Assembly: GCA_947625915.1 (NCBI GenBank)
Contig: CANQPX010000014.1
Coordinates: forward strand, 1 to 46,596
Source of the DNA: an uncultured Clostridia bacterium
GTDB taxonomy: Bacteria > Bacillota > Clostridia > Oscillospirales > Ruminococcaceae
DNA: 46,596 nucleotides
Direction: 5' to 3'
Position numbers and translations under genes: made by a program. Below the pieces are notes generated by a model. The model was given only the letters and a program-made list of their open reading frames with translations, did no database searches and was not told the DNA's origin. Shown piece by piece: positions 1 to 46,596 of the stretch (its first letter is position 1; each line of letters begins with the position of its first letter).

Positions 1-240
1 GACGCTCGGGTTTCCCCTTCCCTTATGGTTGTCTGCCCCTCGCATAAAGTGGCAAAAAAAGTTTATATGCAAAATAAAAGATAAGAACAGAACACAAAAG
101 AACCTCCACCAGTGAAAATAACATCAAAACTTTAGGCGCAGGCTCAAAACAGTAGAAAAACAAAACTACGCCCGCACGCGTGCAGGCTCAGCCTGCCTCA
201 AAACTGTTAAAAAACTTTTTCTAAATTTTATGTTGCTTGT
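1..240. repeat. Element B dispersed repeat, right-end unit cut by window edge
   Basis: Bases 4-44 are identical to 15698-15738 and bases 121-151 are identical to 15808-15838, with similar A-rich sequence between. The unit contains the half motif ending GTCTGCCCCTCGC, and a GC-rich hairpin near 183-198 (GCAGGCT with AGCCTGC). There is no coding potential. The copy runs off the left edge, so its full extent is unknown. The larger palindromic form is at 14733-15923. Confidence 0.85.
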
Positions 241-261
241 ACGGAAAATATGTGATATAAT
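233..261 (+). promoter_or_regulatory. Promoter for the aminotransferase-trpS operon
   Basis: A -35 box TTGCTT (233-238) and a perfect -10 box TATAAT (256-261) are separated by 17 bp. They lie 44 bp upstream of the aminotransferase start. This is a vegetative sigma-A type promoter. Confidence 0.7.
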
Positions 262-304
262 ATAAAATGTATCAGTTTAAATCTATTTGTATGGAGGTCT
301 TTTT

Positions 305-1495
305 ATGAATTACTCTTTTTCCGATAAGGTAACAGGCTTGCAGGCTTCTGCGATCCGCGAAATACTAAAATTTACCGCTTTCCCCGATGTCATCTCTTTC
401 GCAGCGGGAAATCCCGCTCCCGAAGCTTTCCCCGTAGATGCCGTTAAGGAAATTACTGCTAAAATTCTTGAGGAAAACCCTATCGCCGCATTACAGTACA
501 GCATTACCGAGGGTTATACGCCGCTCCGTGATACCGTGAAAAAACGCCTTGCTTCGCAGAATTCCTATAACGCCGATATTGACGACGTTATCATAACTTC
601 CGGCGGTCAACAGGGCAACGAACTTTCCTGCAAAGTCTTTCTCAACGAGGGCGATACGCTTATATGCGAGTCTCCGTCTTTTATCGGCAGCATAAATTCC
701 TTTAAGTCATATAATGTCAATCTCGTTGGCGTTGAAATGGACGATGAGGGCATAGACCCCGATAAGCTGGAAGCCGCTCTTAAAGCAAACCCCAATACTA
801 AAGTTATCTACCTGATACCTAATTTCCAGAACCCTACAGGCAAGTGTACTTCCTATGAAAGAAGAAAAACCGTTTACAAGATCGCACAAAAATATGATGT
901 TGTCATTCTGGAAGATAATCCCTACGGCGAGATACGCTTTGAGGGAGAACATATCCCGTCAATAAAATCTTTGGATACAGACGGCAGAGTTATCTATTGC
1001 GGAAGTTTTTCAAAAGTCCTCGCTCCCGGTATCAGAGTTGGATTTGTTTCCGCGCCGAAACCTATCGTTCAGAAAATAGTAGTCTGCAAACAGGTTGCGG
1101 ACGTTCACACAAATATCCTTGCGCAGATGATCGCCGATGAATTTATGAACAATTACGACTTTGAAGCACATCTTGTGAAAATACGGGAAATTTACCGCAA
1201 AAAATGCGGGCTGATGCTTTCGGAGATCGATAAGAATTTCTCCAAGAAGATCACCGTTACACGTCCTCAGGGCGGTCTGTTCATATGGGCAACTCTTCCC
1301 GACGGCTGCGACATGATGGGCTTCTGCAAGAAAGCCGTTGAAGCAAAGGTAGCTGTTGTTCCGGGAAATGCATTTACGGTACATGACACCGACCCGATAA
1401 ACAGTTTCCGTCTTAACTTTTCCACTCCGACAGATGAACAGCTCGTAAAAGGCTGCGAGATACTCGGAAAAATGTCAAAAGAAATGTTTGACTAA
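305..1495 (+). CDS. PLP-dependent aminotransferase, class I/II fold (2-aminoadipate aminotransferase/MocR-like)
   Basis: Fold-type I aminotransferase of about 396 residues, transferring an amino group from an amino acid to a 2-oxo acid with pyridoxal phosphate in the cytoplasm. The sequence shows the N-terminal FAAGNPAPEAFP segment, the YSITEGYTPLR stretch of this subfamily, NPTGK for substrate carboxylate binding, and the PLP lysine in YCGSFSKVLAPGIRVGF. No winged-helix regulatory domain is present, so it is an enzyme rather than a full MocR regulator. The ATG at 305 is chosen because GGAGG lies at 293-297; the TTG at 287 has no such site. trpS follows after 30 bp, which suggests co-transcription and possibly aromatic amino-acid work. 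The exact substrate cannot be read from sequence. Confidence 0.9.
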   Translation: MNYSFSDKVTGLQASAIREILKFTAFPDVISFAAGNPAPEAFPVDAVKEITAKILEENPIAALQYSITEGYTPLRDTVKKRLASQNSYNADIDDVIITSGGQQGNELSCKVFLNEGDTLICESPSFIGSINSFKSYNVNLVGVEMDDEGIDPDKLEAALKANPNTKVIYLIPNFQNPTGKCTSYERRKTVYKIAQKYDVVILEDNPYGEIRFEGEHIPSIKSLDTDGRVIYCGSFSKVLAPGIRVGFVSAPKPIVQKIVVCKQVADVHTNILAQMIADEFMNNYDFEAHLVKIREIYRKKCGLMLSEIDKNFSKKITVTRPQGGLFIWATLPDGCDMMGFCKKAVEAKVAVVPGNAFTVHDTDPINSFRLNFSTPTDEQLVKGCEILGKMSKEMFD

Positions 1496-1525
1496 AATAC
1501 GAACATAAAGAAAGGAAATGATACT

Positions 1526-2533
1526 ATGTCCGAACAGGAAAGAAAAAAGATAATTTTAAGCAGCATACAGCCCACAGGCACTTTTACTCTTGGCAATTAC
1601 ATCGGCGCTGTCTCACGCTGGGGAAAGCTGCAGGACGAATTTGACTGTATATATTCCGTTGCGGATATGCACGCAATAACAGTCCGTCAGGATCCCGCAC
1701 AGCTTCGCAAAAGGACTATAGAATCCTATGCGCTGCTGCTCGCCTGCGGCATCGATCCGAAAAAGTCCATCGTATTTATCCAGAGCCATGCGGGAACTCA
1801 TGCTGAGCTTAACTGGATACTTGCCTGCTCGACACAGTTCGGTGAACTTTCCAGAATGACACAGTTCAAGGATAAGTCCGCAAAACACCCCGATGATATA
1901 AACGCGGGACTTTTCACATATCCCGTGCTAATGGCGGCGGATATCCTCGCTTACAACGCGGATCTCGTTCCCATAGGCGAGGATCAGCGGCAGCACCTTG
2001 AACTTGCAAGGAACGTTGCACAGCGTTTCAACGGCAAATACGGGGATTTCTTTACTGTTCCCGAAGCATACATTCCCGAAGTGGGCGCAAAAATAACATC
2101 TTTGCAGGATCCTACAAAGAAGATGTCTAAGTCGGACGAGAACCCCAACGCCTGCATTTTCATTCTTGACGAACCCGATGTTATCATCAGGAAGTTCAAG
2201 AGAGCCGTTACCGACAGCGATTCCATCGTAAGATATTCTGAGGATAAGCCCGGCATAAGCAATCTTATGTCGATATATTCCGCAGTTACCGGAAAGAACA
2301 TTCCCGATATCGAGCGGGAGTTTGACGGCAAAGGTTACGGTGATTTCAAGCTTGCGGTAGGAGAAGCCGTTGCGGACGGGCTAAAACCTGTCCGTGAGGA
2401 ATTTGACCGCCTTAGGGCTGATAAGGCGTATCTGAAAGAATGTTACATGAATGGTGCAAAGGCTGCGCTTTCCATAAGCGGAAAAGTTGCGGCGAAAGCA
2501 TATCACAAGGTAGGATTTGTTGACGCAAGATAA
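1526..2533 (+). CDS. trpS: Tryptophanyl-tRNA synthetase
   Basis: Class Ic aminoacyl-tRNA synthetase that charges tRNA-Trp using ATP in the cytoplasm. The 335-residue length is normal for bacterial TrpRS. Visible signatures are SSIQPTGTFTLGNYIGAV (the HIGH-equivalent region), the DMHAIT segment, GEDQRQHLELARN, and the KMSKS loop (KKMSKSDENPNA). An AAAGGA site precedes the ATG. It is the second gene after an aminotransferase, 30 bp away, so no separate T-box leader is possible directly upstream. A strong hairpin and then element A follow the stop codon. Confidence 0.98.
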   Translation: MSEQERKKIILSSIQPTGTFTLGNYIGAVSRWGKLQDEFDCIYSVADMHAITVRQDPAQLRKRTIESYALLLACGIDPKKSIVFIQSHAGTHAELNWILACSTQFGELSRMTQFKDKSAKHPDDINAGLFTYPVLMAADILAYNADLVPIGEDQRQHLELARNVAQRFNGKYGDFFTVPEAYIPEVGAKITSLQDPTKKMSKSDENPNACIFILDEPDVIIRKFKRAVTDSDSIVRYSEDKPGISNLMSIYSAVTGKNIPDIEREFDGKGYGDFKLAVGEAVADGLKPVREEFDRLRADKAYLKECYMNGAKAALSISGKVAAKAYHKVGFVDAR

Positions 2534-2550
2534 GATATGAAAAAATGAAC

Positions 2551-2580
2551 GGAGACACGTGAGTGTCTCCGCTTATTATT
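2551..2580 (+). terminator. Hairpin terminator after trpS
   Basis: GGAGACAC (2551-2558) pairs with GTGTCTCC (2563-2570) across a four-base loop, followed by the T-rich stretch GCTTATTATTTAT. A near copy of the same hairpin closes the far side of element A at 2867-2890. Confidence 0.7.
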
Positions 2581-2594
2581 TATAGTGTAGTTCG

Positions 2595-2866
2595 TTGTCA
2601 AACAACTCACCGGGTTGTTTGACAAGGGAAAATTTGAAAAAATCGTTAGTTCAAGGGGGAAGCCCTCTATCGCAGGGCTTCCCCCTCTTGCTGTCTGCGA
2701 CAGCAATTCACCCCCTGCGGAGCTCCTGAAGGCATTAGGAGTTCCGCCGTCTGCGGACGGCGGCGGGGGCTCCGCCCCTCGACCCCGCAGCCTTGAAAGG
2801 CTGGCGAACTTTTTGCTCAATTTTGCGCTGCGCGCAAAATTGTTAAAAACTTTTTCAACAAGCTAA
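2595..2866 (+). repeat. Element A, copy 1: multi-hairpin intergenic element
   Basis: A non-coding run of hairpins. Stem 0 is TTGTCAAACAAC (2595-2606) with its complement at 2614-2625, loop TCACCGG. Stem 1 is a 13-bp stem 2654-2666/2674-2686 with a 7-base loop. Stem 2 is TTGCTGTC/GACAGCAA (2688-2706). A further stem is GGAGCTCCT/AGGAGTTCC, then CCGCCGTC/GACGGCGG (2744-2763), GCAGCC/GGCTGG near 2787-2804 and CAATTTTGCGC/GCGCAAAATTG (2818-2842). Copy 2 at 22969-23182 keeps the architecture with different, compensated stem bases. ORFs that can be drawn through it are artefacts of GC-rich palindromes. Confidence 0.9.
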
Positions 2867-2890
2867 GCGGAGACACGCGAGTGTCTCCGC
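2867..2890 (-). terminator. Hairpin terminator of the DUF2461 gene
   Basis: GCGGAGACAC (2867-2876) pairs perfectly with GTGTCTCCGC (2881-2890) over a GCGA loop. It overlaps the stop codon of the leftward DUF2461 gene. Its stem closely matches the trpS hairpin at 2551-2570, so the two nearly identical hairpins bracket element A. Confidence 0.6.
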
Positions 2891-3573
2891 TATTTGCTGC
2901 TGCCTTTTATTAGTATGTTGTTTTCAGCTTTCATGTACATTTTGTATATGGGCGCGATTGTTTTAAAATCTTCTGCGATCTTATCCGCAAGTTTATTACT
3001 GAAAAGCAGTTCAAAATCCGTGCTTTCACAGGAAAGTCCCATTTCCTTGCGGTTGAGCCAGTCTTTTTCTTCTTCCGATGCGTTAGGATAGTGATCGCGT
3101 TTGTAAAAATCACCGTAAAGTTTGAAAACATTCTGCTCCTTATATGCTTTTAAAGCTTTTTTTGCGGTCTTGTCCTTATTGAGAATGAGCGAACGCACTT
3201 CGTTCATTGAATCCGATGAAGCGTAGTAATATCCGCAGCCGTAGCTGAATCCTTTTGTTGAGATACTGAAATAATATCCCGGAAGCGACTTGTAAGCGTC
3301 CGTAGTTCTGCTGAAAGTGTACCAGATATGGTCGCGGAATATCGAACCGCCTTTTGCATATCTTGCGTCGCGGTATATGCGGGATATTCTTTTCGGGTCG
3401 CATATGAAACGTCCGTCTATCCCGAGCATCGTATCGGTGAGATCCGTTATCAGTTCGCGGAACGGCGTTATAACATATGCGTTATAGTCGTCTCTGTGTT
3501 CTTTGAACCATGTTCTGCTGTCATTAAGGCAATTTTCAAAAAGAAAATCAATGGATCTTGCTGAGAAATTCAC
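2890..3573 (-). CDS. DUF2461 family protein (TIGR02453-like)
   Basis: A 227-residue cytoplasmic protein without signal peptide or membrane segment. The N-terminal pattern of FLFENCLNDSRTWFKEHRDDY followed by RISRIYRDARYAKGGSIFRDHIWYTFSR and a PGYYFSIS segment matches the DUF2461 family, whose biochemical role is not established. The start is a GTG at 3573 preceded by AAGGAG about 11 bp upstream. It is convergent with trpS, with element A between them, and lies 67 bp downstream of the FapA gene with a terminator hairpin between, so it may have its own promoter. Confidence 0.8.
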   Translation of the reverse strand: MNFSARSIDFLFENCLNDSRTWFKEHRDDYNAYVITPFRELITDLTDTMLGIDGRFICDPKRISRIYRDARYAKGGSIFRDHIWYTFSRTTDAYKSLPGYYFSISTKGFSYGCGYYYASSDSMNEVRSLILNKDKTAKKALKAYKEQNVFKLYGDFYKRDHYPNASEEEKDWLNRKEMGLSCESTDFELLFSNKLADKIAEDFKTIAPIYKMYMKAENNILIKGSSK

Positions 3574-3597
3574 TTTAAATTTTCTCCTTCCGTAAAT

Positions 3598-3625
3598 TTA
3601 TCCCTCACCGTGAAGTGAGGGATAA
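3598..3625 (-). terminator. Hairpin after the FapA gene
   Basis: TTATCCCTCAC (3598-3608) pairs perfectly with GTGAGGGATAA (3615-3625), an 11-bp stem with a 6-base loop just past the FapA stop codon. The T-tract is weak on both strands, so termination is likely but not certain. Confidence 0.6.
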
Positions 3626-3640
3626 GTTTTCATATCATTT

Positions 3641-5035
3641 TTACAGCGGAAGTGCGTGTATCATTCCGTCCTCGCTAAGTGCAACGCGCGTGCGGACGTA
3701 TTCCGATTCTACCTTGAAAACAGCGTCGTTTATGACGATCTTTACGCCCGGGTACATATAGCCTTTGCAGCCTATGGAAAGGTACTGTCTGTTGGCAAGT
3801 GAAAGATCTATTTCCTCAACGCGTTTTTTGAGTTTACTGATCTCAACGCCTAACAGTACTTTCTGACGGCAGGCATTTCCGAGGATAACTTCTTTATCTT
3901 CCGGCAGAGAATGGAGTTCTTTTTTCTTATCATTGAGGAAGTTGATAACGAGAGTGATCTTTTCCAGTTCGCCGCTGCTTTTTTCTATTTGTTTGAGAAC
4001 GGTATCTTTTTCCTGTGCAAGCAGAGCGTTATCGCCCACTGTCAGCAGTGTGGGGGTATAGCTTTTTGTGCCGATATTGGAAGCTTCTATGCCGTTAAGG
4101 CAGGTATATTTTCCGCCCAGCAGACCGCCTGTATTGCCTTTTGTGGAAAGTTCGCCGCCGCAGTAAACATCGCAGATAACGAAGCTTGTTGAAGTAAGGT
4201 CGCCGTCACATTCTATCGTTGAATGTTCGCAGAAGTTTGCGGTAACGGAGCCGTGAGCGGTGACTTTGGAATTTATGCAGCCTTTTTTGATTATTACATC
4301 TCCATCGGCTTCGAGGGTAGCGCCGTTTACGTTTCCTGAAACTATGATATTTGAATTTGAAGAAATGGTAAATCCTTCAAGGACTTCGCCTTTTACGATA
4401 ACATCTCCGACGAATTTGATATTGCCCACCGATGAATCCACGTTTCCCGATATAGTTACCACCTGATCCACGCAGAACGCGCCGTTTCGGAAGTTTATAT
4501 TTCCGTCGCAGGAGCATTTTATCTGTTTTCCGTCGTCGGTAAGTTCGGTATTTGTACCGACTGAATAAGAAGCTTTTTTGCCTATGCGCTGTTTAAGGAT
4601 TTTGCCCTTTACGTCCGTACCCGGAACGCCTTCTGTAGGCAGAGTGATATCTGCGACGACATCGCCTTTGTGTACTGTACGGATAAGACCGAGGTCTTTA
4701 TAGTCAACGAATCCCTTTTCGTCCTCTACCGGAGCAATTTTTATCTGCTGTTCAAATCTGTAAGTGACGGTACCGTCAACACCGTCCACAGCGGGGGTCC
4801 ATCTTGCAACGGAAGTTCTTTCGCCGTATCTTTTTTCGTTGGCGATCCTTTTAACGATATCCTCATTTATGCCGTATACCACGCCGTTTTTCTTGAGCAT
4901 TTCCATTATATTGCCGAAGTTCACCTCTGCGCCGCCGTTTATAGGCGGTTCAACGGTAACGTATGCTTCAGAACCGTTTCTGGCGATAGAGACTTCTACA
5001 ACGCAGTCAACAGGCAGGTTTATATTAACAGGCAT
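3641..5035 (-). CDS. FapA/DUF342 family protein (polymer-forming beta-helix)
   Basis: A 464-residue cytoplasmic protein of the FapA (DUF342) family. The N-terminal region carries the typical KKNGVVYGINED and KGDVVADITLPTEGVPGTDVKGKIL segments. The middle is a right-handed beta-helix of short repeats (NIIVSGNVNGATLEADGDV and similar). A predicted coiled-coil follows near residues 350-420 (LKQIEKSSGELEKITLVINFLNDKKKEL), then a small C-terminal domain. The family is linked to polar localisation and flagellar or surface assembly in other bacteria, but no flagellar gene is seen nearby. The ATG at 5035 is chosen because it follows AGGAGGGGATCTT; an in-frame start at 5068 lacks a site. Confidence 0.85.
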   Translation of the reverse strand: MPVNINLPVDCVVEVSIARNGSEAYVTVEPPINGGAEVNFGNIMEMLKKNGVVYGINEDIVKRIANEKRYGERTSVARWTPAVDGVDGTVTYRFEQQIKIAPVEDEKGFVDYKDLGLIRTVHKGDVVADITLPTEGVPGTDVKGKILKQRIGKKASYSVGTNTELTDDGKQIKCSCDGNINFRNGAFCVDQVVTISGNVDSSVGNIKFVGDVIVKGEVLEGFTISSNSNIIVSGNVNGATLEADGDVIIKKGCINSKVTAHGSVTANFCEHSTIECDGDLTSTSFVICDVYCGGELSTKGNTGGLLGGKYTCLNGIEASNIGTKSYTPTLLTVGDNALLAQEKDTVLKQIEKSSGELEKITLVINFLNDKKKELHSLPEDKEVILGNACRQKVLLGVEISKLKKRVEEIDLSLANRQYLSIGCKGYMYPGVKIVINDAVFKVESEYVRTRVALSEDGMIHALPL

Positions 5036-5073
5036 AAGATCCCCTCCTATACTAAAATTTATTATCATAATTA

Positions 5074-5102
5074 ATTATACAACATTTTTGCACAAAACAC
5101 AA
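5074..5102 (-). promoter_or_regulatory. Promoter for the FapA gene
   Basis: On the minus strand TTGTGT (5102-5097) and TATAAT (5079-5074) are separated by 17 bp, about 40 bp upstream of the start at 5035. Confidence 0.65.
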
Positions 5103-5192
5103 TGCCGCAGCGAAAAAAAATATGAATTTTGTGTAAATTAATACATTATGTCCAAAGCCGAGGAATAAACTGTCCTGCGGCATAACGTAAAG

Positions 5193-5230
5193 ACTGCCCC
5201 TGATCCTGCGGATGATGCGAGCGGGGCAGT
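5193..5230 (-). terminator. Hairpin after the dCMP deaminase gene
   Basis: ACTGCCCC (5193-5200) pairs with GGGGCAGT (5223-5230); an inner ATCC/GGAT stem lies at 5203-5213. It lies 25 bp past the deaminase stop on the leftward strand. The following T-run is short, so its strength is uncertain. Confidence 0.45.
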
Positions 5231-5254
5231 AAGAGCGTATATGCTTTTATTTTA

Positions 5255-5752
5255 TCAATATCCGTTGCTGCCGTTTATTGACTCATCTTTTTCTATCCAG
5301 CTTTCGACGTTGATAGTGGTGTATGTATCCTTTGTATTTCTTATTATAACGGTAGTAATGCCTGCGTTTATTATCATTCTTTTGCACATGGAGCATGGTT
5401 CCACATCGCCGTCAAGTTTTCCTGTTTTTGCGTCATGGCAGGCGAGGTAAAGCGTTGCTCCGAGCATATCCTGCCTTGAAGCGGCGATTATGGCGTTTGC
5501 TTCGGCGTGAACGCTCCTGCAAAGCTCATAGCGCTGACCTTTGGGTATATTGAGTTTTTCGCGTGTGCAGTAACCGAGATCGATGCAGTTTGAACGTCCT
5601 CTCGGCGCGCCGACATATCCTGTGGAGATTATCCTGTCGTTGCTGACGATTATTGCTCCGAAATGTCTGCGCAGGCAGGTAGAGCGTTCGAGAACGGTCT
5701 CCGCTATATCAAGATAGTAATTTATCTTGTCTCTTCTTTTTAATTCTTCCAT
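5255..5752 (-). CDS. Deoxycytidylate (dCMP) deaminase, ComEB type
   Basis: A zinc-dependent cytidine deaminase family enzyme of 165 residues, converting dCMP to dUMP for thymidylate synthesis. The catalytic motif HAEANAI supplies the zinc ligand His and proton-shuttle Glu, and PCSMCK supplies two zinc cysteines. Upstream RREHFG-like text (TCLRRHFGAIIVSNDRIISTGYVGAPRG) matches the ComEB/dCMP deaminase group. The ATG at 5752 follows GGGAGATGTAACT; the longer ORF start at 5803 has no ribosome binding site. It lies 58 bp downstream of the small membrane protein gene and probably belongs to the same leftward operon as scfB. Confidence 0.9.
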   Translation of the reverse strand: MEELKRRDKINYYLDIAETVLERSTCLRRHFGAIIVSNDRIISTGYVGAPRGRSNCIDLGYCTREKLNIPKGQRYELCRSVHAEANAIIAASRQDMLGATLYLACHDAKTGKLDGDVEPCSMCKRMIINAGITTVIIRNTKDTYTTINVESWIEKDESINGSNGY

Positions 5753-5810
5753 AGTTACATCTCCCTTCGTTAATACAGTACCACAATTCACGGAAAATTG
5801 CAAGTGGTTT

Positions 5811-6014
5811 TTAAATAAGTATAAAAATCAATATGAGCAGCATTATTAAAGCCGCGGCAGCCGCTGTTACTGCGATCGCAAGTTTTGAGCGCCCCTTCGG
5901 CTTGTCCTGCATGACGGCAAAGGTCTTGTCAAGATCCTTCTGCATTTTTTTGATATCCTTTTCAAACTTATGTATTTTTCGTTCGTCTCCGACATGGTAT
6001 TCAAACTTCGGCAT
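5811..6014 (-). CDS. Small tail-anchored membrane protein of unknown function
   Basis: A 67-residue protein. The first 45 residues are charged and probably helical (HVGDERKIHKFEKDIKKMQKD); the last 20 or so are a single hydrophobic segment rich in Ala, Ile and Leu that ends at the C-terminus, giving a tail-anchor arrangement with the N-terminus inside. It is not recognised as a known family. The ATG at 6014 lies inside the last codons of scfB (14-bp overlap) and has a perfectly spaced GGAGG six bases upstream, embedded in the scfB coding sequence. That site and the overlap support a real, translationally coupled gene. Confidence 0.7.
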   Translation of the reverse strand: MPKFEYHVGDERKIHKFEKDIKKMQKDLDKTFAVMQDKPKGRSKLAIAVTAAAAALIMLLILIFILI

Positions 6015-7383
6015 CAAGTTCCTCCGCAGCCTTTGCGGCTTTTATCATTATAGCACATTCCAAGCGTTTTTTCTCCATTTCGCAGGAAAGCTTATGCGCT
6101 GTAAGGATATTTCCGGTATAGACATAATTGTTTGCGTTGCAGCCGCCGCTGCAATAGAATTTTGCCCAGCATTTCTTACAATCCTCTTTGCTGTATATAT
6201 GTGCCGCGGCAAATTCTTTTTTGATATCGGTGTTGAATGTTCCGTCATTGAGATTGCCCATTTTGTACTTTTCTATGCCCACGAACTGGTGGCATGGGTA
6301 AATATCCCCTTCCGGAGTTATGGCAACATATTCGTTGCCGCTGCCGCAGCCGCGAAGGCGTTTTATTGCGCAGGGTCCCTGATCGAGGTCAAGCATGAAA
6401 TGGAAGAAGTTGAAATGCTTTCCCTGTTTATCATGTTCAAGGATAATATTTGCAAGTCTTTCATACTCGGAGAATATTGCGGGAAGTTCCTTTTCCGTGA
6501 GGGCATAACTCATTGTCGGCTCGCAGACAACGGGTTCTGCCGAGATCTGGTCAAATCCCTCGTTATAAAGGTGTAAAACGTCCTCGGCAAAGTCAAGATT
6601 ATATTTTGTGAATGTTCCGCGGACGTAGTAATTCTCATTTTTACGGAGATCGACAAGTTCCTTGTACTTGTCCATGATGCGGTCATAGCAGCCCGTGCCG
6701 TCAACGCGTTTCCTTACGCGGTCGTTGACTTCCTTTCTGCCGTCTACCGAAAGCACCACATTGGACATTTCCCTGTTTATAAAGTCCATTTTCTCCCTGT
6801 CAAGCAGCATACCGTTTGTTGTTACGGTAAATCTGAAACGTTTTCCGAACTCTTTTTCGCGGCTCCTGCCGTATTCGACGAGTTGTTTTACAACGTCCCA
6901 GTTCATGAGGGGTTCTCCGCCGAAGAAATCCAGTTCCAGATTTTCTCTGTTGCCTGAATTTTCCAGCAGGAAGTCCATGGCTTTTTTTCCTGTTTCAAAG
7001 CTCATATGCATACGTTTTCCCAGACCGTAGTCGCCTGTTTCCGCGAAGCAGTATTCACAGCGGAGGTTACAGTCCTGTTCCACCAGAAGGCACATTGCCT
7101 TTATCGGTGAAGCTACAGAATATGCGGCAAATTTTTCGTAATCGTCCTCCGAGAACAATATCCCTTCCTTATAAAGCTTGACTATCTCTTTATAGCTTGT
7201 TACAACGTCTCTCTCGTCATGGAAGCGCATCATTTTTTCTATGACCCACTTCGGACATTCCTCCTCGAAAGGCGGTTCAACGTTATCCAGCAGGTCATAT
7301 GTTATCTCGTCCACCAGATGTACGCCGCCGCTGTGGACGTCAAGAACTATGTTCAGACCGTTCAGCTTATACTTATGTATCAT
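6001..7383 (-). CDS. scfB: Radical SAM SCIFF maturase (thioether cross-link-forming)
   Basis: A 460-residue radical SAM/SPASM enzyme that installs cysteine-to-carbon thioether links in the SCIFF peptide. The SAM-binding 4Fe-4S motif is C105xxxC109xxC112 (DCNLRCEYC), followed by the GGEPLMNW motif. An N-terminal region of about 90 residues resembles the peptide-binding RRE-like part of the family. The C-terminal SPASM region has CGSGN, YPCHQFVG and CKKCWAKFYCSGGCNANN, the auxiliary cluster ligands. The start is the ATG at 7383 after GGGGGATGAGTT. The precursor gene lies 142 bp upstream in the same direction, with two hairpins between them. Family TIGR03974 is the expected match. Confidence 0.95.
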   Translation of the reverse strand: MIHKYKLNGLNIVLDVHSGGVHLVDEITYDLLDNVEPPFEEECPKWVIEKMMRFHDERDVVTSYKEIVKLYKEGILFSEDDYEKFAAYSVASPIKAMCLLVEQDCNLRCEYCFAETGDYGLGKRMHMSFETGKKAMDFLLENSGNRENLELDFFGGEPLMNWDVVKQLVEYGRSREKEFGKRFRFTVTTNGMLLDREKMDFINREMSNVVLSVDGRKEVNDRVRKRVDGTGCYDRIMDKYKELVDLRKNENYYVRGTFTKYNLDFAEDVLHLYNEGFDQISAEPVVCEPTMSYALTEKELPAIFSEYERLANIILEHDKQGKHFNFFHFMLDLDQGPCAIKRLRGCGSGNEYVAITPEGDIYPCHQFVGIEKYKMGNLNDGTFNTDIKKEFAAAHIYSKEDCKKCWAKFYCSGGCNANNYVYTGNILTAHKLSCEMEKKRLECAIMIKAAKAAEELDAEV

Positions 7384-7427
7384 AACTCATCCCCCACAAT
7401 GGTTAAATATTTTCCTTAAAAGCAAAA

Positions 7428-7449
7428 TAAGGGACATTTCTGCCCCTTA
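7428..7449 (-). terminator. Candidate attenuator between scfA and scfB
   Basis: On the minus strand TAAGGG (7449-7444) pairs with CCCTTA (7433-7428) and is followed by TTTTGCTTTTAAGG. A second hairpin, CGGCAT/ATGCCG, lies at 7479-7498. Placed between precursor and maturase, it could give more peptide transcript than enzyme transcript. Confidence 0.55.
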
Positions 7450-7525
7450 CCTTATGGGATAAAGACGACCGCAGGCTTCGGCATAAGCAAATATGCCGCT
7501 TGCCGATGGGTGACTATCCCTTGCC

Positions 7526-7663
7526 TTACTTCTCGCACTTCTGGTTAGCAACTGTGCAGGAAGTTTTGCACGCAGACTGACAGGAAGCCTGACACTTACC
7601 GCAGCCGCCCTTGGCAGCGGTATTTTTGAGATTTGCCTTGTTGATGGTAATGATATGCTTCAT
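7526..7663 (-). CDS. scfA: SCIFF six-cysteine ranthipeptide precursor
   Basis: A 45-residue peptide encoded just upstream of its maturase. It begins MKHIITINKANLKNT, the conserved leader start of the 'six cysteines in forty-five residues' family, and has exactly six cysteines at positions 21, 24, 28, 32, 36 and 43 in the core, with GGCGKC, ASCQSAC, TSC and QKC. A GGAGG site lies 9 bases before the ATG. Family knowledge says the cysteine thiols are cross-linked to threonine or other residues by ScfB; the mature product's role, proposed to involve signalling, is not settled. The gene is short enough to be missed by automatic calling. Confidence 0.95.
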   Translation of the reverse strand: MKHIITINKANLKNTAAKGGCGKCQASCQSACKTSCTVANQKCEK

Positions 7664-7694
7664 TGGAAAAACCTCCAAAAAAAAGATTATGATA

Positions 7695-7723
7695 ATTATA
7701 CCACATTATCCGACACATTTCAA
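7695..7723 (-). promoter_or_regulatory. Promoter for scfA
   Basis: On the minus strand TTGAAA (7723-7718) and TATAAT (7700-7695) are separated by 17 bp. They lie between the TIGR04086 gene and scfA, 32 bp upstream of the scfA start, so the peptide and maturase can be transcribed apart from the TIGR04086 gene. Confidence 0.75.
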
Positions 7724-7731
7724 TAGTCATT

Positions 7732-8136
7732 TTAACGAAATCTTTGGGGGGAATTTACACCAAATATGCCACCCAAAGCAGAGCATATAAGAATTATTAA
7801 CATTTTGGTAAAAAATCCCCCGACCGAAAAGCTTCTGACGAAGATGATCCCGAACAGCAGCGTTACCGCAAAAATTATCCCGCCGCAGATAAGACCGCAG
7901 CGTATGCCGTTTCTTCCTCTGCGTTTTGCGGCGGCAGCTCCTGCCGAAAAGCAGCCCGCACACAGGGCAAAGCTTGACATTACGGTAAAAGTTCCGTCGC
8001 TCAGATCTATTGCCGCCGCGACGGCTGAAAAAACAGTGCTTACGATAAATACCGCGCCTATAAAAGCGAATACGGTATGGATCACGAGCAGTATACGTTC
8101 ATTTCTTGTACGTTCCGCAGCGGTCTTTCTGCGCAT
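7732..8136 (-). CDS. TIGR04086 family membrane protein
   Basis: A 134-residue protein with four hydrophobic segments (about 18-40, 50-68, 78-100 and 108-125), Ala- and Gly-rich, with a basic N-terminus. This matches the TIGR04086 family of small four-helix membrane proteins, which is commonly encoded immediately upstream of the SCIFF peptide, as it is here. Function is unknown; export or membrane handling of the peptide is a guess from position only. The ATG at 8136 follows GGAAGGTGTTTTT. The next gene downstream, scfA, has its own promoter. Confidence 0.85.
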   Translation of the reverse strand: MRRKTAAERTRNERILLVIHTVFAFIGAVFIVSTVFSAVAAAIDLSDGTFTVMSSFALCAGCFSAGAAAAKRRGRNGIRCGLICGGIIFAVTLLFGIIFVRSFSVGGFFTKMLIILICSALGGIFGVNSPQRFR

Positions 8137-8282
8137 AAAAACACCTTCCGTTCGGGATAATTTACAATGCCGGTCAATAAATGACTATGCTGACGGGAAG
8201 AAGATAATTCGCATATTCTCAAAATAAGGGAAAAATTTACTTTTGCGTTGCTGATTTCCGAAATATTAATAAATATATGGCA

Positions 8283-8311
8283 TTGACATTTTCGGATTTT
8301 TATATTAAAAT
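8283..8311 (+). promoter_or_regulatory. Promoter for aroQ
   Basis: A consensus -35 box TTGACA (8283-8288) and TAAAAT (8306-8311) with 17-bp spacing, 35 bp upstream of the aroQ start. Confidence 0.75.
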
Positions 8312-8345
8312 ATATTTATCTGATAAGTGCGAAAGGAAAATTTTT

Positions 8346-8783
8346 ATGAAGGATGTTCTTATTATAAACGGTCCGAACCTTAATTTACTCGGCGAACGTG
8401 AACCCGGTACTTACGGCTCGGATACCTACGAAAGCATCTGCGCCGAAATAAAAGCAAAAGCTTCCGAACTCGGCTTTGAAAGCTGCGAGTTCTTTCAATC
8501 TAACCACGAGGGCGCTATCATCGACAGGATCCATGCCGCCCGTCTCGATAAATGCGGCATAGTCCTCAACGCAGGAGCATATACGCATTACAGCTATGCA
8601 ATAAGAGACGCCATAGCCGCGGTAAAGATCCCCGTTATAGAAGTTCACATCTCAAATATCTGCGCAAGAGAAGATTTCCGCCATAATTCGGTCATCGCTC
8701 CCGTTTGCTCGGGAAGTCTGTTCGGATTCGGAAAAGACGGTTACCTGCTGGCACTCAATGCCCTTGCTTATAAACTCGGATAA
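8346..8783 (+). CDS. aroQ: 3-dehydroquinate dehydratase, type II
   Basis: A 145-residue type II dehydroquinase that removes water from 3-dehydroquinate in the shikimate pathway. The signature VLIINGPNLNLLGEREPGTYG opens the protein; the loop contains the catalytic Tyr of GTYG and the nucleophile-positioning Arg. The QSNHEGAIIDRIH and LNAGAYTHYSYAIRDA segments and VIEVHISNICARE with its catalytic His complete the family pattern. The ATG at 8346 follows AAAGGA; an upstream in-frame extension at 8277 overlaps the promoter and is rejected. It leads a rightward run with the Nudix and GNAT genes. Confidence 0.97.
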   Translation: MKDVLIINGPNLNLLGEREPGTYGSDTYESICAEIKAKASELGFESCEFFQSNHEGAIIDRIHAARLDKCGIVLNAGAYTHYSYAIRDAIAAVKIPVIEVHISNICAREDFRHNSVIAPVCSGSLFGFGKDGYLLALNALAYKLG

Positions 8784-8801
8784 ATTTTCGGAGGTTCGCT
8801 T

Positions 8802-9338
8802 ATGGACTTTAAATTCTGCCCTCAGTGCGGCGAAAAACTTTTCCCCAAGGTCTGCGGAGATGAGGGAGAGATCCCTTTCTGCAATAAATGCGGCAGACCG
8901 TTTTTCTCGTTTTCCTATACCTGCGTGATATGTCTCTGCGTAACGGAAGATGATTCCGAGATCGCGCTGATAAAACAAAAATATGTTTCGGACAGCTATG
9001 TGAATGTTGCGGGATATGTTAAGAGGGGCGAGGTACCGGAAAATACCGCCGTCCGCGAAGTCCGTGAGGAGATAGGTCTTGAAACGGTCTCATGCGGATA
9101 TGTGGGAAGTTATTACCACGCTAAAAGCGACAACCTTATGCTCGGGTTCATATGCAAAGTCAGAAAAGCGGAACTGAAAACTTCCGTTGAAGTTGACAGC
9201 GCGGAATGGTTCCCGCTGAAATATGCACAGCAGCTTTTAAGATACGACAGTATCGGCTGGAACTTGCTGAACGATCATCTTAAAAATGTTGAAAAAAAGC
9301 GAAAAGTGTCGGAGGAAAGTCATGAAGTTTCGCAATGA
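8802..9338 (+). CDS. Nudix hydrolase with N-terminal zinc ribbon
   Basis: A 178-residue protein with a zinc ribbon (CPQCG near residue 7 and CNKCG near 28) followed by a Nudix domain. The Nudix box fits G-x5-E-x7-REVREEIGL exactly (GYVKRGE ... AVREVREEIGLE), which gives the metal-binding helix. Zinc ribbon plus Nudix is the arrangement of NADH pyrophosphatase (NudC), but the protein is shorter and lacks the full NudC N-terminal domain, so the substrate (NAD(H), ADP-ribose or other nucleoside diphosphate) is open. It starts 18 bp after aroQ. Its 3' end overlaps the next gene by 17 bp. Confidence 0.85.
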   Translation: MDFKFCPQCGEKLFPKVCGDEGEIPFCNKCGRPFFSFSYTCVICLCVTEDDSEIALIKQKYVSDSYVNVAGYVKRGEVPENTAVREVREEIGLETVSCGYVGSYYHAKSDNLMLGFICKVRKAELKTSVEVDSAEWFPLKYAQQLLRYDSIGWNLLNDHLKNVEKKRKVSEESHEVSQ

Positions 9339-10083
9339 GTTCATCGCATCGGCGGCAGCGCAGCTTGCCCGTGATTACTGCTGCGATCCCAAAGATTTCC
9401 TGAAAAACGAAAACAGGGTAACGCTCGCGCGTTTTGCGGAAGGGCAAAGGCGTTTCAAAAGCGAACCGGATTTTTTTCGCGCCGCCACAATGGGTTTCGG
9501 AACGGTGATAGCCGCTTCCAGTGAAATGTTGGAACTCAGCCGCGAATTGGCGGAAAAAACAAGCGGCGCGGAGATCTTTGAACAGAAAAAAATATGGGCA
9601 ATAAACAGCGTTCTCGCAAATTACAATAAGGCGATAGGTTCTGCAAGCGTATATTATCTTCCCCGTCCGGCTTACAGGTATATCCCCGCAAATAATTTCA
9701 GAACGCGGCTCTATGAGGAGAACGAGATCATTTCGGAACTTTATTCCGTAAAAGGTTTCAATAACGCACTTCTTTACGATGCAGAAAAGCCGCGCCGCGA
9801 TAAGCTTGCGGTATGTGCATTCAACGGCGACAGGATAATAGGCATTGCCGGAGCGAGCAGCGACAGCCCTATAATGTGGCAGATCGGCATAGACGTTATG
9901 CCCGAATACAGGCATATGGGCGTAGGCAGCGAACTTGTGTCCGCACTTACGCAGGCGGTGTTCATGCATGGAGCGATCCCGTATTACGGAACATGGATCG
10001 GCAACATAGCTTCCCAGAATACGGCAAGAAAAGCCCATTATCAGCCTGTGTGGACGGAAATGTTTTCCTTTGACATTGAGTAA
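9322..10083 (+). CDS. GNAT family N-acetyltransferase
   Basis: A 253-residue cytoplasmic protein. The C-terminal third carries the GNAT acetyl-CoA-binding motif: IGIDVMPEYRHMGVGSELVSALTQAV, with R-H-M-G-V-G as the pyrophosphate loop, followed by NIASQNTARKAHYQPVWTEMF typical of the motif B region. The N-terminal 150 residues are a less conserved extension. The acceptor substrate is unknown. The ATG at 9322 has GGAGG just upstream inside the end of the Nudix gene, giving a 17-bp overlap and probable translational coupling. Confidence 0.8.
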   Translation: MKFRNEFIASAAAQLARDYCCDPKDFLKNENRVTLARFAEGQRRFKSEPDFFRAATMGFGTVIAASSEMLELSRELAEKTSGAEIFEQKKIWAINSVLANYNKAIGSASVYYLPRPAYRYIPANNFRTRLYEENEIISELYSVKGFNNALLYDAEKPRRDKLAVCAFNGDRIIGIAGASSDSPIMWQIGIDVMPEYRHMGVGSELVSALTQAVFMHGAIPYYGTWIGNIASQNTARKAHYQPVWTEMFSFDIE

Positions 10084-10139
10084 TAGGTATGTTTTTGCAA
10101 AATTTTTTCCGTAAAAAATGAAAAAATCCGTATTTGCTA

Positions 10140-10167
10140 TTGCAACTCGGAAAATTTATGTTATAAT
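10140..10167 (+). promoter_or_regulatory. Promoter for yajC
   Basis: TTGCAA (10140-10145) and TATAAT (10162-10167) are separated by 16 bp. The start codon is at 10391, so the transcript would carry an untranslated leader of about 215 bases that includes the 190-base inverted-repeat element. Confidence 0.7.
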
Positions 10168-10181
10168 AGTAATATGCGTTG

Positions 10182-10371
10182 AGGCAACGCCGCGCAAAGA
10201 CCGCCTTACGGCTTTGCCGCACATCTGCTTGCATATTTTCCGTCATATTGTCCGAAAATCCCTTGACATACGACAAGTATGCAAAAAGCTAAAGCTTTTG
10301 CGGGCTTTTCAGCCGATCTGACGAAAAATCTGACTGCGCATCTGCACGACAATCTTTGTGCGGTGTTGCCT
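10182..10371. repeat. 190-bp element with 19-bp terminal inverted repeats in the yajC leader
   Basis: Bases 10182-10200 (AGGCAACGCCGCGCAAAGA) pair with 10353-10371 at all 19 positions as RNA, with two G-U pairs. Inside are a near-perfect GCAAAAAGCT/AGCTTTTGC hairpin near 10278-10299 and TTGCATA/TATGCAA inverted repeats. It could be a non-autonomous miniature transposable element or a structured leader RNA. A short sequence at 22847-22867 (GGCAACACCAAACAAAG) resembles the terminal repeat. Confidence 0.75.
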
Positions 10372-10390
10372 TATTTTTAGGAGGCAAAAT

Positions 10391-10759
10391 ATGAATATTG
10401 AGATCTTATCTTTTCTGCTTCGTGCGGAAAGCACCGGTCAGCCCGCTGAGATCAATCAGTCAAGCTATCTTTTTTCCAGTGTTATCATGATGGTGATCGT
10501 CCTTGCGATGATGTATTTTCTTATGATACGTCCTCAGAGGAAAAAGGAAAAAGAAGCCAAGGAAATGCGTGATAATCTTCAGATCGGTGATGAAGTCACT
10601 ACGATAGGCGGTATCACGGGAATAATTGTCCGCAAAAGTGAAGATACCGTTGTTATCGAAACAGGCGGGGATCGTTCAAAAATAAGAGTAAAGCTTTGGG
10701 CGATCTCGGAGAACGCGACTATCCATGATGCACAGGAAGAAAGTGTAAAGAAAAAGTAA
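10391..10759 (+). CDS. yajC: Preprotein translocase subunit YajC
   Basis: A 122-residue single-pass membrane protein that associates with SecDF and the SecYEG translocon. A membrane helix at about residues 23-45 (SVIMMVIVLAMMYFLMIRP) is followed by the conserved QRKKEKEAKEMRDNLQIGDEVTTIGGITGIIV stretch of YajC. The ATG at 10391 follows AGGAGGCAAAAT; the in-frame start at 10358 lies inside the leader element. secD and secF are not adjacent. In many Clostridia yajC lies next to the SCIFF genes; here it is about 2.3 kb from the TIGR04086 gene. Confidence 0.93.
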   Translation: MNIEILSFLLRAESTGQPAEINQSSYLFSSVIMMVIVLAMMYFLMIRPQRKKEKEAKEMRDNLQIGDEVTTIGGITGIIVRKSEDTVVIETGGDRSKIRVKLWAISENATIHDAQEESVKKK

Positions 10760-10766
10760 AAAACAA

Positions 10767-10797
10767 AACGGCTGCATACCGCAGCCGTTATTTTTAT
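10767..10797. terminator. Shared terminator between convergent yajC and pgsA
   Basis: AACGGCTGC (10767-10775) pairs perfectly with GCAGCCGTT (10781-10789) over a five-base loop. ATTTTTAT follows on the plus strand and a T-rich run (complement of AAAAAACAAAA) on the minus strand, so it can serve both genes. Confidence 0.9.
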
Positions 10798-10801
10798 AAC
10801 A

Positions 10802-11362
10802 TCATTTCGACGGATCAATGTATTTGCTGTAACCTTTAAGGTAAACACACCCTGAAATTATCGTAAGAACAGCTGCTATCCATATGAGAACATCATATAC
10901 TATCTGCGCGATATCCGCAGCTTGTCCCTCAAATCCAAAACATAGCCCGAGCATTATCGCTACCTCGGCGACCATAGTAAACGCTGTTTTCAGCTTTCCC
11001 CAGATCCCTGCCGCAACTACTACTCCTTCGTTTGCCGTAACGAGCCTTAGTCCGGATACCATGAATTCACGGAAAATTATTATTATCACAGGCACAGCGC
11101 CCGTAACGCCCATTTCCACAAAACATATCAGCGCAGAAACTACCAAGGCTTTGTCCGCAAGCGGATCGAGGAATTTGCCGAAAGTGGTGATAAGTCCTCT
11201 GCTCCTTGCAATATGCCCATCAAGCGCGTCGGTCACCGATGCGGCAATAAATATCGCCAACGCTATTATCGGACTGAACGGAACGATATCCGTAAGCATG
11301 AAAAATACAAAAAACGGTATCAGTATCACTCTCAGCAGAGTCAGTTTATTAGGAAGGTTCAT
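10802..11362 (-). CDS. pgsA: CDP-diacylglycerol--glycerol-3-phosphate 3-phosphatidyltransferase
   Basis: A 186-residue membrane enzyme making phosphatidylglycerol phosphate, the committed step to phosphatidylglycerol. It has the CDP-alcohol phosphatidyltransferase signature D-x2-DG-x2-AR-x8-G-x3-D-x3-D, seen as DALDGHIARSRG...GKFLDPLADK. MNLPNKLTLLRVILIPFF is the typical PgsA start, and several hydrophobic helices follow. The start codon overlaps the rimO stop by 4 bp (ATGA), so the two are translationally coupled, a common clostridial arrangement. Confidence 0.95.
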   Translation of the reverse strand: MNLPNKLTLLRVILIPFFVFFMLTDIVPFSPIIALAIFIAASVTDALDGHIARSRGLITTFGKFLDPLADKALVVSALICFVEMGVTGAVPVIIIIFREFMVSGLRLVTANEGVVVAAGIWGKLKTAFTMVAEVAIMLGLCFGFEGQAADIAQIVYDVLIWIAAVLTIISGCVYLKGYSKYIDPSK

Positions 11363-12690
11363 TCGTCTATCTCTCCTATCAGATCGTAGTCAACAAGGTC
11401 TGTTATCTTTACATTAACAAATTTTCCCGGCACCTGACGTTTGTTCGGCGAAGAAAAGAATATCTTTCCGTCAATATCCGGGGCGTCTGCCGCACTGCGC
11501 CCGAAATAACATTCTCCGTAACGGTCAAACCCTTCTGTAACGACTTCTATGGTCTTTCCGACAAGTTCGTTATTTTTCTTGACGGTTATGAGCATCTGCT
11601 GTTCCATGATGATGTCGGAGCGGTGTTCTTTCACATCATTGTCAAGCTGACCGTCCATTTCAGCAGCGGGAGTTCCTTCTTCCGCCGAAAAAGCAAAGCA
11701 ACCAAGACGGTCGAACTCCATATCCTTGACAAATTCCGCAAGACGGCTGAACTGTTCTTCCGTCTCCCCGGGGAATCCCGTTATCAGCGTTGTACGCAGG
11801 ATAATTCCCGGAACTTTTTCGCGTATTTTTGCTATCAGTGCGCGGAGCGAACTTTCGTCGCCGTTACGGTTCATCTTTTTCAGTATCTCACCGTCACAGT
11901 GCTGAATGGGCAGATCCATGTATTTTACTATCTTTTCTTCGCTTGCCATCACTTCAAGAAGTTCATCGGTAACTCTGTCGGGATAACAGTAAAGCAGGCG
12001 TATCCATTTCAGACCGCCGATCCCGCAAAGTTTCCGCAGAAGTTCGGGGAGCATGAGTTCCCCGTAAAGATCTTCGCCGTAACGTGTCGTATCCTGTGCG
12101 ATAAGGATAAGTTCACGAACGCCGTTGTGTACAAGTTTTTCCGCTTCGTCAAGCAGTTCTTCCATAGGAACGCTCCTGAAACGTCCGCGGATAGACGGTA
12201 TCGCGCAGTATGAACAGCAGTTGCTGCAGCCGTCGGCGATCTTAAGATATGCAAAGAACGACAGTGTTGTTTGTATTCTTTCGCCCGTAAGGGAAAGTTT
12301 TTCGTTATCGTCAAAAAGCCGTACGGTCTCGCCGTTCATGACTTTTTCTATTACCTGCACTATGTCATCGTTGCAGCCGATGCTCATTACCGCGTCGGCT
12401 TCGGGGATAAGTGCGGAGACTTCTTTTCTGTAGCGTTCCGCAAGGCAGCCTGTAATTATGATCTTCTTGATACGTCCTTCGTTTTTAAGAGCGACAAATT
12501 CAAAGATCGTGTCGATAGCTTCCTGTTTTGCGGATTCGATAAATCCGCAGGTATTTACTATAACAACGTCCGCAAGGGCGGCATCAGCAATAAGTTTATA
12601 CCCCGCTTTTTCTATCTTATATAACATTCTTTCGGCGTCTACCTGATTTTTGCTGCAGCCGAGGGACACCATTCCGACTCTTACAGACAT
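11359..12690 (-). CDS. rimO: Ribosomal protein S12 methylthiotransferase
   Basis: A 443-residue radical SAM methylthiotransferase that modifies a conserved aspartate of ribosomal protein S12. It opens with VGMVSLGCSKNQVDAERM, carrying the first of the three N-terminal cluster cysteines, with NTCGFIESAKQEAIDTI and TGCLAERY supplying the others. The radical SAM motif is ADGCSNCCSYCAIPSIRG (CxxxCxxC). The C-terminal part is the TRAM domain. SLGCSKN and CGFIESAKQEA separate RimO from MiaB. The ATG at 12690 is favoured since AAAGGA lies nine bases upstream; the ATG at 12699 is too close to it. Confidence 0.96.
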   Translation of the reverse strand: MSVRVGMVSLGCSKNQVDAERMLYKIEKAGYKLIADAALADVVIVNTCGFIESAKQEAIDTIFEFVALKNEGRIKKIIITGCLAERYRKEVSALIPEADAVMSIGCNDDIVQVIEKVMNGETVRLFDDNEKLSLTGERIQTTLSFFAYLKIADGCSNCCSYCAIPSIRGRFRSVPMEELLDEAEKLVHNGVRELILIAQDTTRYGEDLYGELMLPELLRKLCGIGGLKWIRLLYCYPDRVTDELLEVMASEEKIVKYMDLPIQHCDGEILKKMNRNGDESSLRALIAKIREKVPGIILRTTLITGFPGETEEQFSRLAEFVKDMEFDRLGCFAFSAEEGTPAAEMDGQLDNDVKEHRSDIIMEQQMLITVKKNNELVGKTIEVVTEGFDRYGECYFGRSAADAPDIDGKIFFSSPNKRQVPGKFVNVKITDLVDYDLIGEIDE

Positions 12691-12726
12691 ATTGAACATT
12701 CCTTTCAGATACAGTATAACTCTTTA

Positions 12727-12755
12727 ATTATACTATATTACTATAGTTTTGTAAA
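12727..12755 (-). promoter_or_regulatory. Promoter for rimO-pgsA
   Basis: On the minus strand TTTACA (12755-12750) and TATAAT (12732-12727) are separated by 17 bp, 37 bp upstream of rimO. It lies in the short gap after nadE. Confidence 0.75.
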
Positions 12756-12777
12756 GTGTTTGCGGCAAAATTTCCGT

Positions 12778-14700
12778 TTATTTTTCAAGATCTTCGAGCC
12801 AGAGCCTTACGCAGGCGTCAGAAGGCATTCTCCAGTCGCCTCTGGGAGAAAGCGTAACACTTCCCACCTTAGGCGAATCGGGCAGGCAGGAGCGTTTGAA
12901 CTGCTGAGAGAAAAATCTTTTTACGAACACCGTGAGCCATTTTTTTATTGTTTCCCTGTCGTACTGACCTGCAAATGATTTTTCCGCGATCCTGAGGATC
13001 TTTGACGGCGGAAATCCGCAGCGCACCATATAATAAAGGAAAAAGTCGTGCAGCTCGTAGGGACCTACGATATCTTCCGTTTTCTGTGAAATTTCTCCGT
13101 CCGCAGGCGGGAGAAGTTCGGGAGAAACGGGAGTTGCAAGTATATCCTGCAAAACTTTTGCAAGGTTTTCATCGAGGGTGCTTATGCTTTCAAAATTGAC
13201 CAGATGGCGGACAAGCGTTTTGGGGATCGAAGCATTTACTCCGTACATCGACATATGATCGCCGTTGTAGGTTGCCCAGCCGAGGGCAAGTTCCGAGAGA
13301 TCGCCCGTTCCGATAACGATGCCGCCTTGCTGATTGGCAATATCCATAAGAACCTGCGTCCGCTCGCGTGCTTGACCGTTTTCAAAAGTAACATCAAGAG
13401 TATTCTCGTCCTGTTCAATATCCTTGAAATGACTTCTGACGGAATCGGTGATATCTATCTCTTTAAGGACTGCTCCGTAAGCTTCCGCAAGGAAATGCGC
13501 GTTGCTTTTTGTGCGTGAAGTCGTTCCGAAGCACGGCATCGTAACGGCGATAATGCCTTTTCTGTCAAGCCCCAGCATATCGAATGCACGCACGGTAACA
13601 ATAAGCGCAAGAGTGCTGTCCAGACCGCCCGAAAGTCCTATAACGGCAGTTTTGCAGCCGATATGCCGCAGACGTGTGGCAAGTCCCGTTGCCTGCATGG
13701 TGAGTATCTCGCCGCAGCGGCTTTCAAGGTCGGACTTGTCCGAGGGAACAAACGGCATAGGCGGGTATAAACGTTCAAGGGAAAGCTCTTTCATTTTGAT
13801 CTCAAAATCAACTTTCATGACTTTTCTGTTGCTTTCCGATGGGAAAGTATTCATTCTGCGGCGTTCCATAGAAAGGCGCTGCAGGTCTATCTCCCCGAAA
13901 GTAAGCCCCGTGGCAAATTTTTTGCTTTCGGAGATCACCGTTCCGTTTTCGGCGATCAAATTATGTCCGCTGAAAATAAGATCCTGCGTAGATTCGCCCA
14001 TGCCCGCGTCGGCATAGATATATCCGCATATGAGCCTTGCGGATTGTGAGGAAACGAGCTGACGGCGGTAATCGCTTTTGCCGATCATTTCGTCCGAAGC
14101 GGAAAGGTTGCAGATGATCGTTGCGCCCAATGCGGCAAGTTTTCCCGAAGGCGGTTCGGGAGTCCAAAGGTCCTCGCAAATTTCCACACCTATGCAGAGT
14201 TCGGGGGAATTTTCGCAGGTGAAAATACAGTCGCCGAAAGGCACATACTGTTTGTTATAATTTGAAATCCCGTAAAATTCGACAAGTCCCGGCTCGCCGT
14301 CCCATGGTTTAAAATGGCGCATTTCGTAAAATTCCGAATAGTTTGGGATATTTTTTTTCGGAACGAAGCCGAGAATTTTTCCGCCTTTGATAACGGCGGC
14401 ACAGTTGTAGAGTTTTTCCTTTAATTCAAGCGGAACGCCTACAATTGAAATTATATCAAGTTCCGCCGTTTCGCGGACAATTTTTCTCAGTACGTTTTCC
14501 GCGCTGTCAAGCAAAGTTTTCTGCAAAAACAGGTCGCCGCAGGTATATCCCGTTACGCAGAGTTCGGGAAAGACAACTATTGAAGCGTCATTTTTTGCAG
14601 CTTGTTTTATTAGCGAAATTATCTGATCGGCGTTATATCCGCAGTCGGCGACTTTTATATCGGGAGTTGCTGCGGCAACGCGCACGAAACCGTCTTTCAT
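12778..14700 (-). CDS. nadE: Glutamine-dependent NAD+ synthetase
   Basis: A 640-residue two-domain enzyme making NAD+ from deamido-NAD with glutamine as nitrogen donor. Residues 1-290 are a nitrilase-type glutaminase domain: Glu of VVFPELCVTGYTCGDL, Lys of VPKKNIPNY, and Cys of GVEICEDLW. Residues 320-640 are the ATP-dependent NAD synthetase domain with the PP-loop GLSGGLDSTLALIV and later GTGDLSELALGWATYNGDHMSMYGVNASIPKT. The length is normal for the bifunctional type. GAGGTGATATT precedes the ATG at 14700. Nicotinate salvage genes (20694-22839) lie on the other side of the palindromic region and the condensation cluster. Confidence 0.97.
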   Translation of the reverse strand: MKDGFVRVAAATPDIKVADCGYNADQIISLIKQAAKNDASIVVFPELCVTGYTCGDLFLQKTLLDSAENVLRKIVRETAELDIISIVGVPLELKEKLYNCAAVIKGGKILGFVPKKNIPNYSEFYEMRHFKPWDGEPGLVEFYGISNYNKQYVPFGDCIFTCENSPELCIGVEICEDLWTPEPPSGKLAALGATIICNLSASDEMIGKSDYRRQLVSSQSARLICGYIYADAGMGESTQDLIFSGHNLIAENGTVISESKKFATGLTFGEIDLQRLSMERRRMNTFPSESNRKVMKVDFEIKMKELSLERLYPPMPFVPSDKSDLESRCGEILTMQATGLATRLRHIGCKTAVIGLSGGLDSTLALIVTVRAFDMLGLDRKGIIAVTMPCFGTTSRTKSNAHFLAEAYGAVLKEIDITDSVRSHFKDIEQDENTLDVTFENGQARERTQVLMDIANQQGGIVIGTGDLSELALGWATYNGDHMSMYGVNASIPKTLVRHLVNFESISTLDENLAKVLQDILATPVSPELLPPADGEISQKTEDIVGPYELHDFFLYYMVRCGFPPSKILRIAEKSFAGQYDRETIKKWLTVFVKRFFSQQFKRSCLPDSPKVGSVTLSPRGDWRMPSDACVRLWLEDLEK

Positions 14701-14732
14701 AATATCACCTCAATAATTTATTATAGTTTTAA

Positions 14733-15923
14733 GGGTTGAGAGTTGAGAGTTAAGATACTGACGGGGTTTTGAGGTATTTTTTTCTAATCTCTTTGTTTAT
14801 CTTATAACCCTTTTTGCCATTTCTTGCGAGGGGAAGACAACCATAAGGGAAGAGGAAACCCGAGCGGGGGGTGGGGGACGGTCGGTGGGGTTCTCTATTT
14901 CTCTTTTCTTATATTTTACTTTGTGAAAATTTCTTAATTTTATGTTTCGGGGGACAGAACCTTTAGGAAAGGGAGAACCCGAACGCGGAGCGCTTTTAAC
15001 AAAAGCATAGCAAAATTATTTTTGTTTCTTGTGCGAGGGGCAGACAACCATAAGGGACGGGGAAACCCGAGCGTCCCTATGGACGCTCGCCGGTTTTCCC
15101 CTTCCCTTAGGTTTTCTCCCCTCGCGCTCCCCATTTTCCTTCAACCTTTCCCCTTCCACGCTCGCTATGCTCGAAGTTGAAAATATAGAAGAAAAAACTT
15201 AGTTTTCTGGAACGAGAAAAGCGATGGCTACGGGTTCTTTGGTTTTGCTTATCTTAGTACGAGCGTTCTAATGTCAGATGAAAATTAAAGAAGAATAGTA
15301 TTTCTAAACAATAGATTTTCTTTTTGCGGAGTCCTTTCCCGTGTAGAACTCTATAATTGTTGAATATCAAACTAACAGTAGAACTCTCGTACCAAGAAAA
15401 GAATTCTAAGGGCTTGCGTTGATTTTTCCTTCTATGTTATAGAGCATAAGGAAATTTTTTCTATAATATCAACTTTAGGATAGCGAGCGTGGAGAGGGAT
15501 AGGGTTGGGGAGTGGGGGGCACGGGGGGCAGAACCGCAGGGGAAGGGAGAACCCGTGCGAGCGTCCCTGTTAATTTTTCGGGTTCGCCCTTCCCGGAAGG
15601 TTCTGCCCCCCGAAAACTCCAAAAGAGGGTTATAAACAAAATAAAAAATAAGAAAAGAGAACTAAAAAACCCCACCGACCGTCCCCCACCCACCCATGCT
15701 CGGGTTTCCCCTTCCCTTATGGTTGTCTGCCCCTCGCAAGAGGTAAAATAGGTTATAAACAAAATAAAAAGATAAGAAAAGCAAACTAAAAACCGTCAGT
15801 GAAAAGAACATCAAAACTTTAGGCGCAGGCTCAAAACATCAGAAAAACAAAACTACGCCCAAAAGCCCGCGGGGGCTCCCCGCCTCAGCCTGCCTCAACT
15901 CTCCACTCTTAACTCTCAAAACT
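14733..15923. repeat. Element B: 1.2-kb imperfect palindrome with nested hairpins
   Basis: Left and right halves are imperfect inverted copies about a centre near 15325. Matching arms include 14733-14755 with 15893-15920, 14826-14892 with 15668-15738 (with a 22-bp exact stretch, 14871-14892 against 15668-15689), CCACGCTCGCTAT (15156-15168) with 15480-15492, and TACGAG-containing stretches near 15250-15280 with 15367-15399. Each arm also holds its own long hairpin, at 15033-15125 and at 15522-15612, built from the unit GCGAGGGGCAGACAACC. No transposase is present. A partial copy lies at 1-200. Confidence 0.85.
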
Positions 15924-15927
15924 GTCC

Positions 15928-15944
15928 GGCAGGCTTCGCCTGCC
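15928..15944. repeat. GC-rich hairpin at the right end of element B
   Basis: GGCAGGC (15928-15934) pairs with GCCTGCC (15938-15944) over a three-base loop. It sits directly after the right arm of the palindrome. A similar hairpin, GCAGGCT/AGCCTGC, occupies the equivalent place in the partial copy near 183-198. Confidence 0.6.
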
Positions 15945-16073
15945 ACCCAACACTATGATACATTGTACCATAAATCCGTCAGTTAAGCAATACAAATAAT
16001 AAATAATTTCCTGCGTATTTTTTGTTAATATCTCCAATACAAAAAAATAAAAAAGTTATTTCCGCATTTTCCC

Positions 16074-16102
16074 TTGACCTTGTGAAAATTATGTGGTAAA
16101 AT
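16074..16102 (+). promoter_or_regulatory. Promoter for the hydrolase/condensation/carrier/ligase cluster
   Basis: TTGACC (16074-16079) and TAAAAT (16097-16102) are separated by 17 bp. The expected transcription start is near 16109, immediately before a 17-bp dyad. Confidence 0.75.
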
Positions 16103-16115
16103 TAATATAGTAAAT

Positions 16116-16132
16116 TTCGACCGACAGTCGAA
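16116..16132. promoter_or_regulatory. Candidate operator 1 (TTCGAC-N5-GTCGAA)
   Basis: The dyad TTCGACCGACAGTCGAA begins about 7 bases after the expected transcription start, where a bound repressor would block initiation or early elongation. The same half-sites with the same spacing recur at 16205-16221. Confidence 0.65.
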
Positions 16133-16136
16133 GATC

Positions 16137-16198
16137 CCCACCAAAAAATAAAAACCGGATTTTGCAGTGCCGCTTCGGCGTCGGCTTTATTTTTTTGG
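16137..16198 (+). promoter_or_regulatory. Leader hairpin between the two dyads
   Basis: CCAAAAAATAAAAACCG pairs with CGGCTTTATTTTTTTGG at all but three positions, enclosing a GCCGCTTCGGC stem-loop. The inner GC hairpin followed by TTTATTTTTTT also looks like an intrinsic terminator, so the leader may attenuate transcription. Confidence 0.5.
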
Positions 16199-16204
16199 AC
16201 ATTT

Positions 16205-16221
16205 TTCGACTGATAGTCGAA
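16205..16221. promoter_or_regulatory. Candidate operator 2 (TTCGAC-N5-GTCGAA)
   Basis: TTCGACTGATAGTCGAA shares both half-sites with operator 1 and lies 89 bp further on. The flanks extend the palindrome to 11-bp arms (16201-16225). It lies 42 bp before the hydrolase start. Confidence 0.65.
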
Positions 16222-16263
16222 AAATCAAAACACGATCCTATTATGAAAGGAATGCAGATATTT

Positions 16264-17232
16264 ATGAGACCTTTTCTTACTGCCGCAGGTATCGCAGGCG
16301 CAGCCGCAGCTGCGGGTACAGTGGGCGCTTTTGCTGCGGCGTATACGCTCTTTGAACGAGTTATCCCAAGACAGACCGAACTGAGAGTCGATATCGGCGA
16401 AATGGCTGACCTCGACCGGTGGGAGGAATATAAGAAGATCATTCACCCTAATAAGGAGTGGCTTGCCGCAAGAAAAATGGAGCATATTACCATCACGGCG
16501 AGAGATAAGATAACACTTCACGGCGACTATGTTCCTGCGGATAATGATACCGATACGATAGTTATAGCTTTCCACGGATATACGGGCAGCGGTATGTCGG
16601 ACTGCGCTTCGATCGCAGCTTTCTTTCTGAAAAAAGGCTTTGACTGCCTTATCGTTGATAACCGCGCTCATGGCAAAAGCGAGGGCGATTATGTGGGATT
16701 CGGCATACTCGACAGATACGATTGCCTCGGCTGGATAAGATATGTCTGCGAACGCTTCGGAAATGATAAGAAAATTATCCTTTACGGCGTTTCAATGGGC
16801 GCGTCAACGGTTGTTATGACCGCGGGATTTTTACAGCTGCCAAAAAACGTAAAGGCAATAATTTCCGACTGCGCGTTTACTTCCCCATATGACGTTTTCG
16901 CGCATATACTCAAAAGAGATTACCACCTGCCGCCGTTCCCCGTAATGAATATAAACAACGAGCTTTGCAGACGGAAAGCGGGTTACGGCTTTGACGACTA
17001 TTCCACCCTTACAGCCGTAAAGACCACAGACCGCCCAATTCTCTTTATCCATGGCGAAAATGATAACTTCGTTCCAACATGGATGAGCGAGAAAAACTAC
17101 CTTGCCTGCGCTTCTCCGAAAGAACTGCTGATAGTTCCCAACGCGGGTCACGCAGCAAGTTACTACGAGAACGTTCCTCTTTACGAAAAGACCGTATCGG
17201 ATTTCCTCGGAAAATACCTGAATGAACAATGA
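16264..17232 (+). CDS. Alpha/beta hydrolase, membrane-anchored
   Basis: A 322-residue alpha/beta hydrolase. An N-terminal hydrophobic Ala/Gly-rich segment (about residues 3-25) is a likely membrane anchor or signal. The core shows the nucleophile elbow YGVSMGAST (G-x-S-x-G), an oxyanion region VIAFHGYTGSG, the acid in HGENDNFVPT, and the catalytic His in NAGHAASYY. Family members are esterases, lipases or thioesterases; the substrate is not evident. It starts the condensation/carrier/ligase cluster, so release or hydrolysis of a carrier-bound acyl product is possible. Starts at 16243, 16252 and 16264 are all in frame; 16264 is taken because AAAGGA lies upstream, but spacing is long. Confidence 0.82.
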   Translation: MRPFLTAAGIAGAAAAAGTVGAFAAAYTLFERVIPRQTELRVDIGEMADLDRWEEYKKIIHPNKEWLAARKMEHITITARDKITLHGDYVPADNDTDTIVIAFHGYTGSGMSDCASIAAFFLKKGFDCLIVDNRAHGKSEGDYVGFGILDRYDCLGWIRYVCERFGNDKKIILYGVSMGASTVVMTAGFLQLPKNVKAIISDCAFTSPYDVFAHILKRDYHLPPFPVMNINNELCRRKAGYGFDDYSTLTAVKTTDRPILFIHGENDNFVPTWMSEKNYLACASPKELLIVPNAGHAASYYENVPLYEKTVSDFLGKYLNEQ

Positions 17233-17248
17233 AAAGAGGTTTTTTGAT

Positions 17249-18658
17249 ATGAAAGAATTCAACATCAACGGTGCGGTAATGCAGTGTTACCCATTGACTG
17301 CCGCGCAAAGACTGCATAATTACACAATAAAATATGCACCGCATCAGGTGCTTTGCATTGGCACGGGATTTTACGTTGAGCAGGACGTGGATTTTGCTTT
17401 GCTGAAAGAAGCGATTTACGAATCGTATAAGCGGTTCGACTCAATGCGGCTGCGCTTCGTTCAGGATACTGACGGAACGGTATATCAGTATGTATGCCCG
17501 TTTGAGGAAAGAGAGATAGGATTTTTCGATTTTTCATCATGGAACGAGGAAGACGCTCACAACGAGATGAAAAAGTGGACTGCCGTTCCATTCGAGCGGT
17601 TCAATTCACCAATGAATCAGGTGGTAATGATAAAACTTCCCGGCGGCTACAACGGAGTTTATCTGAAAGTCGATCACATGACAATGGATTCAAGTTCCAT
17701 AATCGCTTTTGACAGCGATGTGCTGGCAATTTACTGTGCAAAAAAATACGGCACGCCCATGCCGAAATACGACCCTATGCCGTATCTTGACGCGGTAAAG
17801 AAAGATCTTGAGTATGAAGCGGGTTCTCCCGCAAAACAGCGCGATACCGAGTTCTGGGCGGAGGAACTCGCAAAGAAAGAGCCTATGTATACCGATTTCA
17901 CGGGAATGGGACGTCTCCTCACAATGCGCCGTGAACTCAACAAGCCGCGTCTCAGAAGCTGCATGGTAGTTTCCCGCGATCCTCGGGCGGATATTTCCGT
18001 TTACTCCCTTGAAAAAGAGCCTTCCGAAAGACTTATGCAGTTCTGTGCGGAAAATAACGTCCCCATGGCAACGCTCCTGCTTATGGGATTGCGCACGGTG
18101 CTTTCAAAATTCAACAACGATGAAAAAGACGTTTCGGTAAAAACTTGTATCGCAAGGCGGGGAACGCTCCTTGAAAAGCGTTCGGGCGGAACAAGGATAC
18201 ACTTCTTCCCGCTGAGAACGGTAATACCGCCAAAGACGAAGTTTATCGACGCTCTGCATATTATCCAAGGAGAGCAGAACAAGATCTTCCGTCATGCAAA
18301 TTACGACCCCATCGCTCTTACAATGGAACGCGGCAAGAGGTACAAGCTTACTCCGGGCGCAAGCTACGAAAGCATGAGCCTGACATATCAGCCCCTTACC
18401 ATAAGACAGCGCGATGCGGAACTTCCCGATGTAAAATATAAAACTTTCTGGTATTCAAACGGCGTTGCGGGACAGCCGCTGTACCTTACGGTAATGCACC
18501 GCACTACGGATAACGGTCTGAATTTCAATTTTGAGTACCGCAAGGACGTTGTTACGGAGTCGGAAATGGAGTATCTTTACTATTACCTCTGTCGGGTGCT
18601 GTTCAGAGGGATAGAGGACAAGGACCGCACTGTCGGTGAAATTCTTGAAATGATATGA
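17249..18658 (+). CDS. Stand-alone condensation-domain protein (NRPS-type acyltransferase)
   Basis: A 469-residue protein filled by one chloramphenicol-acetyltransferase-like condensation domain. It starts with a typical PLTAAQRLHNYT segment. The catalytic motif is DHMTMDS at residues 142-148: the essential second His (143) and Asp (147) of HHxxxDG are kept, while the first His and the Gly are Asp and Ser. No adenylation or carrier domain is fused. The ATG at 17249 follows AAGAGG; a start at 17222 would overlap the hydrolase. A carrier protein and an AMP-ligase follow 16 bp and 274 bp later, so this enzyme probably joins a carrier-bound acyl group to an amine or alcohol. The product is unknown. 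Confidence 0.85.
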   Translation: MKEFNINGAVMQCYPLTAAQRLHNYTIKYAPHQVLCIGTGFYVEQDVDFALLKEAIYESYKRFDSMRLRFVQDTDGTVYQYVCPFEEREIGFFDFSSWNEEDAHNEMKKWTAVPFERFNSPMNQVVMIKLPGGYNGVYLKVDHMTMDSSSIIAFDSDVLAIYCAKKYGTPMPKYDPMPYLDAVKKDLEYEAGSPAKQRDTEFWAEELAKKEPMYTDFTGMGRLLTMRRELNKPRLRSCMVVSRDPRADISVYSLEKEPSERLMQFCAENNVPMATLLLMGLRTVLSKFNNDEKDVSVKTCIARRGTLLEKRSGGTRIHFFPLRTVIPPKTKFIDALHIIQGEQNKIFRHANYDPIALTMERGKRYKLTPGASYESMSLTYQPLTIRQRDAELPDVKYKTFWYSNGVAGQPLYLTVMHRTTDNGLNFNFEYRKDVVTESEMEYLYYYLCRVLFRGIEDKDRTVGEILEMI

Positions 18659-18674
18659 AAAGGAGAAGATCATC

Positions 18675-18902
18675 ATGCTTGAAAAATTAAAAGAACTTAT
18701 TTGCAATTACGTTGACGTTGCCCCCGAGGATATCAAACCCGAGTCAAGATTTATCGACGATCTCGGTTTCAATTCCTATGACTTTATGAGCCTTCTGGGC
18801 GAATTGGAGGAAACTCTCGGAGTTCAGGTGGACGAGCAGGAAGTCATGAAGCTCCATACCGTTGATGAAGCGGTAAAATATCTTGAAACGCTGAAAAAAT
18901 AA
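18675..18902 (+). CDS. Acyl/peptidyl carrier protein
   Basis: A 75-residue free-standing carrier protein. The four-helix pattern is intact and the phosphopantetheine site is Ser34 in DDLGFNSYDF, a slight variant of the common DSL motif. It is acidic, as expected. An AGGAGAAG site precedes the ATG. Lying between a condensation-domain gene and an AMP-ligase gene, it is probably dedicated to this cluster rather than to fatty-acid synthesis. No phosphopantetheinyl transferase is in the window. Confidence 0.93.
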   Translation: MLEKLKELICNYVDVAPEDIKPESRFIDDLGFNSYDFMSLLGELEETLGVQVDEQEVMKLHTVDEAVKYLETLKK

Positions 18903-18932
18903 TTTTACCGACAAATCACGGGAGGAATAATA

Positions 18933-20486
18933 ATGGACAAAAATTCTGTAAAAACACTTGCCGATCTTGTGTGCGCTTCAGCTGCCGAATACGGAGAAAA
19001 GGCGTTCATAAAAGAAAAAGACGGCAAAGAGATCGCCGAAACTTCATTTAAGGGTTTTAAGGACAGCTGCCTGAAAGTCACCGCTTTCCTGAACGGAATT
19101 TCCGAAGGAAAAAAACTCCACGCGGCTGTTATCGGCGGAACAAGTTCGATGTATCTGGAAAGTTATTTCGGAACGGTCATGGGCGGGAACGTTATCGTTC
19201 CCCTTGACGCACAGCTTGCCTGTGAGGATATATGCGAACTCATGGAACGCGCGGACGTGACGGTGTTTTTCTTTGATGTGAGGTATGCGCCGATGCTGCC
19301 TGCAATAAAAAAAGCTTGCCCGAGGATAAAAACATATGTGGCTTTTAAGGATACCGAGGGCGCGGACACTTCAATAACAAAAATAATTTCGGAAATTTCC
19401 CCTGCGGAGCCCGCAAAAACAGCTCCTTCCGACCTTGCGGCAATAGATTACACTTCGGGAACTACGGGAAAGGCAAAGGGCGTTATGCTTTCCCACGGGA
19501 ACCTTATCGACAACGCTATGTGTCAGGACGGGGAAAGTTCGCCCGAAGATACGCTGCTTACCGTTCTTCCGGTGCATCATATCTACTGCTTCACTTGTGA
19601 TATACTGCTTTCATTGAGATACGGCGCAACGCTCTGCGTAAACGATTCGATGATGAGAATTGCGCAAAATCTGAAACTTTTTCAGCCCACAATTATCCTG
19701 CTTGTGCCGATGATAATCGAAACGCTTTACAAGCAGATAATGGCTGCCGCTTCGGCAAAGCCCGATATCCCTCCCGCTGCCATAGCACAGTCTGTGTTCG
19801 GCGGAAGATTGAAGGGCATATACAGCGGCGGCGCATATCTTGCTCCCGACCTTATCACAGGTTACAATGAACTGGGGATACCCATTGCACAGGGCTATGG
19901 AATGACCGAGTGTTCCCCGAGGATATCTACCGCAAGCTTTGATGACAAGAACGCGGGAAACAGCGTCGGAACTATAGTAAACGGCTGCCAAGTCCGCATT
20001 GAGGACGGCGAGATAGTTGTAAAAAGCCCGTCGGTAATGCAGGGATATTATAAAGACGACGCGGCGACAAAAGAAGTTCTTACCGCTGACGGCTGGCTGC
20101 ATACGGGAGATCTTGGATTTGTTGACGAAACGTCTCATGTCCACATAACGGGACGAAAGAAAAATCTCATTATTCTCAGCAACGGTGAGAACGTTTCTCC
20201 CGAGGAGATAGAAAACAAGTTCATTACCGTTGATTCTGTTCTGGAAGTACTTGTTTACGCGGAGGACGGAGTTATAACGGCGGAAGTGTTCCCGAACGGT
20301 GACATATGCGGCGGAATGACAAAAGAGGAGGCAGCAAAACTCATTTACGGCGAAGTCATGAAAATAAACAAAACGCTCACTTCTTCAAAGATGATACACA
20401 GGCTGCGCATACGCGATACGGAATTTGAAAAGACCACTTCCAAGAAAATAAAGCGTCAGCAGTCCGTTCAGGGCGAGCAGGTATAA
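18933..20486 (+). CDS. AMP-dependent acyl/aryl ligase (ANL superfamily)
   Basis: A 517-residue adenylate-forming enzyme. It has the ATP loop YTSGTTGKAKG (residues 173-183), the A5-type motif GYGMTECSP, the GWLHTGDLG motif, GRKKNLIILSNGENVSPEEIE, and the C-terminal catalytic lysine region TTSKKIKRQ, so both half reactions appear possible. It resembles long-chain acyl-CoA synthetases and stand-alone adenylation domains alike; loading of the adjacent carrier protein is the simplest reading. GGGAGGAATAATA precedes the ATG. The substrate-binding pocket cannot be decoded with confidence by eye. Confidence 0.9.
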   Translation: MDKNSVKTLADLVCASAAEYGEKAFIKEKDGKEIAETSFKGFKDSCLKVTAFLNGISEGKKLHAAVIGGTSSMYLESYFGTVMGGNVIVPLDAQLACEDICELMERADVTVFFFDVRYAPMLPAIKKACPRIKTYVAFKDTEGADTSITKIISEISPAEPAKTAPSDLAAIDYTSGTTGKAKGVMLSHGNLIDNAMCQDGESSPEDTLLTVLPVHHIYCFTCDILLSLRYGATLCVNDSMMRIAQNLKLFQPTIILLVPMIIETLYKQIMAAASAKPDIPPAAIAQSVFGGRLKGIYSGGAYLAPDLITGYNELGIPIAQGYGMTECSPRISTASFDDKNAGNSVGTIVNGCQVRIEDGEIVVKSPSVMQGYYKDDAATKEVLTADGWLHTGDLGFVDETSHVHITGRKKNLIILSNGENVSPEEIENKFITVDSVLEVLVYAEDGVITAEVFPNGDICGGMTKEEAAKLIYGEVMKINKTLTSSKMIHRLRIRDTEFEKTTSKKIKRQQSVQGEQV

Positions 20487-20526
20487 AAACAAAAGAACAA
20501 AAACTTTCAAAAAAATATGTGAACAG

Positions 20527-20575
20527 TCCGCTGTCAGACCGTGTTTACCGCAGTCAGGCAGCGGATATTATTTTT
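20527..20575 (+). terminator. Terminator after the ligase gene
   Basis: TCCGCTG (20527-20533) pairs with CAGCGGA (20559-20565), extended inward by six further positions with one mismatch, and is followed by TATTATTTTT. It ends the hydrolase-to-ligase operon and separates it from the nicotinamidase promoter. Confidence 0.75.
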
Positions 20576-20625
20576 GCGGAACAAAAAATATTTCGTGGAA
20601 GATCCAAGGTTTTTGGCTAAAGCTA

Positions 20626-20654
20626 TTGAAATAACGAAAATGTTGTATTATAAT
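20626..20654 (+). promoter_or_regulatory. Promoter for the nicotinamidase-pncB operon
   Basis: TTGAAA (20626-20631) and TATAAT (20649-20654) have 17-bp spacing, 40 bp before the nicotinamidase start. Confidence 0.8.
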
Positions 20655-20693
20655 AAAATCATCAGGAAAAATATATCGAAAGGATGGTGCCTG

Positions 20694-21365
20694 ATGAAAA
20701 AATTTACCAATGATCGCCTTGAAGCCTGTATCGGCGGGCTGAAAAATATTTCGGAAGAGATATCTTCCGCTGCGGCAGCGGATATTTCGGAATTTGACCC
20801 GAAAAAGACTGAACTTATAATAGTTGATGTGGTGAACGGCTTTATACGCTTCGGCGCAATGGCTTCTCCGCTTGTGGAAAGCATTATTTCTCCTATTGCG
20901 GAACTTATGGATATATGCAGCAGGAAAAATATACCTGTAATTGCATTTGCGGACTGCCATTCGGAAAACTGCGAGGAATTTTCGGCTTTCCCGCCTCACT
21001 GCATTGAAAATACTCCCGAATCGGAACTTGTGGACGAACTAAAAGCAAAAGGCGGCTATACGCTGATAAAGAAAAATTCCACCAACGGTTTCCATGAAAA
21101 TGCTTTCAAAGAGCATATCAGTGCTTCCGATAAGGATACTTTTATCATAACGGGGGATTGCACCGACATATGCGTTTTGCAGCTCTGTCTGGCTCTGAAA
21201 ACTTATTTTACGCAGAAAGATCTGCCATGCAGCATAGTTGTTCCGATAAACTGCGTGGAGACTTACGATGCGCCGAACCATAATGCGGAACTTATGGATC
21301 TTGCCGCATATAAAATAATGAAAGACAGCGGGATAAGATTTGTTTCGGAAATAACGGCAAAATAA
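20694..21365 (+). CDS. Nicotinamidase-like cysteine hydrolase (isochorismatase family)
   Basis: A 223-residue isochorismatase-fold enzyme. The triad is visible: Asp in IIVDVVNGF, Lys in LIKKNSTNGF and Cys in GDCTDICVLQ. A metal-site pattern is seen around FADCHSENCEEFSAFPPHC. Placed 29 bp before nicotinate phosphoribosyltransferase, the expected reaction is nicotinamide to nicotinate, so pncA function is likely. Sequence of this fold alone does not exclude other amides. The ATG at 20694 follows AAAGGA and lies 40 bp past a good promoter; the upstream in-frame start at 20541 lies before that promoter. Confidence 0.85.
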   Translation: MKKFTNDRLEACIGGLKNISEEISSAAAADISEFDPKKTELIIVDVVNGFIRFGAMASPLVESIISPIAELMDICSRKNIPVIAFADCHSENCEEFSAFPPHCIENTPESELVDELKAKGGYTLIKKNSTNGFHENAFKEHISASDKDTFIITGDCTDICVLQLCLALKTYFTQKDLPCSIVVPINCVETYDAPNHNAELMDLAAYKIMKDSGIRFVSEITAK

Positions 21366-21393
21366 TATTTTTATTAAAAAGGGGCAGTTTAAT

Positions 21394-22839
21394 ATGAAGA
21401 ACGATAACAGGAACCTTACACTTCTTACCGACTTTTACGAACTTACTATGGCTAACGGATATTTCGAGAACGGAATGGGAGATATAATATCTTACTTCGA
21501 TATGTTTTTCCGCGACGTTCCCGACGGCGGAGGATTTGCCATAATGTGCGGTCTGGAACAGCTTATAGAGTATATGGAAGGGCTGCGCTTCGATGAAGAT
21601 GATATAGAATTCCTAAGAAGCAAAAAAATATTCAGCGAAGCTTTTCTCGAATATCTGAAAAATTTTAGGTTCTGCTGTGATGTGTGGGCTGTTCCCGAAG
21701 GAACGCCCATATTCCCCGGGGAACCGATAGTTACGGTAAGAGGTCCTGCGATACAGGCGCAGTTCGTTGAAACGATGGTGCTGATATGCATAAACCACCA
21801 GAGCCTTATCGCTACGAAAGCAAACCGCATCGTCCGTGCCGCGGAAGGCAGACCGGTAATGGAATTCGGTTCCCGCCGCGCACAGGGCTGCGACGGAGCG
21901 ATATACGGCGCGAGAGCGGCATATATCGCGGGCTGCTGCGGAACTGCCTGTACGGTATCGGACAAAGAGGACGGCGTTCCCGCACTGGGAACTATGGCTC
22001 ATTCGTGGGTGCAGATGTTCGATACGGAACTTGAAGCGTTCAGAGCGTACGCAAAATGTTACCCGAAGGGAACTACACTTCTTGTAGACACTTACAACGT
22101 CCTGAGATCGGGACTTCCCAACGCCATAACCGTTTTCAAGGAGATGCGCGAAAGGGGAGAAAAGCCCGCGGGAATACGCATTGACAGCGGCGATATAACT
22201 TACCTTTCAAAGCGGGCAAGGCAGATGCTGGATGATGAGGGTTTCAAAGATGTGAAGATCGTTGCGTCTAACTCTCTTGACGAGTACATCATAAGAGATA
22301 TCCTCGTACAAGGAGCAAAAGTCGACAGCTTCGGCGTCGGCGAAAGAATGATAACTTCAAAGTCAGAACCTGTTTTCGGCGGGGTATATAAACTTGCGGC
22401 AATAGAAAAGAACGGCGAGATAGTTCCGAAAATAAAACTTTCCGAAAATACGTCAAAGATAACAAATCCCGATTTCAAGGAAGTATGGAGACTTTTTGAC
22501 ACTTCCACGGGAAAGGCGATAGCCGATGTCCTGACCTGTCGTGGAGAACTTATTGACGATACAAGACCTTATGAGATATTCGATCCCGATCATACCTATA
22601 AGCGCAAGACTCTGGAGCATTTCAGCGCGGTGCGTCTTATGGAACAGATCTTTGAGGACGGAAAGTGCGTTTATGACCGTCCGTCTACCGAGGATATACG
22701 GGAATATTGCTCTGCGCAGCTTGATACTATCTGGGACGAGGTAAAACGCTTTGAATATCCGCATAAATATTATGTAGACCTTTCACAGCAGCTGTGGAAC
22801 AAGAAAAACGCTCTTCTGAGACAGGAATACAAGGCTTAA
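21394..22839 (+). CDS. pncB: Nicotinate phosphoribosyltransferase
   Basis: A 481-residue enzyme that joins nicotinate to PRPP to form nicotinate mononucleotide, using ATP. The N-terminus LLTDFYELTMANGYF is characteristic, followed by FFRDVPDGGGFAIMCGL, the EFGSRRAQG motif, GTMAHSW with the phosphohistidine-type His, LVDTYNV, and IRIDSGDI for the ribosyl phosphate site. AAGGGG precedes the ATG. With the nicotinamidase-like gene upstream and nadE at 12778-14700, it completes much of the NAD salvage route in one neighbourhood. Element A copy 2 follows. Confidence 0.96.
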   Translation: MKNDNRNLTLLTDFYELTMANGYFENGMGDIISYFDMFFRDVPDGGGFAIMCGLEQLIEYMEGLRFDEDDIEFLRSKKIFSEAFLEYLKNFRFCCDVWAVPEGTPIFPGEPIVTVRGPAIQAQFVETMVLICINHQSLIATKANRIVRAAEGRPVMEFGSRRAQGCDGAIYGARAAYIAGCCGTACTVSDKEDGVPALGTMAHSWVQMFDTELEAFRAYAKCYPKGTTLLVDTYNVLRSGLPNAITVFKEMRERGEKPAGIRIDSGDITYLSKRARQMLDDEGFKDVKIVASNSLDEYIIRDILVQGAKVDSFGVGERMITSKSEPVFGGVYKLAAIEKNGEIVPKIKLSENTSKITNPDFKEVWRLFDTSTGKAIADVLTCRGELIDDTRPYEIFDPDHTYKRKTLEHFSAVRLMEQIFEDGKCVYDRPSTEDIREYCSAQLDTIWDEVKRFEYPHKYYVDLSQQLWNKKNALLRQEYKA

Positions 22840-22872
22840 AAAAGTTCAGGGCAACACCAAACAAAGAAAGGA

Positions 22873-22893
22873 GATACTTGCTTTACAAGCATT
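22873..22893 (+). repeat. 21-bp direct repeat, left copy
   Basis: A 21-base sequence starting GATACTTGCTTTAC and ending AAGCATT recurs exactly at 23259-23279. The two copies bracket element A copy 2, at a separation of 386 bp. Each holds a short CTTG/CAAG inverted repeat. Confidence 0.85.
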
Positions 22894-22968
22894 CAGAATG
22901 TCGAAAAACTAAAAACAGGCGCGGACGAACTAAAAAACGAAAAACAAAACTTTGCCCGAAAAGCTGGT

Positions 22969-23182
22969 CGAGCTGAGCCCAGCTCGCGGGGTCGAGGGGC
23001 GGAGCCCTCGCCGCCGTCCGCAGACGGCGGAACTCCTAATGCCTTTAGGCGCCTCTGCAAAAGGGTGAATTGCCGCTGTAAGCGGCAAGAGGGGAACGCT
23101 CTGCAAGAGAGAGCGTTCCCCTTGGCATTAACGGTTAATACCATTTAAGCCTTGCAAAACAGCCCGGTGAGCTGTTTTGCAA
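22969..23182 (-). repeat. Element A, copy 2 (minus orientation)
   Basis: In reverse orientation the order of hairpins matches copy 1: a 12-bp stem at 23152-23163/23171-23182 with the complement of the loop TCACCGG, a 13-bp stem with 7-base loop at 23090-23102/23110-23122, TTGCCGCT/AGCGGCAA at 23070-23088, CCGCCGTC/GACGGCGG at 23011-23030, and CGAGCTG/CAGCTCG at 22969-22986. Stem bases differ from copy 1 but pairing is kept in each. Confidence 0.9.
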
Positions 23183-23258
23183 TACAGAGCAATTTGTTTT
23201 TATAAACAGTCCGTTTTCAAACAACCATATTTTTTATAAATACTTTTTCGACAGACCG

Positions 23259-23279
23259 GATACTTGCTTTACAAGCATT
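23259..23279 (+). repeat. 21-bp direct repeat, right copy
   Basis: An exact copy of 22873-22893. It ends 10 bp before the CapA start codon, where a ribosome binding site would normally be; none is seen there. Confidence 0.85.
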
Positions 23280-23289
23280 ATCATAAATT

Positions 23290-24564
23290 ATGATACCATT
23301 CAAAAAAATATTGACGGCAGGAATTGCCGCCGCTGCGATGCTGACATCGCTTTCAGGCTGCAAAGCCGTTGAAAATACCGTTCCCGCTTCTGCGGATATG
23401 GAAATTTCCGTGATATCTTCCGCTACATCGGAAACTGCTGCCGTTACCACAACTTCCGAAACAACGACAGCCGAAACTATCCCCGAACCGGTCTACAAAA
23501 CGGTTAGCTTTGCGGTGACGGGGGATAATCTTATCCACTCGAGCATATATAAACAGGCAAATACCCGCGCAGGCGGAGAAGGGTACGATTTTACCTATGC
23601 GTATGAAAATATCGTTGATTTTATAAAACCTGCGGATATTGCGGTCATAAATCAGGAAACACTTATTTGCAATGATGTTTTTCCGCCGTCAACATATCCT
23701 ATGTTCAACAGCCCCACTGCCCTCGGAGATCATATGCTGGATATAGGGTTCGATGTGTTCACGATCGCTAACAACCATACTCTTGACAAGGGAACAGACG
23801 GGCTTTCCGCTTGTCTGGACTATTGGGACAGCCGCCCCGAAGCAGTCGTATGCGGGGCGTACCGCGATGCGGAGGACGAAAGCCGTATACGCACGCTGGA
23901 AAGAGAAGGGATAACGTTTTCTTTCCTTTCATATACGGAGTCGCTGAACGGACTTTATCTGCCGGAAGGTTCTCCGCTGGTGATAGGCAGAACGGACGAT
24001 CTTGATCTTATATGCGAACAGATAAAACAGGCAAAGGAAGTTTCCGATATATGCGTTGTGGCGCTTCACTGGGGAGTGGAAAATTCCGACATAATAAGCG
24101 ACTATCAGCGCACTGCCGCAAAAACTCTTGCCGATGCGGGAGCGGATATCATCATCGGAAATCACCCTCATGTCCTGCGCGATATTGAGGAAATAGAACG
24201 TGAGGACGGATCATTCACACTGTGCGCTTACTCTCTCGGGAATTTCATTTCCGCACAAAGCGTAGGGCAGAACCTTATCGGCGGCGTTTTGCAGTTTGAC
24301 GTGACATACGGCACGGAAAATGTTCCCGAAGATGAAAATATCCCCATCATCAGGAACATAAAGCTTATCCCCGTGATAACCCATTATGACGGGAACTATC
24401 AGAATATAAAGCTTTACCCCCTTTCGGAATATACACGGGAACTTGCAGACTCACACGGAGTAAAAAGCATGAGCAAGTTCGGATATGAGTACATTTTTGA
24501 TGTGCTGAAACAGAATATCAGCGAAAAATATTTCGACGCGGACGAGTATTATATCCCGCAATAA
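23290..24564 (+). CDS. CapA-family lipoprotein (poly-gamma-glutamate capsule synthesis-like phosphoesterase)
   Basis: A 424-residue exported protein. A lipoprotein signal ends in LTSLSGC with Cys24 as the lipidation site. A Ser/Thr-rich linker (residues 40-70) leads to a CapA metallophosphoesterase-like domain: AVTGDNLIHSS, DIAVINQET, DIGFDVFTIANNHTLDKG, VVALHWGVEN and IIGNHPHVLRDIE. Members act at the cell surface in poly-glutamate or capsule processing, or as general surface phosphoesterases; no capBCD partners lie nearby. There is no evident Shine-Dalgarno before the ATG, and the upstream 20 bases belong to the direct repeat. Confidence 0.85.
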   Translation: MIPFKKILTAGIAAAAMLTSLSGCKAVENTVPASADMEISVISSATSETAAVTTTSETTTAETIPEPVYKTVSFAVTGDNLIHSSIYKQANTRAGGEGYDFTYAYENIVDFIKPADIAVINQETLICNDVFPPSTYPMFNSPTALGDHMLDIGFDVFTIANNHTLDKGTDGLSACLDYWDSRPEAVVCGAYRDAEDESRIRTLEREGITFSFLSYTESLNGLYLPEGSPLVIGRTDDLDLICEQIKQAKEVSDICVVALHWGVENSDIISDYQRTAAKTLADAGADIIIGNHPHVLRDIEEIEREDGSFTLCAYSLGNFISAQSVGQNLIGGVLQFDVTYGTENVPEDENIPIIRNIKLIPVITHYDGNYQNIKLYPLSEYTRELADSHGVKSMSKFGYEYIFDVLKQNISEKYFDADEYYIPQ

Positions 24565-24583
24565 AAAAATTTGCAAAATCTCT

Positions 24584-24611
24584 TTTCAAATCCTGCAAAA
24601 TGTGTTATAAT
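24584..24611 (+). promoter_or_regulatory. Promoter for ddh
   Basis: TTTCAA (24584-24589) and TATAAT (24606-24611) are spaced by 16 bp. The leader to 24689 contains a CGGA(A)GGATA palindrome near 24639-24660 and outer GGGA/TCCC pairing that brings the region just before the ribosome binding site into a hairpin. Confidence 0.65.
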
Positions 24612-24688
24612 GTTCTCAGTTAATTTTTTAGGGAGCATACGGAAGGATAATATCCTATCCGTGACAGTTCCCAAGGGAGGACGTTAAA

Positions 24689-25678
24689 ATGAGTAAAATA
24701 AGAATTGGCATCGTCGGATACGGCAACCTCGGAAGAGGTACGGAACTTGCAATAAGACAAACTCCGGACACCGAACTTGTATGCGTTTTTACAAGACGTG
24801 ACCCGTCAAGCGTAAAGATACTTACAGCAGGTGTGCCGATCTATCCGGTGAGCGAGATCTCAAAGCATAAGAACGATATAGATGTTCTTATCCTTTGCGG
24901 CGGCAGCGCAACGGATCTGCCGGTACAAGGTCCGCAGCTTGCGGAAATGTTCTGCACGATAGACAGCTTTGATACACACGCAAAGATCCCCGAATATTTC
25001 GGAAAAGTCGATGCAGCAGCAAAAAAAGGCGGAAATGTCAGCATTATTTCTGTCGGCTGGGATCCGGGAATGTTCTCGGTAATGAGACTTTACGGCAACT
25101 GTATACTTCCAGAAGGAAAGGACTATACATTCTGGGGCAAAGGCGTTTCACAGGGACACTCCGATGCTATACGCAGAGTCGAAGGCGTTGCGGACGCAAG
25201 ACAGTATACTATCCCCGTTGACGCGGCGGTGGAAGCTGTAAGGAACGGCGAAGATCCCGAACTTTCCACTCGTCAGAAACATACAAGAGAGTGCTTCGTT
25301 GTGGCAAAGGAAGGCGCGGATAAGGCAAAGATAGAAGCAGAAATAAAAAATATGCCGAACTACTTTTCCGATTACGATACAACGGTACATTTCATCTCAC
25401 AGGAAGAACTTGACCGCGACCATAAAGGTATTCCCCACGGCGGATTTGTTATCAGGAGCGGAAAAACAGGCGTTAACGGTGAGACAAAGCATATCGTTGA
25501 GTATCGTTTGAAACTGGATTCAAACCCAGAGTTCACATCGAGCATACTTGTGGCATACGCAAGAGCCGCATATAAACTCCATAAGGAAGGTCAGAGCGGA
25601 GCAAAGACAGTATTCGATATCCCGCCTGCATATCTTTCACCTAAGAGCGGCGAAGAACTGAGAGCGTCAATGCTTTGA
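24689..25678 (+). CDS. ddh: meso-Diaminopimelate D-dehydrogenase
   Basis: A 329-residue NADPH-dependent enzyme that interconverts meso-diaminopimelate and L-2-amino-6-oxopimelate, giving a one-step route to meso-DAP for peptidoglycan and lysine. It opens with a Rossmann motif RIGIVGYGNLGRGTELAI. The family-specific segments VLILCGGSATDLPVQGP, TIDSFDTHAKIPEYF, SVGWDPGMFSVMRLYG and FWGKGVSQGHSDAIRR are all present. The length matches the family. AGGGAGGACGTTAAA precedes the ATG. It stands alone behind its own promoter and ends 17 bp from the convergent DUF4363 gene. Confidence 0.97.
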   Translation: MSKIRIGIVGYGNLGRGTELAIRQTPDTELVCVFTRRDPSSVKILTAGVPIYPVSEISKHKNDIDVLILCGGSATDLPVQGPQLAEMFCTIDSFDTHAKIPEYFGKVDAAAKKGGNVSIISVGWDPGMFSVMRLYGNCILPEGKDYTFWGKGVSQGHSDAIRRVEGVADARQYTIPVDAAVEAVRNGEDPELSTRQKHTRECFVVAKEGADKAKIEAEIKNMPNYFSDYDTTVHFISQEELDRDHKGIPHGGFVIRSGKTGVNGETKHIVEYRLKLDSNPEFTSSILVAYARAAYKLHKEGQSGAKTVFDIPPAYLSPKSGEELRASML

Positions 25679-25695
25679 TGATAACGCATTGAAAA

Positions 25696-26073
25696 TTAAA
25701 AAATGTTGTACCATGTCGGGAGTTCGGAGCGGTAAACAAGCTGCAGTTGACGGCGGATATTATGCAGTTCCGCGTCAAGTTCATCATTGGCGGCGTTTAT
25801 ATACGGTCCTACTTTGGAAACGGCTTTGCTGAGTTCGTGAAGTTTATCATCACGGACAAAAACGCTCATTTTCTTTTCAAGATCCGACCATATCCCGCTG
25901 AGTTTTTCTGCGGAAGCGTAAGCGTTTTCTTTGTCGCCGAGATCGTTGTATGCGATAATTTCATCGGTAACGGCGATAAGTTCGTCCTTTTCGCGGCGGA
26001 TAACGACTGCCGCAAAGACGGAATAGGCGATTATTGCCGCAATTATCGAAAAAGCCGTAACAACTCTGTTCAT
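25696..26073 (-). CDS. DUF4363 family protein
   Basis: A 125-residue protein with one N-terminal membrane segment (about residues 5-24) and an outside helical domain with a heptad-like pattern (KENAYASAEKLSGIWSDLEKKM...LHELSKAVSKVG). This matches the DUF4363 family of clostridial proteins with unknown function, usually encoded next to DUF421 proteins, as it is here, 15 bp downstream of one. AAGGAGCGTTCCC precedes the ATG. A sporulation role is suspected from family context only. Confidence 0.8.
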   Translation of the reverse strand: MNRVVTAFSIIAAIIAYSVFAAVVIRREKDELIAVTDEIIAYNDLGDKENAYASAEKLSGIWSDLEKKMSVFVRDDKLHELSKAVSKVGPYINAANDELDAELHNIRRQLQLVYRSELPTWYNIF

Positions 26074-26088
26074 GGGAACGCTCCTTTA

Positions 26089-26754
26089 TCATTTTGGTAT
26101 AATAGAATATTTTTTATCGGGTGAGACCGTCATTATGAAAACATTCTTAATGTCGGTCTTTTCTCTTTTTAAAGTATTTTCGAGCCATTGTTCGGTAACA
26201 TCGAGCCGCTTCATTGCTTCGGGAACGGTCTCACCGTCGGAAATGATGATATCGGGCGGATCGATGTCCTTGCCTTTCAGCTGCATATCACGGTTGGTAA
26301 CGCCGCGTTCGGGGAATTTCTGATATACAGAAAGACTTCCCGTAGTTTCCACAACGGCAAAGCGGACTTCGGAAATATCGAATATCCCCTGACTGCGAAG
26401 GCTTGCGGCAAGATCGTCCACGGTAAAGCGGATAGCTTTCATCGCTTCACGGTCGATCTTCCCGTCACTTATTATTATCATTGGTCTGCCGCAGGAAAAT
26501 CGGCGGATAAGTTTATTTTTCATGCCGAGCCATGACATTATCACATCAAGGCTTGCAAGGGTGATTATGGGTATTATTCCAGTCAGCAGCGGCATACCCG
26601 TATCTTCAACGGGCAAAGTGGCAATATTTGAAATAAGTATCGTTATCGCAAGTTCCGAGGGCTGGAGTTCGCCGATCTGACGTTTTCCCATGAGCCTGAC
26701 GGTAAAGATGAGAAGTACATACAGTATAACGGCTCTGATAAATACAACGGACAT
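26089..26754 (-). CDS. DUF421 membrane protein (YetF-like)
   Basis: A 221-residue membrane protein. Three hydrophobic segments occupy residues 1-80, including VRLMGKRQIGELQPSELAITILISN, the family hallmark. A soluble C-terminal domain holds RPMIIISDGKIDREAMKAIRFTVDDL and LRSQGIFDISEVRFAVVETTGSLSVY. YetF-family proteins are found widely in spore formers, and some act in spores or in envelope functions. AAAGGAGCTTTTAT precedes the ATG. It is divergent from the germinant receptor operon, 134 bp away, so the pair may share sporulation timing; no clear sporulation promoter could be assigned. Confidence 0.9.
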   Translation of the reverse strand: MSVVFIRAVILYVLLIFTVRLMGKRQIGELQPSELAITILISNIATLPVEDTGMPLLTGIIPIITLASLDVIMSWLGMKNKLIRRFSCGRPMIIISDGKIDREAMKAIRFTVDDLAASLRSQGIFDISEVRFAVVETTGSLSVYQKFPERGVTNRDMQLKGKDIDPPDIIISDGETVPEAMKRLDVTEQWLENTLKREKTDIKNVFIMTVSPDKKYSIIPK

Positions 26755-26865
26755 ATAAAAGCTCCTTTACATTAACAGATCATAACAGATCGTTTCATAT
26801 AGAAATATCTTTTACAGAAGTTATAAAAAAATCCGATGTATTTTTTTACATATGCGGGAAATAAT

Positions 26866-26884
26866 ATCTCCGAACGGAGGAGAT
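26866..26884 (+). promoter_or_regulatory. Hairpin covering the gerAA ribosome binding site
   Basis: ATCTCC (26866-26871) can pair with GGAGAT (26879-26884), which includes the Shine-Dalgarno sequence GGAGGAGAT before the ATG at 26889. The alternative pair CTCC/GGAG within the loop is also possible. It would reduce translation unless opened. Confidence 0.45.
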
Positions 26885-26888
26885 CATT

Positions 26889-28403
26889 ATGGAGCCGAAT
26901 ATGTACGATCTTGAAAAAATGCCTGTCTGCCGTTCTTTGAAAGAAAACGCAGACAATATCCGCAATATCCTCGGCGGAAGTTCCGATCTGCTGGAAAATT
27001 CTTTCTTTGTGAACGGGACAGCCTGCGAGCTGATCTGCCTTGAAGGAATGGTATCTACTCAGGTGATAACCGATCTTATGCTTGTGCCGCTGACAGGTCT
27101 TAACGAAAAAAACATTGGTTCACCAAGGCAATTATTTGAACATATACGGGATAATATGCTGATGACGATAGACAGAGGTATGCTGACGGAATACGGGGAT
27201 CTGATACGCAGGCTTATGAGCGGGTTCGCGGTGCTGCTGATCGACGGGATAGATACCGCCATTGCTTTCGGAGTACAGGGCTATGCGGTAAGGAGCATAA
27301 GCGAACCTTCATCGGAGGGGAACATATACGGTTCCCATGAAGGATTTGTGGAAACGGTCAGGACGAATATGTCGCTTGTACGGCGCAGGCTGAAATCTCA
27401 CCTGCTCCGCTTTGAACTTTTTCCGGTAACAAAGACGGGACACACAGATGTGATCGTCGCGTATATGGCGGACAGAGTCCCGATGGAACTTGTTAAGAAA
27501 ATAAGAAAACAGCTTGAAGAACTTCCCACCGAGACGATACTCGGCAGCGGATATGTAACGCCGTTCCTCGATGTAACGAAGAAAAGCGTTTTTTCGGGTG
27601 CGTCGCTTACCGAACGCCCCGATGTATTCTGTGCAAAGATCCTTGAAGGGCGCATAGGCATACTCATTGAGGGAACGCCTTTTGCGGTGGTAGTTCCCGC
27701 GCTTTTTATAGAAAATTTCCAGACGCTGGACGACTATAATTTCCGTCCGTTTTATGCTGTTATAGTACGGTGGATAAGGTATTTTGCATTTTTTATAGCG
27801 GTGTTCCTGCCTGCTGTTTATGCGGCAACGGTAACTTTCCACCCTGAGCTTTTCAACCATACTTTGCTGCTGACGCTTGCGGCGGCGGAACAGACCGCGC
27901 CGCTGCCACTTGCGCTTGAAGCGTTCATAGTGCTCGTATTTTACGAAATAATCCGCGAAGCGGGAGTACGTCTGCCCAAAAGTGTGGGCGGGGCAGTTTC
28001 GATAGTCGGCGGGCTTATAATCGGCGATGCGGCAGTTTCGGCAGGAATAATCTCAAACCCGCTGCTGCTTGTATGCGCCATATCGGTAACGGCATCATTC
28101 GTTATCCCGTCACTTGCTCAGCAGATAACCGTTCTGCGGCTGATAGCGGTGGCGGCAGGAGGGATATGCGGACTTTACGGGATATCACTGCTTGCGGCGG
28201 TAATGCTGGTAAATATATGCGCGGTAGAAAATTACGGCGTTCCCGTAATGTCGCCTGTATCACCTTTTACACCGAAAGCAATGAGAGATGTCCTTGTGCG
28301 GATAGGTTTCCCGAAAATGGCAAAGGGAAAAGCTTCGGTAGAAAAGCTCCACGGCGTTGATATGGGCAGTGCTGACAAAGGGGGAAATTCTTTAAATGGA
28401 TAA
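26889..28403 (+). CDS. Spore germination protein, GerAA/GerKA family
   Basis: A 504-residue A subunit of a nutrient germinant receptor in the inner spore membrane. The first 270 residues are soluble, with family segments DLLENSFFVNGTACELICLEGMVS, LLIDGIDTAIAFGVQGY, SEPSSEGNIYGSHEGFVETVRTNMSLVRRRL. The C-terminal part has about five membrane helices, with FVIPSLAQQITVLRLIAVAAGG and a final cytoplasmic PVSPFTPKAMRDVLVR tail. GerA-type A subunits belong to the GerA family related to amino-acid/polyamine transport partners. It overlaps gerAB by 8 bp in a three-gene operon. Confidence 0.95.
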   Translation: MEPNMYDLEKMPVCRSLKENADNIRNILGGSSDLLENSFFVNGTACELICLEGMVSTQVITDLMLVPLTGLNEKNIGSPRQLFEHIRDNMLMTIDRGMLTEYGDLIRRLMSGFAVLLIDGIDTAIAFGVQGYAVRSISEPSSEGNIYGSHEGFVETVRTNMSLVRRRLKSHLLRFELFPVTKTGHTDVIVAYMADRVPMELVKKIRKQLEELPTETILGSGYVTPFLDVTKKSVFSGASLTERPDVFCAKILEGRIGILIEGTPFAVVVPALFIENFQTLDDYNFRPFYAVIVRWIRYFAFFIAVFLPAVYAATVTFHPELFNHTLLLTLAAAEQTAPLPLALEAFIVLVFYEIIREAGVRLPKSVGGAVSIVGGLIIGDAAVSAGIISNPLLLVCAISVTASFVIPSLAQQITVLRLIAVAAGGICGLYGISLLAAVMLVNICAVENYGVPVMSPVSPFTPKAMRDVLVRIGFPKMAKGKASVEKLHGVDMGSADKGGNSLNG

Positions 28404-29451
28404 AAAACAGACCATCGGTTGGGGACAGTTCCTTCTTCTGCTGTTCATGTGCAGAGTTTTCACGCTGATGACATTTGTTCCGCTAATATCGCAGGGGAGA
28501 GATCTTTCGGTGCAGATCGGCGCGGCGGCGATATCATCGGCAATACAGGCGCTGCTCCTTATACCGGCAGCAGTCCTCGGGAAAGGCGTTACCCATGCGG
28601 CTGTTGAAAAAAATAAAGCCGCAGGAACATTGGCGGCGATATTGTATTTTGTATTTTTCATTTTTTACTGCGTAAACAGTCTGCTGCGGTTCAGGGATTT
28701 TTTGAGTTCAAGATTTTTTCCCACAGCGGGAAGCACGCTCTGGATAGGAGCCCTTCTGCTGATATGCGTTTACTGCGGCTGTCTGGGAACAGAGGCTCTG
28801 GGAAGGAGCGCGGTGCTGCTTTTCTGGATATTCATAATAGCTCTTGCGGTAATGACGGCTTCATCGGCAAACGACTTTGACATTACGAACCTGAGTTTCG
28901 GGAAAGCTTTGCCCAACGAACTTTTCCCCGCAGTATTGGACGATCTTTCCCGCAGCGGGGAGATCTGCGCGGCGGTATTTCTTGCGGGTCATGTTTCGGA
29001 TCATCTGAAACGGGGGATATACGGGCTTGTCGCGGCAAAACTGCTGCTTACCGCAGCCGCGGCAATACTGATAACAGCCGTACTCGGAGATTTTGCGCAG
29101 CTTACGGATTATCCGTTCCTTGCGGTGGGAACTTTCAGCGGGAACGGTTTTATACAGCGCGGCGACGCGCTTTACCTTATCGTATGGACGGTCACGGCGG
29201 TGATAAATATTGCGCTTTTTCTGCATATCTGCGCGGGGCTTATAGGAAATGTTTTTCCGAAGCTAAAATTCCGCACGCTGATATCTGCGGCGGTGGTTTT
29301 TGCGGTAACGCTTTGCTTTACACTTACAGATAAGCCGTTTTCGGGAATTTATGATGTGATATGTTCGGGTTGGTCGGTGATGATCTTAGCCGGAGCAGTA
29401 CCTCTCATAGTTCTTATCGCTCAAAGGAAAGGCAGTGAAAAAAGCAAATGA
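28396..29451 (+). CDS. Spore germination permease, GerAB family
   Basis: A 351-residue integral membrane protein with about ten hydrophobic helices and short loops, of the GerAB/endospore germination permease family in the APC superfamily. The start MDKKQTIGWGQFLLLLFMCRVFTL is typical; the QFLLLL segment is common in these proteins. In known receptors this B subunit binds the germinant amino acid. Its start codon lies inside the end of gerAA and its stop overlaps gerAC by 4 bp, so the three subunits are translationally coupled. The germinant cannot be deduced. Confidence 0.92.
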   Translation: MDKKQTIGWGQFLLLLFMCRVFTLMTFVPLISQGRDLSVQIGAAAISSAIQALLLIPAAVLGKGVTHAAVEKNKAAGTLAAILYFVFFIFYCVNSLLRFRDFLSSRFFPTAGSTLWIGALLLICVYCGCLGTEALGRSAVLLFWIFIIALAVMTASSANDFDITNLSFGKALPNELFPAVLDDLSRSGEICAAVFLAGHVSDHLKRGIYGLVAAKLLLTAAAAILITAVLGDFAQLTDYPFLAVGTFSGNGFIQRGDALYLIVWTVTAVINIALFLHICAGLIGNVFPKLKFRTLISAAVVFAVTLCFTLTDKPFSGIYDVICSGWSVMILAGAVPLIVLIAQRKGSEKSK

Positions 29452-30524
29452 TAAAAAAGTTCGTTCTTATCCCGATGATGGCAGCAGCACTTATGCTCAT
29501 GACAGGCTGCTTCGGCGGGATAGAAGTCAACGACAGGGCGTTTGTACAGCTTATGGGCATAGACAAACAGGACGGCGTTTATCTGGTGACGATGCAGATA
29601 TACCGTTCGGAAAGCGGTTCTTCCGAGCCTGATACAACAAAGGCAAACAGTGCTGCGGTCTACGGCAAAGGCACGGATATTTCCTCGGCGGAAGCTGATG
29701 CGGAACTTAAAACGGGAAAGAAACTTTTCCTCGGGCATATGAAAATGCTCATCATAGGAAAAGGCATTGACGATCCTGCGGACGAACTTGCCGTTTTTAC
29801 AGACGGGAGCGTTTCGCCGTCCTGCCCGGTGGTTTTTTCAGAAGACCCTTCCGCCGCAGCGGGAACGCTTCTTGAAGAAGGAATGTTTTCTGCGGAACAT
29901 TTCCTTGATCTTATGACGCTTGCCGCGTCACAGGGAAAAGCGGTCTACACATCGCTGGCGGATATAACTTCCGACACGGGCGTAATGAACTGCGGAGCAG
30001 CGCTGCCGGTGATATATGCTGACAGTGAAGAAAAGACAGTAAGTTTTGACGGGATAGTTTTGGCCGACAAGAACGGCACTTTCGGGCATATCACGGAAGA
30101 GGACATTTTGGGCGTAAAACTTCTGAAAAACGATTTTGAAAAGGACGATAGGATAGTTGTTCCCATTTCGGTGAACGGCAGGAGCGCTTCGGTAAATATA
30201 ACGGGAGCAAAGACCTGCTTTAAGACCGCATTTTCAGGAGGGAAACTCAGAGTAAACGGCGAGATACATCTTAAACTCAGGACTGCGGAAAATCCTTACG
30301 GCATACTTGAAGATACCATAGAAAAAGCTGTCCGCGAAAGCGTCCGTGACAGCTGCACGAGCGCGTATTCCACAGCGGTATGGTACAATTCCTGCGATAT
30401 TTTCGGGATAAAGAAACTTGTCCGCAAATATTGTGCGGAAAATTACAATGAATACTGCGGCGATCAAAGCAGGTATCTTTCCGAAAGTATCCTCACTCTG
30501 AAAATAACTTCCGAAACGGACTGA
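29448..30524 (+). CDS. Spore germination lipoprotein, GerAC family
   Basis: A 358-residue C subunit of the receptor. The signal peptide ends in LMTGC, so it is a lipoprotein. After the Cys the family segment GIEVNDRAFVQLMGIDKQDGVYLVTMQIYR appears, followed by KKLFLGHMKMLIIGKGI and further GerAC domains to the C-terminus. It overlaps gerAB by 4 bp and is followed by a strong terminator, so the operon is gerAA-AB-AC with no fourth gene. Confidence 0.93.
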   Translation: MIKKFVLIPMMAAALMLMTGCFGGIEVNDRAFVQLMGIDKQDGVYLVTMQIYRSESGSSEPDTTKANSAAVYGKGTDISSAEADAELKTGKKLFLGHMKMLIIGKGIDDPADELAVFTDGSVSPSCPVVFSEDPSAAAGTLLEEGMFSAEHFLDLMTLAASQGKAVYTSLADITSDTGVMNCGAALPVIYADSEEKTVSFDGIVLADKNGTFGHITEEDILGVKLLKNDFEKDDRIVVPISVNGRSASVNITGAKTCFKTAFSGGKLRVNGEIHLKLRTAENPYGILEDTIEKAVRESVRDSCTSAYSTAVWYNSCDIFGIKKLVRKYCAENYNEYCGDQSRYLSESILTLKITSETD

Positions 30525-30559
30525 TAAGTTTATTTTCTGCAAATGTTATCCTGAAATAT

Positions 30560-30602
30560 AAGCTGCGGCATGGGCGCGCGTTCCTGCCGCAGCTTTATTT
30601 TT
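30560..30602 (+). terminator. Terminator of the gerA-type operon
   Basis: AAGCTGCGGCA (30560-30570) pairs perfectly with TGCCGCAGCTT (30585-30595), an 11-bp stem followed by TATTTTTT. Confidence 0.92.
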
Positions 30603-30644
30603 TGCGGAGCGCGGCGTTTTATGCCGTTATTATGGGAATTTGTA

Positions 30645-30673
30645 TTGAAATCATGCGGAAAATGTGTTATTAT
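30645..30673 (+). promoter_or_regulatory. Promoter for the PHP gene
   Basis: TTGAAA (30645-30650) and TATTAT (30668-30673) are spaced by 17 bp, 36 bp before the start codon. Confidence 0.65.
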
Positions 30674-30708
30674 TGATATGATATGATATAAAAGGAGAAA
30701 TTTTACAT

Positions 30709-31395
30709 ATGTTCAGAACGGAAACACATATGCATACCGCCGAAGGCTCGGGCTGCGCGACGGCTCGCGGCGCGGAACAGGCGGAACTGTATAAAGCCGC
30801 GGGTTACGATACTATCATAATAACAGATCATTTTTTCAACGGGAATACCGCCGTTGACCGCTCGCTGCCTTGGAACGATTGGGTAGACGGATATTGTCTC
30901 GGCTACGAAAACGCAAAAAAGCGCGGCGATGAGATCGGCATAAACGTTCTTTTCGGGATAGAATACGGCTGGTACGGAACGGATCTGTTGGTTTACGGCG
31001 TTGACAAACAATGGCTCAAAAATAACCCCGATGTGATAAATATTTCCGTACACAAATTCTGTGACAAGGTGCATGAACACGGCGGGATAATAGTTCAGGC
31101 ACACCCTTTCAGAGACGCGGACTATATCCGGGATATAAAACTTCTGCCCAAATATACCGATGCGGTGGAAGTGTTCAATGCGGGGAACCGCGAAAAGATC
31201 TTTGACGAACGGGCAATGTGGTACGCCGAACAGTTTTCCATGGTGAAAACATCGGGTTCCGACAGACATCACCTTGACGGGGATAAGTTCTTCGGCATTG
31301 TGACGGAATACGAGATAAAGGATATTTCCGACTATATACGCGCTATAAAGGAAAATAATATTGCGGAACTCATTCATCAGCCAAATTTTAAATAA
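30709..31395 (+). CDS. PHP-domain phosphoesterase
   Basis: A 228-residue metal-dependent hydrolase of the PHP fold. Metal ligands can be seen as THMHT at the N-terminus, IITDHF, GIEYGW, VQAHPF and the final SGSDRHH. The overall length fits single-domain PHP proteins such as the histidinol-phosphatase-like and YciV-like groups, but the substrate is unknown. GGAG precedes the ATG 11 bases upstream. It has its own promoter and no coupled neighbour; the CheY-like gene 180 bp downstream has a separate promoter. Confidence 0.88.
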   Translation: MFRTETHMHTAEGSGCATARGAEQAELYKAAGYDTIIITDHFFNGNTAVDRSLPWNDWVDGYCLGYENAKKRGDEIGINVLFGIEYGWYGTDLLVYGVDKQWLKNNPDVINISVHKFCDKVHEHGGIIVQAHPFRDADYIRDIKLLPKYTDAVEVFNAGNREKIFDERAMWYAEQFSMVKTSGSDRHHLDGDKFFGIVTEYEIKDISDYIRAIKENNIAELIHQPNFK

Positions 31396-31447
31396 CTATA
31401 TCTTGAATGTTTCAAAAAATTTGCAGAATAATTGTCTATTTTATGTA

Positions 31448-31476
31448 TTGAAAAATTTATCGGAATATTGTATAAT
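31448..31476 (+). promoter_or_regulatory. Promoter for the cheY-like/cheX-like operon
   Basis: TTGAAA (31448-31453) and TATAAT (31471-31476) with 17-bp spacing. The 100-base leader to 31578 contains a CCGTTC/GAACGG hairpin near 31507-31537. Confidence 0.8.
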
Positions 31477-31577
31477 ATATGTTAATGGTTTTGTTATACT
31501 TATCCCCGTTCTTACGAGGATCGGTATCAGGAACGGTAAAATTTTGCCAATTTCCGAAAAGGAGTGTGCTGTAACAA

Positions 31578-31937
31578 ATGAAAATATTGATATGCGATGA
31601 TTCCATGTTCGTACGCAAAAAAATGAAAGACGCCATAAAAGCAGTCGATCCGTCTATCGAAATGCTCGAAGCCGCTAACGGCAGACAGGCTGTTGAAAAA
31701 TATAAGTCCGAAAAGCCCGATCTGGTGTTCATGGACATTATTATGCCCGAGGAAAGCGGAGTCGACGCTCTTTCGGAAATAATGAATACGGACAAGAACG
31801 CAAAAGTCGTAATGGCTTCATCTGTAGGTACGCAGGAAAATCTTAAACAGGCTATCCTTATGGGGGCATATGATTTTCTCCAGAAGCCTATTGAAAACGC
31901 GGACGTCGCAAGAATAATCGCCAAAGCGTCCGAATGA
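31578..31937 (+). CDS. CheY-like response regulator, single receiver domain
   Basis: A 119-residue protein that is one receiver domain with no output domain. Acidic pocket Asp7 and Asp8 (ICDDS), phospho-acceptor Asp53 (LVFMDIIMP), the Ser of VMASS at the Thr position and Lys in DFLQKPIE are all present, so it should be phosphorylated. The coding start is fixed by MKILICDDS. It is followed 24 bp later by the CheX-like protein, so the two are a kinase-less signal pair. No histidine kinase is near; a chemoreceptor lies at 43021-44805. Confidence 0.93.
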   Translation: MKILICDDSMFVRKKMKDAIKAVDPSIEMLEAANGRQAVEKYKSEKPDLVFMDIIMPEESGVDALSEIMNTDKNAKVVMASSVGTQENLKQAILMGAYDFLQKPIENADVARIIAKASE

Positions 31938-31961
31938 TCCGAGGGGGAGGCGTTAACTGTT

Positions 31962-32840
31962 ATGTTTACACAATTTTTCGGTAACTATCTGCTCAGGAAA
32001 CAGCTCGTTACCGCAGAACAGCTTTCAGAAGCTTTCAAGACCCAGAAAGGTACACGCATGAAGTTAGGCGTGCTGGCAATAAATGCGGGACTTATGACCG
32101 CAGAACAGGTCGAAAAAGCCCACATAGAACAGCAGAGAGCCGATAAGCGCATCGGCGAGGTAATGGTAGATATGGGGTACCTTACCAAAGATCAGGTGGA
32201 AGATCTTTTCAAGACACAGCCTGCGGGACATCTGCTGCTTGGACAGACTCTTGTTGACAAGGGATATATGACGAACGCGGAGTTTGAAAAGGCTATAAAT
32301 GCATATAAAGCGGAAGCGAGCCTGTCGGATCCCGAAATAAAGAATACAGATGAAGCGTCCGTGCGGAAGCTTATAAACAATTTCTACAACTTTTCTTCCC
32401 GCGGCGGGTCGGTGTATATGACAAATTATGTTTCACTGCTTTTCAAAAATCTCATACGCTTTATAGGCGATGATTTTGTTCCGATGTCGCCTTGCTCGGC
32501 AAACAGTTCCATAAAGAACGTTATCATGCAGGATATAAGCGGCGGAATGAACATGACTTCGTTGGTATATGCCGAAAAAACTGCGCTGATAGAATTTGCG
32601 TCAAGGTTTGCAAAGGAAGAACTTACGGAAGATGATGAATACACGCAGGCTTGTGTGAGCGAATTCATAAATCTTCACAACGGACTTTTTGCGGTAAACA
32701 TTTCAAACGATACGGGAATGGAACTACAGCTTGAGCCGCAGTGTTATTATGATGAAATGGATATGATCGGACTGTCGAGGGCGTGTGTTCTTCCGATAAA
32801 CTATTCTTTCGGAACGATAAACTTTGTTGTACAGATCTGA
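31962..32840 (+). CDS. CheX-like phosphatase domain preceded by four MshEN-like repeats
   Basis: A 292-residue cytoplasmic protein. Residues 5-28, 34-57, 63-86 and 92-115 are four 24-residue repeats with a 29-residue period, all fitting the MshEN pattern (R)LGxxLLxxGLLxxxxLxxxLxxQ; the third, RIGEVMVDMGYLTKDQVEDL, fits best. MshEN motifs in type II secretion/pilus ATPases bind c-di-GMP in tandem pairs. Residues about 135-290 form a CheX/CheC-type domain, with SEFINLHNGL carrying the E-x2-N active site pair and a Pro 22 residues further. GAGGGGGAGG precedes the ATG. The likely role is dephosphorylating the CheY-like partner, perhaps under nucleotide control. The repeat-to-function step is inference. 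Confidence 0.82.
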   Translation: MFTQFFGNYLLRKQLVTAEQLSEAFKTQKGTRMKLGVLAINAGLMTAEQVEKAHIEQQRADKRIGEVMVDMGYLTKDQVEDLFKTQPAGHLLLGQTLVDKGYMTNAEFEKAINAYKAEASLSDPEIKNTDEASVRKLINNFYNFSSRGGSVYMTNYVSLLFKNLIRFIGDDFVPMSPCSANSSIKNVIMQDISGGMNMTSLVYAEKTALIEFASRFAKEELTEDDEYTQACVSEFINLHNGLFAVNISNDTGMELQLEPQCYYDEMDMIGLSRACVLPINYSFGTINFVVQI

Positions 32841-32851
32841 ATATGTAAAAG

Positions 32852-32886
32852 AGATCCGAGCGCGTAAAACGTTCGGATCTTTTACT
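32852..32886 (+). terminator. Terminator after the cheX-like gene
   Basis: AGATCCGA (32852-32859) pairs with TCGGATCT (32873-32880), followed by TTTACTT. Confidence 0.8.
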
Positions 32887-32914
32887 TGAAAAATATAAAT
32901 AGATGTGTTATAAT
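32886..32914 (+). promoter_or_regulatory. Promoter for manA
   Basis: TTGAAA (32886-32891) and TATAAT (32909-32914) with 17-bp spacing, 37 bp before manA and directly after the preceding terminator. Confidence 0.8.
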
Positions 32915-32950
32915 ATTTAAAGTGATCATTTTTAATAGGAGGGATATAAT

Positions 32951-33910
32951 ATGTACCCTATGAAATTAAACCCCGCATTTAAGGATTACCTTTGGGGCGG
33001 AACTCGTCTCCGCGACGATTTCGGGAAAAAATGCGACTATGAGAAAATTGCCGAAAGCTGGGAACTGTCCTGCCATAAGGACGGCGCTTCGGTGATTGCA
33101 AACGGCAAATTTTCGGGCAGAACACTTGCGGAATTTGTAAGTGAAAATAAGTCCGCGCTCGGAACAAACTGCCAAAGATTTGAACAGTTCCCCATACTTA
33201 TAAAACTTATAGACGCAAAGGATAACCTTTCGGTGCAGGTACACCCGAACAATGAGTACGCACAGCGCGTGGAAGGCGAATACGGCAAAACGGAAATGTG
33301 GTACATCGTTGACTGCGACCCCGGCGCGGAACTTCTTTACGGCTTCAAAAAAGAAGTTTCAAAGGAAGAATTTGCCGAAAGGATAAAAAATAATACCCTT
33401 CTCGAAATTACACAGTCCGTTCCCGTCAAGAAGGGCGATGTTTTCTTTATCGAAGCGGGAACTCTCCATGCCATCGGCAAAGGCATACTCATTGCCGAGA
33501 TACAGCAGAATTCAAACACTACATACAGGATCTACGACTACGGCAGAGTAGGCGCGGACGGCAAACCGAGACAGCTCCACATTGACAAGGCTGTGGAAGT
33601 TACAAACCTTTGCCCCGCCAAGCCTTACCCCGTCACAAAACCTTTCACGGAGGACGGCGCGGAAAAACGCCTGCTTTCAAAATGCGAGTATTTTACCGTT
33701 TATTCGGTGGAAACGGATAAGGAAGCTTCATTCGATGCGGACGGAACTTCGTTCCATAATATTCTCCTGCTTGAGGGGAATGCGGCTCTCAAATGCGGAG
33801 ATACTTCACTTGAGTTAAAGAAAGGAGACAGCGTTTTTGTTCCCGCAGGCTGCGGAAAATATTCACTTATGGGAACTTTTAAAGGTGTTTTCACAAGGAT
33901 AGATCAATAA
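32951..33910 (+). CDS. manA: Mannose-6-phosphate isomerase, class I
   Basis: A 319-residue zinc enzyme interconverting mannose 6-phosphate and fructose 6-phosphate. The cupin core shows LIDAKDNLSVQVHPNNEYA, with the metal-binding His, then KTEMWYIVDC with its Glu, and FIEAGTLHAIGKGILIAEIQQNSNTTYRIYDYGR with another metal-binding His. MYPMKLNPAFKDYLWGGTRLRDDFGK is the usual start of the short Gram-positive form. AGGAGGGATATAAT precedes the ATG. Glucokinase follows, so the pair supports hexose use. Confidence 0.96.
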   Translation: MYPMKLNPAFKDYLWGGTRLRDDFGKKCDYEKIAESWELSCHKDGASVIANGKFSGRTLAEFVSENKSALGTNCQRFEQFPILIKLIDAKDNLSVQVHPNNEYAQRVEGEYGKTEMWYIVDCDPGAELLYGFKKEVSKEEFAERIKNNTLLEITQSVPVKKGDVFFIEAGTLHAIGKGILIAEIQQNSNTTYRIYDYGRVGADGKPRQLHIDKAVEVTNLCPAKPYPVTKPFTEDGAEKRLLSKCEYFTVYSVETDKEASFDADGTSFHNILLLEGNAALKCGDTSLELKKGDSVFVPAGCGKYSLMGTFKGVFTRIDQ

Positions 33911-34044
33911 TTCCTTTCTTTCCTTCTGTCGACATAATAAAGATAACAATTGGCATTATACTTGTAAAAAAAGGCGTGTGGCTGCGGAATATCGTTTCCG
34001 AAAAAAGCGCGGCAAATTAAAAAAATGAAAGGCTGGTAAAGATC

Positions 34045-34998
34045 ATGAAATACTACATCGGTATCGACCTTGGCGGAACAAATATCAAGGCGGGCGTGGT
34101 AAACGAAAATTTTCAGATCATCGGAAAAGCTAAGACAAAGACCCTTTGCCCCCGTCCTGCAAAGGAAATTGCGGACGATATGGCAAAAGTGGGCATTGAA
34201 GCTTGCAAAGATGCGGGAATTTCCGTTGATGACGTTGAATGGATAGGAATAGGCACTCCCGGTATCGCCGACAATATTAACGGAACTATCCCGTATTCAA
34301 ACAATCTGGGATTTAAGGACGTTCCCATAAGACAGTACATTCAGGAACACATCAGCAAACCCGTTTACGTTGCAAATGATGCCAACGCCGCCGCTTACGG
34401 AGAATTTGTTGCGGGCGCGGCAAGAGGTGCGACTGACGCGGTATGCATTACCCTTGGAACAGGCGTTGGCGCAGGAGTTATAATTGACGGTAAGATCATA
34501 ACAGGAAGAAATCTTGCGGGAACAGAGATCGGTCATATGGTAATTGAAGTTGACGGTCCGCAGTGTACCTGCGGAAGAAAGGGCTGCTTTGAAGTTTTCT
34601 CTTCCGCAACGGGACTTGTTAACATGACAAAAGAAGCAATTGCCGCTCACCCCGATACAGTTATGAAAGAATATGCCGAAAAGGACGGTCACACTTCCGC
34701 CCGCCACGCTTTTGACGCTATGCGCGCAGGCGACAAGGCAGGCAAGGAAGTTGTTGACAAATATATAAAATATCTTGCGGCGGGAATTACAAATGTTATC
34801 AATATTTTCCAGCCCGATATCCTTTGCATAGGCGGCGGCGTTTGCAACGAAGGCGATCCGCTCCTTGTTCCCATGAAAGAACTTGTTGCAAAAGAGATCT
34901 ACACAAAAATGCTTACAAAGAATACCAAGATCACCGTTGCGGAACTTGGCAACGATGCGGGAATAATCGGCGCGGCGTTCCTCGGAAATGCACAGTAA
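34045..34998 (+). CDS. glcK: ROK-family glucokinase
   Basis: A 317-residue kinase phosphorylating glucose with ATP. The ATP-binding start YYIGIDLGGTNIKAGVV, the active-site region VANDANAAAYGEFVAGAARG, GTGVGAGVIIDGKI, the EIGHMVIE metal/substrate motif and the ROK zinc motif CTCGRKGCFEVF are all present. No DNA-binding domain is attached, so it is the enzyme form rather than a ROK repressor. It is separated from manA by 134 bp with no strong terminator, and the DUF4375 gene starts 12 bp after its stop. Confidence 0.95.
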   Translation: MKYYIGIDLGGTNIKAGVVNENFQIIGKAKTKTLCPRPAKEIADDMAKVGIEACKDAGISVDDVEWIGIGTPGIADNINGTIPYSNNLGFKDVPIRQYIQEHISKPVYVANDANAAAYGEFVAGAARGATDAVCITLGTGVGAGVIIDGKIITGRNLAGTEIGHMVIEVDGPQCTCGRKGCFEVFSSATGLVNMTKEAIAAHPDTVMKEYAEKDGHTSARHAFDAMRAGDKAGKEVVDKYIKYLAAGITNVINIFQPDILCIGGGVCNEGDPLLVPMKELVAKEIYTKMLTKNTKITVAELGNDAGIIGAAFLGNAQ

Positions 34999-35009
34999 GG
35001 GGAAGCCCC

Positions 35010-35567
35010 ATGAGCAAATTTGACTTTCTGAATTTTTCGGAACAGCAGGACGCGGAAACTTTCATGCAAAAGCAGAAAGAGCACGCTGCCCTTAAAAGGG
35101 AAAGCCTTGACGATATCCCGGGGAAAGAGATAGTTCATGCGGTAACTTCGTGGATAGAGGGAAAATTCGATGAGGACTGGCGGAATATGTGCGAAGTGAT
35201 AAATTCACTTCCCACGCCTTGTCTGAACATCTACTGCGCGGATTATGTCACAAAAGAAGTGCTGAACGGCGGTTTTGCGCAGGCGTTTTTCAACACTTCG
35301 CGGGATTACATAGGCGCGGCTGCGGAAGGTTTCCGTGCTGTGGGCTTCTCCGGACCTGCCGACATTATCGAAAAGGCTTTGAAGATAAATTTCGACAGCG
35401 GCAAAAAAGTTTCCGGACACGGCATAGAAGATTTCCTTGCACTTGCGGAAAATGACGAATATTCCGCACTTGATGAGGAATTTTCCGAAACCTTTGATGC
35501 GGATAAATTCGGCAAGCTTGCAAAAAGGTATATTCTGAAATACAAAAAATATTTCGGCGAGGAATAA
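35010..35567 (+). CDS. DUF4375 (DMP19-like) family protein
   Basis: A 185-residue cytoplasmic protein. The central part, LNIYCADYVTKEVLNGGFAQAFFNTSRDYIGAAAEGFRAVG, with the NGGF-x-Q-F/Y-x-N pattern, marks the DUF4375/DMP19 family, whose members have been tied to nucleic-acid mimicry or have no known role. It is acidic. AAGGGGAAGCCCC lies just before the ATG at 35010, overlapping the glucokinase stop region; longer in-frame starts inside glucokinase are rejected. It sits between glucokinase and ilvD, probably in one transcript. Confidence 0.75.
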   Translation: MSKFDFLNFSEQQDAETFMQKQKEHAALKRESLDDIPGKEIVHAVTSWIEGKFDEDWRNMCEVINSLPTPCLNIYCADYVTKEVLNGGFAQAFFNTSRDYIGAAAEGFRAVGFSGPADIIEKALKINFDSGKKVSGHGIEDFLALAENDEYSALDEEFSETFDADKFGKLAKRYILKYKKYFGEE

Positions 35568-35595
35568 TTTAAATTAAATGAAAGGACAGATAAAA

Positions 35596-37254
35596 ATGTT
35601 CAGTGATTCTATCAAAAAAGGCGCAAACAATGCGCCACACCGTGCGCTTTACCATGCGCTTGGTCTTACAAACGAGGAAATAGACCGTCCTTTAGTGGGA
35701 ATAGTAAGCTCTTACAATGAGATCGTTCCGGGACATATGAACATCGACAAGATAGTTGACGCGGTAAAATTAGGCGTTGCCATGGCGGGCGGAACTCCTA
35801 TAGTTTTCCCCGCAATTGCCGTTTGTGACGGTATTGCAATGGGTCATAGGGGAATGAAATATTCCCTCGTTACACGAGATCTTATTGCCGATTCAACAGA
35901 AGCTATGGCTCTGGCACACGGCTTTGACGCGCTCGTTATGGTGCCGAACTGCGATAAGAACGTTCCCGGACTGCTCATGGCGGCTGCAAGACTGAATATC
36001 CCGACAATTTTCGTAAGCGGCGGTCCTATGCTCGCGGGACGTGTTGACGGCGCAAAAACAAGTTTCTCCAGCATTTCCGAAGCGGTGGGAAAATTTGCCG
36101 CGGGAACTATCGACGAGAAAAAACTTGAAGAATACGAGATAAAAGGCTGCCCCACCTGCGGTTCATGCTCGGGAATGTATACAGCAAACTCCATGAACTG
36201 CCTTACCGAAGTTCTCGGTATGGGTCTTAAAGGCAACGGAACTATCCCCGCTGTTTATTCTCAGAGGATCGAACTTGCAAAGCGCGCGGGTATGCAGATA
36301 ATGGAACTTATCAAAAACGATATCAAGCCCCTTGACATCATGACCGAAAAGGCATTCATGAACGCTCTTACAGTGGATATGGCTCTTGGATGTTCCACAA
36401 ACAGTATGCTGCATCTTCCTGCAATTGCCCATGAGTGCGGCATCGACATAAACCTTGATGTGGCAAACGGCATAAGCGCGAAAACTCCGAATCTTTGCCA
36501 TCTTGCTCCCGCAGGCGGCACTTATATGGAAGATCTTAACGAAGCGGGCGGCGTTTACGCGGTGATGAACGAACTTTCCAAGAAAAACCTTCTGAACCTC
36601 GACTGCATGACCGTTACAGGAAAGACCGTGGGCGAAAATATCGCAAATTGCGTAAACAAGAACCCTGAAGTTATACGTCCGGTTGAAAATCCATACAGTA
36701 CAACAGGTGGTATTGCCGTTCTTCGCGGAAATCTTGCTCCCGACAGCTGCGTTGTAAAGCGCAGCGCAGTTTGTGATGAAATGCTCGTTCACAGCGGTCC
36801 CGCAAGAGTTTTCGACTGTGAAGAAGACGCTATGGCTGCCATCACCGGCGGAAAAATAAACGAAGGCGATGTTGTTGTTATCCGATATGAAGGACCTAAG
36901 GGCGGTCCGGGAATGAGAGAAATGCTTAACCCCACTTCCGCTATAATGGGAATGGGTCTTGGCAGCAAAGTCGCTCTTATCACAGACGGACGTTTCAGCG
37001 GCGCGACAAGAGGCGCGGCTATCGGTCATGTTTCTCCCGAAGCTGCCGTAGGCGGAGTTATCGGCGTTGTAAACGAGGGAGATATAATTTCCATAAATAT
37101 CCCCGAAAATACCATTACTCTTGAAGTTCCGCAGGAGGAGATCGACCGCAGACTTGCAAACTTTACTCCAAAGACAAAGGAACTCCACGGCTATCTGAAA
37201 CGTTATGCAAAGCTTGTAACTTCAGGCGCACAGGGAGCTATCCTGAAAGACTAA
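35596..37254 (+). CDS. ilvD: Dihydroxy-acid dehydratase
   Basis: A 552-residue Fe-S dehydratase of valine, leucine and isoleucine synthesis, forming 2-oxo acids from dihydroxy acids. The start [21 protein letters not shown] is typical. Cluster ligands appear in [10 protein letters not shown] and [20 protein letters not shown], and the [22 protein letters not shown] segment near the C-terminus is conserved. The ATG at 35596 is preferred because AAAGGA lies nine bases upstream; the ATG at 35578 is part of that site's upstream sequence. No other ilv or leu gene is nearby and no T-box leader is seen. Confidence 0.96.
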
Positions 37255-37266
37255 AGGAGAATTTCC

Positions 37267-37695
37267 ATGAATAAAAAGCTTACAGCAGGAAAGCTTGCGG
37301 GAATTATCTTCTGCGGCGCTGCTCTGATCTGTACGATCTTGCTCATATTTATGAGCAGCTATTACGGCGGACAGATGAAAACGGTAAATAAATTCTTTAC
37401 CGCCGTTGAAAGAAGCGATATGAACTCATATAAAGCCTGCTTTTCAAAAGCCGATGCAAAGGATCTTACGGAAACAGACATCGAAGCGGCAAGAGCTATC
37501 GCAAACGTTCTTGAAGATACAGAAGATTTTCGTGCGGACGTTACTTTCAAGGGGCGGGAAAAGCTGGGCAGCGGGAGATATTCCGTTACATTTGATATTG
37601 TTGTATACAACGATTCCGAAAAGGAGACCATAAAAGGCGTTTCACGAGTCCTCGTCCGTGACGGCGGGAAATGGGTCTTTGAGATCAATGATTGA
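37267..37695 (+). CDS. Small membrane-anchored protein with DUF4878-like domain
   Basis: A 142-residue protein with one N-terminal membrane helix (about residues 9-31) and a small outside domain that contains TVNKFFTAVERSDMNSYKACF, a later ADVTFKGREKLGSGRYSVTFDIVVYNDSEKETIKGVSRVLVRDGGKWVFEI. The pattern of helix followed by a strand-rich end with a terminal WVF resembles the DUF4878/NTF2-like lipoprotein-type domains, but this is a weak call and no function is known. AAAGGAGAATTTCC precedes the ATG, 12 bp after ilvD, so it is probably co-transcribed. Confidence 0.75.
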   Translation: MNKKLTAGKLAGIIFCGAALICTILLIFMSSYYGGQMKTVNKFFTAVERSDMNSYKACFSKADAKDLTETDIEAARAIANVLEDTEDFRADVTFKGREKLGSGRYSVTFDIVVYNDSEKETIKGVSRVLVRDGGKWVFEIND

Positions 37696-37699
37696 AAAA

Positions 37700-37728
37700 A
37701 ATTCCCTCGCTTTTAAAGCGGGGGAATT
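37700..37728. terminator. Shared terminator between the convergent small-protein and EAL genes
   Basis: AATTCCCTCGC pairs with GCGGGGGAATT (37700-37710/37718-37728) with one G-T pair. On the minus strand it is followed by a run of seven T, making it a strong terminator for the EAL gene; on the plus strand the tail is weaker. Confidence 0.85.
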
Positions 37729-37762
37729 GTTATTTGTTAAGTTGAAAATAATCGTAACGGAG

Positions 37763-40700
37763 TTACAGCTTGTAACCCACAGGGAGATATACCGTTACTT
37801 CGTTTTCTCCCGAAGCGGCGTCGGCAGAATATATATATTCACTTCCGCCGTAGACTACCGATCTTCTGAACTTTCCGGAAGCTTCGCCGTCTAATTCTAT
37901 GGTATGTTTTTCAAGAGGATCTCCGAAAGGACTGACTGCGTGTATTTCCTCATGGCTGTCGGTGAAGATATTTCCGCTGTGGATAACGGTCTTTCCGCTC
38001 TTTGTTCCGAGCGGCACCTGATTTCCTGCGGCAATATGTATATTGAATATGCCGTTAATTATCGTAGTCGTTTCAGAACCGAAGGCGTCTCCTATGCCGA
38101 CTGCGGTATTTCCTTCGCAGGCAAGGCGGTAATATCCGTAATTGACCGATACATCTGTTTTTCCGTTCATTGCGCCGATGGCAACGGAATTTTTCGCATG
38201 GATAGTAAGGTCGTATTTTCCGTCCTGCATGGAGACAGTGCCGCTGCCGTTTTCAAGTGTTCCGATAACACAGCAGTTATCTCCCGCGCAGTCCGCTGTT
38301 ATTTCCGCGTTGCTGCATTCAACGGAGATATTTCCGTTCTTTGAGCCTATGGCGATAACGCTTTGACCCGAACTTTCAAATCCGATCTTTGAGTCGCATA
38401 TCTTTATCGGTGAATTTCCGGATATTGAACCTATTCCGACAACGGACGCACCGCGCAGGTTTGCGGATATCTCGCCGCTGACTATCTCGATACCGGAATT
38501 ATCTCCGCCGACTCCTCCGCCGATGCCGACTATGCTGTCGCCTTTGGAAGTTATATTAAGGTCGCCGTCCATATTCAGCAGGAGTTTTCCGAAATCCTGC
38601 TGACAGCCGCCGCCGATTATTACACCGTTGTTGCCGGCAGCGTCGATATTGAGACTTCCGTTTCCTGTAAGGATAAATCTGCTTGATTCGGGAACGCGAA
38701 TGCCTTCATATGAGAAATAGCAGCTTCCCTCGGTATTCAGCATGACTTCGCAGCCGCTTCCCAGAGTAAGTACAGGGGAATCCAGACCGTCAAGGTTGAC
38801 GTTATTTATATTGATAGTGCCGTTGTAACCGTCTTCGCAGCGGATGCGCACATTTACCGCTCTTGACGGATCGCCTTTGATGTAAACGGGGGAAGTTTTT
38901 ACTTCTATATCCGTATAGCCTTTTACCGCAAGAGCTACCGCGTCTATCGGGTCGGGATTTGAAAGAACGAATATCTTGCGGGCGTAACCGACATTTTTGA
39001 TGTTGATATCGACTATCTCGCTCTTGATATCCGCGGGAATATCCAGAAGGAGCACCGCGTTCGGCTTACTGGTATAATAACCCTGTATAAGATCAACGCC
39101 GAGAGTTATAAGGTTCTCGAGTTCATCTCTTGTTTCAACGCCTTCGCCGAGGACTTTTATGCCGTGCTTTTTGGCAAAGCTTATCATATTTCCCACAAGG
39201 TGCTGTTTTCTGCTGTCGCTGTCGATACCGCTTATAAGTGAGCGGTCTATTTTTATGTAATCGGGTTTTATTGATATAAGTGATGATTCGTTTGCATAAC
39301 CTGTGCCGTAATCGTCAAGAGCAAGCTGCGCGCGCTTTTCTTTATAGCGGCGGCGGAGTATATCGATATTTTCCTGAGAGATCTGGCAGCCTTCGGTAAC
39401 TTCGACAACGAGTTTATCGAATATCCCGCTGTATTCGCCGAAGATACGGTCATACTCCTGTTCGGAGAGCAGACAGTTGGGGATACTGTTTATAAACAAT
39501 TTTTTGTTTCGGAAGAAGTCTTGATTTTCCGAAAGGAAACTTACCGTATTGGTGAAAGTAAGTCTCTCGATCTCGGCGGTCATGCCTTGTTTTTCGGCAA
39601 TGCTTATGGTCTCGAGTGGAGAAAGTTTTATGCCGTTTATCTCTTCGGGGCGCATAAGTGCTTCATAGGCAAATATCTCGCCTGTTGCCGCGTCAACTAT
39701 AGGCTGGAAGTTGTAGCGTATGCGGTTTTCTCCCACAACGGTATTGAACACCTGAACTTTCTGGAAGTCAAATGCCATGAGAGAGTAGCTTTCGTTATTG
39801 AAAATAACAGGCGTGCCAGAAGCGGAACTTTTTGCGTCATATGCGGCATAGTCTGCCGATGAGAGCATTTCCTCCGCATTATGTTCCTCGCCGTTGAACA
39901 CCGCGTAGCCGCAGTAAATGCGGACGTAGCCCGAGCCTTCTTCGCCGAGGGCTTCTTCTGCGCTTGCAAGGAACTTATCGGCATATTTTTTGCAGCCCTC
40001 GTCGTAAATATCCGTAAGCAATAAGCAAAATTCATTCGTTGCAGTTCTTCCGGCAAAAACGTTGTGGGGATTTTCGTAACGTTTAAGTGCTGCGGCGACT
40101 TTTGAAAGGACTTTATCGCCTGCGGCAGTGCCGTTGAAGGAAATAACTTTATCTATGCCGCTGACGAGGATAGTCACAAGACCTATCGTTCCGTAGTCCG
40201 AAACAGCCGTTGTACGGACTTTTGTCATAAATGCGTCACGGCAGAGCAGACCCGTATCGCTGTCGTAATATTTAAGGCTTTTTATGATATTTTTGCATGA
40301 TACATAGTCGGAAACATCGCTTATCGTTGTGAACTCACATTCTTCAGTATCCACCGTATTGACTCTGAACCATGTTTCAGGTCTTGAGGACATATAAATG
40401 TCCGCTCCCGCGTCATCGGGGCAGGAGATAAGTTCACAGACGAGCTTTTTATAATCCGTTCCGTCTATGATATTATCGGGAGTTTCGATACCGGTAATAT
40501 CTGTAAAATTTTTGGAAATGTGGGCTTCATCGGTCTTTTTATCGTATCTTATCTCAGCATATCCGTGTATTTTTGACACGAATTTGTTTATCGAACCAAG
40601 CTTTTCGGAATAATATGAAAAGACATATTTCAGCATAAACACCAAGCCTGCCGCGATAACTGCCGCTGCCGTTATCGCAGCGCCTTTATACGCTTCGGAA

Positions 40701-40792
40701 AAAGCTGCCGCGAGCACTGCGGCAAAGAGAAATACTACGCCTATATATGAAAGTACGGAAAATAATTTTACTTTTTTTTCTCTGTTTTTCAT
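37763..40792 (-). CDS. Degenerate GGDEF / EAL protein with long beta-helix-like C-terminal domain
   Basis: About 1009 residues. Two membrane helices (about 11-30 and 38-58), a PAS-like segment (about 70-165), then a GGDEF-like domain (170-335) in which the signature is ATNEF (251-255), so cyclase activity is unlikely. The EAL domain (340-590) keeps EAL at 377-379, VEVTEG, LDDYGTGY (492-499), the KIDRSLI stretch, GEGVE and IQGYY, consistent with c-di-GMP phosphodiesterase activity. Residues 590-1009 are repeats of the NNGVIIGGG, SIVGIGGG, SVVGIGS, SVIAIGS, SVAIGAM, TAVGIGD type, a likely right-handed beta-helix, predicted to be cytoplasmic. Starts at 40822 and 40792 are both possible; neither has a well-spaced binding site. 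Confidence 0.85.
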   Translation of the reverse strand: MKNREKKVKLFSVLSYIGVVFLFAAVLAAAFSEAYKGAAITAAAVIAAGLVFMLKYVFSYYSEKLGSINKFVSKIHGYAEIRYDKKTDEAHISKNFTDITGIETPDNIIDGTDYKKLVCELISCPDDAGADIYMSSRPETWFRVNTVDTEECEFTTISDVSDYVSCKNIIKSLKYYDSDTGLLCRDAFMTKVRTTAVSDYGTIGLVTILVSGIDKVISFNGTAAGDKVLSKVAAALKRYENPHNVFAGRTATNEFCLLLTDIYDEGCKKYADKFLASAEEALGEEGSGYVRIYCGYAVFNGEEHNAEEMLSSADYAAYDAKSSASGTPVIFNNESYSLMAFDFQKVQVFNTVVGENRIRYNFQPIVDAATGEIFAYEALMRPEEINGIKLSPLETISIAEKQGMTAEIERLTFTNTVSFLSENQDFFRNKKLFINSIPNCLLSEQEYDRIFGEYSGIFDKLVVEVTEGCQISQENIDILRRRYKEKRAQLALDDYGTGYANESSLISIKPDYIKIDRSLISGIDSDSRKQHLVGNMISFAKKHGIKVLGEGVETRDELENLITLGVDLIQGYYTSKPNAVLLLDIPADIKSEIVDINIKNVGYARKIFVLSNPDPIDAVALAVKGYTDIEVKTSPVYIKGDPSRAVNVRIRCEDGYNGTININNVNLDGLDSPVLTLGSGCEVMLNTEGSCYFSYEGIRVPESSRFILTGNGSLNIDAAGNNGVIIGGGCQQDFGKLLLNMDGDLNITSKGDSIVGIGGGVGGDNSGIEIVSGEISANLRGASVVGIGSISGNSPIKICDSKIGFESSGQSVIAIGSKNGNISVECSNAEITADCAGDNCCVIGTLENGSGTVSMQDGKYDLTIHAKNSVAIGAMNGKTDVSVNYGYYRLACEGNTAVGIGDAFGSETTTIINGIFNIHIAAGNQVPLGTKSGKTVIHSGNIFTDSHEEIHAVSPFGDPLEKHTIELDGEASGKFRRSVVYGGSEYIYSADAASGENEVTVYLPVGYKL

Positions 40793-40844
40793 AGAAATAG
40801 CATTGCCCCCGAAAGAAGGCATTTCCTCCCGATGGTTTTTCGAT

Positions 40845-40869
40845 AGGACGTTCTGCACAAAAACGTCCT
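40845..40869 (-). promoter_or_regulatory. Leader hairpin of the EAL gene
   Basis: AGGACGTT (40845-40852) pairs with AACGTCCT (40862-40869) in the untranslated leader, about 25 bases before the possible start at 40822. It does not match a c-di-GMP riboswitch pattern as far as can be judged. Confidence 0.5.
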
Positions 40870-40894
40870 CACGAACAACTATAATTACAATACA

Positions 40895-40923
40895 ATTATA
40901 CAATATATTTATAAAAATATCAA
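40895..40923 (-). promoter_or_regulatory. Promoter for the EAL gene
   Basis: On the minus strand TTGATA (40923-40918) and TATAAT (40900-40895) are separated by 17 bp. Confidence 0.75.
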
Positions 40924-41005
40924 CAACTTTTTTTATTTTTGTTTAAATGTTACAAAGCTTATACAGTAAACTATACAATAAAGTAAAAAAGTCCTTTGTC
41001 GGCTA

Positions 41006-41034
41006 TTGTAATTTTGAGAAAAATGTGCTATCCT
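41006..41034 (+). promoter_or_regulatory. Promoter for the substrate-binding lipoprotein gene
   Basis: TTGTAA (41006-41011) and TATCCT (41029-41034) with 17-bp spacing, 35 bp before the TTG start. Confidence 0.55.
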
Positions 41035-41068
41035 ATAGATATGATCGTTTACAGAGGTGTTTTTAGTC

Positions 41069-42004
41069 TTGTATAAATTTGTAAATAAACTTGCCGCGGT
41101 GATCTCCGCTGCGGCTGTAATTCTTTGCGGCTGCTCCGAGATCTCTCAGGAGGCTCCCGCTCCGACAACGGTTTCCCAAGCCGAAGAAAAACCATATCCC
41201 GTAACGGTAGGCTCCTTTGTGTTCAACGAACAGCCTCAGACCGTGGGTTCGCTTTCTCCTGCAATTACAGAAATGATATGCGAACTCGGATATTCCGATA
41301 AACTCATCGGCAGAAGCAGTTATTGCGATTACCCCGAAAATATTTCCGAAAAGGCGATACTCGGTTCGGCTGCAAATCCCGATGCGGACGCTGTAATAGC
41401 AGCTGCTCCGCAGCTGCTTATCTCACAAAGTCCTATCGCAAAAAAGGATATAGTTTCCATAGAAGACGCGGGAACGAGAGTTATGATCCTTTCCGCTCCC
41501 ATATCGGTGGAAGAACTTTATTCCTGCTATAATGACATCGCGGCAGTCTTCGGAGGAAAAATTTCCTGTGCCGAAGCTGCCGACGATGCCATGAGACCGC
41601 TGTCCGATTCTTTGCGGAAAGCGGAAAATTCTATAGAAAGTTTTGTATATATCATTTCGCCCGATCTTGCGGCTGCGTCCGATGATACCTTCGCGGGGAA
41701 TTTCTTTTCAAACTTCGGGGAAAATGCCGCTGCCGACGCGAAAGACGCTCTTACTGCGGAAGAACTGTCCGCGCTTGATCCGGAATGGCTCGTTATCCCG
41801 CAGGAGATACAGGACAGACTTCCCGAGGAAGTTTATTCTCTTGACGCTTACCAAAGCGGAAGGATAATAGTTCTCGACAGCGGCGATCTTGAACGCATAG
41901 AACGCCCCACATCGCGGCTTTCACAAACGGTGGATCATATTCTCGAACAGATAAATGCCGTTAAGCAGCGTTCCGACAGCGGAGAAAGCGGAGAAGATGA
42001 GTGA
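41069..42004 (+). CDS. Orphan ABC-transporter substrate-binding lipoprotein (helical-backbone metal/corrinoid receptor)
   Basis: A 311-residue exported lipoprotein. The signal ends at the ILCGC lipobox. The mature part is of the Peripla_BP_2 class (siderophore, haem or vitamin B12 binding): TVGSLSPAITEMICELGYSDKLIGRSSYCDYPENI near the start, DADAVIAAAPQLLISQS in the middle, and the long connecting helix SAEAADDAMRPLSDSL-like region. A TTG start at 41069 with AGAGG 11 bases upstream is chosen over a GTG at 41057 inside that site. There is no permease or ATPase gene in the window, so it must work with a distant transporter. It converges with the PepSY gene with 3 bp between stops. Confidence 0.82.
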   Translation: MYKFVNKLAAVISAAAVILCGCSEISQEAPAPTTVSQAEEKPYPVTVGSFVFNEQPQTVGSLSPAITEMICELGYSDKLIGRSSYCDYPENISEKAILGSAANPDADAVIAAAPQLLISQSPIAKKDIVSIEDAGTRVMILSAPISVEELYSCYNDIAAVFGGKISCAEAADDAMRPLSDSLRKAENSIESFVYIISPDLAAASDDTFAGNFFSNFGENAAADAKDALTAEELSALDPEWLVIPQEIQDRLPEEVYSLDAYQSGRIIVLDSGDLERIERPTSRLSQTVDHILEQINAVKQRSDSGESGEDE

Positions 42005-42007
42005 TCC

Positions 42008-42958
42008 TCAGTCCCTGTCAATGTCACGCTCGATGATACTTCCGTCGGCAGCGTTTATCTCGTAGCTGTACTCCATATTGTTGTAATAGAATTCCACCTC
42101 GTATAACTCTCTGCCGTCATCACGGTCAAATTCGGTCTTTACGCGTTTTGCATCGCTTTCAGTGATACCCGCATCGGCAAATGCTATTTCCTTTGCTTCG
42201 GCTTCGGAGATCCTGCCGCTGCCTGATGTTTCGGATCGGGCGGGAAGTCCTTCTGCATCTTTGTCAAAGGAAAGTATCCTGCCGTTTTCCGCATCTATCT
42301 CGTAGTCGTACTCAACACCGCCCGCGTAGAATTCCACGTCAAAAACTTTTCTGCCGTCGTCACGGTCGGGTTTGACGCTGACATATTCCGCATCGGACTC
42401 GGAAATTCCCGCGTCCTCAAATGCGATACGTTTTGCTTCATCTTCGGAAATATTCTTTGCTGCGGAAGCGGTGGTATTTGCCATAGCCGTCTGCGAAACG
42501 GCAGTATTTTCGGTCGCCGCCTGAGAAACTGTGCTGCTTTCGGTAACGGCGGGCTGAACGGTAGTTGTGTCAAGCGGGTGAGTTTCCGCTTCGGTGACAG
42601 GAGCCGCGGAATTGTTCGGTACAGTTTCCGAACGCGGTCCTATGCTCTTGGAAACGATATTTCCGGTTTCGGCGCTTATTTCATATTCATACGCATTGTC
42701 TGCATCGAAAAATTCCACCTTGAAAACATTCCCGCCGTCCTCGGTGTTATGATTGACTTTAAGATGAGTTATATCCGCTTCGGAAACTCCCGCGTCGGCA
42801 AATGCTGTCTGCTCTGCTTCTTCCATAGTTATGGAACTGTCCGAAGCTGCGGACGAAACGGCGGAAATATCCGTTACGGTGGTATTTCCTTTATTTTCGC
42901 AGCCGCAAAGAACTATCCCCGCGCAAAGAAAAGCCGTTAAAGCGATCGTCTTTTTCAT
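42008..42958 (-). CDS. Lipoprotein with three PepSY repeats
   Basis: A 316-residue exported lipoprotein with the signal ending VLCGC. Three PepSY-type units of about 70 residues follow, each opening with a Glu/Ala-rich helix (EAEQTAFADAGV, EAKRIAFEDAGI, EAKEIAFADAGI) and ending with a Phe-rich strand (VFKVEFF, VFDVEFY, LYEVEFY) and an EI(S/D/N)A-x-x-G strand. Thr/Ser-rich linkers join them. PepSY domains are linked to peptidase inhibition and surface-protein control. Units 2 and 3 are the most alike, suggesting recent duplication. The ATG at 42958 has AAAGGAG ten bases upstream; the one at 42967 does not. Confidence 0.85.
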   Translation of the reverse strand: MKKTIALTAFLCAGIVLCGCENKGNTTVTDISAVSSAASDSSITMEEAEQTAFADAGVSEADITHLKVNHNTEDGGNVFKVEFFDADNAYEYEISAETGNIVSKSIGPRSETVPNNSAAPVTEAETHPLDTTTVQPAVTESSTVSQAATENTAVSQTAMANTTASAAKNISEDEAKRIAFEDAGISESDAEYVSVKPDRDDGRKVFDVEFYAGGVEYDYEIDAENGRILSFDKDAEGLPARSETSGSGRISEAEAKEIAFADAGITESDAKRVKTEFDRDDGRELYEVEFYYNNMEYSYEINAADGSIIERDIDRD

Positions 42959-42984
42959 AATTCTCATACTCCTTTAAAAAAATT

Positions 42985-43010
42985 GCTGTCCTTATTGTTA
43001 TCGGGACAGC
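42985..43010 (-). terminator. Terminator after the chemoreceptor gene
   Basis: GCTGTCC (42985-42991) pairs with GGACAGC (43004-43010). On the minus strand AATTTTTTT follows, giving a good intrinsic terminator just before the PepSY gene's ribosome binding site. Confidence 0.85.
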
Positions 43011-43020
43011 ATTATTTTAT

Positions 43021-44805
43021 TTATTCTGTTTTGAAAGCGTCGGTTATTTCCTGTAAACGTTTTGCATCGGCAAGGATATCTTCCGCTTCGTTCGATATTT
43101 CGTTTTTGCGGGAATGTTCGGCAAGCGTTTCCGACAGATCGGAAATTTTTTCTTGGGCATTTCTGAACATTTCCGAAATTTCCGCAGAAGCCGAAATTAT
43201 CTTTTCCATGTATCCATAAGCTTCTTTTGCGGAGCTTTCCGCCTTGTCAAGCATTGAAGATGTGTCCTTGGCAAGTTCTGCTCCGCCGCTGACGGAAGAT
43301 ATGACCGTACCGATTATTTCCGCAGTTTTCTTTGCTTCGTCCGAACTGCTTTTTGCCAGTGCGCGGACTTCATCGGCTACCACGGCAAAGCCTTTTCCGT
43401 TTTCTCCCGCAGACGCGGCTTCAACAGCTGCATTGAGCGCAAGGATATTCGTCTGAAAGGCGATATCTTCTATCTGTTCTGTAACGGAGTGGATATCGTC
43501 TGCATTAACGTTTACGGAAACTATCGTTTCCGACAGCTGCAAAAGTTTTTCCCGTTCCTTATCAAGATACCTGAAGGCTTCTTTGAGTTTTTCGGAAGCT
43601 TTTTCGATGTATTCGTTCATTTTTTGGTCGGGAAGATCGGCAGCTTCATATTTTTCGGGGATCTCCGCAGTGTCCGATGAACCGAGTTTTTCCGCGCTGT
43701 CGATGACTGATTCCGATGCGGAGCGTATTTCTCCCACCGTTCCGCGCAGGAACTTTTTCAGTTTGGAGATCGCTTCGTAGATCGTTGCAAGGTCTCCGTG
43801 ATAAAGCTGTTCATTTTCGGCGATATTTCCGTTTGCTGTCTCGGAAACGGAATTTGCTATCTCGTTGACGCAGCCTTTCAAAGCGACAGCTGTTTTTTCG
43901 ACAGCATTTGCTATCACCGCTATCTCATCGGAAGAATTTACTTTCGGTACGGGAGAAGTAAGATCTCCTTCCGCGAGAGCAGATATCCTGTCCGCGATCT
44001 GTGTCACAGGACCGAGTGCTTTTCCCGTGAAAGTGGCGATCATTATGCAGAAAAGTATCGCAAGCACAGCGGAAATAACTGCGATCACGGCTATTCCCGA
44101 TGTTAGATCGGGCATAAGTTCTTCGGGGACTGCGTCAACGCACAATGTCCAGTCAGGCATATTATCAACAGCTGCTTTTGCGGTGTAAACATTTTCCGCT
44201 TTTGACGGAGCACCCGCAATTATATTTTCGCCGCTGCAAATGTATGCGGAAGAACTTTCTCCCAAGGATATATTTTCCACAGCACTGTAAATAAAATCGC
44301 TCTCGCATATGAAAATAAGGACGCAGGCTTGTTCCTCCTTGATATAATTCATAGGCACGGAATAGCATACCACGTTCCTGCCGTTAAGGTCGTATGGTTC
44401 CGACAGCATGGGAACGCCGTCTGCGGCACTTCGGGCGGAAGATATGTCCGAGTAATCAGCCGAACCGTCTATAGACCGCAGATCTTTCATATAAGCGATA
44501 TCAAAAAGGATATCTTCATCTTTATAGCTGCTGTTTTTTATTTTCAGCATATTTTTTCTGAACTCATCGGGAGCGCGTGAAAGCGATGTATCCGATGAAA
44601 CGTCCTCAGCGATGGCTTCTATGGCGTCTATCCGTCCCGAAACGGATCCTGCTGCTGAAACAGCGCTTTGTTCTATCACCGAAAGCGCCGCGGCTTCGGC
44701 GGAACGTTTTGCGGCGGAATATGCAAGGAGAGAAAATGCTGCCGCTGCCAATGCAAATATAACTATCGTAAAAATAATAAGCTTTAATTTAACGGAACGG
44801 CGCAT
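43021..44805 (-). CDS. Methyl-accepting chemotaxis protein
   Basis: A 594-residue transmembrane chemoreceptor. The first helix (about residues 8-30) and a second near 230-255 flank an outside sensor of about 200 residues, of dCache-like size. A HAMP segment follows ([24 protein letters not shown]), then a long coiled coil with the conserved tip [39 protein letters not shown], which contacts CheA/CheW. The ligand is unknown. AAAGGAGGAGAAAT precedes the ATG. No cheA, cheW, cheR or cheB lies in the window. The CheY/CheX-like pair is 11 kb away. Confidence 0.93.
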
Positions 44806-44856
44806 ATTTCTCCTCCTTTCGCTGTACGTTCGTATTATAATTCAGCATACACTATA

Positions 44857-44885
44857 ATTATACAACAATTACGCATTATTTGGAA
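44857..44885 (-). promoter_or_regulatory. Promoter for the chemoreceptor gene
   Basis: On the minus strand TTCCAA (44885-44880) and TATAAT (44862-44857) are separated by 17 bp. Confidence 0.65.
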
Positions 44886-44971
44886 TAATTTTCGACAAAT
44901 TTTATATGTAAATATTTTGTGAACGAACCGATAAAATGTTTTTTACTCTTGTTAAATAGCATTGTTATCTC

Positions 44972-45000
44972 TTGCAAAATGTTTGATGTTGTGGTACAAT
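44972..45000 (+). promoter_or_regulatory. Promoter for the Ser/Thr-rich lipoprotein-metA operon
   Basis: TTGCAA (44972-44977) and TACAAT (44995-45000) with 17-bp spacing. The ATG at 45010 begins only 10 bases past the -10 box, so transcription from here would give a nearly leaderless message. Confidence 0.7.
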
Positions 45001-45009
45001 ATATTTATT

Positions 45010-45579
45010 ATGAAAAGATATGTTTTTTTGTTCATCGCTTTGTCGGCGGCAATGCTCCCCGCTTGCTCCGACAAAAGTTCCGAAAGGATCCCCGATACCG
45101 GCATAGTTCCGTATATAACGACCATGCCGACGCTGACTTCTACCGAACCGCCCGATACCTACGAGCAGTACCGCGCTACATATACTCCTACAGGCACTCC
45201 GAAAAATTCGCCTTTCACGATACTCGGAGTCGCAGCAGATACTGCCGCTTCTCCGCCTGTAATGGGTACGGTGACCGCTGTTCCGGGGGAAAGCGATCGG
45301 AATGTTTCTGCGCCTGAGACTGTTGTTCCGTCAGCAGATACTGCTGCTTTTACGGAAAGTTCAACGGGACCGACCGCCGCATCGGACGAAAAGAATACTT
45401 CCGGAACATCTGCTTCCGAAAGCGGCAGCATTTCCTCGTCTTCTGCAAGCAGCACTTGGAGCGTCACAGCCCCTTCTGCGGATACGGCTGTTTCAAATAA
45501 TGTAAATGCGGATACTTCCCCGACAGATACCGCGGAGGAAACTTCTGCAAATGAAAATACTTCCAATGGAGGAACATAA
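45010..45579 (+). CDS. Ser/Thr/Ala-rich lipoprotein of unknown function
   Basis: A 189-residue exported protein. [19 protein letters not shown] is a signal peptide with a lipobox (LPAC). The rest is low-complexity, rich in Ser, Thr, Ala, Glu and Asp (for example [33 protein letters not shown]), with no recognisable fold, so it may be a flexible surface stalk. The ATG at 45010 is set by the signal peptide; the longer start at 44962 would overlap the promoter. There is no Shine-Dalgarno. Its stop and the metA start are 1 bp apart, and the metA binding site lies within its last codons. Confidence 0.75.
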
Positions 45580-45580
45580 A

Positions 45581-46507
45581 ATGCCTATAAATATACCGAA
45601 TAATTTACCTGCTTTTGCCGTACTTAATCAGGAAAATATCTTTGTAATGACCGATACGGCAGCTTCTCATCAGGATATTCGTCCGCTGAAAATTGCGATA
45701 GTAAATCTTATGCCTAAAAAAATAGAGACAGAGACTCAGATACTGAGACTGCTGTCAAATACACCTTTACAGGTAGATGTTGAACTTATACAGATGGCAA
45801 GCCATGTTACAAAAACTACTTCGCAGGAACACCTTACAAAATTTTACAAGACTTTTGCCGATGTGAAGGATCAGCGTTTTGACGGAATGATAATAACAGG
45901 CGCGCCTATCGAACATCTTCCTTTTGAGGAAGTGGACTACTGGCATGAACTTTGCGAAATAATGGAATGGTCGAGAAGCAATGTATATTCTGTTCTGCAT
46001 ATTTGCTGGGGAGCGCAGGCTGGACTTTATTTCCATTACGGCATACCAAAGTATGATCTCCCGCAGAAAATGTTCGGCATTTTCCCGCATAAGGCGGAAG
46101 TGGTGAATTACCCTTTGCTGAGAGGATTTGATGAGAAATTCTATGTTCCCCATTCAAGGCATACCGAGATCCACAGAGAAGATGTGGAAAAGGTGGACAA
46201 GCTTCAAATACTTGCTTCTTCAAAAGAAGCGGGGGTAAATATAATTGCCGATGTGACCGAAAGACAGTTCTTTTTTATGGGGCATTTTGAATATGACAGG
46301 CTCACGCTTTCGGGAGAATATTTCCGTGACAAAGCCAAGGGACTTGATATTGCCGTCCCGAAGAATTATTTTCCTTATGACGATCCGTCGCAGCCGCCGC
46401 ATTTTATCTGGCGTGCTCATGCGAACCTGATCTTTTCAAACTGGCTGAACTATTGTGTATATCAGCAAACGCCGTATGATCTTGATACACTTGAACCGCT
46501 CAAATAA
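45581..46507 (+). CDS. metA: Homoserine O-acyltransferase MetA, probably acetyl-specific
   Basis: A 308-residue enzyme that acylates the hydroxyl of homoserine, the first step to methionine. The catalytic Cys is in [11 protein letters not shown] and the His-Glu pair in [33 protein letters not shown] and the final [29 protein letters not shown] are family hallmarks. Residue 111 counted from this start is Glu ([15 protein letters not shown]); in studied MetA proteins Glu at 111 goes with acetyl-CoA and Gly with succinyl-CoA, so homoserine O-acetyltransferase activity is expected despite the metA name. GGAGGAACATAAA precedes the ATG, inside the upstream gene's end. No SAM riboswitch is possible directly upstream. 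Confidence 0.95.
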
Positions 46508-46512
46508 AAAAA

Positions 46513-46596
46513 TGGTGCCGAAAAAGTTTTTAACAATTTTGCGCGCAGCGCAAAATTGAGCAAAAAGTTCGCCAGCCTTTCAAGGCTGCGGGGTCT
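46513..46596 (-). repeat. Element A, copy 3, cut by the window edge
   Basis: The reverse complement matches copy 1 from about 2781 to 2855 essentially base for base, including the CAATTTTGCGC stem and the GCAGCC/GGCTGG hairpin. It follows metA in the opposite element orientation and runs off the window end. Confidence 0.9.

Follow-up and report, generated by a model that had tools for sequence, protein, structure and literature searches.

The window, i.e. the whole stretch of 46,596 nucleotides analysed here, is one whole contig from the 2.1-Mb draft genome of a gut bacterium (73 contigs, 89% complete). It holds three copies of a multi-hairpin intergenic repeat, Element A, near the genes trpS, pncB (nicotinate phosphoribosyltransferase) and metA; these gene assignments, proposed in an earlier note on this DNA, were borne out by NCBIfam. 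Re-reading of the sequence confirmed copy 1 on the plus strand and copy 2 on the minus strand with the stems and loops quoted there, as well as a cut third copy at the right edge. The latter starts at about position 46520 and is truncated by the end of the contig, and thus of the window. Copy 2 as a whole element occupies 22894-23258, and its other side faces the start of a plus-strand reading frame at 23290. In both window copies the flanking hairpin is doubled, over exactly 21 bp in copy 2 and with a single difference, in the loop, in copy 1. The coordinates originally assigned to the element cover its body, but the terminal repeats and the duplicated hairpins fall outside them (Table 1).

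Table 1. Parts of the Element A copies in the window
Feature	Position	Strand	Basis
Copy 1: left copy of duplicated terminator hairpin (CGGAGACACGTGAGTGTCTCCGC)	2550..2572	+	direct repeat of 2868-2890, one loop difference
Copy 1: remnant of left terminal region, outer part of terminal repeat lost	2573..2594	+	comparison with other copies
Copy 1: stem 0, loop TCACCGG	2595..2625	+	stem-0 pattern, folding
Copy 1: conserved core, stems 1 to 5	2654..2781	+	covariance-model match, 140 bits; family covariation
Copy 1: stem 6 allele GCAGCCTTGAAAGGCTGGC	2787..2805	+	sequence, folding
Copy 1: stem 7 allele CAATTTTGCGCTGCGCGCAAAATTG	2818..2842	+	sequence, folding
Copy 1: right terminal repeat (CTTTTTCAACAAGCTAA)	2850..2866	+	sequence, repeat pattern
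Copy 1: right copy of duplicated terminator hairpin	2868..2890	+	sequence
Copy 2: target duplication AATGCTTGTAAAGCAAGTATC, right side	22873..22893	-	exact repeat of 23259-23279
Copy 2: right terminal repeat (AGTTTTTCGACATTCTG)	22894..22910	-	sequence
Copy 2: conserved core, stems 1 to 5	22993..23122	-	covariance-model match, 133 bits
Copy 2: stem 0	23152..23182	-	stem-0 pattern
Copy 2: left terminal repeat (CGGTCTGTCGAAAAAGTATTT)	23238..23258	-	sequence, repeat pattern
Copy 2: target duplication, left side	23259..23279	-	sequence
Third copy, cut by contig end: stem 6, stem 7, inner part of right terminal repeat	46520..46596	-	sequence, blastn

The whole unit is mostly 300-430 bp long and ends in imperfect terminal inverted repeats of the CAGTCTGTCGAAAAAG type. 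In the genome of the window, three left-end and two right-end types occur, the ends being inverted repeats similar to CAG-CTGT-GAAAAA. With up to three mismatches allowed, the terminal-repeat pattern matched 70 times in the genome and twice in the control. An end was regarded as recognised if at least 11 of its 15 bases agreed (our own threshold). Both ends were recognised in 62 of 110 copies, 60 of these 62 measuring 300-431 bp; in 48 of the 110 an end went unrecognised. At two loci (L002 and L010), two elements stand head to head, separated by no more than a hairpin or a short piece of DNA.

Outside the terminal repeats there is a hairpin, often identical on both sides. Hairpins flush with the element (42 nt, -12 kcal/mol or lower) were found at 32 of 62 left and 27 of 62 right ends, compared with 5 of 62 in control windows 108-150 bp further left. 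The insertions lie at hairpins, most of which are intrinsic terminators. The suggested reading as a transcription-end element is right as to place, but a terminating function is at most possible: the terminators are the target of insertion and are copied by it.

A direct repeat abutting both ends reached a score of 8 or more in 28 of the 62 copies and in 85 of 3782 mismatched flank pairs; at a score of 15 or more, the counts were 16 of 62 and 5 of 3782. Long repeats make up 21 of the 28. Twenty of these 21 fold as hairpins, 19 being 21-37 bp with clean or nearly clean borders; in L102, a 35-bp alignment runs past the hairpin. The sole long repeat that does not fold (L131) is a 56-bp alignment of AT-rich DNA and probably represents no duplication. 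The seven short repeats do not fold: six are of 8-11 bp and one, AT-rich, is of 17 bp. In 34 of the 62 copies no clear target repeat was seen. The trpS region offers no empty site that is clean. In 18 other genomes with a trpS orthologue, the element is absent from the up to about 330 bases behind the gene, but the sequence there differs throughout.

The element is abundant in its genome. The stem-0 pattern, with up to two mismatches, matched 125 times (66 + 59) and the reversed pattern used as a control never. By blastn at least 46 matches were obtained (best 40 of 164 candidates scored), and a covariance model of stems 1-5 gave at least 142 at E ≤ 0.001 (best 150 of 1076 candidates). By our own count, seven weak matches of the model sit antisense over stronger ones; with these subtracted, core places number at least about 135. 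Since at least 17 matches of the model fall at contig ends, copies of Element A break the assembly. Gene context was read for 98 copies from simple, uncurated reading-frame calls, 12 of the 110 copies being omitted for short flanks: 49 lie between convergent, 41 between tandem and 8 between divergent genes. The median distance is 30 bp to a gene 3' end (139 ends) and 99 bp to a gene start (57 starts). Named records with the stem-0 pattern belong, among the matches listed, mostly to uncultured Clostridia labelled Lapin, along with single records labelled Oscillospiraceae and Lachnospiraceae. A match from goat (L155) was rejected, as the body is absent behind its stem 0.

The genome of the window gave no match to an IS1182 transposase (PF13751 and NF033551, 89%-complete assembly). 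An autonomous element in it was also rejected after 14 terminal-repeat regions proved to be short elements or to have no recognised partner end. A trans-acting transposase is not required to be present in the genome, because a non-autonomous copy can outlive its helper. In another genome of the same genus (G012), a full insertion sequence with the same terminal repeats (ends CAGCCTGTAGAAAAA / TTTTTCGACAAGCTG) was located by a PF13751 profile search. Its transposase of 466 aa matches the IS1182 model NF033551 with 392 bits against a cut-off of 270, and also PF05598 and PF01609. On the side not lost from its contig, this insertion sequence, L319, directly abuts a terminator hairpin. IS1182 transposases over the cut-off occur in 2 of 21 genomes of the genus; around the transposase of G010 (L318) no such ends were found.

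Relatives of the L319 protein were detected in 11 of 297 genomes of the bacterial family (E ≤ 1e-80). Among seven with both ends seen, four show an exact hairpin duplication, of 31 bp in L322, 39 bp in L323, 29 bp in L326 and 20 bp in L329. Another, L330, has an 8-bp repeat, and L325 and L327 have unlike hairpins on their two sides, the gene of L327 containing two stops. Four of eight two-ended elements of G005, G016 and G018 repeat the whole hairpin (L311, L312, L316 and, with small differences, L309). In L311, an imperfect hairpin of about 33 bp is copied exactly, mismatches included. For the rest of this group, L310 is decayed, L313 has 7 bp, and L314 and L315 have no repeat. In G025, judged by eye, L285 carries an exact 23-bp repeat and L280 has like hairpins with different loops. 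G004 contains body-free mini-elements with IS1182-type ends; both ends are visible at four of nine loci, and all four show exact hairpin duplications of 21-24 bp. In G004, L302, L303, L304 and L306 represent an element distinct from Element A, of about 175-185 bp, with IS1182-type ends, without the body and with duplicated terminator hairpins.

Since L319 shares the ends of Element A, and four of its seven relatives show exact hairpin duplications, Element A is interpreted as an IS1182-family insertion element that lacks a transposase and is thus non-autonomous, carries a long structured cargo and, in many copies, has duplicated its target hairpin. The probability of this reading is estimated at about 0.85.

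The body of the element is a cargo of about eight hairpins. RNA folding z-scores were -11.3 and -11.2 for the two strands of copy 1 with its flanks and -9.7 for copy 2; Element A copies are far beyond chance. Covariation was studied in 90 distinct cores, 66 from the genome of the window and 24 from related genomes, which remained of 88 + 28 extracted cores after removal of identical ones and of long variants (140/146 bases or more). RNAalifold found 30 pairs, 16 of them with two-sided changes. Pair cells were paired in 97.8% of cases, compared with 82.9% after shuffling, and cells with two-sided change numbered 432 against 126. The covariation score was 0.427 against 0.152, and none of 500 shuffles reached it. 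Structures slid along the alignment paired only 44-57% of cells, a comparison in which the consensus is favoured, being derived from the same alignment. Related copies are not independent of one another. Two counts did not exceed the shuffles in the 90 cores: 16 pairs changed on both sides (shuffled 15.4), and the further pair types numbered 35 (shuffled 37.6). The compensating stem changes described by the earlier note are nevertheless real and strong by the 90-core test.

The sequence between stems 2 and 3, AATTCAC, is invariant in all 90 aligned cores, and TTCAC is present in 116 of 116 extracted copies. AATTCAC resembles the anti-Shine-Dalgarno region at the 3' end of 16S rRNA, perhaps by chance. 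The stem 4 loop CTGCGG is also constant, but the extraction itself demanded CTGCGG or a longer form. Long alleles of stems 4 and 5 (e.g. in L005, L094, L103 and L105) have extra small hairpins nested in their loops. The stem 1 loop of L163, L186 and L192 likewise has nested small hairpins, as if palindromes inserted into palindromes.

In the 66 cores from the genome of the window, the paired columns have a mean normalised mutual information of 0.98 (15 column pairs). The value for unpaired columns is 0.44 at distances under 15 bases and 0.17-0.28 at 15-89 bases, with no steady fall and with medians of 0.07-0.18. Beyond 90 bases it is 0.04-0.07, with 0.03 expected from shuffling. Thus, hairpin alleles that lie far apart occur in nearly free combination, whereas the arms of any one hairpin remain matched. 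This reassortment was read from mutual information, direct allele reading having recovered the stem-2 allele in only 41 of 96 copies. Broken hybrid hairpins are present in a few relatives (L036, L167, L205), as expected from recombination inside a hairpin.

Beyond this genome, 197 genomes of the bacterial family were sampled with the core model, and 34 of them, belonging to 24 of 125 genera, gave matches, often with at least 17 copies per matching genome among the matches listed. The ends of the body are quite unlike these in G013-like genomes (AAATGATAATTT...). There, in L162, L192, L206, L213 and L216, another terminal repeat, approximately AAATGATAATTTAGCGG, encloses the body. The copies inspected in G107, G088 and G207 showed no IS1182-type ends. 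The G107 copies L245-L258 have long extra flanks in common, with further hairpins (GGCGTTCCAGAATGGAACGC, GCGCGTAAGCGC). The body was not found in viral contigs (two patterns, 0 matches), and copy 2 had no match in plasmid or phage collections. The body is therefore a separable cargo, not tied to IS1182 ends. As other species carry it with other ends, it seems to predate its present carrier or to have arisen independently of it. The earlier note had named an insertion-sequence family as an outcome that could explain the palindromes away. Such a family accounts for the ends and the spread, but the compensation holds, and IS1182 does not explain the history of the body itself, because the same body has unrelated ends elsewhere.

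It is tentatively possible, though less likely than not, that the body is an independent mobile module and that transposon ends of at least two unrelated kinds have acquired it. Each hairpin position would then have its set of alternative hairpins, which reassort by gene conversion with the pairing kept at the DNA level. By folding a strand, as single-stranded DNA or as a cruciform, the hairpins would enable IS1182-type transposases, and perhaps others, to carry the body.

Alternatively, the body could function in the bacterial family as a structured RNA, either regulatory or situated in 3'-untranslated regions, and be spread only incidentally by transposon ends. Its presence in 24 genera, the invariant AATTCAC, the strong covariation and the folding z-score of -11.3 all favour this explanation, as do some loops of the UUCG, UACG and UGCG kinds, which we take to be stable RNA tetraloop types. 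We nevertheless consider it unlikely. Structured RNAs commonly tolerate G-U pairs, and in stems 0, 1, 2 and 4 of the copies in the genome of the window G-T accounts for only 2, and A-C for 8, of 2966 pair cells. Furthermore, tandem-placed copies have no evident preferred orientation (16 sense and 25 antisense), a regulatory RNA with about 135 copies per genome would be unusual, and Rfam gives no match. Free folding of 100 whole bodies reveals no strand preference in G-U, with 498 of 8145 pairs on the plus and 514 of 7926 on the minus strand, about 6% each.

Stem 5, which is shakily aligned, has G-T in 14 and A-C in 8 of 330 pair cells. Counted by distinct alleles, stems 0, 1, 2 and 4 contain 16 G-U in 670 pairs, 11 of them in stem 0, whose loop allows one more U-G pair. 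The corresponding count for the flanking terminator hairpins is 25 in 652. Covariation by itself does not separate the two cases, as a DNA-level cause would yield the same signal as RNA. The near-absence of G-T from stems 0, 1, 2 and 4 leans towards pairing kept at the DNA level, with few independent alleles behind it. The window had no Rfam match at the gathering score, and at E ≤ 5 the region 2400-3100 gave only two, both outside Element A. For the body, an undescribed structured RNA family is thus still possible, although the scarcity of G-T in stems 0, 1, 2 and 4, not shared by stem 5, leans to DNA. As for the folded form, a DNA hairpin is somewhat more likely than RNA, though unproven.

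A transfer of REP/BIME-like palindromes by a Y1 single-strand transposase (RAYT or IS200/IS605-type) is very improbable. It would agree with intergenic, high-copy hairpins, with near Watson-Crick-only stems suiting a single-stranded DNA substrate and with species that show no IS1182-type ends. However, Element A has terminal inverted repeats and target duplications, no Y1 transposase was found in its genome, and, by hand count, 12 of the 34 body-carrying genomes have Y1 transposases, as do 61 of the 163 others. Since Y1 does not track the body, and terminal repeats and duplications are present, a Y1/RAYT origin is disfavoured for this genome. The term REP-like mobile palindrome came nearest as regards the mobile palindrome, but the likeness to REP fails on the terminal inverted repeats and the IS1182-type target duplications. 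REP/BIME systems with RAYT (PMC2817692) resemble Element A in being intergenic palindromes, often in more than 100 copies per genome, and differ from it in that Element A has terminal repeats, target duplication and ends shared with an IS1182 transposase element, and no Y1 link.

Least probable of all is that the flanking hairpins are no target duplications but terminators of convergent genes, bidirectional or evolved independently: half of the 98 copies do lie between convergent genes and the left and right hairpins are unlike in L004, L113, L010, L325 and L327, but non-palindromic loops and stem mismatches are repeated identically in direct orientation (L311, L322, L323, L326), beside full insertion sequences as well, and mismatched flank pairs seldom give such repeats.

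The IS1182-type reading can be compared with several known systems. IS1272 and TnSha1, a composite transposon of IS1272, are IS1182-family elements of staphylococci and insert at hairpins, several of which are confirmed terminators (PMC4923244, PMC5678879). They are like Element A in family, in using hairpin targets of no fixed sequence and in the cruciform model proposed for them. Their insertion, however, replaces the target hairpin or removes part of it, with no duplication, whereas Element A doubles the whole hairpin. In contrast to hairpin loss of the IS1272 type, the hairpin here is kept and doubled wherever a duplication is seen. The present elements are also mostly short, transposase-less and very numerous, with a structured cargo. 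PMC5678879 includes a drawing of a possible pathway that would double the entire stem-loop through joining at its 5' feet, and the present elements fit this pathway.

The ISMac2-related miniature elements of Methanosarcina acetivorans (PMC3852290) are likewise short non-autonomous derivatives of the IS1182 family (160 and 169 bp). They are listed with small direct repeats (4 and 0, the column order being uncertain), and hairpin duplication and cargo go unmentioned in the portion of PMC3852290 used. ISPse1 of Paracoccus (PMC3281130) shares the family and has 16-bp terminal repeats, but made a 4-bp duplication in a trap plasmid. Given these 4 bp of ISPse1, duplication of the hairpin is not a trait of the whole IS1182 family. 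The IS1202 family (PMC10132070), which was considered for its unusually long target duplications of 16-28 bp, has a transposase of another family, and its long-duplication group is reported to show no target specificity. It was dropped once an IS1182 transposase between the same ends had come to light. In the literature searched, with subscription papers mostly outside it, neither whole-hairpin target duplication as an observed result nor this repeat was reported. The ISfinder table is reported to give long, palindrome-linked repeats for the IS1182 family, which would make the hairpin duplication less new.

Element A is thus a mobile element, real and abundant, whose cargo of several hairpins is conserved, with terminal repeats, insertion at hairpins, hairpin duplication in many copies, and stems that covary and reassort. 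An IS1182-family transposase would have moved the copies in trans, and on ordinary DNA the same enzyme would leave 8-11 bp. After insertion, copies may swap hairpins by gene conversion. Mispaired products would be lost, the folded strand presumably mattering to the element or to the host.

Whole-hairpin duplication is seen here in nature many times, in full as well as in transposase-less elements. Its length tracks that of the hairpin and is mostly 8-11 bp on unfolded DNA. The cruciform-target model therefore becomes testable with natural substrates. The covarying, reassorting cargo offers many two-sided stem changes within one genome and could help to separate a DNA-level from an RNA-level constraint on pairing. 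For the bacterium, insertion at terminators that leaves one terminator on each side would be a mild way for the element to spread.
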